The position numbers and the translations under genes were made by a program. A stretch of DNA of 64,000 bases from Levilactobacillus brevis (GTDB taxonomy: Bacteria; Bacillota; Bacilli; Lactobacillales; Lactobacillaceae): NCBI GenBank assembly GCA_003666485.1, contig CP032931.1:620001-684000 (forward strand), read 5' to 3'. The notes below the pieces were generated by a model. That model saw nothing but the letters and a program-made list of their open reading frames with translations, did no database searches and had not been told where the DNA came from. This document shows positions 1 to 64,000 of this stretch, one piece after another. How positions within the stretch are numbered: position 1 is the first letter of the stretch; the number at the start of each line of letters is the position of its first letter.

Positions 1-2
1 TC

Positions 3-443
3 GCGGGGGAGCTCCAGCGTTATTTGGTGAGCCGAGGAGCACAGCCGGAAGTGGCTGAAGATATTGTCCAAGATGTTTTCGTGAAACTATTGGAAATGGA
101 ATTGATTTTACCGCCGGATAAATTGCGTCCCTACATGTACCGAGTGGCGTGGTCGACTTATCTGGACCATTACCGGCGGGTCCAACGTTATCAAGATTTA
201 GTGCGCAAATACTTAACCCCTCAGCTTAAGGAACCGCCCGTAGCGACGCCACCAGATATTACCCAGGCGCTAACCCGGTTATCGGCTAAGAATCGGCAGT
301 TGTTGATCTTACGCTATGATCAGGCATTGTCGATCGAGCAGATTTCAGAAAAGTTGCGCATTAAGCCGGCAGCCGTCAAGATGCGGCTGTACCGATTACG
401 TAAGAAGTTAAAGCACATTTTGAGGAGTGAAGCACATGAATGA
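3..443 (+). CDS. Sigma-70 family RNA polymerase sigma factor, 5' end cut by window
   Basis: An ECF-type sigma factor that directs RNA polymerase to a small set of promoters. The reading frame stays open to the window edge, so the true start lies upstream; a TTG at 24 would cut into region 2. Region 2 is recognisable by AEDIVQDVFVKLLE. Region 4 follows as a helix-turn-helix (LSIEQISEKLRIKPAAVKMRLYRLRKKLK region) near the C-terminus. The stop overlaps the start of the next gene by 8 bp, and that neighbour is a membrane-anchored sigma regulator, the classical sigma/anti-sigma pairing in Firmicutes. Stress-type (SigV/SigW-like) control is inferred; the target promoters are unknown. Confidence 0.9.
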   Translation, partial: AGELQRYLVSRGAQPEVAEDIVQDVFVKLLEMELILPPDKLRPYMYRVAWSTYLDHYRRVQRYQDLVRKYLTPQLKEPPVATPPDITQALTRLSAKNRQLLILRYDQALSIEQISEKLRIKPAAVKMRLYRLRKKLKHILRSEAHE

Positions 444-1377
444 AGCGCAGAAATTTCGTCGACTGGCCCTACGTGTCAAAGTTGTCCGGTGGCTGGTAAC
501 GGTGGTCATTGTCATCGTGGTTGTTTTGGTAGGGGCCATTGGCGGTTACGGGTGGACCCAACATCAGGCGGCTAAGGAATCTGATGAATTGACACAATAT
601 ATGAGCGGCCTCTCGACCGTGATGTCACCCAATATTGAGACCAGTGATCAGTACTTGGCCGACACCAATTTCATGGGCGGTAAGGTCACCAGTCACCGCT
701 ATAAGGACATTGAAGGCTATCGCGAATCGTGGTCGCCACTAGTGGAACCTTACTCGTGGAGCTGGTTGGGGACGCAATCGGCGACCATGACTCTGAACGC
801 TACTGACACCACGGACACGGGGGCTTATGATCGACTCACTCAACACAAGGTACCGTTGTTTTACAATCCACGGGTCAAACACCCGGACGTCAGGCGAGTA
901 ACGGATGTGACGAAGGTAGCGGCGACTAAGGGCGCGGTGGCCGAAGTGGCGTTGACGTTTAAACATCCACTGACCTATGCTCAGATTCAACGGCGGCTGC
1001 CCCGTAAGCTCCACGCTGTCTGGTACTGGATCGGTACGGGGGCTAAGGCGGATCCAACCATGATGGACAACACCTTTATGGGCGTTCAGGCCAACTCCAA
1101 AGGACACCTGCAACAAGGCAAATACACCCATCCGTATCGCGACTTTCGCCAAGCGGCAAAGCAATTGCAAAAAATGACATGGGACGCGCAATACGATGGC
1201 TTCAGCCCTGCCAAGTACTTGAAAAGTTACGTGACCCGCTACCCGACACAGAAAACCGCGAAGTTTGCGGGCGTTATCGTCACTGGTAACAGTGAGAACT
1301 TTCAGCCGCTGACGCAGGCCGATTGGCTCTATGCCAGTTCTGCCGGCTTCTTCCAGGCACGTACCGCGATTAAATGA
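436..1377 (+). CDS. Membrane-anchored sigma factor regulator (anti-sigma-like)
   Basis: A probable anti-sigma factor for the upstream sigma gene. A short cytoplasmic N-terminus (about 25 residues) is followed by one strongly hydrophobic segment (about residues 20-42, rich in V and I), and then a long extracytoplasmic domain with no repeats. This layout and the family feel match the Firmicute sigma-regulator N/C domains (Sigma_reg_N, Sigma_reg_C). The ATG at 436 is preferred over a GTG at 427 because a GAGGAG site sits 8 bases before it. It overlaps the sigma gene by 8 bp, so the two are translationally coupled. The signal it senses is not visible. Confidence 0.8.
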   Translation: MNEAQKFRRLALRVKVVRWLVTVVIVIVVVLVGAIGGYGWTQHQAAKESDELTQYMSGLSTVMSPNIETSDQYLADTNFMGGKVTSHRYKDIEGYRESWSPLVEPYSWSWLGTQSATMTLNATDTTDTGAYDRLTQHKVPLFYNPRVKHPDVRRVTDVTKVAATKGAVAEVALTFKHPLTYAQIQRRLPRKLHAVWYWIGTGAKADPTMMDNTFMGVQANSKGHLQQGKYTHPYRDFRQAAKQLQKMTWDAQYDGFSPAKYLKSYVTRYPTQKTAKFAGVIVTGNSENFQPLTQADWLYASSAGFFQARTAIK

Positions 1378-1386
1378 GATTAGCAG

Positions 1387-1553
1387 CTGCTGCCAAATGT
1401 GGTCTGGAATGCTGTAGACGGATGAGACAAGCGGAACAGATGGTAACGCCTTGCTTTGAGCCGAAGACCGCGTCTCGAAGACGCCAGCTTCCAAGCAGGT
1501 CACTTGAAAACTCCCACGGCTGAGTCTAAATTCAGCTCACTCTCGGCTACGTG
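1387..1553 (+). repeat. Intergenic repeat family A, copy A1 (divergent)
   Basis: About 165 bp matching the copies near 47.5, 49.3 and 54.7 kb. The conserved core CTTTGAG...CTCGAAG can still pair because one A-T pair became G-T. The segment CACGGCTGAGTC and the tail CTCTCGGCTACG are shared. It lies just after the sigma regulator gene; no terminator of ordinary form was seen there. Confidence 0.75.
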
Positions 1554-1730
1554 GTAGGTTACCCACTAGTGTGGATGAGCGTTGCCAGTCCAGCGACTTT
1601 CCTGCTAACTTTGTGGGTAATCTCTGACAGCCGCAGGTGGCGGGGTGGACTAATTTAGTGTTCACAATCCTTGTCAGTTGAGTATTATCAGGTATTTTTG
1701 TACTTGCAACCTTTACCTGTTAAGCAAACT

Positions 1731-1768
1731 TCCACGACTGAGCCCATATTTGGTAAACTCTCAATCAC
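1731..1768 (+). repeat. Fragment of repeat family A (copy A2, right end only)
   Basis: The stretch matches only the right end of repeat A: the ACTGAGCCCATATTTGG motif followed by a variant of the ACTCTCGG tail. The rest of the element is not seen, so this is probably a remnant. The surrounding 1554-1860 holds no gene that can be supported. Confidence 0.55.
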
Positions 1769-1860
1769 GACATTATTCATTGTTAAGCTTGGTGTTGGGT
1801 CTTTCGCACTTTACAATGAAGCGAGGGATTACGACTCATTATGTGAAAAAATACTAGCAG

Positions 1861-2055
1861 ACTGCCGGAGGAGGCCAGGGGTGTAGCCAGCTGTGTCGAC
1901 GGTGTTGGCTGAGGTTCTTTCTCAGCCTATAGCGTGGGGCGACTTGGGAGACTGGCGGCCTTTGCCAGGCTTCCAAGCGAGGTGGAAGCCCATGCTTGGG
2001 CTGGAGCCGTCCCCCATAGCAGGCGGAACCCCTGGCAGCCGTAGGCAACTGGTTT
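1861..2055 (+). repeat. Intergenic repeat family B, copy B1
   Basis: About 195 bp that aligns along its whole length with the reverse complement of 6577-6776. It contains two hairpins: GGCTGAG/CTCAGCC, and a longer one running from CTTGGGAG to CTTCCAAG. Shared landmarks are GTAGCCAGCTGTGTCGACGG and GCAGGCGGAACC. It sits downstream of the ica operon terminator in the region of converging transcription. Confidence 0.8.
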
Positions 2056-2065
2056 ATACAATCTA

Positions 2066-2107
2066 AAAAGCTTCCCAACATCTCACTGAGAGATGGCGGG
2101 AAGCTTT
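2066..2107 (-). terminator. Rho-independent terminator of the ica operon
   Basis: On the minus strand AAGCTTCCC pairs with GGGAAGCTT, with an inner CATCTC/GAGATG pair, and T residues follow. It overlaps nothing but the last bases near the end of the deacetylase gene. Confidence 0.85.
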
Positions 2108-2112
2108 TGGTG

Positions 2113-2997
2113 TTACTTGAGCCAGTTGCGGATGGACGGCCAGCTTTCGTGGTTGACAATAAGCCGGGGCGTCTCGTTGAGATTTGTCTCAGCGGTTACG
2201 ATTCCCGAATCCAACGTTGCGACCCAGTCCAAGTCTTGTTGGGCCAGGAAGTTGTTGATCTGGGCATTGCCACCGCCGTAGGGATAGGCGAAGGACGTGG
2301 CGGTAACGCCGGTGTGATCCTTTAATTCCTGCGCGGATTTGGCAAAGTCACGTTGGAATTTGCCGTAATAGTGTGGTTGCAGGAAAACCGGTTGCATTTT
2401 TGCTGTTAAATGGTGCAAGTTGTGGGTGTGTAGTCCCAGGGTCATCAGGTGACCAGCCTCATCTTGGGCGGCCTTGATTTCCCGCCACGTAGCCATTTGG
2501 CTTCCTTCACGGTACATCCCAGTGTTACCGGTAATGATGAAGGTCGTGAAGGGGAAGTTGTAGTGGCGCATCACGGGGATGGCGTTGTCGATGACGCTAC
2601 GGTCGATATCGTCAAAGGTGAGAACCACGTATTTCCCCTTGATTGGCCGGTGGGACTGTACCATCCGAGCCATGGTCGTGGCCGAGATGACGTTGACGTG
2701 ATGTTTCTTTAGATAGGCCATTTGGGCCGCAAACTCGTCAGCCGGCACGTTGAATTCGTGGAGCTGGGAGTTGTTCGAAAGGGTCTGCGCGATTTGCGTG
2801 GACGCAGAATGCTTGAGCACCCGGTGGTAACAGAAGACCATGATGCCGTTCTTCATTTTCCGATAACGGGCGGGCAGGGCGTAGCTTTCTTCGGTCTGAT
2901 GTTGCTTGGTGGCCTGATGTTGGTAGGTCCAGCCGAGACTGAAGACCAACGTTAAGACCAGTACCAGCAACAAGCCTTGGCGCGTGTGACGCTTCAT
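2113..2997 (-). CDS. icaB: Polysaccharide N-deacetylase (IcaB/PgaB-type)
   Basis: Removes acetyl groups from poly-N-acetylglucosamine outside the cell, which gives the polymer the charge needed to stick to surfaces. An N-terminal hydrophobic segment (about residues 8-24) acts as signal or anchor. The carbohydrate esterase 4 motifs are present: FCYHRV (about residue 55), LTFDD (about 125) and HTHNLH (about 190), which supply the catalytic aspartates and metal-binding histidines; YPYGG follows. The ATG overlaps the stop of the upstream gene by 4 bp (ATGA) and has a GGAGGA site. It is the last gene of the minus-strand ica operon. Length (294 residues) fits IcaB. Confidence 0.88.
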   Translation of the reverse strand: MKRHTRQGLLLVLVLTLVFSLGWTYQHQATKQHQTEESYALPARYRKMKNGIMVFCYHRVLKHSASTQIAQTLSNNSQLHEFNVPADEFAAQMAYLKKHHVNVISATTMARMVQSHRPIKGKYVVLTFDDIDRSVIDNAIPVMRHYNFPFTTFIITGNTGMYREGSQMATWREIKAAQDEAGHLMTLGLHTHNLHHLTAKMQPVFLQPHYYGKFQRDFAKSAQELKDHTGVTATSFAYPYGGGNAQINNFLAQQDLDWVATLDSGIVTAETNLNETPRLIVNHESWPSIRNWLK

Positions 2998-3287
2998 GCG
3001 TGATCCTCCTTTGTCAGTCGGGTCCAGCGCCAGCCGCAGTAGACCGGCACAATCAACAACAGCACACCAATCAACAACAAGATGGCGTTATTGGCGTGAG
3101 GCTGCAAATTCAGTAGCAAGTACAGACTGACCAGGCCATCACTGTACCACCCCAGACTGAAACTGATGTTGGCAAAGACGACCAGGGCGATGAACAGCCA
3201 CAGGGCAATCAAAACGACGGCCCGTAAGATACGGCTAGTTCGGCTAGTTTGATGACGCACGATTGGATCAAAATTTGGATTCTTCAC
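2994..3287 (-). CDS. icaD: Small membrane accessory protein of polysaccharide synthesis (IcaD/PgaD-like)
   Basis: A 97-residue protein with two hydrophobic segments (roughly residues 20-45 and 60-85), as expected of the partner that activates the IcaA/PgaC glycosyltransferase. The identity rests mainly on its position between synthase and deacetylase; the sequence itself is poorly conserved in this family. The chosen start is a GTG two bases after the synthase stop, with a GGGGG site inside the end of the synthase gene. A TTG 30 bases further upstream is possible but would overlap the synthase. Confidence 0.7.
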   Translation of the reverse strand: MKNPNFDPIVRHQTSRTSRILRAVVLIALWLFIALVVFANISFSLGWYSDGLVSLYLLLNLQPHANNAILLLIGVLLLIVPVYCGWRWTRLTKEDHA

Positions 3288-3289
3288 GG

Positions 3290-4507
3290 TTATAACCCCC
3301 GATCTGGACTCCGCCAAGTCCCTTTACGTTGCGGACTAACGAAGTAAGAAGCGATAGCGGACAAGCAGCTGACCAAGTTGACCATCCAGTAGTACAGGAC
3401 GTAAACCGGGACCAACAGTAATTCTGGTCCCGCCAGTCTGGCTGTCATTTGCGAGGACACGAAGCCCACCGTAAACTGAATGGCGCTGAGGCACAACAGG
3501 ATGACCAAGAGGTTGCCGTCTAAGGACAAGCCGTGCAGGTACCACAACTTGATCGTGTACGCCAGAATGCTGAGCGCCGTGGAAATGGCCCAGAGGTTAC
3601 TGATGACCGTTTCCAGCAGTAAGAAACGTTGGCCCCACGGATTGCGATAAAAGCCGCGCCAGTTGGTGACTAAGACTTCCAGACCGCCGCGTGACCAACG
3701 TTGACGTTGCTTGATCAGGCCACGCAGGCGTTCGGGAACCAGAATCCAGCAAATGGCCCGGGGTTCGTAGGCGACGCGCCAATGATGCCGGTACATGCGC
3801 CAGGTGATGTCGATATCTTCGGTCATCACGGCGGGATTCCACCCACCGACCTGTTCCAAGGCTTCACGGCGAAAGGCCACGATGACGCCGGAAACAGTCG
3901 TGATGGAACCCGTCAAATAGGCTTGGGCCTTCTTGATCAGGTCGATTACGCCAATGTATTCCAGCAGTTGGAGTCGACCCAACAGGTTGGAACGGTTGCG
4001 GACGACGGGTTTCCCCGTGACGGCGCCGAAGTCCGGTTGAGACGTCAAGGTCGTGACCAATTGGGTGACCGCATCGGGTGCCAACAAACTATCGGCGTCG
4101 ATGCCGACAATGTAGTCGCCCTTGGCGGCTTTGAGCCCCTGATTCAACGCGTTGGCCTTCCCCTGGTTTGTCGGTAACGCCACGATGGTCATCGAAATAG
4201 TGGACCAGGTGGCTTGCAAGTGTTTCATGATGGCCAGCGTATCATCCGTACTGCAGTCATCGATTAGGACCAGCTCATATCGTTCATACTTTAAACTGGC
4301 TAAAGACCGGACTGCCGCCTCAAGCGTGTCCGCCTCATTGTGGGCAGGGACCAAGATCGACACAAATGGTTGTGTCTGCGCATCAAGGAGGGTCCGCGGT
4401 TGTCGGCGCCGATAGAGACTCGAAAACAGACAGCCCGTGATCCAAATGATGGACACAAAAATTGGATACCCGACCACAAAGGCGGTATTGAGATTGTTAA
4501 ACCACAT
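3290..4507 (-). CDS. icaA: Processive glycosyltransferase family 2, poly-N-acetylglucosamine synthase
   Basis: Polymerises UDP-N-acetylglucosamine into the poly-beta-1,6-GlcNAc backbone of biofilm matrix at the inner face of the membrane. A first membrane segment (about residues 8-28) precedes the GT2 domain, in which VSILVPAHNE, DDCSTDD, GIDADS, TEDIDIT and the processive motif QRQRW are all visible. Several membrane segments follow from about residue 290. Length (405) matches IcaA/PgaC. It is the first gene of icaADB; no icaC homologue is adjacent. The GT2 call is certain; the exact sugar is inferred from the neighbouring deacetylase. Confidence 0.9.
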   Translation of the reverse strand: MWFNNLNTAFVVGYPIFVSIIWITGCLFSSLYRRRQPRTLLDAQTQPFVSILVPAHNEADTLEAAVRSLASLKYERYELVLIDDCSTDDTLAIMKHLQATWSTISMTIVALPTNQGKANALNQGLKAAKGDYIVGIDADSLLAPDAVTQLVTTLTSQPDFGAVTGKPVVRNRSNLLGRLQLLEYIGVIDLIKKAQAYLTGSITTVSGVIVAFRREALEQVGGWNPAVMTEDIDITWRMYRHHWRVAYEPRAICWILVPERLRGLIKQRQRWSRGGLEVLVTNWRGFYRNPWGQRFLLLETVISNLWAISTALSILAYTIKLWYLHGLSLDGNLLVILLCLSAIQFTVGFVSSQMTARLAGPELLLVPVYVLYYWMVNLVSCLSAIASYFVSPQRKGTWRSPDRGL

Positions 4508-4621
4508 AACTTTGTATTCTCCCCCAGAATTTCCTTAACATTATTAATTAGCGGCTATCAGCATACCACAGCCGGGCAAAGAATGGAAAGCCTAAAATGA
4601 AAAATGACGAAATCGTAATCT

Positions 4622-4637
4622 TTAATAATATTATTAA
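4622..4637. promoter_or_regulatory. AT-rich perfect palindrome upstream of the ica operon
   Basis: TTAATAATATTATTAA is a perfect 16-bp palindrome about 115 bp upstream of the icaA start. A related half, CATTATTAATTAG, lies at about 4540 close to the gene. Such a site could be an operator for a TetR- or MarR-like repressor, by analogy with IcaR, but no regulator gene is adjacent. Could also be chance in AT-rich DNA. Confidence 0.4.
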
Positions 4638-4729
4638 TGAAAGCATCATTTACTTGAGCGGCCTGTAGCGCTGGTTGCCAGTGGCCGTGGTAAAATATAG
4701 TAGAAAGTAAAACTGAAAGGGTGATCGAA

Positions 4730-4972
4730 ATGATGCAACAGATGCCAATCCTACCCTTGGTCCAACGGCTAACGGAAGGCGAAAGTGTGACGTTGTCGAC
4801 GGATAAGGGTGAAGACGTTCGGGTATCGCCAGAGGTCGTTGACGGCCAATTAACGGGCAACTTTGTCAGCACCACTCTACCGGGCGTTCGCTACGACGAT
4901 CCCCGGATTATCTTGAAGGAAACACTAGCAAAATTTGATGAGCAGGGTGTCACCATTACCAGTATTGATTAG
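4730..4972 (+). CDS. Conserved-looking small cytoplasmic protein, function unknown
   Basis: An 80-residue acidic protein without membrane segments, beginning MMQQMPILPLV and ending FDEQGVTITSID. I do not recognise the family. The ATG at 4730 has an AAAGGG site seven bases upstream; a GTG at 4721 lacks one. A promoter-like TAAAAT lies at about 4690. It stands alone between the divergent ica operon and the Mga-like regulator. Confidence 0.65.
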   Translation: MMQQMPILPLVQRLTEGESVTLSTDKGEDVRVSPEVVDGQLTGNFVSTTLPGVRYDDPRIILKETLAKFDEQGVTITSID

Positions 4973-5062
4973 TTGATTCCCCCTGATTGCCCCTGAACCG
5001 GCGACAACCGCCATGGCTCGGGGGCTTTCGGTATACTCAGGGGATGGCAGGGGGAGAGAGCA

Positions 5063-6547
5063 GTGAAAATTGATTTTGCGATGCTAACGGACAAGGACCT
5101 CTTGAAGATCCAGCTGTTAACGTACATTCGTGATCAGGCCGGGGAATTTAGCCTCACGGATTTCGCAACCATGGCGGACGTGAGCTATTCACGGGCCTAT
5201 CACGTCTTATTGAATTTACGCAGTGATCTGTTGGCACTCGACCAGCAGACCGTTTTAACGAAAGACTTATTGACGACGCGCGTGTCGATGGACGACTACC
5301 GCCACTGGCTGTATCGGCAGAGCGTGCCGTACTTGGCCATGTGGGCGACGTTGACGGGGGACTATCGGCAAACCAGCGAGTTCTGTGCGGACCATGACAT
5401 TAGCTTGTCGACCTTTAACCGGCGGATGCGGCCGATGAAACGCGAACTGGCACAGTACAATTTACAGCTGTCGGCAAGTCCGTTGGCGCTGGTGGGCAAC
5501 GAAACCTTGATTCAGTTGCTCTACTTCATGTTGTTCACCACTACGCTAACGCCGGTGACGGAATTACCCGCGGTACCTGACCAGTTGCAGGCCTTACACC
5601 GGCAATTGCTGCAGACTTACACGCAGTCTGGCTTGTATCAAGATGCGGTGAGCCTCCAGCAACGCCGTGACGTGATGATCACGTTGGCGCTGTTGCGGTT
5701 GGCACAGGGACACCGCTACCCAGTGTTGCGACTGCCATTGGCCCATTTGACGGACTTACGAGAGCTCGCAGGGCAATTTCAAACGTGCCTGGGCGACTCC
5801 CCGCAGCAGGCCCTGACGGAATTGGCGACACTGGATTATTTACTGACCAGTTCGCCGTACTTTGTGCGGGCCTTGCAGCCCAAGGCGATGGCGCGGCTGT
5901 ACCGCGGCTTACGACACCGCAATGGGCGCTACCAGTTGGCCCCTGGTGTGGCTGAATTGGCCGACTTTGCGCAGGGGGATGACTGGTTTGCCAACTGGTT
6001 ATTTTCCCTATGTCAATTCATGTTGTTATTCAGGGTCGATCCGCTTTTACGTCCAGAAATTACGGCGTTGTACCAGCCGACGCCGTCCTCGTCAGCGGCA
6101 GCGTTAGTGATGGCCGAAAATATGGGCCTGCTCTATCCGCAACAGGTCGGCAAGATGGACCTGCGGATGGTGCAGAAATACCTGAGCAAATACACGAACG
6201 GTCTGACACTGACCGCGGCCAAAGTCGAGATTCTGGTGACCTACGACATGATTGGAGTCACCACGGATATCTTCAACCGGCTGCTGAGTGGCGTCGTGCA
6301 TTTGAGTCTATTGACGGACCAAACGACGATCGACCCGCAGCATCGCGATAACTACATCGTGGTGTATGGCGTCGATCCACGGGCGGAAGCCTATGCCCGG
6401 CGCGAAAAGCTCGAGGCCTTTCATTGGGTCAAGGAGTTGCCATACGGCGAGAACCTGGACCGACTGATTCGGAAGCTGCGGCACCACGAGTTGTCGTTGT
6501 TCGCCCTAGACTTCAACAATCACAGCCATCCAGAGGAGACAGACTAG
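5063..6547 (+). CDS. Mga/AtxA-like transcriptional regulator
   Basis: A 494-residue helix-turn-helix protein. The N-terminal 120 residues hold two winged-helix-like units (FATMADVSYSRAYHVLLNLR, then EFCADHDISLSTFNRRMRPMKREL), the arrangement of the Mga family. The middle resembles the helical PRD-like region and the C-terminus (about 395-490) could be an EIIB-like fold, by family analogy. Such proteins control virulence or sugar-responsive operons. Starts at GTG with a strong GGGGGAG site; a TATACT box lies at 5032-5037. No obvious target operon is adjacent; the ica operon is 0.6 kb away on the other strand, which makes it a possible target. Confidence 0.7.
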   Translation: MKIDFAMLTDKDLLKIQLLTYIRDQAGEFSLTDFATMADVSYSRAYHVLLNLRSDLLALDQQTVLTKDLLTTRVSMDDYRHWLYRQSVPYLAMWATLTGDYRQTSEFCADHDISLSTFNRRMRPMKRELAQYNLQLSASPLALVGNETLIQLLYFMLFTTTLTPVTELPAVPDQLQALHRQLLQTYTQSGLYQDAVSLQQRRDVMITLALLRLAQGHRYPVLRLPLAHLTDLRELAGQFQTCLGDSPQQALTELATLDYLLTSSPYFVRALQPKAMARLYRGLRHRNGRYQLAPGVAELADFAQGDDWFANWLFSLCQFMLLFRVDPLLRPEITALYQPTPSSSAAALVMAENMGLLYPQQVGKMDLRMVQKYLSKYTNGLTLTAAKVEILVTYDMIGVTTDIFNRLLSGVVHLSLLTDQTTIDPQHRDNYIVVYGVDPRAEAYARREKLEAFHWVKELPYGENLDRLIRKLRHHELSLFALDFNNHSHPEETD

Positions 6548-6576
6548 GCGACGTGGTGCTGGTCCGCTAAAATTAG

Positions 6577-6776
6577 CGAAACCAGGAGCCTACGTCAGCC
6601 AGGGTTCCGCCTGCTCTGGGGAACACCTCCAGCCTGAGGAGCGGTCTTCCGGTTCGCTTGAAAGCCTGGCAAAACCGGCCAGTCTTTCAAGGCGTCCCAC
6701 GCTGTAGGCTGAGAAAAGACCTCAGCCAACACCGTCGACACAGCTGGCTACACCCTGGCTGCCTCCGGCAAGTTGG
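6577..6776 (-). repeat. Intergenic repeat family B, copy B2
   Basis: Full-length copy in reverse orientation relative to B1, about 85% alike by eye. The hairpins GGCTGAG/CTCAGCC and CTTGAAAG/CTTTCAAG are kept; the second has other bases than in B1 on both arms, but still pairs. The 3' edge is GAAACCAGG, shared with B3. Confidence 0.8.
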
Positions 6777-7130
6777 TATCTATCAGCAACGCCGTATTAG
6801 TTAGGAACCAGTTGATAGGTTAATTGTTTCCGAGGGGTTAAGCCAATTATTGTTGGCAAGCACTTTTGACAGACGGTAGGCGGCCAGCCGCCACTACGAA
6901 ACTGTAAACGACTAATCTTAACGCCATGAGGTGCTAGTCAATTTGCACTTTTCAACCTTTGGTGTGTGGCCTATTAGATAATTAAGTTAAGCGGTATTAG
7001 CGAGTCGGGGGCGTTTCCCTGGACTCGTTTTCGTGTCGCTGGGGAAGATAGCTGGGCCAGCTGATATTTTGGCCAAAACGGGTGGCAAGTGCGGTAGAAT
7101 AAGAATTAATGAACAACGGGAGGTGGCGTT
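6777..7130. other. Gene-free spacer before the DUF2252 gene
   Basis: No open frame with a ribosome site was found. The only features are scattered TTAATTG-rich tracts, a short GGCGGCCAGCCGCC palindrome near 6880 and a -10-like TAGAAT at about 7095 that probably belongs to the next gene. Confidence 0.5.
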
Positions 7131-8492
7131 ATGACGCCAGCAGCATTTAGTACCGGGCGTGTACAGGTGAATAAAACGATCGCAGAATTGCGACGGATGG
7201 GCAAGGCGGCCCGGACTCAGGTGCCTTTCGAGGCGCTGGGGAGTTACACCCCAACGAATCGGGACAGCAATCAGATGATGGACCGGATTCGGCAGTTGTT
7301 GATTCCAGAGCTGTTGCCAGAACGGACGCAACGGATGGGGGCGTCGGCCTTTGCCTTTTTCCGGGGAACAGCAGAACTGATGGAAGCCGATTTGAGTGCC
7401 CAGCCGGATTCGACGATTGCCACGTTTATTTGTGGCGACGCACACATTGGGAATTTTGGCTTTTATGCATCGCCAGAACGGCGGCTGTTATTTGACCTCA
7501 ACGATTTTGACGAAGCGGGCATCAATCCCTGGGAATGGGACTTGAAACGGCTGATGGTCAGCGTGTTACTGGCGGCTCAGGCCAACGACTTCAAGGAAAA
7601 GAAGATCAAACAACTCCTGCCACTGGTGGCGGCGACGTATCGCAAGAGTATCAAGCGCATGTTTGAGCAGACCACGCTCAACCGCTTTTACCCGATGAAC
7701 GAAGTCGAGAAGTTAGTCAAGGCCAGCGCGTTGGATGAGGATAGCTCTAAGCTGTTGACGTCCATTGTGGGGCGGGCCAATAAGCGGGATTCGGAGCAGG
7801 TCGTGCGGAAGTTCACGACGCTCGATGTGCGCGGCAACCTGTGTTTCCGGGAAAATGCGCCGCGGACGACGCACGTGGATGACGATGTCACCAGCCACAT
7901 CGCGGCCTACTTTGCGGCTTATCGGCAAACCCTGCGGCCCGACGTGAACCTGTTGCTGTCGCAGTATCACATCACGGATGTCGTCCGGCACAGCGTGGGC
8001 GTCGGTAGCTTTGGCTCGCGCTGCTACCTGGTGTTGTTGACCAGTATCGACGGCTCACATCTGGTCTTGCAGGTCAAGGAAGCCTTGCCGACTCGGCGTC
8101 AGGGTAGTCAACAGGCCACACACATCACGGTCGCCCTGGAAAAGACGGAAGGCCAACGTATTGTTGACTGTCAGAAAATTTTGCAGTCGGCCTCGGACCC
8201 GTTTCTGGGTTATTTTGCCGGCGCTGAACAGAGCTTTTACGTCCGCCAGTTCCGTGATATGAAGGAATCCATCGACTTGACGCAGTTGGACTGGGACCAA
8301 TTTCAAACGTACGCCAACACCTGCGCCTGGACGCTGGCCATCGCCCATTGTCAAAGTCCAACGGCGGCCATGATTCGGGGCTACCTCGGCAATGGCAAAC
8401 AGTTCGATGACGCCATGGCGGCTTTCGCTTGGGCGTATGCGGACCAGGTCCAACACGATTATCAGTCATTTGTTGATTACCGTCTATCTTAG
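7131..8492 (+). CDS. DUF2252 family protein
   Basis: A 453-residue cytoplasmic protein of the DUF2252 family, which has a kinase-like fold but no proven reaction. The family's signature motifs are visible: RMGASAFAFFRG near residue 65, CGDAHIGNFG near 104 and FDLNDFDEAGINPWEWDLKR near 121, which look like a phosphotransferase catalytic centre. DMKESIDL and AHCQSP follow in the C-terminal half. An ATG with a GGGAGG site gives the family's usual length. It is followed by a MarR regulator 70 bp later, possibly co-transcribed. Function cannot be deduced further. Confidence 0.85.
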   Translation: MTPAAFSTGRVQVNKTIAELRRMGKAARTQVPFEALGSYTPTNRDSNQMMDRIRQLLIPELLPERTQRMGASAFAFFRGTAELMEADLSAQPDSTIATFICGDAHIGNFGFYASPERRLLFDLNDFDEAGINPWEWDLKRLMVSVLLAAQANDFKEKKIKQLLPLVAATYRKSIKRMFEQTTLNRFYPMNEVEKLVKASALDEDSSKLLTSIVGRANKRDSEQVVRKFTTLDVRGNLCFRENAPRTTHVDDDVTSHIAAYFAAYRQTLRPDVNLLLSQYHITDVVRHSVGVGSFGSRCYLVLLTSIDGSHLVLQVKEALPTRRQGSQQATHITVALEKTEGQRIVDCQKILQSASDPFLGYFAGAEQSFYVRQFRDMKESIDLTQLDWDQFQTYANTCAWTLAIAHCQSPTAAMIRGYLGNGKQFDDAMAAFAWAYADQVQHDYQSFVDYRLS

Positions 8493-8561
8493 CGGTGTGC
8501 CACAGAAATGTGGTTCGTGGTACAATGTAAGCGGATACATTTTGATGGGAGTGAGGACCGG

Positions 8562-8927
8562 ATGCCAGAGCAGGAACAGTTACAGAAGTTGACCCAGATC
8601 TATACGTTGGTGACGCAGTGCTACAATCAGCCTTTGCCGGAGCTGGCCATTAATTTGCCGCAATGCCAGTTGATGAGCTACGTCGCGGCGGAGCAAATGA
8701 CGGTCGCGCAGGTGGCCCACAAGCTGAACTTTTCCGCAACGCGCACGTCCAATCTCGTCGTCGACCTCTGTAAGCGCGGGTACCTCAAGCAGCAGGTGGC
8801 TGACCACGACAGACGCCGCCGCTATTTGGGGTTAACGCAGGTGGGGACTGAAAAAATGGCGTTGATCCAGCAGCAGCTACCAACGATTTTGCAAGAAACG
8901 CTGCGCACGTTGCGGGATGAGAGCTAA
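8562..8927 (+). CDS. MarR family transcriptional regulator
   Basis: A 121-residue winged helix-turn-helix protein. The recognition region is TVAQVAHKLNFSATRTSNLVVDLCKRGYL, followed by the wing DHDRRRRYLGLTQVG, both typical of MarR. The ATG at 8562 is chosen for its GGGAGTGAGG site; an earlier ATG in frame has none. A TACAAT box lies at 8521-8526. Since no other gene is close, it may control itself and the DUF2252 gene. Confidence 0.85.
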   Translation: MPEQEQLQKLTQIYTLVTQCYNQPLPELAINLPQCQLMSYVAAEQMTVAQVAHKLNFSATRTSNLVVDLCKRGYLKQQVADHDRRRRYLGLTQVGTEKMALIQQQLPTILQETLRTLRDES

Positions 8928-8996
8928 GTGTACATAGACGATGCCAAACGCGAGCGAAAAGCAGTATGCTGCTAACCAGTTTGGACATAGCATAAA

Positions 8997-9036
8997 AGCG
9001 AGTCTGGGAGATGTTCTCCAAGGCTCGCTTTTTTTC
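8997..9036 (+). terminator. Rho-independent terminator after the MarR gene
   Basis: AGCGAG and GGGAGA pair with TCTCC and CTCGCT with small mismatches, followed by seven T. It separates the chromosomal genes from the IS110 element. Confidence 0.85.
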
Positions 9037-9215
9037 TACCATTAGTCAAGTACTAATCCCGGTTTAATCCCGTTTCTTTTATGTGTCATTGGGGCTATCG
9101 GGTAAGAAGAGTGCCAATTGAAGTGATGTGGTACTTGGTTTTTGAGCTTGAGGGTAACTCAAATAGACCTTGGGTATTTCTATTTTTTGCCCAAGGAGGT
9201 ACACTATACACATAG

Positions 9216-10433
9216 TCAGATTGATTGGCGCTTGACGCCGTACTTATACAACTGACTTGTTGTCACGAGATGGTAAATCGTTCTTAGGAGACGACCCATC
9301 GCGGCGATCGCAACTTTCTTTGTGCCGACGGCTTTACCGTTGACCACTGGAAGTTGCTTTTTTCTTCTCTGATAGAAATCGTTAACGTGATTGGGGTGCC
9401 ACCTTGCTGCACTGGCAATGTTTGTGATCGCACGATAAAGAATTGCTCTGGCAATGTGATTACCTCGCTTACTGATATGATCAGTGGCGATAAAGTTTCC
9501 CGATTCGTAGTGCCTCAGATCAATTCCGACAAAAGCGTTGAGTTTGTTACTGCTACCGAAACGGCGAATATCACCCAGCTCACCAATCAATCGGACAACT
9601 GTCTTCTCCGCAAATCCAGGAATACTCAAGAGAATGTTGAATTCCGGTAACGGCTTAGCTAACTGGACCATCTGTTTGATGATTTGATCTTTATGTGCCG
9701 AAAGCTCGGCCACTTGGCCAGCGTTATATTGTGTTTGTATAACCACTGGAGAGCTACTGGCATCGCCTGGGTAGGAGCCTCGTGCGAGTTTCAAAAGCTT
9801 AATAGCTGTACTTTTTGCTTTGGCTTTAGAGACATGGTCACCGAATCCAAATAACTTTTTGCTGACCACTTCTGGCGTTAAGTCAAGCAAGCAATCAGGG
9901 TGTGGGTAGGTTTGCACAATATTCCAATAGAAATTTCCTGTTGGTTTTCCCATAATAGTTTCCACTTCTGGAAAGCTCAGCTGTAAGCTGCGATGTAGTC
10001 GGTTCTTCATGCGCACTAGGTCCGAGTTGATTTCTGAGTAGAAACGACTAAGGTTCATCAAATCGCGATAGACCGGCTCTTGATAGTAAGTCAGTCGTCG
10101 TTTGAAGATCAACTGTGTCTGTGCCAAATGAAGCGCATCGTTCTTATCGGTCTTACGAGTGCGTAAGCCGTCTAACTGCTTCTTGGCGGCCAATGGGTTG
10201 AGCTGCGTATACCGATAGCGTTGTTCGTCTAAGAAGCGTCTGAGACGTTGTGAGTATACACCAGTTGCTTCAAAGATAATCTGCGGTTCGCGGTAATCTT
10301 GTAAGTGCTTGAGAAGTTCTTGAAAACCAAACCAGTCGTTTTTGATGACGGATTGCCAAACAGTAGTCTCATCATTAATTACGGCCACACTTGAGGTGGC
10401 TTTACTAACATCGATACCGAATACAATTGCCAT
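9216..10433 (-). CDS. IS110 family transposase (DEDD recombinase)
   Basis: An intact 405-residue transposase. The N-terminal RuvC-like DEDD domain shows FGIDVSK, IFEATGVY and DKNDALHLAQ, giving the four acidic residues. The C-terminal Tnp_20 domain holds ILLSIPGFAEKTVVRLIGELGD and the FGSSNKLNAFVGID segment, with ISKRGNHIAR after it. The start at 10433 (MAIVFGID) is chosen because an AAAGGA site lies about 11 bases upstream; the ATG 12 bases earlier sits right on that site. The 3' end overlaps one of the inverted repeats. Confidence 0.93.
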   Translation of the reverse strand: MAIVFGIDVSKATSSVAVINDETTVWQSVIKNDWFGFQELLKHLQDYREPQIIFEATGVYSQRLRRFLDEQRYRYTQLNPLAAKKQLDGLRTRKTDKNDALHLAQTQLIFKRRLTYYQEPVYRDLMNLSRFYSEINSDLVRMKNRLHRSLQLSFPEVETIMGKPTGNFYWNIVQTYPHPDCLLDLTPEVVSKKLFGFGDHVSKAKAKSTAIKLLKLARGSYPGDASSSPVVIQTQYNAGQVAELSAHKDQIIKQMVQLAKPLPEFNILLSIPGFAEKTVVRLIGELGDIRRFGSSNKLNAFVGIDLRHYESGNFIATDHISKRGNHIARAILYRAITNIASAARWHPNHVNDFYQRRKKQLPVVNGKAVGTKKVAIAAMGRLLRTIYHLVTTSQLYKYGVKRQSI

Positions 10434-10576
10434 TGCGAACACCATCCTTTAGGTTTTTTACGTAAACATACCATCATTCTAATTTTCAATACCCGACCTT
10501 TAGGCCAACAGACTACGAACAGATTATTTGATGGTACAGTGAAGTTGCCATTTTTAGTTACGGCGTCAAGCGCCAA
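9225..10576 (-). mobile_element. IS110-family insertion sequence with 18-bp inverted repeats
   Basis: TTGGCGCTTGACGCCGTA at 9225-9242 is repeated perfectly in inverse at 10559-10576, enclosing the transposase gene. Inverted repeats near the ends are a mark of the IS1111 branch of IS110. The true ends may lie some bases outside. About 125 bp of non-coding DNA precedes the gene; downstream, a CCTTGGG/CCCAAGG hairpin lies at about 9166-9194. One of these could encode the guide (bridge) RNA known for this family. No target duplication is expected. Confidence 0.75.
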
Positions 10577-10625
10577 AAAAGCCTGCGACATGTCAACCTC
10601 ACTACCACTTTACGCCAAAACGAAA

Positions 10626-10663
10626 GTGGTGAGAAAAGATTCCGTCGAATCATTTCTCACCAC
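10626..10663. repeat. Strong isolated hairpin beside the IS element
   Basis: GTGGTGAGAAA pairs perfectly with TTTCTCACCAC, and GATTC with GAATC inside, with one mismatch and a 4-base loop: 16 pairs in all. A second small inverted repeat (ACCACTTT/AAAGTGGT) overlaps its left arm. T-rich sequence follows only after 10 bases, so it may be a terminator or an element end. Confidence 0.7.
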
Positions 10664-10725
10664 TAAGGTTAGTCTGTTTTTGTAGAGGTTGTGCAGCGTC
10701 ATAAAGCCACGACCAGTCGGGATGA

Positions 10726-10962
10726 TTAAAGGCTACGTTTGTGAGACGCCTGGGGTTGGCGACTAGTGGCGTGGTGTCGCGACCAGCCGTCGGCAATGAC
10801 ACCAGCTAATACAATCGTCAGCAGGCCTCCCACGCTCAACCCAACTAAGCCGATAACGGCGGGCGTCAGTTGGCGGGTGATTAGGGCGGCGAGTCCAGCC
10901 AAGAATAGAATGGCGATGAACAGCGGTGCTAAAATTTCGAAAAATACTTTGAGATTTGACAT
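10726..10962 (-). CDS. Small two-helix membrane protein, function unknown
   Basis: A 78-residue protein with two hydrophobic segments (about residues 8-28 and 34-58) and a basic, histidine-containing tail. No family recognised. The ribosome site (AGAAAGTGG) is moderate. It stands alone between the IS110 element and mntH, transcribed away from mntH. Confidence 0.6.
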   Translation of the reverse strand: MSNLKVFFEILAPLFIAILFLAGLAALITRQLTPAVIGLVGLSVGGLLTIVLAGVIADGWSRHHATSRQPQASHKRSL

Positions 10963-11100
10963 AACGAGACCACTTTCTGAAAAAAGAATTTCCCACCATT
11001 ATCTAGCAAGAACCGTGAAAACACAAGAAAATTTGGCATTTTTGGGGTTATTTATTTAATGGTTAATATAAAATAAAAGTTAGGAACGATTAAAAAACGC

Positions 11101-11128
11101 TTTACAATCCCCGTGGAGTCAGTATAAT
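11101..11128 (+). promoter_or_regulatory. mntH promoter
   Basis: TTTACA, 16 bp, TATAAT: close to consensus and 36 bp ahead of the start codon. No clear MntR-type palindrome was found around it. Confidence 0.75.
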
Positions 11129-11163
11129 AATTGCATATCATCAAGATAGGGGAGTGGAAAAAC

Positions 11164-12531
11164 ATGACAGACAACGTTTCAACGAAGTCGTCTTTGGTCG
11201 GCAGCGCAAACGGCCCGTCATTGCAAGAAATTAATGGATCCGTCGAGATTCCAAAGGAAAAGGGGTTCCTGAAGAATCTGTTGGCCTTTTCGGGACCAGG
11301 GGCGTTAGTGGCCGTGGGCTACATGGATCCGGGGAACTGGGTAACGTCGATCGGTGGGGGTGCCCAATACGGCTACCTGCTGATGTCAGTGATCTTGATT
11401 TCGAGTTTGATTGCGATGTTGTTACAGTATATGGCAGCTAAACTGGGGATTGTGACACAGATGGACTTGGCCCAAGCCACGCGGGCACACACAACGAAGC
11501 GTATCGGCGCCATTTTATGGGTCGTGACGGAGTTGGCTATCATGGCCACGGATATCGCTGAGGTCATTGGGGGCGCAATCGCCCTGCAGCTGCTGTTTGG
11601 CGTGCCACTGATCTTAGGGGTGTCGCTGACCGTCTTTGACGTTTTACTACTATTGTTACTGACGAAGCTGGGCTTCCGGAAAATCGAAGCCATCGTGGTC
11701 TGCTTGATTGCGGTCATCTTGGTGGTCTTTGCCTATGAAGTGGTGATTGCCCAACCCAATATGGGGGCCGCCGTCGCCAACTTCATTCCCAAACCAGAAA
11801 TTGTGCATCCGGGCCAATTGACCATGGCGTTGGGAATCGTTGGGGCGACCGTGATGCCGCATAACTTGTATTTGCACTCGTCGATTTCACAGACGCGAAA
11901 GTTCAACAGAGAAGACCCGGCAGAAATGGCGCGGGCCGTGAAATTTACTACGTGGGATTCTAACATTCAGCTGTTTGGGGCGTTCGTCATCAACTGTCTG
12001 TTACTGTTACTGGGGGCAGCGATGTTCTTTGGCAAAGGGACCGATCAACTGGGGACCTTTGGAAACCTGTATGCAGCGTTGCAAGATAACCATTTAGCCG
12101 GCGCAGTGGCCTCACCAGTACTGTCGACGTTGTTCGCGGTGGCATTGTTAGCCTCCGGGCAAAACTCCACGATTACCGGGACCTTAACGGGGCAAGTCAT
12201 TATGGAAGGTTTCATTAACATGAAGATTCCGTTGTGGGTCCGGCGCCTGGTCACACGGCTGATTTCGGTACTGCCCGTGATTGCGGCAACCATCTTCTTT
12301 GGCGGAAGCGAACGCGCCTTAGATAGTTTGCTAGTCAACTCGCAGGTCTTCTTGTCGATTGCCCTGCCATTTTCCATGATTCCATTGACGATTTTCACCT
12401 CATCGAAGAAGATCATGGGGGAAAAGTGGGTCAATAAGCGCTGGATCACCGTGTCGGCTTGGGCCTGCACGATTATTCTGACGCTGTTGAACATCCAGAT
12501 CGTATGGACGACACTGACGGATCTCTTTTAA
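11164..12531 (+). CDS. mntH: Nramp family Mn2+/Fe2+ : H+ symporter
   Basis: Imports manganese (and ferrous iron) with protons across the cell membrane. Manganese is the main antioxidant metal in lactobacilli. About 11 hydrophobic segments are seen. The Nramp metal site is clear: DPGNW in the first helix (about residue 60) and [14 protein letters not shown] in the sixth helix (about 230), with the unwound helix pattern. The cytoplasmic N-terminus is about 40 residues long. The ATG at 11164 follows a GGGGAGTGG site; in-frame codons before it are not needed. Length 455 fits the family. Confidence 0.93.
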
Positions 12532-12604
12532 ACTGCCCGAGACGCGCGAAATTGTTGGCAGGCTGACTGAAGTCTATTGACTTTTAGTGCCCGGGTCGGT
12601 ATCA

Positions 12605-12835
12605 TCAAGGACATAAGCTAAGAAACAGTCCAGTAGTGATGGCGGCTCCGGTTAAGAGATTTGACGGTGCTGAGAGTCAAAACGCCCGTCTTCACGAATT
12701 ACGCTGTGGAGCGGCCGAAGTTTCGGCGGGTCATTCCGTTAATGATGACGAGCGGTTGTCGATCGACAACAACTTGGGTGGTAACGCGGATTTTAATTCG
12801 TCCCTGATGGCAAGACGCCATTGGGGACTTTTTTG
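12605..12835 (+). promoter_or_regulatory. T-box riboswitch, tyrosine-responsive, upstream of tyrS
   Basis: Leader RNA that binds uncharged tRNA-Tyr and prevents termination. The T-box bulge GGGTGGTAACGCGG lies at 12776-12789. A terminator follows at about 12800-12834 (GTCCC and GATGGC pairing with GCCATT and GGGGAC, then T). A TAC triplet at about 12700, in GAATTACGC, is the likely specifier codon and agrees with tyrosine. The 5' boundary is approximate. Confidence 0.88.
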
Positions 12836-12864
12836 TTGTGAACGTAATTTTAGGAGGAAAAGAT

Positions 12865-14124
12865 ATGTCGATTATTGATGAACTGAAGTGGCGTGGCGCC
12901 ATTAACCAACAGACTGATGAATCTGGCTTGGGTGACTTGGTCAACGAAAAAGCAGTTGGCTTGTATGCTGGGATCGACCCCACGGGGGATTCCATGCACA
13001 TCGGTCATTTGATTCCATTCATGATTTTGAAACGATTCCAATTGGCGGGACACCGGCCATACATCGTTATCGGGGGCGCAACGGGTTCGATTGGCGATCC
13101 TTCTGGTAAGAAGGCCGAACGGGTCTTGCAAACGATGGACCAAGTGCACCACAACGAAGTTTGCCTGACCAAGCAAATGGAACACCTCTTCGGCCAAGAC
13201 GGCTCCTTTAAAATTGTGAACAACTACCAATGGTTATCCAAGATCTCCTTGTTAGACTTCTTACGCGACTACGGGAAGCTGTTCAACGTCAACAACATGT
13301 TGAACAAGGAAGTTGTTGCGTCACGGCTGGAAGTCGGGATTTCTTACACGGAATTCACTTACCAAATTCTCCAATCAATTGATTTCCTTCATTTATACCA
13401 AGCAGAAGATGTCCAATTGCAAATTGGTGGTGCGGATCAGTGGGGGAACATCACGGCCGGCATCGACCTGATCCACAAGCAAGAGGGCGCGGACGCCAAG
13501 GCATACGGCCTGACGATTCCATTGTTATTGAAGGCCGACGGTACCAAGTTTGGGAAGTCAGAAGGCGGCAACATCTGGTTAGACCCAGAAAAGACGTCAC
13601 CATACGAGTTCTACCAATTCTGGATCAACACGGATGACCGTGACGTCATTAAGTTCTTGAAGTACTTCACCTTCCTGGACCAAGACGAAATCAAGGAACT
13701 CGAAGACGCCGTTGCAACCCATCCAGAAAAGCGTCTGGCACAAACGCGTTTGGCTGAAGAAGTCACGGAATTCGTTCACGGTAAGGAAGCGGTCACTGAG
13801 GCCCAACACATCACGAAGGCGCTGTTCTCCGGGGATGTCGCCGACTTGACGGCAAGTGAAATCGAACAAGGCTTCAAAAAGATGCCATCCGTAACGGTGA
13901 ATGCAGATAAGAAGAACATCGTTGAATGGCTGGTTGACGACACGAAGATCGAATCCTCACGGCGGCAAGCGCGTGAAGACCTGACCAACGGCGCCATCCG
14001 AATCAATGGTGAAAAGGTCACGGCCACGGATATTGAAATCGACCCAACCAGTGCCTTTGATGGCAAATTTGTCATCGTCCGGCGTGGGAAGAAACGGTAC
14101 TTCTTGGTCCGCGTGGCTAAATAA
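12865..14124 (+). CDS. tyrS: Tyrosyl-tRNA synthetase
   Basis: Charges tRNA-Tyr with tyrosine in the cytoplasm. The class I signature HIGH is at residues 45-48, the KMSKS loop appears as KFGKS at about 230, and QIGGADQWGNI lies in the tyrosine/ATP pocket. An S4 RNA-binding domain follows at about 350-410 (SRRQAREDLTNGAIRINGE region). The ATG is set by AGGAGG seven bases upstream and gives the normal 419-residue length. The gene is controlled by the T-box leader just upstream and closed by a terminator at 14140. Confidence 0.97.
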   Translation: MSIIDELKWRGAINQQTDESGLGDLVNEKAVGLYAGIDPTGDSMHIGHLIPFMILKRFQLAGHRPYIVIGGATGSIGDPSGKKAERVLQTMDQVHHNEVCLTKQMEHLFGQDGSFKIVNNYQWLSKISLLDFLRDYGKLFNVNNMLNKEVVASRLEVGISYTEFTYQILQSIDFLHLYQAEDVQLQIGGADQWGNITAGIDLIHKQEGADAKAYGLTIPLLLKADGTKFGKSEGGNIWLDPEKTSPYEFYQFWINTDDRDVIKFLKYFTFLDQDEIKELEDAVATHPEKRLAQTRLAEEVTEFVHGKEAVTEAQHITKALFSGDVADLTASEIEQGFKKMPSVTVNADKKNIVEWLVDDTKIESSRRQAREDLTNGAIRINGEKVTATDIEIDPTSAFDGKFVIVRRGKKRYFLVRVAK

Positions 14125-14139
14125 CTGAAATGATTTTGA

Positions 14140-14174
14140 GGCACGAACTGCTTATCGATGGTTCGTGCTTTTTT
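14140..14174 (+). terminator. Rho-independent terminator of tyrS
   Basis: GCACGAAC pairs with GTTCGTGC across a 12-base loop, followed by six T. Confidence 0.9.
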
Positions 14175-14391
14175 GTTGCCAAAATAAAGGCGAACGGTTA
14201 TGATGAAAAGACTAAGAAACACACGGCCGTCAGGTAACTATTCTGTTGCTTTCACGGGTAAAATATGCCTTTGAAAAAAGCTGTCTTTATTTTCAGATTT
14301 TAGTTGACGGTGGGGGCTGTGGTTGGTATAGTTATATATGTTGTCACGGCGATTCACCAACTAGACCAATTCAATGAGTTGAAATTAGTTG

Positions 14392-14421
14392 TTGACAAAG
14401 ATGATAACGAAATGTTATATT
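14392..14421 (+). promoter_or_regulatory. rRNA operon promoter P1
   Basis: TTGACA at 14392-14397 and TATATT at 14416-14421. The following TAATTAAGCTGTC is identical to that after P2, so the two promoters look like a duplicated module. The stretch 14175-14391 upstream holds no gene. Confidence 0.8.
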
Positions 14422-14482
14422 AATTAAGCTGTCGCTTATTGATAACACATCAACGAGAAACGTTGTTAAATCAAACTTCTTG

Positions 14483-14511
14483 TTGACATCATATTAGTTA
14501 GATGGTATGAT
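14483..14511 (+). promoter_or_regulatory. rRNA operon promoter P2
   Basis: TTGACA, 17 bp, TATGAT, about 180 bp upstream of mature 16S. The downstream TAATTAAGCTGTC repeats that of P1. Confidence 0.85.
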
Positions 14512-14561
14512 AATTAAGCTGTCTGTGAGAGCAGATGACTGGTAGACCTTTGAAAACTGAA

Positions 14562-14590
14562 CATTGTTTCGACAAACCAAATATGTGTAG
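14562..14590 (+). other. 5' arm of the 16S rRNA processing stem
   Basis: GTTTCGACAAA and ATGTGTAG in the leader pair with CTACACAT and TTTGTCGAAAC at 16276-16297 in the spacer, looping out 16S for RNase III cleavage. A boxA-like CTTTGAAAACTG precedes it. Confidence 0.75.
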
Positions 14591-14691
14591 GGCGGTTTGA
14601 TACTTGGTATCAAACCCAAACGATATTTGCGAAGTCAATTCGCTTTTAAAAATGTAACAACAATCGATGAGCTATTCAAGCACATCATCTA

Positions 14692-16264
<1,573 letters not shown>

Positions 16265-16330
16265 ATATACGGAGGCTACACATACTTTGTCGAAACAATG
16301 GTCAGTTTTGAGGGGCTTACCTCTCAAACT

Positions 16331-16340
16331 TGTTCTTTGA
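16331..16340 (+). promoter_or_regulatory. boxA antitermination site in the 16S-23S spacer
   Basis: TGTTCTTTGA, followed by AAAACTAG, matches the boxA element that keeps rRNA transcription resistant to Rho. The spacer (16260-16481) carries no tRNA gene. Confidence 0.65.
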
Positions 16341-16481
16341 AAACTAGATATTATCAATAATTTTCTTATTAATTGTTTTTATTAAAAATAATTAAACCGA
16401 GAACACCGCGTAATTTTGAGTTTTTTAATTAGTTTATATCGCTAAATACTCAATTAATCAGCGATTACGACGTAATCGTTA

Positions 16482-19400
<2,919 letters not shown>

Positions 19401-19469
19401 GTAGAGTTGGTGTTCTCAAAGAAAATAAATTGATGATATCTAGTTTTGAGGGAATAAGTTCTCTTATAG

Positions 19470-19586
<117 letters not shown>

Positions 19587-19593
19587 GAGTGAA

Positions 19594-19619
19594 GGAACCC
19601 TGTGAGGGTTCCTTTTTTT
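19594..19619 (+). terminator. Rho-independent terminator of the rRNA operon
   Basis: GGAACCC, a 5-base loop, GGGTTCC and seven T directly after 5S. No tRNA genes follow. Confidence 0.93.
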
Positions 19620-20161
19620 GTGCAAAAATTAAGGTGGCAGACGAAGACAGACCCGATGGCGGGCGGACTGCGACCGAGTGAAACGGCTATGACGGCGGTG
19701 TTGCGGGTAAACTGCCATCTCTCAGGTCGACCCCCGCGACCATTTAACATACTCTGACCCCTGAGGACAAGTGGGTGCGACCCCCACCGCCAGTATTGGC
19801 TGTTCAGTTGGCAAAATGGCTGTGGCCAAACGTGGTTCGTGGGCAAGGACTGGCAACGGGCTCCCACTGAAACTGGAAAAAATCTTCACTAATTCCTCCT
19901 GCAACTTGGTCAGTTGACCGAATTCGCCGAAAATCAGCCGTTTAAGTGGGGTAGGGACGCGATTAGGTTGATTGTCCGCTAACGACACCCGACAAATTTG
20001 ACGACGTGTATGGCGCTGACAAGGGGGATTGTACTGGTGAGTTCAATTGGGCACTATCTTTTCCAGGGAAGACCAATGTGCTATGATTATTAGTGTCGCA
20101 GCAAAACACCGTTAAAGTTGTCTTAAAACAATTATATAAAGAGAGAATGGGTGGAATTAGC
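19620..20161. other. Gene-free region between the rRNA operon and the symporter gene
   Basis: Both strands were read; no frame with a ribosome site and plausible protein was found. The last 60 bases carry the leader of the symporter gene. The rest is GC-rich and without clear repeats; it may hold decayed intergenic elements. Confidence 0.5.
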
Positions 20162-21448
20162 ATGCAGAAATACCGTAAGTACCGTCTGAGTCTGGGCTGG
20201 CAAATCTTAATCGGCCTGGTACTCGGAGTGGTCTTAGGCGCCGTCTTTTACCAAAACAAGGTCGCCATCACGGCGATGCAAAACATTGGGAACATGTTCA
20301 TTGGCCTCATTCAAATGATCGTGTTACCCATCGTGGTGTCCTGTCTGACCGTGGGAATCGCCAATATGGGTGATATCAAGCAGTTGGGCCGAGTCGGTGG
20401 TAAGACCATCATTTACTTTGAAATCATGACGACCATTGCCATTGCCTTAGGGCTACTGGTCGGGAACATCTTCAAGCCAGGGGACTTTATCGACATTCAT
20501 CAACTACATAGTACCGATATCAGTCAGTACGTTTCGTCGGCAAAATCCGCTGGGAACACCGGTATTTGGTCCACGTTGATGGGCATCATTCCAACCAACA
20601 TCTTCAAGTCGCTGTCAGAGGGCGATATGATGCCCGTGATCTTCTTCTCCGTTTTCTTCGGACTAGGAACGGCCGCAATCGGAAAACAGGGCCAGGTGAT
20701 CATCGACGTGCTGGATGCCGTGTCACAAGTGATGTTCCGCGTGACAAACTGGGTCATGCACACCGCACCGATCGGGGTCTGCGCCTTGATTGGGGTCACC
20801 ATCGCGCAAATGGGATTGTCGGCTTTGGCACCGTTGGGGTATTTCATCGTCTTGGCCTACGCGACCATGGCGTTGTTCATTCTCGTCTTCATGGGCATCG
20901 CCGCGCGCTTGTTCGGCTTTCGTCTGTGGGACCTGCTGTACGTGATCAAGGACGAAGCCATCTTGGCCTTCTCCACGGCCAGTTCTGAGGCGGCCTTGCC
21001 ACGGCTGATCGATAAAATGGATAAATTCGGTGTCAGCCAAGGCATTGTGTCGTTCGTGATTCCGACCGGCTACACGTTTAACCTGGATGGATCCGCCATT
21101 TACCAATCACTGGCCGCCTTATTCTTAGCACAGGCCTATCACATCAACCTGAGCTTGGGGCAGCAGATCACCTTGCTGGTGGTCCTGATGATTACCAGTA
21201 AAGGGATGGCCGGAGTGCCTGGCGCCTCGTTCGTGGTCCTGCTGGCGACCGTCTCCACGATTGGGGTACCGATGAGTGGGCTGACCTTCATCGCCGGTAT
21301 TGACCGGCTGGTCGACATGGGCCGGACCGCCGTCAACGTGGTTGGTAATTCGCTGGCGACCGTGATCATCGGGAAATCCGAACACGAATTCAGTGAAGAA
21401 AAGAGTCAGACGTACCTACAGAAGATTCGCGCCGCTAAAGCTAAATAA
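20162..21448 (+). CDS. Dicarboxylate/amino acid:cation symporter (DAACS, GltP/DctA-like)
   Basis: Secondary transporter for glutamate/aspartate or C4-dicarboxylates, driven by Na+ or H+. Eight hydrophobic spans and two re-entrant loops are expected. The signature parts are present: the serine-rich STASSEAALPRL (about residue 275), the TGYTFNLDGSAIYQ loop (about 305) and ITSKGMAGVPGASFVVLLAT (about 345). The ATG at 20162 has a GGGTGG site and gives the usual 428 residues; the frame is open upstream but without a better start. Substrate cannot be told from sequence alone. Single gene with its own terminator. Confidence 0.9.
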   Translation: MQKYRKYRLSLGWQILIGLVLGVVLGAVFYQNKVAITAMQNIGNMFIGLIQMIVLPIVVSCLTVGIANMGDIKQLGRVGGKTIIYFEIMTTIAIALGLLVGNIFKPGDFIDIHQLHSTDISQYVSSAKSAGNTGIWSTLMGIIPTNIFKSLSEGDMMPVIFFSVFFGLGTAAIGKQGQVIIDVLDAVSQVMFRVTNWVMHTAPIGVCALIGVTIAQMGLSALAPLGYFIVLAYATMALFILVFMGIAARLFGFRLWDLLYVIKDEAILAFSTASSEAALPRLIDKMDKFGVSQGIVSFVIPTGYTFNLDGSAIYQSLAALFLAQAYHINLSLGQQITLLVVLMITSKGMAGVPGASFVVLLATVSTIGVPMSGLTFIAGIDRLVDMGRTAVNVVGNSLATVIIGKSEHEFSEEKSQTYLQKIRAAKAK

Positions 21449-21454
21449 CCAAAA

Positions 21455-21500
21455 AAAGCAGCATCACAGTCCATTTTTCGGGATTGTGATGCTGCTTTAT
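21455..21500 (+). terminator. Rho-independent terminator after the symporter gene
   Basis: AAAGCAGCATCACA pairs perfectly (14 pairs) with TGTGATGCTGCTTT; flanking A and T runs make it work on both strands. Confidence 0.88.
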
Positions 21501-22003
21501 TCGTGGTGCGCATTTGGTAAATACCAGCACATCCAGGTCACGTGGTTGCGGCTTAGCGGGGTGATTCCCATCAGCCCATGGGCCACAACAGGCGACATCG
21601 ATAACTAGTTTCAGTTTGGTATTCATTATTCGTATCGACCGTAAGAGATTAAAAACCGACCTAGTTGAAACGGCGTCAGTTACGAAATGTTTTTCTCCCC
21701 ATCAGGTTCCCCCAACGGTGAGGCATCGCTACGTGGTGTAACGCTATGGGACTAGCACGTCAATGCATCAGGGTCGCATAGTTGCTGAGAAAGACTGGTA
21801 ACTCTAGCTTGCGTTATCCATTAAGTGGTTGGAACCCAACTGGCACACGAACGAATTCGGGAAGTTCAGACGAGTTACGGTCGGTTGCAACACCGACAGC
21901 GTCTGAAATAAAGTGGCCAGTCGTTTCCGTTTAAAGTCTACTAGTCGAACCGCCGCATCAAGCTACGGGGTCCGGGATAGGGAAAGCTAAAGTAGTGTCC
22001 TCC
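21501..22003. other. Gene-free half-kilobase upstream of ahpC
   Basis: No convincing gene on either strand. One 61-codon minus-strand frame ends in the terminator hairpin and has no ribosome site, so it was discarded. The region may be the decayed continuation of the small minus-strand frame at 22004-22096. Confidence 0.4.
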
Positions 22004-22096
22004 TCAAAGCGTCAACCAAGAGGCTTGAACAGACGGTAACTTTCCCACCGGCGAGTAATAACACGCTCCAGGATCATCTAAAAGTTGCGTTGTCAT
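22004..22096 (-). CDS. Possible 30-residue leader peptide or gene remnant with a perfect Shine-Dalgarno
   Basis: ATG opens a 30-codon frame (begins MTTQLLDDPGACYYSPVG, ends ASWLTL) and is preceded by AGGAGGTGATT, fully complementary to the 16S 3' end. A hairpin followed by TTTTAATTT (22150-22175) lies 50 bp upstream on the same strand. I do not recognise the peptide. It could be a true small protein, a leader peptide, or the start of a gene broken by a frameshift. Nothing coherent follows downstream. Confidence 0.4.
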   Translation of the reverse strand: MTTQLLDDPGACYYSPVGKLPSVQASWLTL

Positions 22097-22149
22097 GTTC
22101 AATCACCTCCTGTAGTAAGTCGACAGTGACAACTGCGGACAAATTAAAA

Positions 22150-22210
22150 GCGCTTAGCCACGACTAGCTAAGCGCACCTTAAAGAACAAGTGTGAGTATT
22201 GGCTAGTCGT
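22150..22210 (-). promoter_or_regulatory. Terminator-like hairpin with a competing upstream arm
   Basis: On the minus strand GCGCTTAGC and GCTAAGCGC form a 9-bp stem followed by TTTTAATTT. ACGACTAGC at 22202-22210 can pair with GCTAGTCGT at 22160-22168, which covers most of the loop and two stem bases. This is the form of an attenuator or pseudoknot ahead of the small frame at 22004-22096. Confidence 0.45.
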
Positions 22211-22492
22211 TGAGTTTTAGCACTATACGGCGTAGTTAGTTCATAACAGCTACATTAGATCAGGCCTTCTGTTGACCTGAACAGCTGACTCATTGGCGTT
22301 TCTCGACGTTTCTGAGCAGTAGCATTTTCCGTATAGGAGCCTCACCTAACAGCTTCTAATTTATCTTACGTACACAGTATATCTGGTTCTCACCCAGATT
22401 GCAAGAAAAAAGTCCAAGTTCTATCGAATAATAATTATAATAACTAACTATAAATATACTTATAACGCGCGGTTTACTAGCTGCCAACTAGT

Positions 22493-22507
22493 TTAGAATC
22501 ATTCTTG
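22493..22507 (+). promoter_or_regulatory. PerR-like operator overlapping the ahpC promoter
   Basis: TTAGAAT-C-ATTCTTG is a 7-1-7 inverted repeat close to the Per box (TTATAATNATTATAA and TTAGAAT variants). It overlaps the -35 element at 22505, the right place for peroxide-relieved repression. Confidence 0.65.
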
Positions 22508-22533
22508 ATTTGCCCTGGGGATTCGCGTATGCT
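22505..22533 (+). promoter_or_regulatory. ahpC promoter
   Basis: TTGATT, 17 bp, TATGCT, 47 bp ahead of the ahpC start codon. Confidence 0.65.
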
Positions 22534-22579
22534 AGGGGTGTATCAAAAAAGAATATCAAGAATTGAGGGGAGTTTTATC

Positions 22580-23143
22580 ATGAATTACATTGGTTCTGCG
22601 TTACCCGATTTTCAAGTAAATGCGTATCAAGACGGCGAGGTTAAAGCGTTGACGCCAACTGACCTGTTGGGGCACTGGTCCGTACTGTTCTTTTATCCAG
22701 CTGACTTTTCCTTTGTGTGTCCCACAGAGCTAGGCGATCTGGCGGCCCACTACAGTGAATTTCAAAAGTTAGACGCTGAGATCTACAGTGTTTCCGAGGA
22801 TACCGAGTTCGTTCACCAGGCTTGGCACGAGCAGAGTACCGAGGTCGGCCAGGTAGACTATCCGATGATTGCGGATCCGGCTGGCGTCTTGGCCCGGCAC
22901 TATGATGTCTTAGACGAGGATGCCGGTCAAGCTTACCGCGGCGTCTTCATCTTGGACCCGGCCGGTAAGGTGCGTTCCTACACCATCAATGACATGGGCA
23001 TCGGCCGTAATGCTGCCGAAGTCTTGCGGACGTTGACCGCTGCCCAGTTTGTGGCCGAGCACGGCGACCGCGTTTGCCCCGCCAACTGGCATCCTGGTGA
23101 ACAGACTTTGAAGCCGGGGACTGATTTGGTTGGTAAGATTTAA
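22580..23143 (+). CDS. ahpC: Alkyl hydroperoxide reductase subunit C, typical 2-Cys peroxiredoxin
   Basis: Reduces hydrogen peroxide and organic peroxides in the cytoplasm. The peroxidatic cysteine is C47 in FSFVCPTEL, and the resolving cysteine (about 166) lies in VCPANW near the C-terminus. Length 187 is normal. The ATG at 22580 is chosen for its GAGGGGAG site eight bases upstream. The usual reductase ahpF is not adjacent, so thioredoxin or a distant AhpF must reduce it. A Per-like box overlaps its promoter, and a terminator follows at 23169. Confidence 0.95.
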   Translation: MNYIGSALPDFQVNAYQDGEVKALTPTDLLGHWSVLFFYPADFSFVCPTELGDLAAHYSEFQKLDAEIYSVSEDTEFVHQAWHEQSTEVGQVDYPMIADPAGVLARHYDVLDEDAGQAYRGVFILDPAGKVRSYTINDMGIGRNAAEVLRTLTAAQFVAEHGDRVCPANWHPGEQTLKPGTDLVGKI

Positions 23144-23168
23144 AAGTTTTTGGTTATCAGAGTAGAAT

Positions 23169-23204
23169 AAAAGCGCCTGAGATGAAAGTCTCAGACGCTT
23201 TTTT
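23169..23204 (+). terminator. Rho-independent terminator of ahpC
   Basis: AAAGCG and CTGAGA pair with TCTCAG and CGCTTT with one mismatch; a T-run follows. Confidence 0.88.
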
Positions 23205-23216
23205 AAGCAGAAAAAA

Positions 23217-23564
23217 CTATTTTCCTTCAGCGATGCCGGCGTACTGTTGCGCGTACCAGCCGTCCCAGGTGAGGTCCTTTAACGCGCCACTAGCCGTGTA
23301 GGGCAGGTTGACCGTCTTTAAGATGGTCAAGAACAAGTCGCGCTTGTTGGCCAAGACACCCGCAGCCAATTGGTCAGGGCTAAAGTTGGTGTTGGTGTAA
23401 ATGTACATATTGATATCGTTCATGGCGTAATCGACCTTGTACGATGCCAAGATTTCCAAATCGTTGGTCCGGTAGTGTTTCAAGTAAAAATGAACAAAGT
23501 CGGTTAATGCGGTGTTTTGGGCGGTTTCGTCCAAGTCACTAATGGTTAAATCAGGATTTTGCAA
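23217..23564 (-). CDS. Uncharacterised cytoplasmic protein, 115 residues
   Basis: A soluble protein with many aromatic and asparagine residues, ending DGWYAQQYAGIAEGK. Not recognised. The start is taken as the TTG at 23564, eight bases after GAGGAGG; a TTG 18 bases earlier overlaps that site. It runs convergently with ahpC. Confidence 0.65.
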   Translation of the reverse strand: MQNPDLTISDLDETAQNTALTDFVHFYLKHYRTNDLEILASYKVDYAMNDINMYIYTNTNFSPDQLAAGVLANKRDLFLTILKTVNLPYTASGALKDLTWDGWYAQQYAGIAEGK

Positions 23565-23752
23565 AATTTGAGACCTCCTCAAAATGTCTAGCGTTCACGA
23601 GTATCGGTCAAATCGGTCGGTGCCCTTTCTACATTATATGGCATTGCCCGGGTTAGGGTAAAGGAAACTCACCGAAAAATTTCGGCAGTCAATCAAACTG
23701 CCCTTAGGGTATAATAGATGGCAGAAGTTTTGCGAAGGGAGTTAGGAGACAG

Positions 23753-24394
23753 ATGCGAGTAATGATTGTGGGCGCCAATGGCGAGGTGGGGCGCCTGTTA
23801 GTGCCCAAGCTGTTGGCAAATGGGGATGAGCCCATTGCCGGCTTGCGTGCGGGTGAAGATGGCGAAGACTGGGAGGACCAAGGCATTGCCGTGCGCCGGG
23901 TGGATTTATTAGCTAAGCCGGAACGCATTGCCAGTACGCTGATGGATGCCGACGCGGTCATCTTCGCCGCGGGATCCGGGGGCCGCACCAAAGACGACAT
24001 GACCCTGTTGATTGACCTTGATGGGGCCATTAAGACCATGCAGGCCGCCGAGATTGCTGGGGTCAAGCGGTTCATGATGATCAGTATGCTGTTTGCAGAG
24101 GACCGTAACCGGTGGGCGGACCCGCTCAAGCCGCTGTACGTGGCGAAATTTTACGCCGACAACTGGCTGGTCCACCAGACCCACTTGGACTACACCATCG
24201 TTCAGCCGGGCGCGCTGTCCTTTCATGCGGGGACTGGCAAGGTGAAGAGCGAACCGCTGGCCGTGGGCAGCATTTCGCGCGCTGATTTGGCCGCGTTCAT
24301 GGTCGCCGCCTTACACGCCCCACAGACGATTGGCAAGACGATTCCGCTGCTCAGTGGCGACCAGCCGATCCAAACGGTCATTGACCAGCTGTGA
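23753..24394 (+). CDS. NAD(P)-binding atypical short-chain dehydrogenase (YhfK/NmrA-like)
   Basis: A 213-residue Rossmann-fold protein. The nucleotide-binding motif GANGEVGR is at residues 8-15 and an AAGSGG follows the fourth strand. The usual catalytic YxxxK is replaced by YVAKFYADNWL, as in the SDR_a5 group that acts as redox sensors or reductases. Substrate unknown. A GGAG site precedes the ATG. Followed after 90 bp by a small gene with its own strong ribosome site. Confidence 0.8.
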   Translation: MRVMIVGANGEVGRLLVPKLLANGDEPIAGLRAGEDGEDWEDQGIAVRRVDLLAKPERIASTLMDADAVIFAAGSGGRTKDDMTLLIDLDGAIKTMQAAEIAGVKRFMMISMLFAEDRNRWADPLKPLYVAKFYADNWLVHQTHLDYTIVQPGALSFHAGTGKVKSEPLAVGSISRADLAAFMVAALHAPQTIGKTIPLLSGDQPIQTVIDQL

Positions 24395-24485
24395 GCATAT
24401 TGGTCGCGCCCGCCAACCATTCTTGGTAAAATAAAGGTATTGATAGGACGTGTCCGTCAGGATTTTCGCTAAGGAGGTTACGGTT

Positions 24486-24749
24486 ATGACTGAGAACTTA
24501 GTTTTAGCCCCGCCGGCAGCCCGTGAGTTAGCGCATCATCTGGATGAATGGGCCAAATGGCGACAGACGAATGACCGGACCACAGCCGATATTGACTGGG
24601 ACCGGTTCATTGCCAAGAGTCGCGAAAAGGCGCAGTGGCAAGCGGGCTTAGCCGCCGAGATCGACCACTGGGAAAACCTTCACGCGATTCAAGTGGCGTT
24701 AGAAGATAAGTTAGCCGGGGCCACAGCTGGTGGTCATACGCGGCAATAG
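24486..24749 (+). CDS. Small hypothetical protein, 87 residues
   Basis: Helical, tryptophan-rich soluble protein (EWAKWRQTN, DIDWDRF, QWQAGLAAEIDHWENL). Not recognised. AAGGAGG lies eight bases before the ATG at 24486, so it is well supported as a gene. It ends 15 bp before a terminator shared with the convergent TetR gene. Confidence 0.7.
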   Translation: MTENLVLAPPAARELAHHLDEWAKWRQTNDRTTADIDWDRFIAKSREKAQWQAGLAAEIDHWENLHAIQVALEDKLAGATAGGHTRQ

Positions 24750-24763
24750 TTTTTGGTTAAATG

Positions 24764-24791
24764 AAAGGCCTCCGTGGTTGCGGGGGCCTTT
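24764..24791. terminator. Bidirectional terminator between the small gene and the TetR gene
   Basis: AAAGGCC, CCG, loop, CGG, GGCCTTT. The A and T runs on both sides serve both strands. Confidence 0.75.
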
Positions 24792-24811
24792 GTCGTGTCT
24801 TTAGGGCAGCA

Positions 24812-25375
24812 TCAGTGTGTGGGCGTGGAACTTTCAAGCGGCACCGCCGTCAACGTAATTTCACACAGACAGGCGGGCATGAACAAATGCAGATCAGCTC
24901 CCAAGTCGCTGGCCGGCTGGTGCATGCCCGTCAACGCCCACTGCCGCGTGTAAGTCACGAAGCCATCGACGAAGAACTGCAGGGCCTTCTGGTCGTCAGC
25001 GGTCAACCGGTGTGTGCTGTGGTGATCGATAATTTCCATGAATTCCGTCATCAGGTGGTGCCGGAAAAAGTCGGTGAAGGAATTTTGCCCGGTCGCCCGA
25101 AATGCCGCGTCAAAAAAGGCGGGATGTGCCTCGAAGTAGGCCAACATTTTCGTGAAGATTCCTTGCCACGTGTAGGACTCGCAGTCCTGAAAAATGGCCG
25201 TCATGGCTTCGTCGTAGTAACGATTGATGACGTCATATTTGTCAGAAAAATATTTGTAAAACGATCCACGACTCACCGTGGCTTCTGTCAGAATATCGTT
25301 GACCGTAATGTCCTTGATGGCCTGCCGTTGGGCGAGGGTGTAGACGGCATGTAAGATTTGGCGACGAATATCCAT
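24812..25375 (-). CDS. TetR family transcriptional regulator
   Basis: A 187-residue repressor. The N-terminal helix-turn-helix is ITVNDILTEATVSRGSFYKYFSDKYDVINRYYDEAM (residues about 22-57), the standard TetR pattern. The C-terminal half is a helical ligand and dimer domain. The start at 25375 follows GAGGAGG; the frame is open further upstream without a site. It is divergent from a flavin oxidoreductase, with a palindrome between them, so it most likely represses that enzyme and itself. The inducer is unknown. Confidence 0.88.
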   Translation of the reverse strand: MDIRRQILHAVYTLAQRQAIKDITVNDILTEATVSRGSFYKYFSDKYDVINRYYDEAMTAIFQDCESYTWQGIFTKMLAYFEAHPAFFDAAFRATGQNSFTDFFRHHLMTEFMEIIDHHSTHRLTADDQKALQFFVDGFVTYTRQWALTGMHQPASDLGADLHLFMPACLCEITLTAVPLESSTPTH

Positions 25376-25411
25376 CAGCAGTTCCTCCTCAAAAGTAGAT
25401 AAAAAAACTTT

Positions 25412-25431
25412 TTTGTTCAAAAATGAACAAA
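25412..25431. promoter_or_regulatory. Probable TetR operator
   Basis: TTTGTTCA-4 bp-TGAACAAA, a perfect inverted repeat located in the intergenic region between the divergent TetR gene and oxidoreductase. Confidence 0.65.
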
Positions 25432-25519
25432 TCGACCAAATCATTCGTTACTAATAATAAGCGATTCTGGTATGGTAGACAAGTAAAGTTCTTACCAAGT
25501 CCCTTAGGAGGTTATCAGT

Positions 25520-26695
25520 ATGAGTCGTTATCAATTTTTGGAGTCTGCTACCTTGAAATCCGGCGTCACGGTCAAGAACCGCGTCGTCTTGCCGCCAATG
25601 ACCGAATGCATGGCGCTGGCCAACGGGGAAGTTTCCCGCGATGAACTGCGCTATGCCGCCATTCACGCGGGTGGCGTGGGGATGTTCATTACCCCAGTCG
25701 CCTACGTCAATGCGCGGGGCAAGGGCTTTGAAGGCCAGTTGTCTGTCGACAATGACCGCTTCATTCCTGGCCTGAACAAATTGGCCACGGCTATCCAGCA
25801 GAAGGGAACGAAGGCCATTCTCCAGATCTTCAGCGCTGGCCGGATGTCCAGTTCCGCTATCTTACGCGGACAAAAGACTGTTTCCGCCAGTGCCGTTGCG
25901 GCGCCGCGACCGGGGATGGAAACGCCAGAGGAACTGACGAACGCCGAGATTGAACAAACCATCACGGACTTCGGTGAAGCCACGCGGCGGGCCATTCAGG
26001 CCGGGTTTGACGGTGTCGAGATTCACGGCGCCAACACCTACCTGATCCAGCAATTCTTCTCCCCCCACAGCAATCGTCGGACCGACAAGTGGGGCGGCTC
26101 CGTTGAAAAGCGGATGACCTTCCCGTTGCGCGTGGTTGATGCAGTCCAAACGGCCGTCAAGACCTACGCCGACCGGCCATTTGTCGTTGGCTACCGGTTC
26201 TCTCCCGAAGAAATCGAGGAACCTGGCATTCGGATGGCGGACACGCTGCAGCTAGTCGCCAAGCTGGATACCTTGGGCTTGGATTACCTGCACGTGTCCA
26301 TGGGCAACGTGTGGCGGCCATCGATCAACGACAAGAGCGACAAGACGCCGCTGATCGACCAGCTACAGGACACGGTCAAGGACACGCCGCTGATCTCTGT
26401 CGGCAACGTCAAGACACCTGTCGACGCCGAGCGTGTGATGGACGCCGGCATTGATTTCGTCGCCATTGGCCGGGAGAGCATTCGCGAACCACACTGGGTC
26501 GAAAAGGTTGAGGCTGGCGCCGAGGATAGCATTCGCTACACCTTGCCACTGGCTGATTTAGACGAGCTAGGCATCGCCTCACCGTACTTTGACTTCCTGG
26601 CGGGGATGGATGCCGGGGGCGCCCACATCGGCTTTGAGCCGGCATTGGCCACGACTGAGAAGGGTAACGCCGAGGATCTAGTCTTTAGGAAATAA
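25520..26695 (+). CDS. NADH-dependent flavin oxidoreductase, Old Yellow Enzyme family
   Basis: An FMN enzyme (391 residues) that reduces activated double bonds or xenobiotics. The (beta/alpha)8 barrel shows KNRVVLPPMTE at residues 19-29, the FMN/active-site strand DGVEIHGANTYLIQQFFSP (about 165-183), the NRRTDKWGGS motif (about 186) and the phosphate-binding region ISVGNVKTP...VAIGRESI. It lacks the C-terminal 4Fe-4S/FAD half of dienoyl-CoA reductases. Ribosome site TAGGAGG. Divergent TetR regulator and operator suggest chemical induction. Confidence 0.9.
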   Translation: MSRYQFLESATLKSGVTVKNRVVLPPMTECMALANGEVSRDELRYAAIHAGGVGMFITPVAYVNARGKGFEGQLSVDNDRFIPGLNKLATAIQQKGTKAILQIFSAGRMSSSAILRGQKTVSASAVAAPRPGMETPEELTNAEIEQTITDFGEATRRAIQAGFDGVEIHGANTYLIQQFFSPHSNRRTDKWGGSVEKRMTFPLRVVDAVQTAVKTYADRPFVVGYRFSPEEIEEPGIRMADTLQLVAKLDTLGLDYLHVSMGNVWRPSINDKSDKTPLIDQLQDTVKDTPLISVGNVKTPVDAERVMDAGIDFVAIGRESIREPHWVEKVEAGAEDSIRYTLPLADLDELGIASPYFDFLAGMDAGGAHIGFEPALATTEKGNAEDLVFRK

Positions 26696-26701
26696 GCAAC
26701 A

Positions 26702-26749
26702 AAAGCTCTGACAACGGCGGGAAACTTTCCCGTTGTCAGAGCTTTTTTC
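26702..26749. terminator. Long bidirectional terminator
   Basis: AAAGCTCTGACAACGG pairs with CCGTTGTCAGAGCTTT around a GGGAAACTTTCC inner hairpin. Serves the oxidoreductase and the convergent XRE gene. Confidence 0.9.
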
Positions 26750-27359
26750 ATCGCGTGGATGATTGACGGAACCGCCCGACCTCAGCATAAAAGATGCCAC
26801 CCCAACCGGCGAGGGCAAGGAGCAGAAAGTCCGTTGCCAAGCCGTTACGGTGAGCCCACCAACTCCAAATGAGGCCAACCGTTGCGACCAAAGCGAGTAA
26901 GAGAACCCACCCTCGTCGTTGCCGCCACCGGGCGTATTTGGCTGGCGCGTCGTCTGGTACCAACGTACTGGCGAAAAGTCGCAGGTGATTGAGCGCGTAA
27001 AAGTTCAGACAGGCCACTAGCAGAAAAATCCCTTGCACCGAGGCCAGTTGGTCGGCGAAGAGGAGCGTGATCATGGAAATCGTATTGATGATGGTCAGGT
27101 TCCGAATTGTGGGTCGCAATGCCTGAAAGACCGCGGGCTTGCGCAATGTGTCGGCCATGTCGTGGTTTTCCTTGAGCAGCGTGTCCAGCGATAAATGATA
27201 GAAGTCGCTGAGCTGAATCAGGCTGTCGATGTTGGGATAGCTGTGGCCGGTCTCCCAGCTGGAAATAGTTTGCCGCGTAACGTGTAAGGCCTCCGCAACC
27301 GCGGTTTGGGTCAGATGCTGTTCTAAGCGTGTGTGTTGTAAACGTTCCCCGAATGTCAT
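26748..27359 (-). CDS. XRE-family regulator with membrane domain
   Basis: A 203-residue protein. An N-terminal HTH_3 domain (RLEQHLTQTAVAEALHVTRQTISSWETGHSYP, residues 11-43) is followed by three to four hydrophobic segments between about 85 and 195. This design of DNA-binding head and membrane tail is common in lactobacilli and may sense membrane or cell-envelope state. Ribosome site GAGGGGG. A second, shorter XRE protein of the same type lies just upstream on the same strand. Confidence 0.82.
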   Translation of the reverse strand: MTFGERLQHTRLEQHLTQTAVAEALHVTRQTISSWETGHSYPNIDSLIQLSDFYHLSLDTLLKENHDMADTLRKPAVFQALRPTIRNLTIINTISMITLLFADQLASVQGIFLLVACLNFYALNHLRLFASTLVPDDAPAKYARWRQRRGWVLLLALVATVGLIWSWWAHRNGLATDFLLLALAGWGGIFYAEVGRFRQSSTR

Positions 27360-27536
27360 GGTGGTGCCCCCTCATATAATGGTTTAAGCATAGCAAACTG
27401 GCGGCAGATTGCCTAGCAAAGTTTCTCTGCATTGCCGGTCTGACGGGGATAGACGCCTATCAATTTTTGCGCGTAGCTTGCGCCTCTTGGTGCTTAAGGC
27501 GGCCGATGACCCGGTTGAGCCAAAGCCCAATCGAGC

Positions 27537-27770
27537 TCAGCCAACTAACTTGCGAAGGTAATCACGCATGCCGCGGTCGGAATTGATCAGCACGTCTAGC
27601 GACAGGCCACAGCAGTTGCCAAGTATTACCAGGTTGTCAATATCAGGATAGCTTTTCCCTGTCTCCCAACTGTAAATGGTTTGCCGGGAAACGTGAACTT
27701 GTTGCGTCACTGCCTGTTGGGTCAGCTGATGATCTGCGCGAGCCTGTTTGATTTTTTCTCCGAGTGCCAT
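27537..27770 (-). CDS. Short XRE-family regulator, possibly truncated
   Basis: 77 residues, little more than an HTH_3 domain (QLTQQAVTQQVHVSRQTIYSWETGKSYPDIDNL). GGAGG precedes the ATG at 27770. Its head resembles that of the 203-residue neighbour, but the membrane part is missing. Just after the stop, another frame (27464-27537) reads as a short helix followed by RVIGRLKHQEAQ, which looks like the tail of the same kind of protein. An internal deletion with frameshift is therefore likely. Confidence 0.65.
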   Translation of the reverse strand: MALGEKIKQARADHQLTQQAVTQQVHVSRQTIYSWETGKSYPDIDNLVILGNCCGLSLDVLINSDRGMRDYLRKLVG

Positions 27771-27966
27771 GAATTTTCCTCCGTTATCTTGCGTTAAGCA
27801 TAGCAAATCCACCTAAATTCTTTGTGCTGAGTTTGCTTGCAAGGTTGATTTGGCGGTCTTCCAGTTGTGATATTCCGGTAAACATGATTGATATTTTATG
27901 ACCAGATACCCCTGAATGTATATTCATATAATATCTTATTTTTGAAATATATGATATAATTTGATT

Positions 27967-28329
27967 ATGGAAAAGTTAGAATTTCACTCGTATAAGCGGC
28001 CAAATGGACATGACGAATTTGTTGAATGGGTTAGAGGGTTGCCTAAGAAAGATAGGGCTAAATTACTGCGAATGATTTCGCAAATTGAAGATAATGGTTT
28101 GTTACCGGCTCAACGATTGCAATGGATTAAAAAGGTTGATGTTAACTTATATGAAATAAGAAGTAAAACCGGATCAAATATCCAGCGCGCATTATATTTT
28201 CATGTCGTTCGTGGAGAGTATTTGATTACACATGGGTTTACGAAAAAATCACAGAAAACACCTAAACGGGAACTGCAACATGCTAAAGACTTGAGAAAGG
28301 AATGGTATTTAAATCATGAAAATAGATGA
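27967..28329 (+). CDS. HigB-like toxin of a type II toxin-antitoxin system
   Basis: A 120-residue RelE/HigB-superfamily protein of the phage Gp49-like branch, which cleaves mRNA on the ribosome. Typical pieces are DEFVEWVRGLPKKDRAKLLRMISQIEDNG, NLYEIRSKTGSNIQRALYFHV and LITHGFTKKSQKTPKREL. The toxin gene comes first and overlaps the antitoxin by 14 bp, as in higBA loci. The pair is visibly more AT-rich than its surroundings. The ATG at 27967 is preferred over an upstream TTG. A TATAAT-like box lies just before it (27952-27960). Confidence 0.85.
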   Translation: MEKLEFHSYKRPNGHDEFVEWVRGLPKKDRAKLLRMISQIEDNGLLPAQRLQWIKKVDVNLYEIRSKTGSNIQRALYFHVVRGEYLITHGFTKKSQKTPKRELQHAKDLRKEWYLNHENR

Positions 28330-28582
28330 TTTAATTCAGGAAGAATTGAAAGACCCCGAATTCTCTGCAGCCTATCGTGATGAGGGCGAACTTTTGGATA
28401 CTGCGATGGCACTCTATTATGCACGTGAAGAAGCGGGATTAACGCAAGAGGAGCTTGCAGAACAAGCGTCTACAACACAGGCGACCATTGCCCGTATTGA
28501 GAGAGGAGATAACGTTTCCTTTGCCAAGTACGCTCAGATTGCGCATGCATTAGGAAAACGGTTAAAGGTGACGTTTGAATAA
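28316..28582 (+). CDS. HigA-like XRE antitoxin
   Basis: An 88-residue antitoxin with a helix-turn-helix (AREEAGLTQEELAEQASTTQATIARIERGDNVSF) in the middle and C-terminal end. It neutralises the HigB-like toxin and should repress the operon. An AAAGGAATGG site precedes the ATG inside the toxin gene. Confidence 0.88.
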   Translation: MKIDDLIQEELKDPEFSAAYRDEGELLDTAMALYYAREEAGLTQEELAEQASTTQATIARIERGDNVSFAKYAQIAHALGKRLKVTFE

Positions 28583-28612
28583 GTAACTGACTTATGTAGA
28601 ATTAGCCATGGC

Positions 28613-28653
28613 AAAAAGAGCAACAAAGCCCAAACAGACTTTGTTGCTCTTTT
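28613..28653. terminator. Bidirectional terminator between HigBA and gnd
   Basis: AAAAGAGCAACAAAG pairs perfectly with CTTTGTTGCTCTTTT. It closes the toxin-antitoxin operon on the plus strand and gnd on the minus strand. Confidence 0.88.
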
Positions 28654-28703
28654 ACTTAGTCAATGCTGTCCCAAAAGGGGACGTCTCGACATTAATTTTA
28701 AAA

Positions 28704-30146
28704 TTATTGTTCTTCGTACCAAGTGTAGTGGAAGTTGCCTTCACGGTCGTTCCGTTCGTAGGTGTGGGCACCGAAGTAGTCCCGTTGTGCTTGTAACAAG
28801 TTAGCAGGTAAGACTTCTGCACGGAAGCTGTCGTAGTAAGTGATGGCAGCGGACAGACTAGGAACGGGGATGCCAGCTTGAACGGCTGTCGCAACCACGT
28901 CACGGATGGATTGTTGATACTTGCCGGCGATATCCTTAAAGTAGCTATCGAACAGCAGGTTGGTCAGCTTAGGATCCTTGTCGAAGGCGTCGGTGATGTT
29001 TTGCAGGAATTGGGCCCGGATAATGCAACCGCCACGCCAAATTTGTGCTAATTCACCAAACTTCAGGTCCCAATCGTTGGCTTCAGAAGCGAAACGCAGT
29101 TGTTCAAAGCCTTGGGCGTAACTCATTAACTTCCCAAAGAACAGGGCTTGCCGAACTTCTTCAACGAACTTGTCCTTGTCAGCGATTTCGGCCTTGCCTT
29201 GCTTTTCAGCGGCTGGTAAGACCTTCGAAGCCTTGACCCGTTCGTCCTTCATCATGGAGATGTACCGGGCGTAAACGGCTTCCGTGATGACGGATTGTGG
29301 TACTTGGACGTTGAGGGCATCTTCGGAACTCCACTTACCAGTCCCCTTGTTGTTCCCACGGTCCTTGATGGCATCGACGATTGGCAAGTTCTTGTCGTCG
29401 CCCAAGTCATCCTTACGGGAAAGGATGTCAGCGGTGATTTCGATCAGGTAGCTGTCGAGTTCACCCTTATTCCAGTCCTTAAAGATGTCAGCCATGTCGT
29501 CAACGGAAATGCCGGCGACGTTACGCATGATGTTGTAGCTTTCATCGATCAGCTCTTCATCACCGTATTCGATCCCGTTGTGGACCATCTTAACGTAGTG
29601 GCCAGCACCATTCGGGCCGATGTAGGTGACACAAGGCTTGCCGTCTTGAGGTGCCTTAGCCGCAATCTTGGTCAAGATAGGTTCAACCAGGTCGTAGGCT
29701 TCTTTTTGACCACCAGGCATCAGTGAAGGTCCTTGTAAGGCCCCTAATTCACCACCGGAAACACCCATACCAATGAAGTTGATCCCGGACTTGTCGAGTT
29801 CGGCGTTACGGGCCATCGTGTCGTGGAAGTTGGTGTTCCCACCATCGATCAGCACGTCACCCTTATCAAGTAGTGGCAACAGTTCATGGATGACTGCGTC
29901 GGTTGGTTTCCCAGCCTTGACCATCAACAGGATCCGCCGTGGCGTTTCCAGTGATTTCACGAAGTCTTCAATCGTGTAGCTAGGCACCAGCTTCTTTTCG
30001 CTGTGGTCCTTCATGACCTGTTCAGTCTTGCTGCTGGTCCGGTTGAAAATGCCCACGGTGTATCCGCGGCTTTCAATGTTCAGGGCTAAGTTCTTGCCCA
30101 TGACCGCCATACCAACAACACCAATATTTGCTTTTTGATCTGCCAT
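28704..30146 (-). CDS. gnd: 6-phosphogluconate dehydrogenase, decarboxylating
   Basis: Converts 6-phosphogluconate to ribulose 5-phosphate, CO2 and NAD(P)H, an essential step of the phosphoketolase pathway in heterofermenters. The Rossmann motif [15 protein letters not shown] opens the protein. [50 protein letters not shown] (with the catalytic lysine) and [13 protein letters not shown] are the family signatures. Length 480. The ATG at 30146 has AAGGAAGG upstream; the longer frame adds 37 residues without homology. zwf, the preceding enzyme of the pathway, lies 6 kb away in the same orientation. Confidence 0.97.
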
Positions 30147-30375
30147 TAGTAACCTTCCTTTTTGTGTCAAAATTAGTAACGACTTTCCACAAGCTAGTGT
30201 AGCATTGAACAATTTGAAAGGAAACTTATTTGACTTAATTTTAGTGAAAAAGATCAATTGGGTTTCAAAACGGGTAAACGAAATGAGAACGAGCGCAAAT
30301 TGTTAAGTGGGAGACTTAATAATGGGGTCATAAGGGCGCCTTCTTACGGCATACCAGTATATTGCTGTATGTGAA

Positions 30376-31068
30376 TCAGTCATACAGTTCCGTGCCCAAC
30401 AGTTCCGGGCTACAGCGTTGAACCAATCCTGGCCAGTCGACCACCGTCAGCGTTTTACGGGCGGTCGTCACGATGCCCTGTTCTCGGAGCTTTTGCAGCA
30501 CGCGGGTGAACGTTAATAGCGGCAGGCCCACGTTACTGGCCATCGCGGCTTGGGTCAGGATGATACCGTGGGTCTTAAGTAGCTTTTCGTATTGATACAG
30601 ATAGTTGCAGACCTTGGTCAGACTGTCTTGGGTAGCGAGCACCACCGCGTCGTACAGAAGGATGCTACTAAAGTCCGCGTACTGCCTCAACATGGCCAGG
30701 GAAAAAGGTGGCGTGGTGGTCAACAGGGAAGCCAAGTCACGTTGGGGCAAGGGTGTGACCACCACATCCGTTTGCGCTTTGACTAAGAAGGCGTCCCGTT
30801 CCATTCGGTATTGCCGTTCTATGGGGCTGTAGAGGGGAAATAGACCGCCGGGGCCGATAAATAGTTCAGTCTTTTCACTACCTGTTTCGGCATCTAGAAT
30901 GTAAAAACGTAAGATGCCGTGATAAACGTAAAAACTGTGGGTCATGAATTCACCAATCGTGACCAGTTGGTCGTTGGTTTGGAAAGTTTGGGGTGTTCGC
31001 CCAGTTGTTAACGTACTTTGAAAATCGGCAAAGGTGCTGTCGTAGTAGTATTCGGGAATTTTGAGCAT
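30376..31068 (-). CDS. Crp/Fnr family transcriptional regulator
   Basis: A 230-residue regulator. The N-terminal beta-roll (TFQTNDQLVTIGEFMTHSFYVYHGILRFY, residues about 27-55) is of cNMP-binding type but without the full phosphate cassette. The C-terminal winged helix holds ILTQAAMASNVGLPLLTFTRVLQKLREQGIV. The recognition helix lacks the E..SR of classical FNR, so it is not an obvious candidate for the FNR-like sites at 44-46 kb. Start at 31068, after GAGGTGG. Divergent from a short-chain dehydrogenase, its probable target. Confidence 0.83.
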   Translation of the reverse strand: MLKIPEYYYDSTFADFQSTLTTGRTPQTFQTNDQLVTIGEFMTHSFYVYHGILRFYILDAETGSEKTELFIGPGGLFPLYSPIERQYRMERDAFLVKAQTDVVVTPLPQRDLASLLTTTPPFSLAMLRQYADFSSILLYDAVVLATQDSLTKVCNYLYQYEKLLKTHGIILTQAAMASNVGLPLLTFTRVLQKLREQGIVTTARKTLTVVDWPGLVQRCSPELLGTELYD

Positions 31069-31092
31069 GTTGTGTGTCCACCTCACTTGATG

Positions 31093-31106
31093 TATAAGCG
31101 CTTCCA
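31093..31106. promoter_or_regulatory. cre-like catabolite control site
   Basis: TATAAGCGCTTCCA matches the CcpA consensus TGWAANCGNTNWCA at nearly all positions. It sits between the divergent Crp-like gene and dehydrogenase gene. Confidence 0.6.
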
Positions 31107-31153
31107 ATTATAGCCTAAAATGTAAGTAGATACTGACATTAAGGAGTGATTGG

Positions 31154-31906
31154 ATGACAAAGCAAGTGGCAGTGATTACGGGTGGTACCAGTGGTATTGG
31201 GTTGGCAACGGCACAAAAATTCGTCCAGGAGGGCTACGAGGTCGTGGCCGCCAGCGTGGATGCGGCTGATAAGGTAGCAGCGGCTAAGCAACAGATTGGG
31301 ACCGAACACTTTAGCGTTTTGACTTGCAATGTCGCTGACCGAGATGCCGTTCAGCAGACTATTGCGGCCGTGATGGAACAGTATGGTCGCATCGATGTCT
31401 TGGCCAACGTGGCCGGCATCCTAGCGAAAGAAGTTGATTTGACAGATGCGGATTTGGATAACGTGGAACAGACGATTCAAATCAATCTGTTAGGGAGCAT
31501 CTACATGGCAAAGGCCGTGGCTAAAGTCATGAAGCAACAGGGAAACGGCACCATCATTAACGTCGGGTCCATTGACGGCGTGATGGCCAACCACGAGTCG
31601 ATTGCCTACCACGCCTCCAAGGGTGGCATTCACATGTTTACCAAGGCACTAGCCCGTGAACTGAGTCCGTTTGGCATTCGGGTGGTCTGCGTGGCACCAG
31701 GTTGGGTCGACACGGGGATGGTACCGGACAAAGCCCGGGCATACGGGTCAAAGCTCTTGATGAAGGGCCGGCTGATTACAACGGATGAGCTGGCCGGGGC
31801 AATCTGGCTCATGACCTTGCCTGAAGCAGCCGCTATCAATGGGAGTGTTGTGATGGCTGACGACGGTTACGCTGAGTTCAAAGGAATGGGGATTCTGGAT
31901 TTGTGA
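31154..31906 (+). CDS. Short-chain dehydrogenase/reductase, classical SDR
   Basis: A 250-residue NAD(P)-dependent oxidoreductase. TGGTSGIG at residues 10-17 binds the cofactor, NVAG follows strand 4, and the catalytic S and YHASK (Y about 154, K 158) are in place. NVGSIDG and CVAPGWVDTGM are usual. Substrate not predictable; acetoin or sugar alcohol reductases share this form. AAGGAG ribosome site. Divergent Crp-like regulator and a cre-like site indicate control by carbon source. Confidence 0.88.
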   Translation: MTKQVAVITGGTSGIGLATAQKFVQEGYEVVAASVDAADKVAAAKQQIGTEHFSVLTCNVADRDAVQQTIAAVMEQYGRIDVLANVAGILAKEVDLTDADLDNVEQTIQINLLGSIYMAKAVAKVMKQQGNGTIINVGSIDGVMANHESIAYHASKGGIHMFTKALARELSPFGIRVVCVAPGWVDTGMVPDKARAYGSKLLMKGRLITTDELAGAIWLMTLPEAAAINGSVVMADDGYAEFKGMGILDL

Positions 31907-31916
31907 GGTGTATTTG

Positions 31917-31946
31917 ACGAGGACAAGCAGGGCCCTCGTTTTTTTG
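31917..31946 (+). terminator. Rho-independent terminator of the SDR gene
   Basis: ACGAGG pairs with CCTCGT, followed by seven T. Confidence 0.75.
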
Positions 31947-31950
31947 TGCA

Positions 31951-32164
31951 AAAAAGAGTTTGGGACAGACTTGCATGTGCTGCCGCACACCCCGAAACAT
32001 GAAAACGGCGGTCACTAACCTTTTGATGATAAACTATCATTGAAGGATTAGTGATCGTCGTTTTATTGGTACTTCTCTTTGCCGAGGGACAAACTGATCC
32101 ACCTAACTTGTGAGTACCCCGAAATATTGCCTTTGAGCATGAATATAAAATTACAAATTTTATT
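31951..32164 (+). repeat. 214-bp direct repeat D, copy D1
   Basis: Ungapped match to 34180-34393 with about six differences, all in the first 100 bases. It begins with a variant of AAGAGTCTGGGACAGACT and contains a long imperfect hairpin (AACGGCGGTCACTAACC with GGATTAGTGATCGTCGTT). It is probably the left end of the element that holds the IS1182-type transposase, left alone here. Copy D2 lies 2.2 kb away in the same direction. Confidence 0.88.
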
Positions 32165-32208
32165 CAGTTAGGGAATCCTTCTACATACTATACGAGGGAG
32201 GCTTCATC

Positions 32209-32691
32209 ATGGATATGGATGTAACGTATGACTGCTGCGCCGGCTTGGACGTCCACCAAGGAACCGTTGTCGCTTGTATCCTACATGGTAAACGAACTTC
32301 TACGCGGCCAAAAGCTGAGCTACGTACTTTTGGCACAACACAATCACAACTTGACCAGTTGGCCGACTGGTTAAATACGTTTGATTGCCAAGCTGTTGCG
32401 ATGGAAAGTACGGGTGTCTTTTGGAGACCTATCTGGCACGTCTTGGCTGATAAATTTAGCCTTATTTTAGCCAATCCCCAAAGAATAAAGGGGATTCCCG
32501 GACACAAGACCGACAAAAAGGACGCGCGGTGGATTGCCAAATTACTTCGTTTAGACTTGATACCTGCGAGCTTTGTCCCCGATGAAACAATTCAAGATTT
32601 GCGTGATTTAACACGTACCCGCAAACACTTGATTGAATCACGCAATAAACAAAAAAATCGTGTCCATCAAGTACCGTTTCTTTACGTCTAA
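32209..32691 (+). pseudogene. Truncated IS110-family transposase
   Basis: Only the N-terminal RuvC-like part remains, about 155 residues: GLDVHQGTVVACIL, AMESTGVFWRPIW and HKTDKKDARWIAKLL give the DEDD residues. The frame leaves the family after RNKQKNRVH at about 32668 and stops in unrelated sequence; the C-terminal Tnp_20 half is gone. It differs clearly from the intact IS110 element at 9-10.5 kb. A good GAGGGAGG site precedes the ATG, so a fragment may still be made. Confidence 0.88.
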
Positions 32692-32740
32692 CTTTCAAGT
32701 TTTCAAAAATAGAAATGCTTATGGAACTTTGGAACAAGCG

Positions 32741-33064
32741 TTAGATGAATGCCATTATCAAAGCATGTCCAATTAATGTTCCAAGGCATCCAAAAATTAA
32801 GAATGTTTTGAGGGAAGAATTTGGTTCATTCCCTATTTTTGAAATAGAGTTCTTTTTCCGATCTTCTACGCCCAACAATAATGAATCTATCGTTACATTG
32901 TATAGTGAGCGTAACTTGATTAATTTTTCAATATCAGGATACCCACGATCATTTTCCCATCTGGAAATTGATTGTCGTGAAATATTCAAGTGATTACTGA
33001 CGTCCTCTTGCGACATTTGATTTGACGTACGTGCTTCCCGTAGGTTCTTTCCGATAGCGTTCAT
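32741..33064 (-). CDS. XRE-family regulator with C-terminal membrane segment
   Basis: A 107-residue protein. HTH_3 head: NLREARTSNQMSQEDVSNHLNISRQSISRWENDRGYPDIEKL (residues 8-48). A hydrophobic stretch, FLIFGCLGTLIGHALIMAFI, ends the protein. GGAGG precedes the ATG. AT-rich like the rest of the cassette, and divergent from the secreted-protein gene, which it may control. The intergenic region holds TTTACG...CGTAAA at about 33146-33171, a possible operator. Confidence 0.82.
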   Translation of the reverse strand: MNAIGKNLREARTSNQMSQEDVSNHLNISRQSISRWENDRGYPDIEKLIKLRSLYNVTIDSLLLGVEDRKKNSISKIGNEPNSSLKTFLIFGCLGTLIGHALIMAFI

Positions 33065-33296
33065 AATGACCTTCCTCCGTAAAATAAATTCTATTTGGCC
33101 TATACCATTTTATCATGAAACATTCGTGGATTATTTTACCGTCTCTTTACGTTTTACTCCTACGTAAATTTGAAGTTTACATGCCGAAACTTAGATGAAG
33201 CGTAAAACAATCGGTTCTTTCTAAATTGAATTAAGTTAGGTAATCTTGGAATTGTTGATCCGGATCAACGAAAAATATAAGGTGGAGTTATAAAAC

Positions 33297-34001
33297 ATGA
33301 ATATTAAAAAGAGTAGTGTCATTTTAATGACAGTTTTTTCGTTATCGGGTATCATAGTTCCAACAACCCAATCTTTAGCTGCTACAACTGAGCAACAATC
33401 TTCAAACAGATCGTCTCAAAATAATCCAGTTCCACTAGCATTACGTGGGTTGAAAGTAAGAGTCCATGTTAATGATAATTGGAAGAAATTAAGTGAAGAG
33501 GCCCGCAAAGTTACTGCACAATCTGTTTTAATTACACCTGAACAGGAAAAAGCAAAATATCAAGAATTGATTGCTAAGTATGATGGAGCCCAGATCGATT
33601 ATAATATCGAAGATGAGGCTGATCATGCACAAGCCCGAGGTCGTTCGTTTTCTGAGAAATTTGTCAATGGAGGTCTGAATGATTTTGCTTACAAAAAATC
33701 CGGTTTGGCCGATTTACGTTCATATTATGGTAAAACTGCGCTCTCTCTTAAAGGGCTAGGGGCAACCTCTGGCGCGGCTGCAGGAGCGTCTGCTGGTTTT
33801 CTGGGGTCTGCTGTTGGTGCACTAGTTGGCATGGTTGGCGGTACTGTAATCGGAGGCCATTTTGATGAGGCGCAAAGAGACATGAAAAAATGGATTTCTA
33901 AGGGGTCTTCAAAAGGTGGATGTCGTGTCACGGCCACTGATGAATTCCCAATTGCAAGTTTGGGATCTCAGAAACAAACGAATATCAGAAAACTAAAATA
34001 G
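33297..34001 (+). CDS. Secreted glycine-zipper protein of unknown function
   Basis: A 234-residue protein with a Sec signal peptide (residues 1 to about 30: KK, hydrophobic core, SLAA cut site). The mature part is charged up to about residue 150. Then comes a Gly/Ala-rich hydrophobic stretch (about 157-190: GATSGAAAGASAG, GALVGMVGGTVIGG) with GxxxG spacing, a glycine zipper that could insert into membranes. The C-terminus is basic and contains one cysteine. Bacteriocin-like or membrane-active function is conceivable but not shown. A GGTGGAG ribosome site precedes it. Followed after 10 bp by a tiny membrane protein. Confidence 0.75.
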   Translation: MNIKKSSVILMTVFSLSGIIVPTTQSLAATTEQQSSNRSSQNNPVPLALRGLKVRVHVNDNWKKLSEEARKVTAQSVLITPEQEKAKYQELIAKYDGAQIDYNIEDEADHAQARGRSFSEKFVNGGLNDFAYKKSGLADLRSYYGKTALSLKGLGATSGAAAGASAGFLGSAVGALVGMVGGTVIGGHFDEAQRDMKKWISKGSSKGGCRVTATDEFPIASLGSQKQTNIRKLK

Positions 34002-34011
34002 GTGAAGTAAT

Positions 34012-34167
34012 TTGAATTTTTTAACAATCTTAGGCATATTTGGGGCTGTCTTTGCAATCTTAATTGCAATCGTTCGAGTATATCGTAAGAAATTTAATCA
34101 AACAACGTGTTTGAGTGTAATCGTACTTTTTTTATTTAGCTTGTTTGTAGTGTATTGGTCATTTTAA
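34012..34167 (+). CDS. 51-residue membrane protein, TTG start, possible partner or immunity protein
   Basis: TTG opens a 51-codon frame (begins MNFLTILGIFGAVFAILIAI, ends FLFSLFVVYWSF) preceded by AGGTGA. Two hydrophobic helices flank a short basic loop (RVYRKKFNQTT). The close spacing to the secreted-protein gene implies one transcript. Small two-helix proteins directly behind a secreted membrane-active peptide are often immunity factors; this is inference only. The composition is AT-rich like its neighbour. Confidence 0.6.
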   Translation: MNFLTILGIFGAVFAILIAIVRVYRKKFNQTTCLSVIVLFLFSLFVVYWSF

Positions 34168-34179
34168 AAGAGTGTCATC

Positions 34180-34393
34180 AAAAAGAGTCTGGGACAGACT
34201 TGCATGTGCTACCGCACACCCCGAAACATGAAAACGACGGTCATTAACCTGTTGATGACAAACTATCATTGAAGGATTAGTGATCGTCGTTTTATTGGTA
34301 CTTCTCTTTGCCGAGGGACAAACTGATCCACCTAACTTGTGAGTACCCCGAAATATTGCCTTTGAGCATGAATATAAAATTACAAATTTTATT
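34180..34393 (+). repeat. 214-bp direct repeat D, copy D2
   Basis: Second copy of the repeat at 31951-32164. It directly abuts the sequence leading into the IS1182-type transposase. With D1 it brackets the AT-rich cassette. No gene was found in 34168-34460. Confidence 0.88.
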
Positions 34394-34460
34394 TTTTTGG
34401 ACCCACCTAGGTCTTTATTTAGTGTACGCTTCTTTCGATGGAGTTTTCATATAAAAAAAC

Positions 34461-36119
34461 CTAGAATCTGAAGTAATAAGTGGTGTTAATTGCCACGAAC
34501 CGGCAATTAACACCACTTTTCTTTGGCATGATATGAGCCTGCTTAACTGTCTTCGATAATTTTGATAGGTTCTCAGCCATTAAGGCAATGCCAATCTCAT
34601 TGGTAGCCGCGGTTAAGCCGCGAACTGAGAATCGCTTGAACTTCAGGTAGGTCTTTAAATCAGCGAAGATCGGTTCGATCTCAATTTTACGATGCGCATA
34701 CAAAGCGTGGCCAACCTTACTAGTCAGCTGTTTCTTCGCCTGGTCTTTAAAGTAAAGCCAACTATAGTTCACACTGATTTGACGGCGGTTACCTCTCTTG
34801 GTTGTCGCCAAAGCCTCGCGCTTTGGGTCCTCAAAGTATTTGACTGAGCGATAAACCTTAAATTGTCTTTCATAGCCGTAGCGGTCATGACGGGTACTGT
34901 AATGGTGAAAATTAAAGATTATGCCATCAGGATCGGTGTACTGATCGTTCAATTCATCATATTGCCAGTTAGCGACTTTGCGCCGGTCTTTATGATAAGA
35001 GCGGGTTTGTTCTTTTTCGTACATGCCATAAGGAATCAGATACTTGGTTTGAAAGTCATCAGTAAGCTTTTGGTAGTTCATCTCACTGCCATACCCAGCG
35101 TCCGCCACCAAATATTGAACGACTCGCGGCGACTGTTTAAAGATATGCGTCACGAATGGAATCAAGGTTCGCGTATCCGTTGGGCGCTGGAAAAGCTGAT
35201 AATAAAGGGCAAATTGTCGTTGACTGGCAACCTGTAAATTATATCCTGGTTTTAGTTGGCCATTTCTCATGGGGTCCTCTTTCATCCGCATGAAGGTTGC
35301 ATCATGATCAGTCTTCGAGAAGCTATTTCGGTCACCAAAGGTCTTCTCAGCCAGCTCATAGCGCTGTTTACGAGGTAAATAGTCAGTCGTCAACAGGTGG
35401 AGAAAATGCTTTAATTTCCGGCGATGACGTTTGGCTTGTGAACCACCACGACGCGGCTTTTCAAATTTGATTTTTTCGGTTAAACCATTGATTGCGAGTG
35501 TTAAATTAGTGGTTAATTTAATCAGGTCAGCACTAGTTAACGCGCGTTCTCGCGGCGAGAAACGCGGTATGGATACTTGATAATTCAATAATTCTTGATA
35601 AAGCGAGGCCGTCTTATCATCGAGCTTAGGTTCAGCCTTCTCAATGGATTTACGCCAGACAAACGTATATTTATTAGCGTCAGCCAAGATCTTCGTCCCA
35701 TCAATGAAAAGTGCGGAATTATTGAAGAGGCCGATCATCGTCAGGTAATCACGAAAGGCGCGAAAGAGCCCTTCGATTAGTCTCAGAGTTCCAGGATTAC
35801 TGCGGAATCGATTGAAGGTTCGGTAACTCGGAATAGTTAGATTTGGGCCGATGAACCAACGCATCACTAGGTTTTCGTTAGCCAATTGAACAAGCTTACG
35901 CCCCGAAAAAGTCTGGCGTAAATAGCCAAAGAGCCAAAGCTTTAAGAGTAACTGTGGTGGATATGAAGGCCGACCGGTAGGAGCTGAACTGGTTTGAAAA
36001 GTAGCGGTCGGAATATCGTCCACAATAGCGTTAATAGCCCAGGCGACGCTGTTTGATTGAGGTTGCCAAGATAGATTGAGTTCCAAAGTGGTGCGATTAC
36101 TGGTATAATTCATTTGCAT
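34461..36119 (-). CDS. IS1182 family transposase
   Basis: A 552-residue DDE transposase, apparently intact. The N-terminal DUF772-type domain shows SYPPQLLLKLWLFGYLRQTFSGRKL and WFIGPNLTIPSYRTFNRFR. The catalytic core has LFIDGTKILADANKY, YLVADAGYGSEMNY and an E in the C-terminal HRKIEIEPIFADLKTYLKFKRFSVRGL segment. The start at 36119 (MQMNYTSN) is chosen by comparison with the family; a frame 36 bases longer exists. No strong ribosome site, which is usual for transposases. Confidence 0.92.
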   Translation of the reverse strand: MQMNYTSNRTTLELNLSWQPQSNSVAWAINAIVDDIPTATFQTSSAPTGRPSYPPQLLLKLWLFGYLRQTFSGRKLVQLANENLVMRWFIGPNLTIPSYRTFNRFRSNPGTLRLIEGLFRAFRDYLTMIGLFNNSALFIDGTKILADANKYTFVWRKSIEKAEPKLDDKTASLYQELLNYQVSIPRFSPRERALTSADLIKLTTNLTLAINGLTEKIKFEKPRRGGSQAKRHRRKLKHFLHLLTTDYLPRKQRYELAEKTFGDRNSFSKTDHDATFMRMKEDPMRNGQLKPGYNLQVASQRQFALYYQLFQRPTDTRTLIPFVTHIFKQSPRVVQYLVADAGYGSEMNYQKLTDDFQTKYLIPYGMYEKEQTRSYHKDRRKVANWQYDELNDQYTDPDGIIFNFHHYSTRHDRYGYERQFKVYRSVKYFEDPKREALATTKRGNRRQISVNYSWLYFKDQAKKQLTSKVGHALYAHRKIEIEPIFADLKTYLKFKRFSVRGLTAATNEIGIALMAENLSKLSKTVKQAHIMPKKSGVNCRFVAINTTYYFRF

Positions 36120-36199
36120 GGAGTTGGTTATCTCTTTTCTTTTTTGGTTCAGCACCTAAAGAATAGCAGGGATTACCATCTCTGTGTATACATAAGCTT

Positions 36200-36249
36200 A
36201 AAAGGGGTCCTCTCAAGAAATCGGATGATTTCTTGAGAGGACCCCTTTT
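36200..36249. repeat. Perfect 23-bp hairpin near the right end of the IS1182-type element
   Basis: Arms 36200-36222 (starts AAAAGGGGTCCTCTC) and 36227-36249 pair at all 23 positions around a GGAT loop. With A and T runs at its feet it acts as a terminator in both directions. It lies between the transposase start and the element end, so it would block outside transcription from entering the transposase. Confidence 0.85.
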
Positions 36250-36292
36250 AATATGCGAGTTGGGAGTCTGTCCCAGACTCTTATCAATTAAT

Positions 36293-37780
36293 TTAATTAT
36301 TCAAACGGTAGATCCATTCACGGTGGTCGCGTTGAATGAGTTCTTCAGCGGCGGCTGGTCCCATAGAATGTGGCGTGTAGTTCGGGAAGTTTGGTTCTTG
36401 TAAGTCCCAAACACGACGGATTTGGTCGACGAACTTCCAAGCGTAGGAAACTTCTGGCCAGCTGGAGAAGTTGGTCCCGTCACCCTTCAAGACGTCGTGT
36501 AACAGACGTTCGTAAGGTTCTGGCGTTTCCTTAGACTTCTTGGCATCTACCAAGTAGTCCAACTTGATTGGTTCCGTTGAGAACCCAGCGTCGTTGGTCT
36601 TGGCGTTCAATTGCAGAGAGAACCCAGCGTGTGGTTCCACGAAGATCGTCAAAACGTTGGCAGCCAATGGCGTGTTTTGAGATTGTGGGAAGGCAAAGAT
36701 ATCAACCAATGGACGCTTGAAGACAACGTCAACCCGGGTGAATTTGTCAGCTAACATCTTCCCAGTCCGGACGTAGAATGGGGTACCAGACCAACGGTAG
36801 TTGTCGAATAACAATTTCCCAGCAACGAACGTTTCAGTCGTTGAATCAGCCGGCACATTGTCTTCGTGACGGTAGTCAGGTTGATTGTCGATCGAGCCGT
36901 ATTGGCCCCGGACAAAGTTGGTAGCGGCGTCAGCCACGTTGTACACGCGCAGGCTCCGTAAAGCCTTGACCTTTTCAGCCCGGATATCCGTATCCGTGAA
37001 GGCAACAGGTTGTTCCATGGCTAACAGAGAAACGATTTGCATGATGTGGTTTTGGACCATATCCCGCAAAGCCCCACTGTTGTCGTAGTAAGAAGCCCGT
37101 TCTTCGACCCCTAACTTTTCAGACAGGGTGACTTGGATGTTGTCAATGTAACGGTTGTTCCACAGAGATTCAACCAAGGTGTTGCCGAAACGTAAGGCTT
37201 CAATGTTTTGAATCATTTCCTTACCCAAGTAGTGGTCGATCCGGAAGATTTGTTCTTCCTTGAAGGACTTGCTTAAGGCGTCATTTAATTGTTTAGCGGA
37301 GTCAAAGTCGCGGCCGAATGGCTTTTCAATGACTAACCGGTTGAAGGCGTCCTTGTTCTTGGACATTAAGCCTTGGTTCTTCAAGTCTTGGGCAATCGTG
37401 CCGAAGAATTGTGGGGCCATGGACAGATAGAAGATCCGGTTACCTTGTAACTTGTACTTCTTGTCCAGCTTTTCGGCGGCGTCCTTCAAGACGGAATAGT
37501 GCGCCGTGTCGGTAACGTCGTGAGCTTGGTAGTAGAAATGAGAAATAAAATCGCTGGCTTCTTTTGAGTCGGCGCGGTTACCGCTATCAGCCAAAGACTT
37601 CTTAACTGCGGCGCGGAATTTGTCGTCGTCTAATGTTTGCCGGGAAGTCCCGATAACGGCGAAATGGGTCCGTAAGCTGCCTTTTTGATAAAGGTTAAAC
37701 AGACTAGGGTAAAGTTTCCGGTAAGCCAAGTCACCGGTACCCCCGAAGAACATGAATAAAGCTGTGCGTTCAGTTGCCAC
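36293..37780 (-). CDS. zwf: Glucose-6-phosphate 1-dehydrogenase
   Basis: First enzyme of the oxidative pentose phosphate route: glucose 6-phosphate to 6-phosphogluconolactone with NAD(P)+. FGGTGDLAYRKLYPSLFNL (residues 13-31) is the cofactor motif, and RIDHYLGKEMIQN (about 178-190) is the conserved substrate-binding and catalytic signature. Length 495 is normal. Starts at GTG with AAGGAGTG nine bases upstream. With gnd at 28.7 kb it supplies the heterofermentative phosphoketolase pathway. A leader of about 140 bp and several palindromes lie upstream. Confidence 0.97.
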   Translation of the reverse strand: MATERTALFMFFGGTGDLAYRKLYPSLFNLYQKGSLRTHFAVIGTSRQTLDDDKFRAAVKKSLADSGNRADSKEASDFISHFYYQAHDVTDTAHYSVLKDAAEKLDKKYKLQGNRIFYLSMAPQFFGTIAQDLKNQGLMSKNKDAFNRLVIEKPFGRDFDSAKQLNDALSKSFKEEQIFRIDHYLGKEMIQNIEALRFGNTLVESLWNNRYIDNIQVTLSEKLGVEERASYYDNSGALRDMVQNHIMQIVSLLAMEQPVAFTDTDIRAEKVKALRSLRVYNVADAATNFVRGQYGSIDNQPDYRHEDNVPADSTTETFVAGKLLFDNYRWSGTPFYVRTGKMLADKFTRVDVVFKRPLVDIFAFPQSQNTPLAANVLTIFVEPHAGFSLQLNAKTNDAGFSTEPIKLDYLVDAKKSKETPEPYERLLHDVLKGDGTNFSSWPEVSYAWKFVDQIRRVWDLQEPNFPNYTPHSMGPAAAEELIQRDHREWIYRLNN

Positions 37781-37897
37781 GAGATCGTCACTCCTTAAGA
37801 TTGATTACGTTATATGAGCAGTATCTACAAATACATGCGTTAGAGACTATCGGTTATCCGAGGCGGTGAGCAAGGCCACCTCAGGTCCGCGAGTTGC

Positions 37898-37934
37898 CTA
37901 GACACTGTCTAGACCACTTCAGAAAGTTATTATA
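37898..37934 (-). promoter_or_regulatory. zwf promoter -10 box with CTAG palindrome downstream
   Basis: TATAAT on the minus strand at 37929-37934. A perfect palindrome, CTAGACA-C-TGTCTAG (37898-37912), lies where transcription would begin or just after. No good -35 was found, which fits an activator-dependent or weak promoter. Confidence 0.5.
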
Positions 37935-38013
37935 CGCTACTTTGCCGTGAAACGCGACCTTTTTAAAGCAAGAATTTAAATTTTAGACAACCGGTTGCAT
38001 TGGCGTAAAATCA

Positions 38014-38053
38014 ACGTTTTCATGAATCTTACGTTTTCATGAAAACGTTTATA
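38014..38053. promoter_or_regulatory. Operator-like repeats and cre site between zwf and the AAC(3)-like gene
   Basis: ACGTTTTCATGAA occurs twice (38014-38026 and 38031-38043); the second is part of the perfect palindrome ACGTTTTCATGAAAACGT. TGAAAACGTTTATA at 38040-38053 matches the cre consensus at 13 of 14 positions. About 235-265 bp from zwf and 190-225 bp from the plus-strand gene. The rest of 37935-38240 holds no gene. Confidence 0.55.
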
Positions 38054-38240
38054 TTTTAGGCCGGTTCTCATGGAAGCGCCTTTCCGCAAGTAAAATTTTG
38101 GAATCGCTACCACCTGTAGTCTAGCAGAAAAGGTCTTGGGTGTAACGTGAGACGACGCGGATTGGTGAGAAAGTTTCGTAAGGCCCCGCCATTTGCCCAG
38201 CAGCATGGTACACTTAACCCACACGAAAAGAGGGGTTCCC

Positions 38241-39062
38241 ATGACAACGAATTGGAATCAACGAGAAATTCAGACCGTGACGACGGCGACCGACCTACAG
38301 CGGCTGTTTGCGCAGCTGGGATTAACGGTGACAGACACCTGCTTGGTACACACGGCGCTCAGTGCGTTTGGCTTTATCCCCGGCGGCGAGCAGACACTAG
38401 TTTCAGCTTTAAAGGCAACGCTGAATCAAGGCAATATTGCCATGCCCGCCCAAACGGCGGACTGGTCTGACCCGACTGACTGGGGTAATCCCCCAGTGCG
38501 TCCTGACCTCCAGGCGAAGGTCATTGCGGGGATGCCCGCCTTTGACCGTGACTCAACGCCGTGTCACATGATCGGGGTGACGCCCGAATACTTTCGGACG
38601 CTACCGGATACCCAGCGCAGTAACCATCCGACCTGTTCCATGACCGCCTGGGGCCGGGATGCCGCGGCAATCTGTGCGACCACCACGTTTGATCTGCCGT
38701 TTGGGGCCCAGGGACCGCTACAGAAGCTCTACGACCTGGATGCCAAGGTATTGTGCTTAGGCACGCCGTTTGAGAACGCCACGGCCATTCACTTGGCGGA
38801 TTCGACGCTGGACCGGCCGACGCATTTGGAGCGTGCCCCAATCAAGATCAATGGACAGACCAAGTGGATCAGCTTTCAAATGGCACCGCTGGAACCGTAT
38901 GATGATTTCAATGAAATGGGGGCGGCCTTCATGGCGGCATACCCACAAGCGGTCCAGGAGGCGACTATCGGTGATCACCGCACGGCCCGCGTCATGTCAA
39001 TGCGCCAGCTGGTCGACTTTGCCCGGACGTACTATCGGGCTAAGGACGCCGCGCAAGGGTAG
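38241..39062 (+). CDS. AAC(3)-family N-acetyltransferase
   Basis: A 273-residue member of the antibiotic N-acetyltransferase fold, which moves acetyl from acetyl-CoA to the 3-amino group of aminoglycosides or similar amines. Family marks: LVHTALSAFGFIPGGEQTLVSAL (residues about 35-57), GNIAMPAQTADWSDP, NHPTCSMTAWGRDA (about 130) and VLCLGTPFENATAIHLAD (about 170), with the catalytic histidine in the last. Chromosomal Lactobacillus versions are not proven to give resistance. Start chosen at 38241 after GAGGGG. Confidence 0.85.
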   Translation: MTTNWNQREIQTVTTATDLQRLFAQLGLTVTDTCLVHTALSAFGFIPGGEQTLVSALKATLNQGNIAMPAQTADWSDPTDWGNPPVRPDLQAKVIAGMPAFDRDSTPCHMIGVTPEYFRTLPDTQRSNHPTCSMTAWGRDAAAICATTTFDLPFGAQGPLQKLYDLDAKVLCLGTPFENATAIHLADSTLDRPTHLERAPIKINGQTKWISFQMAPLEPYDDFNEMGAAFMAAYPQAVQEATIGDHRTARVMSMRQLVDFARTYYRAKDAAQG

Positions 39063-39224
39063 ACGGAAGGTTTGATTAAACCATAATTTCCAATCGGATG
39101 GTTTCCAGCCGTTGAGATTGGCGAAAGCAGAATGCCTCCGTCAGCTGGCAGTTCTACTGGATTAAAGCGTATTTGACAGTAAAGAATACGTCGCCAAGGG
39201 TTAAACTGATTGATGGTTAAGCTT

Positions 39225-39375
39225 CTTTTTAGCCGAGAGTCTACCAAATATGGTAGAAGCTACCTTAGCAGCGGTCTTTTGGCTCAGAGTCGAGGCGTCG
39301 AGACCGTACTATGGCTCGCCCCGTCCGCCCACCGCGTTCCGACCCATAGTTGGGAGACAGCAGACGGCTAGTTCA
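39225..39375 (-). repeat. Intergenic repeat family A, copy A7 (reverse)
   Basis: The reverse complement of this stretch carries GGTCGGAACGCGGTGGGCGG and ACGGGGCGAGCCA, as in copy A3, then a CTGAGCC core and the closing ACTCTCGGCT. The terminal arms have drifted but still include CCATATTTGG. It lies between two converging genes; no gene was found in 39063-39515. Confidence 0.75.
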
Positions 39376-39458
39376 GATTGTGTACCGGCACAAAACTAAT
39401 TTAGCGCACCAAATGCCGTGGCGGTGTTTTAGACGATTTTCACCTTTCAATCCGCAAT

Positions 39459-39502
39459 TAAAAAAGTGGTCGCAGCTATCTTAGAGATAACAGCGACCAC
39501 CG
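39459..39502 (-). terminator. Rho-independent terminator of the aldo/keto reductase gene
   Basis: On the minus strand GTGGTCGC and GTTATC pair with GATAGC and GCGACCAC, then six T. Confidence 0.87.
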
Positions 39503-39515
39503 GACGATTCAATTT

Positions 39516-40358
39516 TTAATCAGCTAAAGCCTTCAGGGCGTCAAAGTCCGCCTGGCTCAAGTCGATGTCTGCGCCATGAATGTTTTGCAGTTCATGGTCA
39601 GTGGACTTGGTCCCAGGAATTGGTAAGATGACATCGGACCGCTTCAACAGCCATGCCAACGCGATTTGTGCGGGTGAGGCGTCGTACTTCTTCGCGATGT
39701 TGATCAGGGTTGGGTTGTCGATCAACTGACCCGTTGCCAATGGGAACCACGGGATGAAGGCGATGTGGTGGGCGTCAGCGTAGTCCAGGACGTCTTCATC
39801 TTGACGATTGCTGAGGTTGTACATGTTTTGCACGGAGGCGATTGGCGCAATCTTTTCGGCTTCCTTGAGCTGGTCAACAGAGACCTGGCTGAGGCCGATG
39901 TGCTTGATCTTGCCCTCGTCTTGCATCGCTTTCAGCTCGCCGATTTGGTCGGCTAGCGGTACCGTCGGGTCGATTCGGTGCAGTTGCAGCAGATCAATGT
40001 GATCCAGGCCTAACGTGAACAGGTTCAATTCAACCTGTTGGCGCAGGTAGGCGGGCACACCGGTTGGGGTCCAAATGTCAGGGCCTTGACGCGTCTGGCC
40101 AACCTTGGTGGCAACCATAACGTGGTTGTTCGGCCGTTCCTGTAAGGCCTTACGCAGGTACAGGTTGGCGTAGAAGGGACCGTAAGCATCAGCGGTATCA
40201 ATAAAGTTGACGCCGTTATCGATGGCCGTTTCAATGACCTTGACCGCATTATCTGGGTCAGCCACGGGGCCCCAGACACCCTTGCCAGTCAGCTGCATGG
40301 TGCCGTAGCCCAACCGATTAACCGTTAAATCATCATCAAATTTGAATGTTTTCCCCAT
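39516..40358 (-). CDS. Aldo/keto reductase
   Basis: A 280-residue NADPH-dependent carbonyl reductase of the YdbC/AKR type. The (beta/alpha)8 barrel shows NRLGYGTMQLTG at the start, the catalytic tetrad D and Y in FIDTADAYGP (about residues 52-61), K in MVATKVG (about 84), and H in LLQLHRIDP (about 125). PIPGTKS near 245 binds the cofactor phosphate. AGGTGG precedes the ATG. Substrate unknown. Confidence 0.9.
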   Translation of the reverse strand: MGKTFKFDDDLTVNRLGYGTMQLTGKGVWGPVADPDNAVKVIETAIDNGVNFIDTADAYGPFYANLYLRKALQERPNNHVMVATKVGQTRQGPDIWTPTGVPAYLRQQVELNLFTLGLDHIDLLQLHRIDPTVPLADQIGELKAMQDEGKIKHIGLSQVSVDQLKEAEKIAPIASVQNMYNLSNRQDEDVLDYADAHHIAFIPWFPLATGQLIDNPTLINIAKKYDASPAQIALAWLLKRSDVILPIPGTKSTDHELQNIHGADIDLSQADFDALKALAD

Positions 40359-40598
40359 TAGAGTACCACCTAACTAAATAGAATAAGTTTACTGACAATA
40401 AGTTAGTCTTTTTAACCGGCAGAAGCAAACATTTAGTTTCGTTTCTAATGGTAAATCAAGTTAATCTTAAGGGTGGTTAAAAAAAGCTAAACTCCTGTTC
40501 GATTTTGGTTCTTTTTCCTATAAAATCTGTTATACTACTAAGCGGTTAAAAAATTAATTGCCGGTGGGAAACGCCGGTAGAATAGGGGTCAGGATATA

Positions 40599-41402
40599 AT
40601 GAAAAAATTTATGGTTGCGATGACCGGGTTGGTCACTTTAGCTACTATCGGCGCTGTTGCCCCAGTTTCTGTGGCGACGCCCACTGTAACGGCAAATGCG
40701 GCAACGCACGTTGGGCCTAGCCTGAGTGTTAACGCCATTTACACGTCTTCCAACAAGGTTTCGGGGACGGCAACGAAGGGTTCTAAGATCACTGTTAAGG
40801 CGACGAAGAACGCTAAGAAGAACTTGGCTAGCGGTACTGCCTCCAAGAAGACTGGCAAGTACAGCATCAAGCTGTCCAAGAAGCTGAAGAAGAACGCGAA
40901 CGTTTACGTTTACGCAACTAACCCTAAGACCAAGACGTCTTTCTACCGGATCATCCGGGTCCAAGCCGCTGCGACTAAGGCAGCAACGAAGACGACGACT
41001 AAGACCACGACTACGAAGAAGGCCGCTACCAAGACTTCTACGAAGAAGACCACGGCGGCTAGCTTCTCCGTTAAGACACCAACTGGGACTTGGAAGTCAA
41101 ACACGGCGAACAAGTACTCCCAAAAGTTTGTCTTCAGTCAAAAGACTGGTTTTAACCAAACGCTCTACAAGAATGGTAAGAAGGTCAAGACGCTAGTTTC
41201 TTACGCCAAGTACAGCGTAAACGCTAAGACCCCAACGTTCTGGAAGATTACTTACACGCCTAAGGGTTCTAAGACGTCTAAGAGCTTCTACATGCACTTC
41301 ACGTCTGCTAAGAAGTTCAAGATCGTTAACAGTAAGGATAAGGCCGTTGCCGTTAAGGCCGGCGTTGCCCCAGCTGCTAAGTGGACTTTCACTAAGGCTT
41401 AA
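40599..41402 (+). CDS. Secreted, lysine/threonine-rich cell-surface protein
   Basis: 267 residues. A signal peptide (1 to about 35, cut after ANA) is followed by an Ig-like bacterial module (about 40-120: SNKVSGTATKGSKITVKATK), then a Thr/Lys linker (TKTTTKTTTTKKAATKTSTKK, about 126-148) and a C-terminal domain ending AKWTFTKA. The mature protein is very basic, so it could bind wall teichoic acids or polysaccharide without a sorting signal. No LPXTG or LysM motif is seen. Its codons are strongly biased to AAG and ACT, which suggests high expression. Function unknown. Confidence 0.78.
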   Translation: MKKFMVAMTGLVTLATIGAVAPVSVATPTVTANAATHVGPSLSVNAIYTSSNKVSGTATKGSKITVKATKNAKKNLASGTASKKTGKYSIKLSKKLKKNANVYVYATNPKTKTSFYRIIRVQAAATKAATKTTTKTTTTKKAATKTSTKKTTAASFSVKTPTGTWKSNTANKYSQKFVFSQKTGFNQTLYKNGKKVKTLVSYAKYSVNAKTPTFWKITYTPKGSKTSKSFYMHFTSAKKFKIVNSKDKAVAVKAGVAPAAKWTFTKA

Positions 41403-41451
41403 TTCAAATAATGACGCGTAAAACGTGGGCCTAACGCCCAGTTAGCGTAGT

Positions 41452-41482
41452 GAGGTCGGGACTTTGGTTCTGGCCTCTTTTA
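41452..41482 (+). terminator. Terminator after the secreted protein gene
   Basis: GAGGTC and GGGA pair with TTCT and GGCCTC with wobbles, followed by TTTTATTTT. Confidence 0.7.
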
Positions 41483-41708
41483 TTTTGAGCTGATTATTAA
41501 AAAATTAGTCCAGGTTGGCCACCTACAAAGGAAAGTGACCGCCCACCGGAGTCAGCCGCAGACTACTCGTGTGCAGCCTCTATAAAGATTCGTCACAAAT
41601 TCGTTTATCCAAATTAATGGTAAAGCGGAAACACCTTTTGTATCTTTAATCAGAAAAGGGTAAGATGTTTAGAGAAACTGACATTTCAGGGAAAAGGGGA
41701 GAGCGCCG

Positions 41709-42059
41709 GTGCAACGGTCAATCAGAATCAGTTTAACAGCTTTGGGCGTCGCGGGATTGGCGATTGCGGCTGGCTTAGCCATGGGGTACATGGCCAATGA
41801 TGTGGCCGTCTCATATGGGGAGGCCGCGGGTTCCGAGCTAGTCTTGTGGGTCTTGACAGCCAGTGCGACCGTAATCTTTGCCGTGAGTCTCTTTTGGCTG
41901 CGATTCCGCGGCATCACGTTGCTGAGCGGTGTGTTGGGCGTCGTGAGTATCAGTGGGTACGCCACGCTGGTGGGGACCGGCTTTGACTGGCTGATTCTAG
42001 GCTACCTGCTGTATCTCGTCGTAGGTAGTGGGTTAAAATGTTATGCGATTAAAATCTAA
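41709..42059 (+). CDS. Small multi-helix membrane protein, function unknown
   Basis: 116 residues with four hydrophobic segments and basic ends. Starts at GTG after AAAGGGGAGAG. I recognise no family. It stands alone and convergently meets the P-type ATPase gene; a shared terminator lies between. Confidence 0.65.
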   Translation: MQRSIRISLTALGVAGLAIAAGLAMGYMANDVAVSYGEAAGSELVLWVLTASATVIFAVSLFWLRFRGITLLSGVLGVVSISGYATLVGTGFDWLILGYLLYLVVGSGLKCYAIKI

Positions 42060-42066
42060 AGACACC

Positions 42067-42113
42067 AAAAGTCCTGGCCAACCATCAGTTGTGATGGTGA
42101 CCAGGACTTTTTT
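42067..42113. terminator. Bidirectional terminator
   Basis: AAAAGTCCTGG pairs with CCAGGACTTTT, with CCATCA/TGATGG inside. Confidence 0.88.
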
Positions 42114-42125
42114 AAAAACGTTTGA

Positions 42126-44027
42126 TTAGTTCGTCGCTAATTGTTGGGTAGCTGGCTTAGCTTGCTTGGTACCGCGAGGCTTGTAGCCAATCAGGCGCAT
42201 CGCGTTGAAGATAACCACGAGGATGGAGGCTTCGTGGACGAACATCCCACTGGCCATGTAGATGTAACCGTAAACCAACCCGATCAGCAGGAAGGCAACC
42301 GTTAAGATGGCGATGGTGATATTTTCCTTGGTGTTGGCAGAGGTCTTCTTGGCCAGGCCAACCGCGTGATTCAAAGCGGTAAAGCTGGATTGCATCAAGA
42401 CCACGTCGGCAGTTTCGATGGCGACGTCGGTCCCACCACCCATGGCAATACCAACGCTGGCAGTGGCTAAGGATGGGCTATCGTTGATCCCGTCACCAAC
42501 GAAGGCAACGTTGCGGCCCATGTCTTGGAACTTCTTGACGAAGGTAACCTTGTCGGCTGGCAGTAAGTCGGCGTGTACTTCGTCGATGCCCAATGATTCA
42601 GCAACAGCTTGGGCAGTGGCTTGGTTGTCACCGGTTAACATAACTAAGTGCTTGATACCTTGGCGTTTCAAAGCGGCTAAAGCGGCAGGAACTTCTGGCC
42701 GAACCGTATCAGCGACGCCCAGGATAAAGGCAAGTTGGCCTTGATAACCGACTAACACGGTGGATTGGCCTTCGTCTTGCATGCTGTGGAGGTCAGCGAG
42801 TTGGTCGTCCGTCAATGTGATGTCGTGGTCCTTTAATAAAGCGGCGTTACCAACGTACAGGTCGTTGTCGTGCCATTGACCGACCATCCCACGACCCTTG
42901 ATGGTTTCAGTTTCAATGGCGCTGGCGTTGTCTTGTAAATGCGCATCTAGGTGAGCCACAATGGCTTGAGCCAGCGGGTGATCGGAAGTCTTTTCGACTT
43001 GGGCCACACCGGCTAAGAGAGACTTATCAGTGGTGTATTGCTTCATGTCAGCGACGGTCATTTTACCAGTGGTTAAGGTACCAGTCTTGTCAAAGACAAT
43101 CGTATCAACCTTGGCGAGGCTTTCAACCACGTCGCCACCTTTGATTAAGATCCCATTCTTGGCACCGTTACCGATCCCAGCCACGTTTGAAACGGGGGCA
43201 CCGATAACCAGGGCACCAGGGCAACCGAGGACTAAGACGGTGATGGCTAACCGGAGATCTTGTGAGAAGACGTAAACTAGAATGGCAATGACTAAGACGG
43301 CTGGGGTGTAGTATTGGGCAAATTTATCAATAAACTTTTCAGCAGGAGACTTGGTGTCTTGCGCTTCTTCAACTAATTCAATAATCTTGGAGAAAGTGGT
43401 CTCGTCACCAACTTGCGTAGCTTCGATGGTTAAGGTCCCACTTTCAACCATGGCACCGGAGTAAACGCCGTCACCATTTTGCTTATTAACCGGGCGAGAT
43501 TCACCGGTGATGGAGGCTTCATTGACGTAGCCAGAGCCGTCGACGATCTTACCATCGACTGGGACTTGGCCACCGGCCTTGACTAAGACCACGTTGCCTT
43601 CTTCCAGGTCATCGACGTCGACTTCTTCAGTCGTGCCGTCATCGTTGACCAATTGGGCGGTCGTTGGGGCCATTTCAGTCAGGGATTGGATAGCGCCCCG
43701 CGTTTTGGCCAACGTCTTTTGTTCCAGGTAGGACCCGAAGAGAAAGAGGAAAGTTACGATAGCAGATTCTTCAAATTCACCAATGGCGAAGGCCCCAATA
43801 ACGGCGATGCCGACCAGGAGTTCAATACTGAAAACCTTGGCTTTCAACGCGCTGATAGCCCGTAAAACGATTGGCGCTGCGGCAATCACAGAAGCGATGA
43901 TCCAAGCGACATCGGTGACATAAGGGACTTTGGTGAACCAAGCGTTCAGGAAGCCAAGAATGATTAAGCCGGCTGACCAGAAGGTAATGGGATTGGTATG
44001 ACTGTAAATAAAACGTTGAAATTTCAT
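42126..44027 (-). CDS. Heavy-metal translocating P1B-type ATPase with unusual CPG motif
   Basis: Exports (or moves) metal ions using ATP. 633 residues, with no N-terminal metal-binding domain. TGES (about residue 173) is the phosphatase loop, DKTGTLTTG (about 315) carries the phosphorylated aspartate, and MLTGDNQATA and FVGDGINDSPSLA follow. The membrane motif is CPGALVIGAP rather than CPC or SPC. The last helices hold VHEASILVVIFNAMRL, close to the HEG pattern of the P1B-4 group (Co/Zn/Fe), so iron or zinc is likely. It has its own FNR-type box at 44117. Two separate HMA proteins and Dps lie just upstream on the same strand. Confidence 0.93.
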   Translation of the reverse strand: MKFQRFIYSHTNPITFWSAGLIILGFLNAWFTKVPYVTDVAWIIASVIAAAPIVLRAISALKAKVFSIELLVGIAVIGAFAIGEFEESAIVTFLFLFGSYLEQKTLAKTRGAIQSLTEMAPTTAQLVNDDGTTEEVDVDDLEEGNVVLVKAGGQVPVDGKIVDGSGYVNEASITGESRPVNKQNGDGVYSGAMVESGTLTIEATQVGDETTFSKIIELVEEAQDTKSPAEKFIDKFAQYYTPAVLVIAILVYVFSQDLRLAITVLVLGCPGALVIGAPVSNVAGIGNGAKNGILIKGGDVVESLAKVDTIVFDKTGTLTTGKMTVADMKQYTTDKSLLAGVAQVEKTSDHPLAQAIVAHLDAHLQDNASAIETETIKGRGMVGQWHDNDLYVGNAALLKDHDITLTDDQLADLHSMQDEGQSTVLVGYQGQLAFILGVADTVRPEVPAALAALKRQGIKHLVMLTGDNQATAQAVAESLGIDEVHADLLPADKVTFVKKFQDMGRNVAFVGDGINDSPSLATASVGIAMGGGTDVAIETADVVLMQSSFTALNHAVGLAKKTSANTKENITIAILTVAFLLIGLVYGYIYMASGMFVHEASILVVIFNAMRLIGYKPRGTKQAKPATQQLATN

Positions 44028-44116
44028 GGGAGAGCATCCTTTCTATTGATAATTCCTAAGTGCTAATGTTTCGTTCCTTGTTTATGTATTCATTATGCCT
44101 TGGAATGGGGGAGATT

Positions 44117-44136
44117 AACTTGATGCGAATCAAGTT
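44117..44136 (-). promoter_or_regulatory. FNR-type activator site upstream of the P-type ATPase
   Basis: AACTTGATGCGAATCAAGTT is a perfect 20-bp palindrome that contains the FNR consensus TTGATNNNNATCAA. On the minus strand the -10 CATAAT (44092-44097) starts exactly 19 bp after it, which puts its centre at about -41.5, the class II activator position. No good -35 exists. Confidence 0.85.
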
Positions 44137-44311
44137 GGAGGAAATAGTTGGGATTATTTTTATTTTTTGGGGGAAAATGATGAAAAATAGTTGATGCAGC
44201 GCCAAATCGTTCACGCTTGCACTGGATATAGAACAAAATAGATGATCCACCCCGATATTTTGAAGGTGAACCATCTTTTTTGCTGCATATAACTACAAAG
44301 CCGTCCTGACT

Positions 44312-44380
44312 ATAACTTTGGCGAGTTACAGGGCGACAATCTTTAAGTAACTGGCCACCGCCTTTAAAACGACTGCCTGG
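44312..44380 (+). repeat. Intergenic repeat C, copy 1
   Basis: Contains TAACTTTGGCGAGTTA, an imperfect palindrome found again at 44649, followed in both places by a CACCGC...TTAAA segment. Degenerate pair about 320 bp apart. Confidence 0.55.
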
Positions 44381-44525
44381 GATTAGTGTGTTTCTACGAA
44401 TCCCTTCTCATTCACTCCCATATCATACTATGCTGGTCGGGAGCAAGCAATTGGTAAGGTTCATAGGTAACGCGTAGTGCTAGTAATGTAAGCACCTAAA
44501 AACTGACCGTATTGAAATATGAATT

Positions 44526-44569
44526 AAAAAGAGATGGCCCGTCCTCGGTTTTTTAGGGCGGGCCATCTC
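44526..44569 (-). terminator. Strong hairpin with T-run on the minus strand
   Basis: GAGATGGCCCGTCCT and AGGGCGGGCCATCTC pair at 14 of 15 positions plus one wobble; TTTTTAATT follows on the minus strand. No gene ends here, so it may close a short untranslated transcript or act as insulation upstream of the ATPase promoter. Confidence 0.7.
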
Positions 44570-44629
44570 TTCCATGGGTTGAGAAGACGAAGACAATGGT
44601 AGCCGCAGTAAAACAATTTGTGACGACTA

Positions 44630-44710
44630 GCGTGCATAACTTCAATTAACTTTGGCGAGTTATGGGACTGCCTTAATCATTTCTGTTTCTAGTCACCGCT
44701 CTTAAAGCGG
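44630..44710 (+). repeat. Intergenic repeat C, copy 2
   Basis: Repeats TAACTTTGGCGAGTTA and the CACCGCTCTTAAAGCGG part of copy 1. The whole stretch 44137-44868 has no supported gene. Confidence 0.55.
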
Positions 44711-44868
44711 CTTGCTAGAAAGAGGGGACTGGTGCAATAACATTGGTCCGTCATGTTTACGCCTGTATAATAGCATGGCGGTGAGGTCCGAGCAAGGGAT
44801 GTAAACTCAAGATTGCGTAGCCCGGATCTTAGGTAGGCAGATACATACAGGTTGGCCAGTGATAAGTA

Positions 44869-44918
44869 AAAACGCGATTCACTCAGCACCTCGCAGTGTA
44901 CTGAGTGAATCGCGTTTT
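44869..44918 (-). terminator. Terminator of the HMA-HMA-dps operon
   Basis: AAAACGCGATTCACTCAG pairs perfectly over 18 bases with CTGAGTGAATCGCGTTTT, then T on the minus strand. Confidence 0.9.
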
Positions 44919-44960
44919 CTCGCAGGATGAAACAATTTCGTAAGTGCGTGATGCTAGTGA

Positions 44961-45524
44961 TTAATCTTCGTCGTCATCATCGTCTTCTTCGTCCAGACCG
45001 TCGCGGGCATCGTTGCCCAGTACGGCTTGGAGTTCACGGATGATGTGGTTGTTGGTGCCGCGGAGGTCAGTTAAGAAGCTAGCCAACGCTGGGCGTTCTT
45101 CTTTTTCGGCAAGCTTGATAGCCCGGTCGATGAAGAGGTTGTGGGTATCAGCGTCGTGGACCAGCTCACTGACTTGGTCTTCGGCACTCAGGTACTTCTT
45201 GGCGCCACTTTCTTGCAGCATGTTGTAGTCGTGGTATTCCTTGGTCGTCGTCGACACCGTTTCGCCTTCGTCCAAGAGCAGTTCGCCCAAGGCATCAAAT
45301 TGCTTGCGGTAAGTGTCAATGTAGCCGGCTAGTAATTGGCGAACGCTCAATGCCAGTGGGCCTTTGACGGACCACCGCACTTGATGGAACTTCACGATGG
45401 AGATGTGCAGGTTAGACAGGATGTGGTTGGTCATGGCGCCGGCCGTTGGTACGTGGTGGTCGTGGTCAGTTTGGGCTTGTTCTGCTGCAAAGCGGTCTTC
45501 GATACTCATAGTGGTAGTTGTCAT
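44961..45524 (-). CDS. dps: Dps family iron-storage / DNA-protection protein
   Basis: A 187-residue ferritin-like protein that forms a 12-mer, oxidises Fe2+ with peroxide and stores the iron. The helices HISIVKFHQVRWSVKGP (ferroxidase histidines, residues about 40-55) and LLAGYIDTYRKQFDALGELLLDEGE (acidic ligands, about 65-90) are typical. The C-terminal tail is unusually acidic (DEEDDDDDED), and there is a His-rich DHDHH at 20-24. Ribosome site GAAAGGAAG. It is third in an operon after two HMA proteins, which couples iron storage to metal handling. Confidence 0.9.
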   Translation of the reverse strand: MTTTTMSIEDRFAAEQAQTDHDHHVPTAGAMTNHILSNLHISIVKFHQVRWSVKGPLALSVRQLLAGYIDTYRKQFDALGELLLDEGETVSTTTKEYHDYNMLQESGAKKYLSAEDQVSELVHDADTHNLFIDRAIKLAEKEERPALASFLTDLRGTNNHIIRELQAVLGNDARDGLDEEDDDDDED

Positions 45525-45557
45525 TGGTTGAACTTCCTTTCGTTTTTAGGGGATGGA

Positions 45558-45785
45558 TTAGAGGGCTTTAACTTTAGAACTCTTCACGGTGTAGCCGAGG
45601 TCGGTGACCGTGTCAGCGAGGCTTTCAGCGGTCACTTGGCTGTCATCGAAGTCTGCCTTGATCTTGCTGGCGTTGAAGAGGACCTTGACGTTTTCCACGC
45701 CATCCTTCTTACTCAGCGCGCCTTCAATCTTGGTCATGCAAGAGGGGCAGGTCAATGCGTCTAACTTCATCGTTACTTTACTCAT
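45558..45785 (-). CDS. Heavy-metal-associated (HMA) domain protein, copy 1
   Basis: A 75-residue metallochaperone-like protein with a ferredoxin-like fold and the metal-binding CPSC motif (LTCPSCMTKIEGALSK, residues 11-26). It is 63 of 75 residues identical to the gene just upstream, so it is a tandem duplicate. Good ribosome site AGGAGG. The nearby ATPase lacks such a domain, so these free domains may deliver metal to it. Copper and zinc usually bind CxxC; which metal is used here is not known. Confidence 0.92.
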   Translation of the reverse strand: MSKVTMKLDALTCPSCMTKIEGALSKKDGVENVKVLFNASKIKADFDDSQVTAESLADTVTDLGYTVKSSKVKAL

Positions 45786-45807
45786 AATTGAAAACCTCCT
45801 AATGGTT

Positions 45808-46035
45808 TTAAAGTGCTTTAACTTTACTACTCTGAACGGCGTAGCCTAAATCGGTTACGGTGGTGGCTAAATCTTCGGCTGAAACGGTCTGGTCGTCGAA
45901 TTCGGCTTTGACCTTGCTGGCGTTGAAGAGGACCTTGACGTTTTTGACGCCAGCCTTCTTACTTAGCGCGCCTTCGATCTTGGTCATGCAAGACGGGCAG
46001 GTCAGATCATCTAACTTCATGGTTACTTTACTCAT
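45808..46035 (-). CDS. Heavy-metal-associated (HMA) domain protein, copy 2
   Basis: Also 75 residues, with LTCPSCMTKIEGALSK at residues 11-26. First gene of the operon HMA-HMA-dps. GGAGG precedes the ATG. Its promoter carries an FNR-type box at 46108, at the same spacing as the ATPase promoter. Confidence 0.92.
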   Translation of the reverse strand: MSKVTMKLDDLTCPSCMTKIEGALSKKAGVKNVKVLFNASKVKAEFDDQTVSAEDLATTVTDLGYAVQSSKVKAL

Positions 46036-46107
46036 AATGAAAACCTCCTTCGGCTTTTTCGTTTGCCTTGATTACATGACTTAGTATACGGGCGACTGGG
46101 CGAAAAG

Positions 46108-46127
46108 AACTTGACTCAGATCAAGTT
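46108..46127 (-). promoter_or_regulatory. FNR-type activator site upstream of the HMA-HMA-dps operon
   Basis: AACTTGACTCAGATCAAGTT: 18 of 20 positions palindromic, with TTGA and ATCAA halves. On the minus strand the -10 TATACT (46083-46088) begins exactly 19 bp after it, as at the ATPase gene. Confidence 0.82.
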
Positions 46128-46272
46128 AGGCAAAAAATCGTGAATTTCTTTAAAAAATTGGTGATTTTCGCAAAAAAACGCGGTTTAATCGCCTTTTGGA
46201 GAGGTAACTGTTTCAGAAATATTTTAAATATGCGACAATGAAGGCAGATTGAAGATAAGTGAGGGACAGTAA

Positions 46273-47442
46273 ATGTGGAAAACCAAAAGAGAAGTCAGTA
46301 TGGCGGGGATTGTGTCGGCGACCTTACTGCTTAATGCCGCTGCGGCGTGTATGTGGCCGTTAACTACAGTCTACATGCACAATCAGCTCCACCAGACGTT
46401 AACGCTAGCAGGTATTGCGTTGCTGGGGATGTCATTATGTATGATTCTGGGCAATTGGCTTGGTGGGTGGCTGTTTGACAATTGGTCGCCGTTTTACTCG
46501 GGAATCGTGGGGACGCTGTGTTCCTTTGTTCCGATGACGACACTGATATTCTTCCATGGTTGGCCGATCTTTGGTGTGATGCTCCTGCTGATCGGACTGG
46601 GCGACGGTATCGTGATGACCGTCGTCAATTCCTTTGCGGCCACGGTGAAGACGGTACAGAGCCGTAAAGTTTTCAATTACCTCTATATTGGGATGAACTT
46701 AGGGGTCGTTGTCGGGACCTTGATGGTCGGGGTCCTGATGAAACACGGCGTCACGCTGGTCTTCTCGGTGGCGGCGGTCAGCTATTTGGCCCTACTACTG
46801 ATCTTCTTCTTTGACTTCAGAGCTAAGATTGAGAAGAAGACTTACACGCACGCCAAGGGGCCGGTCAAGCCAGCCCGGTTGAAATTGATCTGGCTGATCA
46901 GCGCGTTGGTCTTCGCCCTGTACATGAGTTATTCCTTATGGGAAAGTGTCATCTCGGTCCACATGACCAATCTGGGCATCTCATTTGAAAAATACAGTCT
47001 CTTGTGGACGCTCAATGGCTTGATGATCGTCTTTGGCCAGCCAATCGTGAACCGCATCGGCTCGGACTTTAAGTTGAGTTCGCAGATTTGGGTGGGGACG
47101 TTGGTCTTCATCCTGTCATTCTTGTTGCTGGTCTTTGCCAAGAGCTACGTGATGTTCGTGGTGACCATGGTCATCTTGACGCTGGGTGAAATGACCGGGT
47201 TCCCGGGGATTCCGGCGTGGATCGACGGCTTGGCTGGTGACAACGACAAGGGGAAATTCCAAGGCATTTACAACATGGCGATTTCCTTTGGTCGGGCGGT
47301 CGGACCGCTATATGGCGGGCTGATCATTGAGTATGGCAGCTATCGGTCCCTGTTCTGGTCGGTCACGGCGCTGATGCTGTTGGCGTTGGCTGCGGTGATG
47401 ATCGTCAATCACCGAGGAGCGGCGCGAGTGAAGCGCGATTAA
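46273..47442 (+). CDS. MFS transporter, drug:H+ antiporter-like
   Basis: 389 residues, about 12 hydrophobic segments. The A-motif region GNWLGGWLFDNWSP lies after helix 2 (about residues 62-75), and RAVGPLYGGLI in the C-half is typical of MFS exporters. Substrate unknown. GTGAGGG ribosome site. Single gene with a terminator after it. It follows the metal operon divergently and lies 145 bp from its FNR-type box; a role in metal export is not indicated by sequence. Confidence 0.85.
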   Translation: MWKTKREVSMAGIVSATLLLNAAAACMWPLTTVYMHNQLHQTLTLAGIALLGMSLCMILGNWLGGWLFDNWSPFYSGIVGTLCSFVPMTTLIFFHGWPIFGVMLLLIGLGDGIVMTVVNSFAATVKTVQSRKVFNYLYIGMNLGVVVGTLMVGVLMKHGVTLVFSVAAVSYLALLLIFFFDFRAKIEKKTYTHAKGPVKPARLKLIWLISALVFALYMSYSLWESVISVHMTNLGISFEKYSLLWTLNGLMIVFGQPIVNRIGSDFKLSSQIWVGTLVFILSFLLLVFAKSYVMFVVTMVILTLGEMTGFPGIPAWIDGLAGDNDKGKFQGIYNMAISFGRAVGPLYGGLIIEYGSYRSLFWSVTALMLLALAAVMIVNHRGAARVKRD

Positions 47443-47458
47443 AAATGATTAAGGTTAG

Positions 47459-47489
47459 CGTGGTCCGGTGTCTGGGGACCACGTTTTTT
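47459..47489 (+). terminator. Rho-independent terminator of the MFS gene
   Basis: CGTGGTCC pairs perfectly with GGACCACG; six T follow. Confidence 0.9.
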
Positions 47490-47524
47490 GTTTTCAGGCG
47501 GTTGAAAGGAGAGGTATGGTTGGA

Positions 47525-47720
47525 ACTGGCCGCCTCCCGTCCGCCAAATATGGGTCGGAACGCGGTGGGCGGACGGGGCGAGCCACAAGGCGGTCTCGCC
47601 ACCTCGCCTTTGAGCCGAAATACACGTCTCAAAGACGCCACTTACCCAAGCAGCATAGACCATACTGCTTGGGTAAGTCCCACGGCTGAACCCATATTTG
47701 GCGAACTCCCGGCTACGAGG
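47525..47720 (+). repeat. Intergenic repeat family A, copy A3 (full length)
   Basis: Outer arms CGCCAAATATGGG and CCCATATTTGGCG pair across the element. Inside are a CTTTGAG/CTCAAAG hairpin and a longer one, CTTACCCAAGCAG/CTGCTTGGGTAAG, with 13 perfect pairs. Very similar to A4 at 49244, but the last hairpin has completely different bases there. The following 47721-48109 holds no gene. Confidence 0.85.
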
Positions 47721-48109
47721 GTGATTAATCGCCAAACAGTTTAATCCTTGGCATGGATGGGGGAAATCAACGCCAACCAGCACTGATGAGCGCCAACCCA
47801 CTGAAGTCGGCCGGCAGTAAATCAGACGAACCGGGAGCCCGATACATAGGTTGGCCACGTTTCTAAAGCAGGTGGTATTCTGGTTTGCCCTAATTTCACA
47901 AGTTAAATACTATCTGGTTATGATTCAACAGCTTAATCATATTTCAATTTCAGAATTTTAATGAACGCTGCTATGATGCGGTTTAACCAGATTCAAGTCA
48001 AATTTCGAAGGATTATTAAATCTGTAATAGCAAATTTGGCGATTTCGGGTGAAAATGATTGTGAATTTTGCCAAGTAGCGTAGCCTAAAAGCAAAAGGGA
48101 GGTCTTGTC

Positions 48110-49228
48110 ATGCTTGTTGAATTCTCGTTGCAAAATTTTCGGTCGTATAAGGAACCCGCGACCCTGGCGATTGCTGATGCCAAGTGGGTCGCGCTGTGTG
48201 GACAGAATGGTGCGGGGAAAAGCGCGATTTTAGCCGGGTTAACGGTCTTGCAACAGATGGTGGTGGCCCCCACGGAACAGGTGACGGACAACTTGCCCTA
48301 TGAGCCGTTTGCGCTCGACACGACCAGTCATCTCAAGCCGACGCAGTTTGCCGTCACGATTGCCCGTGATGGCCACCAATATCGCTATGCACTGCGGTAC
48401 AACGCGACCCGGGTAATTGATGAGGAATTGACGCTACTGTTGCCCAATGGCCAGTCTCAACGGCTATTCAGCCGACGAAACGGCGCACTGGTCCAAGTGC
48501 CCACTGGTCAGCAGGTCACGGCGGCCAATACCCGGCCGAATGCGTTATTTCTGTACAATCTACAGGCGGCCAATTATCAGCCAGCCGCGGTGGTCTTTCG
48601 CTGGTTTGCGACGGATCTGGTAGTTTTGACGGATCGTCCCCAGGCCGATATTGCGCTGGCAGACTGGATTGTGCCCCAGTTAACGCAGTTTTTACACGCG
48701 GTGGGCAACGAGGTGGCAGGTGTGACCCAGCGACAAATGGCCGTGCAGTTCCTGGATGGGTCCAGCTTTTTGCGACCGGAATTAGCGTTATTGTATGAGA
48801 AATACGACGAAGAGGGCGAAGTAGAAGACGTGGTTGAGTTGCCACTCGACCGAGCCTCCAGTGGCACGCAGCAACTGGTCGCCGCAGGATTAGCTTTCAT
48901 CACCGCCCAAGTGGCCCCCGCGCCGCAAACCGTCCTGGCCGATGAATTCGCCAGCGCCGTGCGGCCAGAGGTAGCGCAAGCCTTGCTGGGGCTGGTGGCG
49001 GGGGATGTTAACCGGAGTCAGTTTATCTTCTCAACGGCGCATGAAGCGTTGCTCGCCCAGCCCACGGCGGCCACGCAGCGTTACTTAGCCGAGAAAAATT
49101 ACCGTGGCGAAAGCACGTTACAGCCACTTACGGCAGCCACGACCACCGGGCCGACTCAGCTTAGTGAACCGGCAATCGATGTACGGACCTTGCAGACAGC
49201 CTTTTTGACTGATGCGGCGGGCTTGTAG
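48110..49228 (+). CDS. AAA-family ATPase (AAA_15/AAA_21, OLD/RloA-like)
   Basis: A 372-residue ABC/SMC-type ATPase. It begins LVEFSLQNFRSYKEP, the usual opening of this family, with Walker A GQNGAGKSA at about residues 34-42. The signature-like DRASSGTQQL lies near 245, followed by VLADEFASAV, where the usual DEID/DEPE of Walker B is modified. Relatives serve in defence (RloA, AbiLi) or repair, but no nuclease partner is adjacent, so function is open. GGGAGG ribosome site. Full-length copies of repeat A flank the gene in the same direction. Confidence 0.85.
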   Translation: MLVEFSLQNFRSYKEPATLAIADAKWVALCGQNGAGKSAILAGLTVLQQMVVAPTEQVTDNLPYEPFALDTTSHLKPTQFAVTIARDGHQYRYALRYNATRVIDEELTLLLPNGQSQRLFSRRNGALVQVPTGQQVTAANTRPNALFLYNLQAANYQPAAVVFRWFATDLVVLTDRPQADIALADWIVPQLTQFLHAVGNEVAGVTQRQMAVQFLDGSSFLRPELALLYEKYDEEGEVEDVVELPLDRASSGTQQLVAAGLAFITAQVAPAPQTVLADEFASAVRPEVAQALLGLVAGDVNRSQFIFSTAHEALLAQPTAATQRYLAEKNYRGESTLQPLTAATTTGPTQLSEPAIDVRTLQTAFLTDAAGL

Positions 49229-49243
49229 GGATGATGGGCTGTG

Positions 49244-49434
49244 CTGGCCACCTACTGTCCGCCAAATATGGGTTGGAACGCGGTTGGCGGACGGGTCGAG
49301 CCAAGGAGCGGTCTCGACGCCTCGCCTTTGAGCCGAAGAACACGTCTCAAAGACGCCAGTTTCCTAAGTGGCATGAATCGCGCCACTAAGGAAACTCCCA
49401 CGGCTGAACCCATATTTGGCGGACTCTCGGTTAC
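49244..49434 (+). repeat. Intergenic repeat family A, copy A4 (full length)
   Basis: GTCCGCCAAATATGGG and CCCATATTTGGCGGAC form perfect 16-base outer arms. GTCCGCCAA can also pair with the nearer TTGGCGGAC, so two folds are possible. The inner hairpins CTTTGAG/CTCAAAG and TTTCCTAAGTGGC/GCCACTAAGGAAA are kept. Confidence 0.87.
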
Positions 49435-49531
49435 AGGTGTGCTTGCCAACAAAAGTCGACTTAACCCTTGGTAGCAGTTAGTTTGTCACTTAACTCTTGT
49501 CCAATGCAATGTTACTGATAGTCATCAACTT

Positions 49532-49645
49532 GCTGGAGGCGACTAGGGTGGAGCCGGCTGAACCGGAAGATCACTTCTCAGGCTGTAGGTGTTCCCCAGA
49601 GCAGGTGGAACCCTGGCAGACGCAGGTTCCTGGTTTCACTAATTT
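49532..49645 (+). repeat. Intergenic repeat family B, copy B3 (internal deletion)
   Basis: Carries the two ends of repeat B (the GGAGGCGACTAGGGTGGAGC start and the GGTGTTCCCCAGAGCAGG end) without the middle hairpins. About 100 bp after repeat A4. Confidence 0.7.
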
Positions 49646-49768
49646 TGGTGGACCGCATATTGTCATTTCGGGAGTCAACGCGTTAAGTTGACTTTCCTTG
49701 CGAGTAAAGAAAAACCAGTCAAGACAGAGTCCTGGCTGGCGTAGGGATCTTAATTTTGAAATTAGCAA

Positions 49769-50527
49769 TCAGTCCGCGGCACTCAGCGAAAAGCCTTGCT
49801 GGGCCAACGCCACTAGAATTTCTGCCCGTTGCTTAGGATCACGGCTCATTTCCGTAATGATGTGGTGGGTGAACGTTTCGTCGCGTTGGTTGCTGCCGCG
49901 CTCATGGTAGTAGGCCGTGATGAGGCGGTTGTAGTCGGCCAGAACGGGATTATCGGCCGTGATAGGCTGGTAGTCGTTGTCGAAATGGACTAATTCTTGT
50001 GGTAGGTGGGGCTTTAATGCCGGCTTTTCTGCGGGATGGCCGACCGCCAATCCCAGCACGGGGAAGGTCAGTTTCGGCAAGTTGAACAGCGAAATGACGC
50101 GTAAAGTGTCGTTTAGAATGCTGCCCATGATGGTGCTGCCGAGACCCAAGCTCTCACCAGCCGTGACCATGGCCTCCGTCGCAATGGCGGCGTCAAAGAT
50201 TCCCGCGAGCAGCTTGTCTGCGCTGTGGAGATTGGCGATGGTCGTGTCAGTCTTCGGTGCCAACTGGGCGTTGCGGTACTGATCAGCGACCAGGAGAAAA
50301 TAGTGGCCGGCGCTTTCCAGCCAGTGGTGGCCGGTGATCTCACCCAACACGGCAAGCTTGTGTGGGTCCGTGACACTGATGATGCTGTACTGCTGTGAAA
50401 AGGTACTGGTGGCCGCGTGTTGGGCCGCGCTGACCAGCGTGGCCACTTCGTCAGCCGTTAGCTTCTCGGCGGTAAATTTACGAACGCTACGGTGAGTCAA
50501 CAGCGTCGTTAACGTAGGATTGTTCAT
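49769..50527 (-). CDS. NADPH-dependent nitroreductase (NfsA/Frp family)
   Basis: A 252-residue FMN enzyme that reduces nitro compounds, quinones or flavins. THRSVRKF at residues 11-18 is the FMN phosphate-binding start, and the GLGSTIMGSI region (about 128) lines the flavin. PVLGLAVGHPAEKP is typical for the family. The ATG overlaps the stop of nrdI by 4 bp, so the two are co-translated; it could supply reduced flavin to NrdI. No terminator of ordinary form was seen between it and repeat B3. Confidence 0.88.
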   Translation of the reverse strand: MNNPTLTTLLTHRSVRKFTAEKLTADEVATLVSAAQHAATSTFSQQYSIISVTDPHKLAVLGEITGHHWLESAGHYFLLVADQYRNAQLAPKTDTTIANLHSADKLLAGIFDAAIATEAMVTAGESLGLGSTIMGSILNDTLRVISLFNLPKLTFPVLGLAVGHPAEKPALKPHLPQELVHFDNDYQPITADNPVLADYNRLITAYYHERGSNQRDETFTHHIITEMSRDPKQRAEILVALAQQGFSLSAAD

Positions 50528-50994
50528 GCGCCGATCACTTCCTTTGCGCGGGTGACCAGGGCGTCGTAGACCCGGGCCTCATCTCGTGGGACGCCGCGGA
50601 GTTCGTAGTTGGCCACGAAGGGTGCGTTGAACTTGGCGGCGTAGCGTTTGGCAGTCAGACAGTATTGTTCGTTAAAGTTACGATTGCCACTCCCAACGAC
50701 ACCCAACAAGTGCGTGGCGTTTTGCCCATAAGCGATGTACTCGCCCAGCACGTTGGTCATCAGTTCCTTGACGCCATTATCGATGCCGTTGCCGCCGTTC
50801 AGATAAGTGGGCACGAAACAAAAGTACGGTTGCGTTTCCGCGACAAAGTCACTGGCCTCACTGATTTCGGTGGCCGTAATGGTAGGCAGACTGGCGTCGC
50901 TGGCGTGCTGCTTGGCCGCATAGGCGGTGAGATTTTCCACAAAGTTGCGCGTATTGCCTTCGATGGAAATAAATAAGATACGTAAAGGTTGCAT
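50524..50994 (-). CDS. nrdI: NrdI flavodoxin-like protein
   Basis: A 156-residue FMN protein that supplies the oxidant for the Mn(III)2 cofactor of class Ib ribonucleotide reductase. SIEGNTRNFVENL (residues 10-22) binds the FMN phosphate, and GVVGSGNRNFNEQYC is the NrdI signature. The start at 50994 follows GGAGGG. nrdE, nrdF and nrdH are not nearby, so this is a stand-alone copy, coupled here to a nitroreductase. A role as a general flavodoxin is also possible. Confidence 0.85.
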   Translation of the reverse strand: MQPLRILFISIEGNTRNFVENLTAYAAKQHASDASLPTITATEISEASDFVAETQPYFCFVPTYLNGGNGIDNGVKELMTNVLGEYIAYGQNATHLLGVVGSGNRNFNEQYCLTAKRYAAKFNAPFVANYELRGVPRDEARVYDALVTRAKEVIGA

Positions 50995-51090
50995 ACAAGT
51001 CCCTCCGATTTCATGGCTATGATTACTCCTAGTGTACTCGGATTCTTCGCAAAATGCTGTAGAGATTTTGGCCAAGCTGAGTAAGTAAAC

Positions 51091-51119
51091 TTGCGAAAAT
51101 TAACCGGCTGTGCTATTCT
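51091..51119 (+). promoter_or_regulatory. Promoter of the ABC-F leader
   Basis: TTGCGA, 17 bp, TATTCT; gives a leader of about 220 bases before the first larger frame. Confidence 0.6.
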
Positions 51120-51154
51120 GTGGGTACTTTAAGAAAGAACGAGGTATTCAGCCG

Positions 51155-51166
51155 ATGCGCTTCTAA
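51155..51166 (+). CDS. Possible three-codon leader peptide (MRF)
   Basis: ATG CGC TTC TAA, ten bases after GAGG, in the leader of the ABC-F gene. Very short frames of this sort sense stalled ribosomes in antibiotic-responsive attenuators. The size makes chance occurrence quite possible. Confidence 0.3.
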   Translation: MRF

Positions 51167-51265
51167 TCAATCTACAAATGTTAGTCAGCTTCACCCAAAG
51201 ACAAGGGGTGGAGTGGGCCTGCAATTGGGATTGATGGTGTACCGACTGAGTTGCCAAACGCAACC

Positions 51266-51308
51266 AGTGGGCGCCATTTCCGAACGGGAAATGCGGCCAC
51301 TATTTTTG
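51266..51308 (+). terminator. Terminator-like attenuator in the ABC-F leader
   Basis: AGTGG, CGC and ATTTCC pair with GGAAAT, CG and CCACT, followed by TATTTTTG. It lies between the promoter and the genes it should serve, so it must be bypassed for expression. Confidence 0.65.
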
Positions 51309-51345
51309 TACCCTCAATCCCTGCTCTTTAAAGGGGGATTACCTG

Positions 51346-51618
51346 ATGACTCAAACAAATCATCGTTCACTGCCGACTGGCATAGCACAGTCGCAGATCA
51401 ACCCATTAGCCGCTTATCAAGTTGACCACGCCCGATCCAAAGCAATTCACGCCCAGCTCACCAAGCCGGAGCATGCGCAACACCGGACTGCCGCCAACGC
51501 TAGTCAGCCACAGAAGGGGGGACGACCTTTTGACACAAATAACCTTAAATCAACTCACCAAAACAATCGCGGGCGAGTCGCTATTCACCGCCGCACGCTT
51601 AACCGCCCAGGCCGGTGA
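51346..51618 (+). CDS. Small basic protein overlapping the ABC-F start
   Basis: A 90-codon frame opened by ATG with a strong AAAGGGGGA site. Basic and disordered in composition (many N, Q, H, R), with no family. It overlaps the first 89 bp of the ABC-F gene in another frame. It may be a translated leader that couples or restrains ABC-F translation rather than a functional protein. Confidence 0.45.
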   Translation: MTQTNHRSLPTGIAQSQINPLAAYQVDHARSKAIHAQLTKPEHAQHRTAANASQPQKGGRPFDTNNLKSTHQNNRGRVAIHRRTLNRPGR

Positions 51619-53047
51619 TTGCGTCGGTATCATTGGCGCCAACGGGACGGGCAAGAGTACCTTGGCCCACATCATTGCGGGCACGGATACTGACTTCGCG
51701 GGCCAGCGTCACGTCACGGACGATGTCGTCCTGGTTCCCCAGATTGCGCCCACCGCGGGCCGGTCTGGTGGGCAAAGCATGTTGGACCGGATTCGCCGCG
51801 CCTTGGCCCAGCGACCAGCCATTTTAATTTTAGATGAGCCCTCGGCCAACTTGGACGACGAGCATCAACGCTGGTTAACCAACCAGCTGAAACATTTTGC
51901 GGGGCTGCTCATCGTCATTTCCCATGACCGGGAACTCCTGACGGCCGTGGCCACACAGATTTGGTCGTTAGAAGATCACCAGTACACGCAATACAATGGT
52001 GGATTCCAGGCGTTCACGACCTACCGCGACCAGCGCCGCGAGAATGCGTTGAGTCAGTATCAACACGAGCAGGCCGAACGGCGGAAATTAAAACAAGCCG
52101 TGCAGGCTCGCCACGAAAAGGCCAACCGTATTCGCAAGGGCGGGCGTAACATGAGTCAAGGTGAACGCGCCAATTCGCGGTCAATCCGTGAACAAAACGC
52201 CGGCAAGATGGAACGCGGCGCCCGAGCCCTACGCGACCGGGCGGAACGGCAAACGACGGCGGTTAAGCCACACGAAGCATCCGCATTGAAGTTGGTGGCG
52301 ACCGATTTACCACCGGTCACGGGCAAGCGCTTAGTGGCCGCCGAAGACCTGCATTTGCAACGCGGCCAGCATGACCTGTTGCACCACGCCAGCTTCAGCA
52401 TTACCCCCGGCGAACGGGTGGCGTTGGCCGGACCCAATGGCTGCGGCAAGTCGACACTGATCACGGCGATTCTCAATCACGCGCCGCACACCCACTTGGC
52501 ACCGAGCGCGCGGGTTGGTTATTTCCATCAAGACATGACCGAACTGCCAGCTGAAAAGACCGTGTGGCAAGTCATGGCCGCGGCCACCGCGCTAGATGCC
52601 GACCGGACCCGCCAGGTCATGGGCGCATTTGGCTTAACGGCACGCTTCTATGACCGCCTGGTAGGCGACCTCAGTGGGGGCGAGCAGGTCAAGCTGCAAC
52701 TGTTGGCGATTTTAGTGAGTGCCAGCAACCTCCTCATCTTGGACGAACCGACCAACTACCTGGACCTCCCGGCGTTACAAGCGCTGGAAGACTACCTGAT
52801 CGGGTATCCGGGTACGGTGTTGTTCGTCGCCCATGACCAAGAATTTCGCCAACACGTGGCCACCCGAACGCTGGTTTTTACGAATCACCAGCTCGAAGAC
52901 CCAGCGAAAACGGCTAAGGGCACGCCGCCCACCGATCTGCCCCGCCTGCAATTTGCGTATGACCAGGCGATGATGGCGCCGGAATTGGATACGGCCCTGT
53001 TACAGCGCCTGCGTCAGAAAATCGCGGCCGCCAAAGCAGAAAAGTAG
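51530..53047 (+). CDS. ABC-F family ATPase, antibiotic-resistance or ribosome-protection type
   Basis: A 505-residue protein with two ABC ATPase domains and no membrane part. First domain: GANGTGKST (about residues 35-43), LILDEPSANLDD. A linker rich in R, K, Q and E (about 170-260) contacts the ribosome. Second domain: GPNGCGKST (about 305), LSGGEQVKLQLL, LLILDEPTNYLDL. Such proteins remove drugs of the macrolide, lincosamide, streptogramin or pleuromutilin kind from ribosomes. The first domain lacks a clear LSGGQ and is rather short. Start at TTG 51530, after GGGGGGA; the frame is open upstream. Its leader carries an attenuator. Confidence 0.88.
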   Translation: MTQITLNQLTKTIAGESLFTAARLTAQAGDCVGIIGANGTGKSTLAHIIAGTDTDFAGQRHVTDDVVLVPQIAPTAGRSGGQSMLDRIRRALAQRPAILILDEPSANLDDEHQRWLTNQLKHFAGLLIVISHDRELLTAVATQIWSLEDHQYTQYNGGFQAFTTYRDQRRENALSQYQHEQAERRKLKQAVQARHEKANRIRKGGRNMSQGERANSRSIREQNAGKMERGARALRDRAERQTTAVKPHEASALKLVATDLPPVTGKRLVAAEDLHLQRGQHDLLHHASFSITPGERVALAGPNGCGKSTLITAILNHAPHTHLAPSARVGYFHQDMTELPAEKTVWQVMAAATALDADRTRQVMGAFGLTARFYDRLVGDLSGGEQVKLQLLAILVSASNLLILDEPTNYLDLPALQALEDYLIGYPGTVLFVAHDQEFRQHVATRTLVFTNHQLEDPAKTAKGTPPTDLPRLQFAYDQAMMAPELDTALLQRLRQKIAAAKAEK

Positions 53048-53175
53048 GTCAATTTGCCCAAAATGTCGCTCTGAAACCGTTTTAATTTAAATTTTTCTAA
53101 ATTTGCTATTACGAAGCCGGCTTTTTTCTGCTAAAGTAATCCATTGTGTTTAAATGAAAGTGAGTGTGAAAACAA

Positions 53176-54609
53176 ATGGATTCAGCACAAAGTAGCCAAC
53201 CAGAAATGGCAAAGAAAGCGCGTGTTCAAGTCGCGCACCCAATGCTTGCCATGATGGGCATGCTAATTGGGGGCTTTGTCGGGATGTTTTCCGAAACGTC
53301 CTTAAATATTGCTTTACCACAATTAATGGCGCAATTAAACGTCTCAACGGCCACCGTTCAGTGGCTTGTGACGGGGTATATGTTAATGGTCGGGGTCGTT
53401 TTACCTCTGTCCAGTATTATCACGAAATGGTTCACGACGCGGCAGGTGATTCTGTTTGCCTTGATCGACTTTGCGGTCGGGGCCGTCATTTCCGCTTCAG
53501 CACCAGGCTTCGGCGTTCTGCTGTTCGGGCGGATGATTCAAGGAATCGCCACCGGGTTGATCTTGCCACTGATGTTTACCGTGGCAATGCAGATCTTCCC
53601 ACCCTATAAACTCGGGGCTGCCATGGGTATGGTCGGCTTGGTCATCATGTTCGCTCCAGCTGTGGGGCCAACCTTAGCCGGTATCGTCTTGGGTATCGCT
53701 TCGTGGCGGTGGATCTTCTGGCTGTTCGTTCCATTCTTAGTGATTGCCTTTATCTTCGCGGTCACTTCGTTGAAGAACATTGCCGAAGTTTCCCGTCCCA
53801 AGGTGGATTTCTTGTCCATCGTCTTGTCCACGTTAGGCTTCGGGAGCTTAGTGCTCGGGGTCAGCTTGGCCAGTGACCAAGGCTGGGGCTCTGCCGCAGT
53901 GATTGGGTCATTGATCGTCGGCATCTTGATCCTGGCTTGGTACACGCACCGGCAATTAACGGTGGCAAAGCCCATCTTGAACCTGCGGGCCTTTGCCATC
54001 CCTGGCTTCCGAATCGGGGCCGTTCTGGTCATGATCAACTTCGGGATTATCTTGTCCGCGATGTACCTGTTACCAATGTACATCCAAAAGGGTCTCTTGG
54101 TTCCCGTTGCCTTAACGGGGATCATCATGTTCCCAGGTGGGGTCATGAACGCGATTGTCTCCGCCGTTTCTGGTCGGTTGTACGACCATGTCGGCGCACA
54201 AATGCCAGCCCGGTTAGGCTTCATCATCTCGATGGTCGGGGCCTTGATGCTGGCGTTCACGTCCACGCATTCCGCCGTTTGGTACGTTATCGTGGCACAC
54301 GTCATCTTGATGATCGGGGCACCGTTAGCGATGTCACCATCCCAGACGCACGGGTTAAACGCCCTGACCGGCCCAATCGCCGCCGATGGGAGTGCCATCA
54401 TGAACACCCTGCAACAAATTGTCGGGGCGATTGCGACGGCGATTGCGACCAGCCTGTTGGGAATCGGCCAAGCAGCCTACATGGCCAATGGCACGACCAA
54501 CGCCGCCGGTGCATTCGTCAATGGGGCGCACTACGGCTTCTACTTCACCTTTGTCCTGGCCTTAGTCGGCTTCCTGCTGGCTTTGCGCTTGCCTAAGGCG
54601 GATCGTTAA
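53176..54609 (+). CDS. MFS multidrug exporter, DHA2 (EmrB/QacA, LmrB-like)
   Basis: 477 residues with 14 hydrophobic segments. The motif ETSLNIALPQLMAQL (about 39-53), WLVTGYMLMVGVVLPLSSII, GRMIQGIATGLILPL (motif B) and GPTLAGIVLGIASWRWIFWL (motif C) are all DHA2 signs. Exports drugs or dyes with protons. It follows the ABC-F gene by 130 bp with its own GAAAGTGAG site; a joint resistance locus is possible. Its promoter is probably in the AT-rich 53080-53150 stretch. Confidence 0.92.
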   Translation: MDSAQSSQPEMAKKARVQVAHPMLAMMGMLIGGFVGMFSETSLNIALPQLMAQLNVSTATVQWLVTGYMLMVGVVLPLSSIITKWFTTRQVILFALIDFAVGAVISASAPGFGVLLFGRMIQGIATGLILPLMFTVAMQIFPPYKLGAAMGMVGLVIMFAPAVGPTLAGIVLGIASWRWIFWLFVPFLVIAFIFAVTSLKNIAEVSRPKVDFLSIVLSTLGFGSLVLGVSLASDQGWGSAAVIGSLIVGILILAWYTHRQLTVAKPILNLRAFAIPGFRIGAVLVMINFGIILSAMYLLPMYIQKGLLVPVALTGIIMFPGGVMNAIVSAVSGRLYDHVGAQMPARLGFIISMVGALMLAFTSTHSAVWYVIVAHVILMIGAPLAMSPSQTHGLNALTGPIAADGSAIMNTLQQIVGAIATAIATSLLGIGQAAYMANGTTNAAGAFVNGAHYGFYFTFVLALVGFLLALRLPKADR

Positions 54610-54619
54610 TTTAACTGTT

Positions 54620-54659
54620 AAAAAATGGTGTCCAACCACTGCGGCTGGACACCATTTTT
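54620..54659 (+). terminator. Rho-independent terminator of the DHA2 exporter gene
   Basis: AAAAATGGTGTCCA pairs perfectly with TGGACACCATTTTT. Confidence 0.92.
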
Positions 54660-54699
54660 CTTTGGATTAAACGTGGTCGCCTGCCGTTGCGTGAAACTC

Positions 54700-54857
54700 T
54701 GGGCTGGAACGCTGGGGGAGGACGGCCCGAGCCAAAGCCCGGTCTCGGACCTTGCTTTGAGCCGAAAAGCGCGTCTCAAAGACACCAATTGATCAGCAAA
54801 GAGCGCTGCTAAATTCCCCGGCTGAGCCCAGATTTCACTTCACTCTCGGCTACGAAG
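54700..54857 (+). repeat. Intergenic repeat family A, copy A5
   Basis: Shares GGGCTGGAACGC, CCCGAGCCAAAG, the CTTTGAG/CTCAAAG hairpin and the GGCTGAGCCCA and CTCTCGGCTACG parts. The variable hairpin is AATTGATCAGC with GCTGCTAAATT (9 of 11 pairs). Confidence 0.8.
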
Positions 54858-54899
54858 TTGTTGCCAATAATGGCTTGTCCCCAGTAACTCGGTACAAAA

Positions 54900-54955
54900 C
54901 GCCAGTAAACACTGCCGACACAGCTGGCTTCACCCTGGCTGCCTCCGGCGATATG
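54900..54955 (-). repeat. Fragment of repeat family B, copy B4
   Basis: The reverse complement reads GCCGGAGGCAGCCAGGGTG, then AGCCAGCTGTGTCGGC, which is only the left end of repeat B. It lies between A5 and A6. Confidence 0.7.
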
Positions 54956-55014
54956 GGATTTTATCAGAGGTGTTGTGTTAAACCATGTATTGTTGTGGCT
55001 AGCCATTAATTGGA

Positions 55015-55099
55015 GATAGTTTGCTAAATATGACCTCAGGATTAGTCCGGTCCGTCCACCGCGTTTCAGACCATATTTAGCGAATGGCAAGGCGGCCAG
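55015..55099 (-). repeat. Intergenic repeat family A, copy A6 (deleted form, reverse)
   Basis: Keeps only the two ends of repeat A. The outer arms read GCTAAATATGG and CATATTTAGC in place of GCCAAATATGG and CATATTTGGC, a paired C-to-T and G-to-A exchange that preserves the stem. Confidence 0.75.
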
Positions 55100-55108
55100 T
55101 GTATCCAG

Positions 55109-56038
55109 TTAGATCAAATTGCTCAGGGCAAAGACCAGTGGAATCGTGGCCATGCATAGAATGGTGGACACGCTCATCAGCGTGACGGCGGGGCTGGTGT
55201 CGCCGTGTGCCTTTAGAGTAAACAGCACCACGTTACCCGCGACCGGGCACGCCGCCATCAAGACGGTCGTGTACAGCGGAATCCCGCGAACACCAAAGGC
55301 TTGTAGAATCAGTAGACAGACCAATGGGAACGCAACGTTGCGGAGCGCCAAAGGCCACCACAGTCGGCGGTCCAGTGTGTGGCGGTTTAATTTGACCGCA
55401 GCCAAGCTGTTACCGATGACGATCATGGACAGCGGCGTGTTGATGGAGCTGACGTAGGTGATGGTCTGGTTGAGCAGGCTGGGGAGATGGACGCCGCTAA
55501 CGAAGATGAGCAGACCAACCGCAATTGCGACAATGTTAGGGTTTAGCAGAATCTGCCGCCAGTTGATGTGATGATCGGCTGATTGGTGGGGCGTGAACAG
55601 CGCAATGCCGTGGGTCCAGCAAAAGATGTTGAATCCCGCCAGTGAGGCGACGGCAAAGAAGACACCGGTGCTGCCAAATAGCGCGCTGGCCAGCGGCACG
55701 CCCATGAAGCCAGCGTTGGAGTAGACCGCGCCAAATCGCATGATGCGTTGCAGGTTAGGGTCGGTCACGCGTTTAAACACCAGCTGGGTGACCAGGACCA
55801 TCACGCCATAGGTCAGCAGAATGCCCAACATGACCCAGGCCAAGGCCTGCAAGCGGCTGGCTGAAAAGTGTTGCTCGAAGGCATTGACAATTAGACAAGG
55901 CGACACGATGTACAGCAGGATGTTGGTCAGGTCCGTAGCCGTTTGGCCGTGCATGAAGCCCAGCTTATTAGTCAGGAGGCCGACCGCCATTAAAATAAAC
56001 ATGAGAATAATTTGATTTGATAATTGCGTGATATCCAA
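55109..56038 (-). CDS. AEC family transporter (auxin efflux carrier fold)
   Basis: 309 residues with ten hydrophobic segments in two inverted sets of five. The first half has YIVSPCLIVNAFEQHF and YSNAGFMGVPLASALFG, the family's conserved broken helices. Malate, lactate or auxin-like acids are exported by relatives; the substrate is unknown. It starts at TTG with a GGCAGG site. Repeat A6 lies just 10 bp past its stop, and no terminator of ordinary kind is present. Confidence 0.87.
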   Translation of the reverse strand: MDITQLSNQIILMFILMAVGLLTNKLGFMHGQTATDLTNILLYIVSPCLIVNAFEQHFSASRLQALAWVMLGILLTYGVMVLVTQLVFKRVTDPNLQRIMRFGAVYSNAGFMGVPLASALFGSTGVFFAVASLAGFNIFCWTHGIALFTPHQSADHHINWRQILLNPNIVAIAVGLLIFVSGVHLPSLLNQTITYVSSINTPLSMIVIGNSLAAVKLNRHTLDRRLWWPLALRNVAFPLVCLLILQAFGVRGIPLYTTVLMAACPVAGNVVLFTLKAHGDTSPAVTLMSVSTILCMATIPLVFALSNLI

Positions 56039-56166
56039 GCGGGTAGCCTGCCTTTCTCTTTCCTACGTTCATCTTGAGACTAATTTCTAGGTGTGTCAAC
56101 GATTGGTTAGTCAATCCCCTAATCATTCGTGCTAGAATGGAAGGTAAGCAGAAAGGCGGCAGAGCA

Positions 56167-56364
56167 TTGAGGGTAAACAAGGATTTTTATCGTTCGTCTA
56201 ACTTTTGGGGTGGCCTGGTGGCACTGGTGTTGAGTGGCTGGGGTTTCTCGCCACTGACGGGCAACAGCGTCTTCGAGTGGGTCGTATCCGCAATTCTGGT
56301 CATCATCGGGATCTACGAACTGTATCGCGGCATTTTTCGACCGACCGGACAGCGTAGAAAATAG
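56167..56364 (+). CDS. Small two-helix membrane protein (pair, first member)
   Basis: 65 residues with two hydrophobic segments. Starts at TTG after AAAGGCGG; an open frame further upstream has no site. It resembles the next gene in design: FW.GL near the start, a P, VF.W, then a basic C-terminus. It is probably a tandem duplicate. Function unknown. Confidence 0.55.
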   Translation: MRVNKDFYRSSNFWGGLVALVLSGWGFSPLTGNSVFEWVVSAILVIIGIYELYRGIFRPTGQRRK

Positions 56365-56373
56365 GAGGTAGCC

Positions 56374-56553
56374 ATGCAATTCAATCAGCGCTTCGTCCAT
56401 TCACTGGATTTCTGGAGTGGACTCTTCATTATGTTTTTAATGATTTGGAATATCCTGCCATTTCGGGTAACCAGTGTGTTCTGGTGGGTGTGCTTCCTGT
56501 TGTTTATCGGCGGCGTCTTCTACCTGGTTAAGGGGCTCGTGCGCTTGCGGTAG
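56374..56553 (+). CDS. Small two-helix membrane protein (pair, second member)
   Basis: 59 residues, ATG after TAGGAGG, nine bases past the previous stop. HSLDFWSGLFIMF, then NILPF and SVFWWVCFLLF, mirror the first member (SSNFWGGLVAL, SVFEWVVSAIL). Two hydrophobic segments and a basic end. Function unknown. Confidence 0.7.
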   Translation: MQFNQRFVHSLDFWSGLFIMFLMIWNILPFRVTSVFWWVCFLLFIGGVFYLVKGLVRLR

Positions 56554-56568
56554 TTGGCTCTACATATG

Positions 56569-56606
56569 AAAAGGACCGGCCAAGATTTGTTGTGGCTGGT
56601 CCTTTT
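56569..56606. terminator. Bidirectional terminator
   Basis: AAAAGGACC pairs with GGTCCTTTT, and GCCA with TGGC. Serves the small membrane genes and the converging NmrA-like gene. Confidence 0.87.
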
Positions 56607-56610
56607 GAGG

Positions 56611-57453
56611 TTAGGCTTTAACAGCCAAGACTTCGTCAACGTACTGACTAAAGGTCTTAGCGGGGCGTCCCATGAGCGCATTGAAATCTAATGGGTTCCC
56701 CTTGTACGGGTGATTGCCGTGATAGGTGGCGATGCGACCAAATTGGTCGTTGGCGTGAACGGACGGGAAGTCGGGTACGGGAATCAAATTGATTTTAAGT
56801 GTCTTCCCGGTCTTGTCGCAAACTTCCTGCGCGTATTCGCGGGTAGTCCGATTGCCAGCTGAGCAGAGGTCCAGTGAGCAGGCGTAGTAGTCGTCATCGC
56901 TCAAGAGGACTTTGACATTGGCGGCCGCGATATCGTTAAGACTGATCAGGTTAGATGGCTGGTCAACCTTGATAAAGGTCGTCAAGACGCCGGTTTCAAA
57001 TAGACTGTCAGGGCCAGTGGGAAAATGACCTTCCATGTAGCCGCTGGGCTTGGTAATCGTGTAGTTTAAAGTCGAACCCATCAAACGGTCTTCAATCTCA
57101 TATTTTTCCCAATGTTGCGCCAATTCCATGACGGTGTTCAGGCAAGAAGAGAAGACAAAGTGTGTGACGTGGGCCTTCTCGGCAGCGGTGATGAGACGTT
57201 CAGCCATCGGGACCATGCCATCGAGGGCGTCTGGTAGAATCAGCAGAATTTTATCAACGTCGGCCACGGCTTGGTCAATGATTTCGTCGCGGCGAATATC
57301 ACCGACGATGACTTGACTGGCGCCTAAGGCTTTCAGTGGGGCTTGGTTGGCTGGGTCAGGATCGACCGCGACGACTTCGACGTGTTGCTGAGCCAGTAGG
57401 GGAATCACCTGTTGACCGATATGACCGTATGAAGCTGTAACTAGTACTTTCAT
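56611..57453 (-). CDS. NmrA-like NAD(P)-binding protein
   Basis: A 280-residue Rossmann-fold protein of the atypical SDR group. VTASYGHIGQQVIPLL (residues 4-19) binds the cofactor. VVGDIRRDE and HFVFSSCLN follow, then NYTITKPSGYMEGHF in the place of the catalytic region. It is most like quinone reductases or redox sensors (QorB, NmrA). GGAGG precedes the ATG at 57453. Second gene of a two-gene operon, 13 bp after the MDR dehydrogenase. Confidence 0.83.
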   Translation of the reverse strand: MKVLVTASYGHIGQQVIPLLAQQHVEVVAVDPDPANQAPLKALGASQVIVGDIRRDEIIDQAVADVDKILLILPDALDGMVPMAERLITAAEKAHVTHFVFSSCLNTVMELAQHWEKYEIEDRLMGSTLNYTITKPSGYMEGHFPTGPDSLFETGVLTTFIKVDQPSNLISLNDIAAANVKVLLSDDDYYACSLDLCSAGNRTTREYAQEVCDKTGKTLKINLIPVPDFPSVHANDQFGRIATYHGNHPYKGNPLDFNALMGRPAKTFSQYVDEVLAVKA

Positions 57454-57466
57454 GAAAGAGTCCTCC

Positions 57467-58447
57467 TTAGCGCCATTTGAAGATCGGGTTGTTGATCGTG
57501 TTGTCGTGTTTAAGTACCTTGTCATAGAGCATCTTAATGTTTTCGTCAGTTGGGGCATAGATGGTGTCGTGATGGTCTGGCGCCGTGATCTTTTGTGTTG
57601 ATAGTAACCACAGGAAGTTCTTGATGGCGCGCCGTTGTCGGTCCATTTCCGTGTTGACGAAGTCGCCCAAGATGGTCAGATTTTTGATAAAGAACTCGCC
57701 GTAGTTCAAGGTCTGCTGATCATTGTTAGCCGTGCAGAAGACGACCTTGCCCAGCGGCCGCGTCAAATGGATGGCCAAGTTCATTCCGGCATTGCTCCCG
57801 GAAACGTCGAGGGCAGCATTGACACCGCCGTCAAGTTCACCAATCACCTTTTCAATGGCGGCCGTGTCGTTGGGGTCTAAGACAATGTCGGCGCCAGCTT
57901 GTTGGGCCGCTTGCCGGCGTTGGGTTTGAATATCAAAGGCAATGATGGGATGCAGGCCATTTGCCTTGGCTGCTTGAATGGCAATCTGACCGACGACACC
58001 AGCACCGATAACGGCCACAGATTGACCGAGATGCAAATCTGCTTTATCCAGGGTAAAGAGGGCGGTCATTCCTAAATTGTAGAAAACGGCATCGTCGAGC
58101 TTAACGTTGTCAGGTACCGCGTAGACCGCGTCTTCAGTGACATAGGTGTAATTGGAATGAGCACCGTAGACCGGCGCGCCAATGACACGGTCGCCGGGCT
58201 TGAAGCGGGTGACATCTGGTCCAACGGCTTCCACCACGCCGGCGGAACTGTAGCCAGGGATGAAAGGGAAAGTGGTTCCCAACACCACGTGGGCTTTGTC
58301 GTTGACGAACCAACTGTGTTCACTGCTTTGACTGATCAAAGAATATTGTGTAGCGATGAGCAAAAACTTGCCAGTTGGGGCACTGGCTTCTTCTTCGTGA
58401 TACTCTGCCACACCAGCACTAGGCCAATAAACTGATTTCCGTAACAT
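57467..58447 (-). CDS. Medium-chain dehydrogenase/reductase (zinc-type alcohol dehydrogenase-like)
   Basis: 326 residues. The N-terminal GroES-like domain has IPGYSSAGVVEAVGPDVTRFKPGDRVIG (about 64-91). The cofactor domain has AVIGAGVVGQIAIQAAK (about 145-161). The structural-zinc cysteines are absent, so it is probably a quinone or enal reductase rather than a true alcohol dehydrogenase. A good site (GGGAGG) precedes the ATG. Divergent from a LysR regulator, with a cre-like site in between. Confidence 0.87.
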   Translation of the reverse strand: MLRKSVYWPSAGVAEYHEEEASAPTGKFLLIATQYSLISQSSEHSWFVNDKAHVVLGTTFPFIPGYSSAGVVEAVGPDVTRFKPGDRVIGAPVYGAHSNYTYVTEDAVYAVPDNVKLDDAVFYNLGMTALFTLDKADLHLGQSVAVIGAGVVGQIAIQAAKANGLHPIIAFDIQTQRRQAAQQAGADIVLDPNDTAAIEKVIGELDGGVNAALDVSGSNAGMNLAIHLTRPLGKVVFCTANNDQQTLNYGEFFIKNLTILGDFVNTEMDRQRRAIKNFLWLLSTQKITAPDHHDTIYAPTDENIKMLYDKVLKHDNTINNPIFKWR

Positions 58448-58484
58448 GAAAGTTGCCTCCCTTTAGTTGTTTACAGGTCTATTT

Positions 58485-58498
58485 TAAAAGCGTTTACA
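58485..58498. promoter_or_regulatory. cre site between the dehydrogenase operon and LysR gene
   Basis: TAAAAGCGTTTACA: agrees with TGWAANCGNTNWCA except at the second base. Placed in the divergent promoter region, 38 bp from the dehydrogenase start. Confidence 0.65.
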
Positions 58499-58567
58499 TC
58501 AAAACGGAAATAGCGGATAATTGTCATTGGTAATAAGTGAAGCTTATAACAAGGTAGGTGAACCGGA

Positions 58568-59437
58568 ATGGACTTAACGACATGTCAGTATTTTGTCGAT
58601 GTCGTTGATTTGGCTAATTTTACCAAAGCAGCGGAACGCAACTTTATCTCACAACCAGCGATGAGCGCACAAATCAAGCAGCTGGAGGAAACGGTGGGCA
58701 AGCCACTATTGGTGCGTGACCACCATCACGTCACGGTGACACCAGCTGGTCAGCGCTTTTACCGGGCTGCCCAGCAGATGTTAGCGACCTACCACGGTGC
58801 GATGCGGGACATTTGGCATGAGCAGAGTCAGTCGCCAGCCAAGTTGCGGGTGTCCTTTTACATTGCCCAGCAATTTCAGCCGTACATTGACCAGCTGGTG
58901 CGTTTCCGAACGGACTTCCCCAATATCTCGGTGGATCTGGTCGAACGCGATTCAGAACAGGCCGTTCAGGACATTTTGACGGACCAGGCCGATCTGGGCT
59001 TTGGCATTGTCGATCATTCTGAACGCCGTCTGACCTGGAAGCAGGAGCTGGCGGATCGGTTGGTCGTGGTGGCCTCGCCGCCGACCATGGCAACAGTACC
59101 ACGCGCAGTGACCCTAGATGACCTGGCGGCATTGACCTACGTGACGTTGGCACAAGTACCGGCGACGCAATTTGAACAGCTGACGAGAAATTTGCTAGCG
59201 GGACATGCGTTTCGGGTCGAGAAATTACCGACGCTTGACGTCCTATTCACCCGCCTGCAAATGACAGCCAGCTTTGCGTTGTTGCCGGAATCTCAGGTGC
59301 CACCGTCTCTAACTGGGTTGACTACCCGGCCGCTTAAAACATCGCAACCCAACACGATGGCGGTGGGTTGGTGTTACCGTCGCCATCCATTGGACCCGGT
59401 GGTGGGGGCATTTTTGGCCTATGCGAATTTGTTGTAA
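58568..59437 (+). CDS. LysR family transcriptional regulator
   Basis: 289 residues. The N-terminal winged helix (CQYFVDVVDLANFTKAAERNFISQPAMSAQIKQLEETVGKPLLVR, residues 6-50) is standard LysR. The remaining 200 residues form the two-lobed effector-binding domain. It is divergent from the dehydrogenase/NmrA-like pair, the likely target, with itself as a second one. The effector is unknown. The ATG follows a GTGAACCGG context; the ribosome site is weak. Confidence 0.9.
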   Translation: MDLTTCQYFVDVVDLANFTKAAERNFISQPAMSAQIKQLEETVGKPLLVRDHHHVTVTPAGQRFYRAAQQMLATYHGAMRDIWHEQSQSPAKLRVSFYIAQQFQPYIDQLVRFRTDFPNISVDLVERDSEQAVQDILTDQADLGFGIVDHSERRLTWKQELADRLVVVASPPTMATVPRAVTLDDLAALTYVTLAQVPATQFEQLTRNLLAGHAFRVEKLPTLDVLFTRLQMTASFALLPESQVPPSLTGLTTRPLKTSQPNTMAVGWCYRRHPLDPVVGAFLAYANLL

Positions 59438-59439
59438 CG

Positions 59440-59473
59440 AAAACCCCGCTACTCAAGCCAAGCAGCGGGGTTC
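59440..59473. terminator. Bidirectional terminator
   Basis: AACCCCGCT pairs with AGCGGGGTT between the LysR gene and the converging CorC/HlyC gene. Confidence 0.82.
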
Positions 59474-59476
59474 TCA

Positions 59477-60850
59477 TTACTTATCTTTGCTGTCGTGATC
59501 TTCGTCATCCACCGTGGTGATTTGCTTCTGCGGTGGGTTGACCGTGACCTCTAACCAATTGATGAAGGAGTTCTCGTAATCCAAGACCTTCAAGTCGAAG
59601 TTCTTCAGTTGGATGACGTCGTTGACCTTCACGTCCGGGTAATTATCAATGATGAACCCGGCCATCGTGACCGTATCGGAGGCCTCAAAGCCCTTGATAT
59701 CGGTGTTGAAGTAGCGTTCAAAGTCATACGTCGTCATCTTCCCGTTGACCTGATAAGTGCCATTGGGTTGCTTGAAAATGTACTGGTCATTGGCATCGTC
59801 GATTTCATCACGGACGGTCCCGAACAACTCTTCATAAATATCCTTATCAGTAATGATCCCAGACGTTCCCCCGTATTCGTCAACAACGACGACGATTGGG
59901 GTCCGTTTCTTGATCATTTGTTGCAGCACCTGGGTGATTGGCGTCGTCTCGGGCGTCGTCGAGATATCACGAATTAATTTATCAATGCGAATGTGAGAAT
60001 CCACTTGTTGTTGACGAATCAAATCGTAATTGTAGACGTATCCCAGAATCTTATCCTTGTCACCATCAGCGACGACCGGCAGGCGACTGAAGCGCTCTTG
60101 CAGGTAAACGTTCAAGGCTTCCTTGACGTTAGCCGTGATGTCGATGACCACCAATTGGGTTCGGTCGATCATGATATCCTTGGCCACCTTGTCATTTAAC
60201 TCGAACGCCCGCTGCATGTAAACCAGGTCGTTTTTTTCCAGTTCGCCACCCTCAACGGCACTCCGTGAGAGGTTTAAAATTTCAGCTTGGGAGAAGACTT
60301 CGTCACTTTCGTTGGCCACTTTCAGGCCCATCAGTTTGACCACACCAGACGCGCTGCTGTTGAGTAACCAAACGAACGGGTAAAAGAGGACGTGGCAGTA
60401 ATGCAGTGGTGTAACCACTAACATTAAGACCTTCATGGGCATATCAATGGAAATGTTCTTCGGGACAATTTCCGTGAAGACCACTTCGAGGTACGTCAGC
60501 AATAATACCCCGACGATAACCGCGATAGTGTGGGCCGTAGCGCCGTTCAGGTGAGCTGGGGCGATACCGCCTAACAAGAGGTCAACGAAGAACGTCTCCC
60601 CAATCCACCCTAAGATGATCCCAGCGAGGGAAACCCCCACTTGAGTCGTTGATAAATATTCATTTAAATTGGTGACCATTTTCATGGCCCGATTGAGCTT
60701 GGTCGACGGCTTGTCTCTTTCGGCAATTTTTTCCTCCAGAGCACTGGGCCGAGTCTGAACCAAAGCAAACTCGCAGGCAACAAAGAAAGCTGCAAAAAAG
60801 AAGGTAATTAAAATAATAATTAGATTCACAACTATCTGACCGCTATCCAC
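59477..60850 (-). CDS. Hemolysin-like CNNM/CorC family membrane protein
   Basis: 457 residues. Four hydrophobic segments in the N-terminal CNNM (DUF21) domain (about 1-200), with the NEYLSTTQVGVSLAGIILGWIGE and VVFTEIVPKNISI motifs. Two CBS domains follow (about 215-340: MIDRTQLVVIDI...FSRLPVV and ...RTPIVVVVDEYGGTSGIIT), then a CorC_HlyC transporter-associated domain. Relatives export Mg2+ or Co2+, or help tolerate low magnesium; the old hemolysin name is misleading. Begins at GTG after GAGGAATG. Confidence 0.9.
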   Translation of the reverse strand: MDSGQIVVNLIIILITFFFAAFFVACEFALVQTRPSALEEKIAERDKPSTKLNRAMKMVTNLNEYLSTTQVGVSLAGIILGWIGETFFVDLLLGGIAPAHLNGATAHTIAVIVGVLLLTYLEVVFTEIVPKNISIDMPMKVLMLVVTPLHYCHVLFYPFVWLLNSSASGVVKLMGLKVANESDEVFSQAEILNLSRSAVEGGELEKNDLVYMQRAFELNDKVAKDIMIDRTQLVVIDITANVKEALNVYLQERFSRLPVVADGDKDKILGYVYNYDLIRQQQVDSHIRIDKLIRDISTTPETTPITQVLQQMIKKRTPIVVVVDEYGGTSGIITDKDIYEELFGTVRDEIDDANDQYIFKQPNGTYQVNGKMTTYDFERYFNTDIKGFEASDTVTMAGFIIDNYPDVKVNDVIQLKNFDLKVLDYENSFINWLEVTVNPPQKQITTVDDEDHDSKDK

Positions 60851-61254
60851 ACATCATTCCTCATTTCATATCGTTCTATCTCTTCATTATAGCGCGTCTC
60901 ACCCCCTTTTCACAGGGGGTGAATTGAAGCAAATTTTACCCTTTCTGGGGCCGTATAGCAACCGAACATCGCAAAGTTTTCGCGAATTCGTTGAAATTTG
61001 ACCACGTCACTGGCGTTTGCCAGCCGCGGTGGTAAAATGATGACCGCTAAACGCCGGTCCAACGGCCTTTTGATGCCGGATAGGGGGCAACAATTGTGAG
61101 GCGCATCTAGTCAATCAGAAAGGTATTTTAAATGCAATCAACTGGCTTGGTTGGACTTATGATTCACCAACTGATTCAAACTACGAAGGAATACTTAACG
61201 TTTCGACCAAAAAGGACTAGACTGAAGTCAGTAACATCAAAGGAGATTTTGATT
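60851..61254. other. Non-coding stretch between the CorC gene and the acidic protein gene
   Basis: No gene supported. A small ACCCCC/GGGGGT hairpin without a T-run lies at about 60902-60922, a TAAAAT box at about 61033, and an alternative start (ATG 61132, AGAAAGG site) is in frame with the next gene. Confidence 0.5.
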
Positions 61255-61620
61255 ATGGCAGATACACCTAAAGATAAGGAAAAAGCAGAAACGACCGTAC
61301 AAATTCCTAAGGAAGACGTGGAAAAAGCGGCGAAGTTGGTTCTTGATCCGGGGTATGTGACGAAGAAAGATTTACCAAAGATGGCAGATTTAGAATGGGC
61401 AACCGCTTTATCTGATGCAGTTATGAAGCATTTCTTAAACGACGACGATGACCACGATCCTTACGTCTACTTCGAACAGTTCGACTTTGACGGTGGTGAC
61501 ATTGATTCCATCATCTTCAATATGGATATCGTGAAGACGCGTGAAGCCGGCTTACACAAGTTGTCAGAAGCCTTGGGCGAAAAGATTATTAATAATGTTG
61601 TGAAGCAAGAAACCTACTAA
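61255..61620 (+). CDS. Acidic cytoplasmic protein, function unknown
   Basis: 121 residues with many D and E (HFLNDDDDHDPYVYFEQFDFDGGD). No membrane part and no family recognised. The ATG at 61255 follows AAAGGAG; an in-frame ATG at 61132 also has a fair site and would add 41 basic residues, so a longer form is possible. It has its own terminator. Confidence 0.7.
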   Translation: MADTPKDKEKAETTVQIPKEDVEKAAKLVLDPGYVTKKDLPKMADLEWATALSDAVMKHFLNDDDDHDPYVYFEQFDFDGGDIDSIIFNMDIVKTREAGLHKLSEALGEKIINNVVKQETY

Positions 61621-61627
61621 TTTTAAT

Positions 61628-61664
61628 ATGAGAGCAGCTGGGGATGACCTGGTTGCTCTTTTTA
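61628..61664 (+). terminator. Terminator after the acidic protein gene
   Basis: GAGAGCA pairs with TTGCTCT in a weak stem with an extended loop; five T follow. Confidence 0.6.
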
Positions 61665-61769
61665 GACGGTGTAGTTTTTTAAAAGACTGTATAAGGTTTT
61701 TTATAAGTTGTTTGGCTATCTTAACATCGTGACATCCGGTATAATCAAAGCCAAAAGGAGGTCACAGAC

Positions 61770-62105
61770 ATGCGAACGATGAACGTACCATTCAGTAATA
61801 TTACCGATTTGAAAAAATCGCCAGCTAAGCTATTTGCGCGGGCGGCAGCAAAGCAGACCGGCGTTTACATTTTCAATCGGGACCAGCCAGCTGGCGTGGT
61901 TCTGGACGTGGCGGATTATGAGGCGTTAGTCAATCAAAATGAGGCGCTTCAAGATCGCGTGTTCGAGTTAGAACAGGATTATCTGGTAGCACAACGCTTG
62001 CAGCACCAGGAGCGTGAACAGGCATCGTTGGTAGATGACCGAACAGTGCGCGGGTCAGCGGCTGATGAGGCCCCGCATCTTGACGAAAATGATGGGTGGG
62101 CGTAA
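61770..62105 (+). CDS. Phd/YefM-like antitoxin
   Basis: 111 residues. The N-terminal Phd/YefM DNA-binding fold is seen in VPFSNITDLKKSPAKLFARAAAKQTGVYIFNRDQPAGVVLDVADYEAL (residues 5-52), followed by a coiled, acidic tail that would wrap the toxin. AAAAGGAGG precedes the ATG; TATAAT at 61739-61744 is its -10. Overlaps the toxin gene by one base (TAATG). Confidence 0.88.
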   Translation: MRTMNVPFSNITDLKKSPAKLFARAAAKQTGVYIFNRDQPAGVVLDVADYEALVNQNEALQDRVFELEQDYLVAQRLQHQEREQASLVDDRTVRGSAADEAPHLDENDGWA

Positions 62106-62428
62106 TGGCTACTCAGGATAAGCCCTACCAACTCACGTATCTCCCTGCGGCTTGGCAAGATTATCAACATCTTGATGGGTCGCAAAAGGTCTTTGTCGAT
62201 AAGGGACTGGCTCGTATTCGTATTTTAGGGATGCGCGCTGGACAACCATTAGCCGGCGAGCTCAGTCATTGCCATAAGTTGAAAAATAAGCGGCTAGGCT
62301 TGCGGATTGTCTTTCGTCAAGTGGATCAACAGATTCAGGTGATCCAAATCGTGGCGATTGGTCAGCGTGCAGACAAGCGCGTGTATCATACCGCGGAACA
62401 GCGGCTCTCTAAATTAAAGAAATTATAG
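62105..62428 (+). CDS. RelE/ParE family toxin
   Basis: 107 residues. YQLTYLPAAWQDYQHLDGSQKVFVDKGLARI, then GELSHCHKLKNKRLGLRIVFRQVDQQIQVIQIVAIGQRADKRVYHTAEQRL: the RelE fold with the closing IGxRxDxxVY pattern common in mRNA-cutting toxins. ATG overlaps the antitoxin stop. The two form a complete type II toxin-antitoxin operon. Confidence 0.88.
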   Translation: MATQDKPYQLTYLPAAWQDYQHLDGSQKVFVDKGLARIRILGMRAGQPLAGELSHCHKLKNKRLGLRIVFRQVDQQIQVIQIVAIGQRADKRVYHTAEQRLSKLKKL

Positions 62429-62429
62429 C

Positions 62430-62462
62430 GAAAGGGTTTGCCCCAGGCAAGCTCTTTTAGTT
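62430..62462 (+). terminator. Terminator of the second toxin-antitoxin operon
   Basis: AAAGGGTTTGCC pairs with GGCAAGCTCTTT with a wobble and one mismatch; T-run follows. The next 175 bp up to the hsp20 promoter hold no gene. Confidence 0.72.
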
Positions 62463-62637
62463 TGCGCTGGAAATGGTCAGATGTCGGAACAATTGGTGGC
62501 AATATATCTCAGCTTGATGACAGTTTGCCAGTAGGGGGTTACAAAATGCCGTTTCATTTCGTTGGTAAAGGTATCGGGCGCTTAAATCATTTAGCACAAT
62601 TATCGACTAGTTTTTCTTTGACCTTTAGACAAAATAA

Positions 62638-62666
62638 TTGACCTTACCGTTGGCGAGATTTACAAT
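62638..62666 (+). promoter_or_regulatory. hsp20 promoter P1
   Basis: TTGACC, exactly 17 bp, TACAAT. It lies 44 bp upstream of the CIRCE element, so the operator would be within the transcribed leader, its usual place. Confidence 0.75.
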
Positions 62667-62674
62667 GCATTTAC

Positions 62675-62700
62675 ATAAACACCGAAATATCAGTGTTTAT
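62675..62700 (+). promoter_or_regulatory. Second palindrome between hsp20 promoter and CIRCE
   Basis: ATAAACAC, 10 bp, GTGTTTAT: a perfect 8-bp inverted repeat ending 9 bp before CIRCE. May be a further operator or an RNA hairpin. Confidence 0.5.
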
Positions 62701-62709
62701 CTCCGAAAA

Positions 62710-62736
62710 TTAGCACTCTAGATAGTCGAGTGCTAA
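62710..62736 (+). promoter_or_regulatory. CIRCE element (HrcA operator)
   Basis: TTAGCACTC, 9 bp, GAGTGCTAA: an exact match to the CIRCE consensus. HrcA bound here would keep hsp20 silent until heat or other stress. Confidence 0.96.
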
Positions 62737-62740
62737 TTAC

Positions 62741-62769
62741 TTGCATTTCTGACCAATACTGACTATTAT
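62741..62769 (+). promoter_or_regulatory. hsp20 promoter P2
   Basis: TTGCAT, 17 bp, TATTAT, beginning 4 bp after CIRCE. Confidence 0.6.
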
Positions 62770-62809
62770 AGAAAATGTAAACAAGGAAGACAGAAAGGGG
62801 TTATTGATT

Positions 62810-63235
62810 ATGACTAACGATGTTATGAACCGGAACTTTGATTTCTTTGATCCAATGAATTTCTTTAATGAAGTGGGCAACCTGGGGCGCGACATGTTTA
62901 GCGGCGATGGCTCCATGAAGACTGATGTGGTTGAACACGATAAGGATTACGTGGTTACGGCTGATATGCCGGGCTTCAAGAAGGAAGACATCCACGTTGA
63001 TTATCGTGACGACACGCTGCGGATTTCTGGGAAGTCCGAAGTTAAGCAAGCCACGAAGGATGACGATGGCCGGGTTCTCCGTCAAGAACGTAGCAGTCAA
63101 AACGTTGCGCGTTCCTTCTACCTGCCAAGCATTGACTTGAAGAAGGTTGAAGCCAAGTACGATGATGGCGTCTTGACCTTGACGTTGCCAAAGCAAACTG
63201 AAGTTGAAGATAACCATCACATTAGTATCGACTAA
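62810..63235 (+). CDS. hsp20: Small heat-shock protein, Hsp20/alpha-crystallin family
   Basis: A 141-residue ATP-independent chaperone that holds unfolded proteins and may protect membranes. The alpha-crystallin domain spans about residues 38-130: MKTDVVEHDKDYVVTADMPGFKKEDI, RDDTLRISGK, then YDDGVLTLTLPKQ, which is the conserved A-x-x-x-n-GVL end. An ISID tail stands in the place of the I-x-I/V motif. ATG after AAAGGGG. Controlled by CIRCE and two promoters; a terminator follows. Confidence 0.96.
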   Translation: MTNDVMNRNFDFFDPMNFFNEVGNLGRDMFSGDGSMKTDVVEHDKDYVVTADMPGFKKEDIHVDYRDDTLRISGKSEVKQATKDDDGRVLRQERSSQNVARSFYLPSIDLKKVEAKYDDGVLTLTLPKQTEVEDNHHISID

Positions 63236-63252
63236 TCGATTCGTAAATGAAT

Positions 63253-63289
63253 GAAGCGTCCTCGCTGAAATTGGCGGGGACGCTTTTTT
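63253..63289 (+). terminator. Rho-independent terminator of hsp20
   Basis: AAGCGTCC and CGC pair with GCG and GGACGCTT; six T. Confidence 0.9.
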
Positions 63290-63301
63290 GAGACCGTGAG
63301 T

Positions 63302-63460
63302 TTATTTATTTAGTAGTTTCTCCAGCTCCTCGAGAGTAGAGGCGCTGGGAAGTGGACGTTTACCAGAGAGGTCGTCGGCTACCTCCTGTAAAGAAGCTAT
63401 GAGATCGGTATTGTTACGCGCGAAAATTGGGGCGTCATCACTTTTTTTAATATTGCTCAC
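63302..63460 (-). CDS. Small soluble protein of 52 residues, function unknown
   Basis: GTG at 63460 after AGAGGTGAG opens a frame beginning MSNIKKSDDAPIFARNNTDL and ending TLEELEKLLNK. Another in-frame GTG at 63469 overlaps the stop of the frame upstream (GTGA). The composition is that of a real small acidic helical protein, but no family is recognised. Confidence 0.5.
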   Translation of the reverse strand: MSNIKKSDDAPIFARNNTDLIASLQEVADDLSGKRPLPSASTLEELEKLLNK

Positions 63461-63465
63461 TGCAC

Positions 63466-63696
63466 TCACCTCTGGATTGAACTGTACACTAAAGTGAAGA
63501 CAAATAGAAGTGAAAAGCTCTGCTGAAGGGGTCGTTTCATTTCTACGTTAGAAGTTAAGCCTATCGTAAAGTCAGTTGCCCGATAACCAAGCCGCCAGTC
63601 GTACTCACCCCACACCGCATTAGAAAACGCCCAGTTATCACACGAAAAATTTACCCAGCTATTATTGAAATGCCAGCGGATTGTATTGTCGCTCAT
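63466..63696 (-). CDS. Possible 76-residue protein upstream of, and overlapping, the 52-residue gene
   Basis: ATG at 63696, rich in W, F, N and D (IRWHFNNSWVNF, NAVWGEYDWRLGY) with a hydrophobic end. No ribosome site of note. The 4-bp overlap with the alternative start of the next gene suggests coupling, which is the main reason to keep it. It may also be chance. Confidence 0.3.
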   Translation of the reverse strand: MSDNTIRWHFNNSWVNFSCDNWAFSNAVWGEYDWRLGYRATDFTIGLTSNVEMKRPLQQSFSLLFVFTLVYSSIQR

Positions 63697-63752
63697 GTAA
63701 ACTGATAAAAGCGCCTACAATCGGGCAGTTTGAAAATATTGGAGAGAAAATA

Positions 63753-64000
63753 ATGGCTGATAACAATAACAATAAAATCACCTTAATGGCCTTGGTCATG
63801 ATGATCTTTACGACCGTCTTTGGCTTTGCCAACAGTACGGTGGCCTATTTCTTAATGGGGTACTCGTCGATTCTATTTTACTTAGCCGCCGCAGTCCTGT
63901 TCTTTATTCCGTTTGCGTTAATGATGGCGGAATACGGGGCCGCCATTAAATCCGACGAGGGGAGTGGGATGTATCAATGGCTGGACCGCAGTGTGGGCCC
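63753..64000 (+). CDS. APC family amino acid permease (YjeM-like), 3' end cut by window
   Basis: The first 82 residues are seen: MADNNNNKITLMALVMMIFTT start, a first helix with the broken FGFANS motif (residues about 22-28), a second helix, and the AEYGAAIKSDEGSGMYQW region. This is the opening of glutamate/GABA-antiporter-like APC transporters, closest in feel to YjeM. GGAGAG precedes the ATG. Substrate unknown. Confidence 0.82.
   Translation, partial: MADNNNNKITLMALVMMIFTTVFGFANSTVAYFLMGYSSILFYLAAAVLFFIPFALMMAEYGAAIKSDEGSGMYQWLDRSVG

Follow-up and report, generated by a model that had tools for sequence, protein, structure and literature searches.

The window analysed here, a 64,000-nucleotide stretch, lies on the 2.99-Mb chromosome contig (C1) of a Levilactobacillus genome of 3.10 Mb in 5 contigs. 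It contains a full rRNA operon (14692-19586), a T-box leader and an M-box riboswitch (12611-12808 and 22195-22360), a gene of the Antibiotic_NAT (aminoglycoside 3-N-acetyltransferase) family (38193-39062) and an MFS gene (46273-47442). Between its genes lie several copies of a non-coding repeat of about 190 nt, here called unit A, and of a homologous unit type, B. With a covariance model of A (R1) and one of B (R2), and with direct and inverted repeat searches of the window, we located the following features, where coordinates are those of the window (chromosome coordinates minus 620000):

47526-47716, minus strand: A unit, full length, 219.1 bits
49244-49434, minus strand: A unit, full length, 218.7 bits, which forms a head-to-head pair with the B part at 49531-49627
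49531-49627 (669531-669627 on the contig), plus strand: partial B unit, 40.7 bits, upstream of the A unit at 49244 and on the opposite strand
54673-54853, minus strand: A unit of a diverged subtype (A'), 122.6 bits
54896-54959, minus strand: stretch similar to part of B, just upstream of the A' unit on the same strand (strand read by comparison with B)
55009-55099, plus strand: A unit with its interior lost, 33.3 bits, outer stem kept by paired changes
1379-1550, minus strand: diverged A unit, 67.9 bits
1727-1779, minus strand: fragment of an A unit (its 5' part when read on minus)
1863-2046 (621863-622046), plus strand: B unit, full length, 204.8 bits, upstream (gap 313 bp) and on the opposite strand of the A unit at 1379
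6588-6770 (626588-626770), minus strand: B unit, full length, 197.6 bits
39229-39371, plus strand: A unit with shortened interior, 64.1 bits, about 170 bp after the Antibiotic_NAT gene

The observation in the original prediction is confirmed, and it understates what is present. The six copies it listed are all found, and the fragment it placed near 1731 is the one at 1727-1779. The outer arms pair, as predicted, and the paired change to GCTAAATATG/CATATTTAGC (from about 55023) is real. The inner hairpin pairs with different letters in the copies at 47526 and 49244, but the claim that its arms share almost no bases is overstated, since in register 8 of the first 14 letters of one arm agree by our count and the two copies are 81% identical overall. 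Two further repeats of the window were seen: a 214-bp direct repeat, 97% identical, at 31951-32164 and 34180-34393 (2.2 kb apart), which the unit models did not find, and two repeat pairs with 250-bp spacing (78% and 88% identical) at 45558-46043, perhaps repeated protein domains.

To determine how many copies the genome carries, we first ran a BLAST search, which gave 42 matches with 40 of 268 candidates scored. Thirty of these plus the second window copy were aligned (88% mean column identity over the 31) and used to build R1, which found at least 150 A copies at 147-225 bits (150 scored, of 1472 candidates in the first look). R2 gave 123 matches with 150 of 1287 candidates scored, 88 of them at 139 bits or more, although at least 6 of the weaker ones lie on A units. 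All listed matches were on C1 and none on the contigs C2-C5, of which C2 resembles plasmids of Lactiplantibacillus, Levilactobacillus and other Lactobacillaceae.

Whereas the copies had originally been read on the plus strand, folding of the copy at 47526 showed that the minus strand is the better-folding one (-112.4 kcal/mol, z -7.3, against -93.5 kcal/mol, z -5.9, for the plus strand, each with 200 shuffles). Against these shuffles, and with 150 matches in the genome (the scoring cap), the structured repeat is not a product of chance. On that strand the unit reads GTAGCCGAGAGTCCGCCAAATATGGGTTCAGCCGTGGGA..., with a predicted outer stem (18 model pairs), an inner stem, a variable hairpin and two hairpins with AGAC...GGCU, followed by a conserved CGTCCGCCCAC stretch. 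At the foot of the outer stem of own copies, the internal loop GAGAG/GGUAG resembles, by its letters alone, the loop E motif of bacterial 5S rRNA. Some relatives (loci L069-L078) have a shorter A subtype of about 160 nt, most rows of which lack the fourth hairpin, while L070 instead lacks the third.

We then asked whether the fold is kept while the letters change. In relatives aligned to the model, 95.0% of 2306 cells pair and 56 of 61 pairs have a two-sided change, against 31.6-47.0% of cells in slid controls. Since that alignment was fitted to the structure, we repeated the analysis on plain MAFFT alignments. For A (25 sequences) 97.2% of cells pair and 42 of 59 pairs show two-sided changes (slid 32.1-46.5%), and for B (27 sequences) the values are 97.7% and 32 of 55 (slid 29.1-44.1%). 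In each case 0 of 500 shuffles reach the observed values, but related sequences can produce this without structure, so that the slid controls and the number of two-sided pairs carry the weight. The covariation is very strong.

On the folded strand the letters allow G-U far more than A-C: 116 to 7 in own copies, 100 to 25 in relatives and 122 to 22 in B, or 40:7, 37:11 and 47:11 when pairs whose majority is G-U are left out (about 4:1). Cells are not independent events, but orientation to genes is near random, so a mutation bias of one strand is an unlikely cause. This asymmetry is the main argument against a cruciform or hairpin-templated repair, in which both strands would extrude and paired changes would arise by copying one arm from the other. 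The long near-perfect stems would fit such a process, as would the four of five consecutive outer-stem pairs changed on both sides between orthologous copies (R217 A- 7904) of two sister species, G020 and G042. However, G-U exceeds A-C on one strand in A and B alike, and unpaired junction letters are as slow as stems (below), and we consider this reading very unlikely.

Weaker R1 matches in relatives turned out to be unit B, which has the same plan as A. In order to analyze how units are arranged, we examined 119 A copies with 450 bp on both sides (2 of 121 lacked these flanks). Of these, 71 have another unit within 450 bp upstream, 65 on the opposite strand (44 B, 15 A' and 6 A, with median gaps of 91, 200 and 354 bp) and 6 on the same strand; 5 have any unit downstream, and 48 have none upstream. 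A' is here simply the lower-scoring part of the 150 aligned R1 matches. In the window the pairs are 49244/49531 and, with a wider gap, 1379/1863, while at 54673-55099 the A' unit, the B-like stretch on the same strand and the hollow A unit on the other strand lie together in an order that departs from the usual head-to-head plan. An early idea that the element is about 330 bp with fixed terminal repeats was dropped because the outer ends differ between loci.

The spacer is poorly conserved and shows no clear promoter (mean best score 5.35 against 4.91 shuffled towards A, and 5.82 against 4.95 towards B). No sigma-70-like promoter is enriched upstream of A, where 2 of 93 regions exceed the shuffled 95% level; the downstream region read antisense, meant as a control, has 10 of 94. 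Seen along the folded strand, the genes flanking 92 own copies were +- 32, -- 31, ++ 23 and -+ 6, and 2 copies overlapped an ORF over 600 bp. Together with indels of any length in the alignments, this agrees with an intergenic element of no coding capacity. Among sampled gaps of 250 bp or more, an element is present in 39 of 48 convergent, 72 of 91 tandem and 8 of 23 divergent ones. The own-genome stretches were chosen around A copies, so that these context counts and the counts of unit arrangement above are not a random sample of the genome; ORFs were called by length only, and one set of own copies left out 3 of 97 listed.

Because the elements lie after genes and avoid divergent gaps, they could be cis-acting 3' untranslated structures, in which read-through transcripts fold and are stopped, trimmed or stabilised and the head-to-head pair serves both directions. 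However, solo A copies in tandem contexts show no orientation preference (35 ++ and 40 --), and the share of broken pairs is 0.0106 where an upstream gene could read the unit in sense (69 copies) and 0.0118 elsewhere (49 copies; p 0.99). At least the unit at 47526 lies beyond a terminator-like hairpin and T run, read by eye at about 47460-47490, and avoiding promoters and genes also fits tolerated insertions. A cis role in transcripts is thus not supported, and this reading appears unlikely.

To determine the distribution of the family, we searched relatives with R1, which matched the own genome and 22 of 23 same-genus relatives (G021 being the one without copies) and gave one weak match among 16 genomes from other families. 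Order-wide, 7 of 295 genomes matched, of which 4 lie in three other genera of the family. A broader model (R3), with only 8 candidates scored per genome, found units in at least 88 of 301 family genomes and 11 of 40 genera. Exact matches to a consensus stretch in a collection of named genomes were 3 loci, in Levilactobacillus mulengensis and L. humaensis. No match was found at E 1e-5 in plasmids (three A queries and one B query) or phages (one A query), nor in viral contigs with an exact pattern, a weak search; records of the own genome or one very near it may be missing from these collections. No Rfam 15 hit lies on a unit, either in the window at gathering threshold, in the locus L009 at E up to 5 or in 14 relatives' loci at E up to 1, among families with an accession, which leaves out motifs such as Lacto-int (PMC2864571). 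In one relative, a known sRNA, Rfam Ref68 (Lacto-3 RNA; L070, 500-633), lies about 870 bp from a unit.

We next followed single loci through evolution. Within 500 bp downstream of the MFS gene at 46273-47442 an A-like unit is found in the own genome and in the relatives G011, G020, G042 and G022, that is, in 5 of 28 orthologous loci, some of which may be cut by contig ends; the closest relative in that gene, G019, has none there. Three regions of the sister species G020, G011 and G042 hold 22, 32 and 26 units by model, respectively, with 49 same-place, same-type comparisons among the three pairs. There are also gains or losses. One A is present in G011 and G042 but absent in G020, with TAAC on both sides, where insertion or deletion between 4-bp repeats cannot be told apart; one A is lost in G011 between 9-bp direct repeats; and at two sites G011 holds B where the others hold A, at one of them after a B fragment. 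G011 also carries, at about 12300-12860 of locus L231 (contig C9, 45000-61500), about 190 bp with a ~70-bp direct duplication that is not in G020 and G042 and seems to belong to a different repeat containing GCACGTTTCAGA.

Core divergence between orthologs ranges from 2 to 23%. At the locus R217 A 12761 the G042 core differs from those of G020 and G011 at 38/176 and 39/176, while G020 and G011 differ at 7/186, although flanks differ about equally in all three pairs (11-13 of 60 upstream, 4-5 of 59-60 downstream). We read such whole-core swaps as ectopic gene conversion.

In the 29 of 49 comparisons under 9% divergence, stems differ at 82/3157 (2.6%), conserved unpaired letters at 22/784 (2.8%) and variable unpaired letters at 139/1186 (11.7%), compared with 13.0, 2.0 and 0.7% at third, first and second codon positions and 7.3% in other intergenic DNA. 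Stems therefore differ 4-5 times less than variable unpaired letters, which change at near third-codon rate. The 9% cut is ours, and over all 49 comparisons the values are 6.4, 3.3 and 18.0%. The comparisons are pairwise among three species and so not independent, and "conserved unpaired" was defined from the same family alignment. In the more diverged class 117 pairs changed on both sides and still pair against 7 broken by two-sided changes, with 39 one-sided changes keeping and 32 breaking a pair. In the less diverged class 25 one-sided changes keep and 35 break a pair. Fixed copies thus appear held to their fold by rate, while single changes show no clear excess of pair-keeping ones. A simpler measure with 60-bp flanks, on 34 ortholog comparisons by hit overlap, gave core values of 9.1% (A, 14) and 8.4% (B, 20), upstream 16.3 and 14.3%, and downstream 7.0 and 11.7%, so that the downstream flank of A is not faster than the core on that measure.

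The resemblance of the best own copies to each other and the core swaps could also reflect a burst of ordinary repeats with no present function, kept alike by gene conversion alone. We regard this as most improbable, since covariation spans many species and stems change at about a quarter of the rate of variable unpaired letters in the 29 low-divergence comparisons.

A more serious, though still tentative, alternative is selfish DNA whose two ends (A on one strand, B or A' on the other) would be recognised as folded single-stranded DNA by an unknown recombinase, the fold being needed for spread and the strand bias being that of the transferred strand. The head-to-head geometry is that of transposon ends, sister species differ in presence and absence (including the TAAC site), and the units are independent of neighbouring transcription and lack a detected promoter. 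G-T is also better tolerated than A-C in DNA hairpins, and folded single-stranded DNA would give an asymmetry of the same sign. On the other hand, constraint on stems in copies that stay in place is not expected if the fold matters only for moving, and the absence of plasmid, phage or viral matches in the searches made is odd for something mobile. The bias with replication is weak, with 88 of 150 copies on the leading strand by strand and GC skew of the sampled stretches. The obvious single-strand DNA enzyme, the Y1 transposase (PF01797, the only transposase family surveyed), does not track copy number: the copy-rich relatives G002, G011, G016 and G022 have none and the copy-free G021 has one. 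The own genome has 5 matches, so presence is not excluded there.

The family works most like BOX and REP/BIME repeats. BOX, RUP and SPRITE of Streptococcus pneumoniae (PMC3049150) are high-copy, non-autonomous small interspersed repeats, predicted to fold if transcribed, with about half of insertions present in all strains and slow turnover, and appear parasitic according to their authors. BOX is modular (boxA-boxB-boxC); covariation of a junction fold across genera, two homologous units head to head, strand asymmetry and constraint in place set the present family apart. REP/BIME repeats of enterobacteria and pseudomonads are inverted units in composites between genes, avoiding promoters, with one folded strand recognised. 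The inverted two-unit composite is found here too, but REP units are short hairpins tied to a Y1-type RAYT enzyme, whereas units here are about 190 nt and the Y1 link fails, which also speaks against IS200/IS605-type mobilisation. bcr1 of the Bacillus cereus group, a different bacterial group, is intergenic, foldable and about 150-170 bp, and a title cited in PMC2267715 speaks of its mobile-element characteristics. Miniature inverted-repeat transposable elements (MITEs) are short and non-coding with inverted ends; here the ends are complex folds, complementary outer ends seen by eye at several loci differ in sequence between loci, and no constant terminal repeat or secure target duplication was found. 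A review of these elements (PMC10969869) mentions neither Lactobac-, Levilactobacillus or Lactiplantibacillus names nor bcr1 or RNA secondary structure. Literature searches, judged from titles and abstract openings and with subscription papers mostly outside their reach, yielded no description of this family that we could recognise.

The interpretation in the original prediction is partly supported. Selection or a mechanism acting on structure is supported; of the three options it left open, a cruciform is disfavoured, a structured RNA fits the strand asymmetry but lacks a detected promoter or any dependence on neighbouring gene direction, and a MITE-like element fits in part (non-coding, intergenic, high copy, gained or lost between species), the unit being often only half of a two-unit element. 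We favour, as somewhat more likely than not, a large, old family of non-autonomous, BOX/BIME-like intergenic repeats of Lactobacillaceae, in which a full element tends to be two homologous units (A facing B, or A facing A'), head to head with 3' ends outward, each selected as a folded single strand of one polarity, probably RNA. Our comparisons show the fold, its favoured strand, the head-to-head arrangement, the copy number and the wide distribution, and comparison of three sister species supports the constraint on stems and junction letters in place and the core swaps. It is only inferred, in contrast, that the selected molecule is RNA made by low-level or read-through transcription, that a protein or other partner recognises the repeated AGAC/GGCU hairpins and junction, and that copies arose by rare mobilisation in trans, as proposed for BOX-type repeats, and are kept alike by ectopic gene conversion, as we infer here. 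A more far-reaching possibility, which we hold only tentatively, is a new class of structured RNA, a multi-hairpin junction RNA present in hundreds of copies per chromosome across Lactobacillaceae, often as head-to-head pairs, that would be expressed from unconventional or pervasive transcription and bind a dedicated partner through these hairpins or, equally, that the units are the folded single-strand ends of an unknown mobilisation system.

Bacterial intergenic repeats are usually treated as decaying parasites with generic hairpins. Here a complex fold is conserved by compensating changes across genera, on one strand, in copies that stay in place, with no promoter found and no dependence on neighbouring genes. 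That gives a concrete, testable system for asking whether such repeats work for the cell or only for themselves. The number of copies within one genome makes covariation and selection unusually easy to measure.
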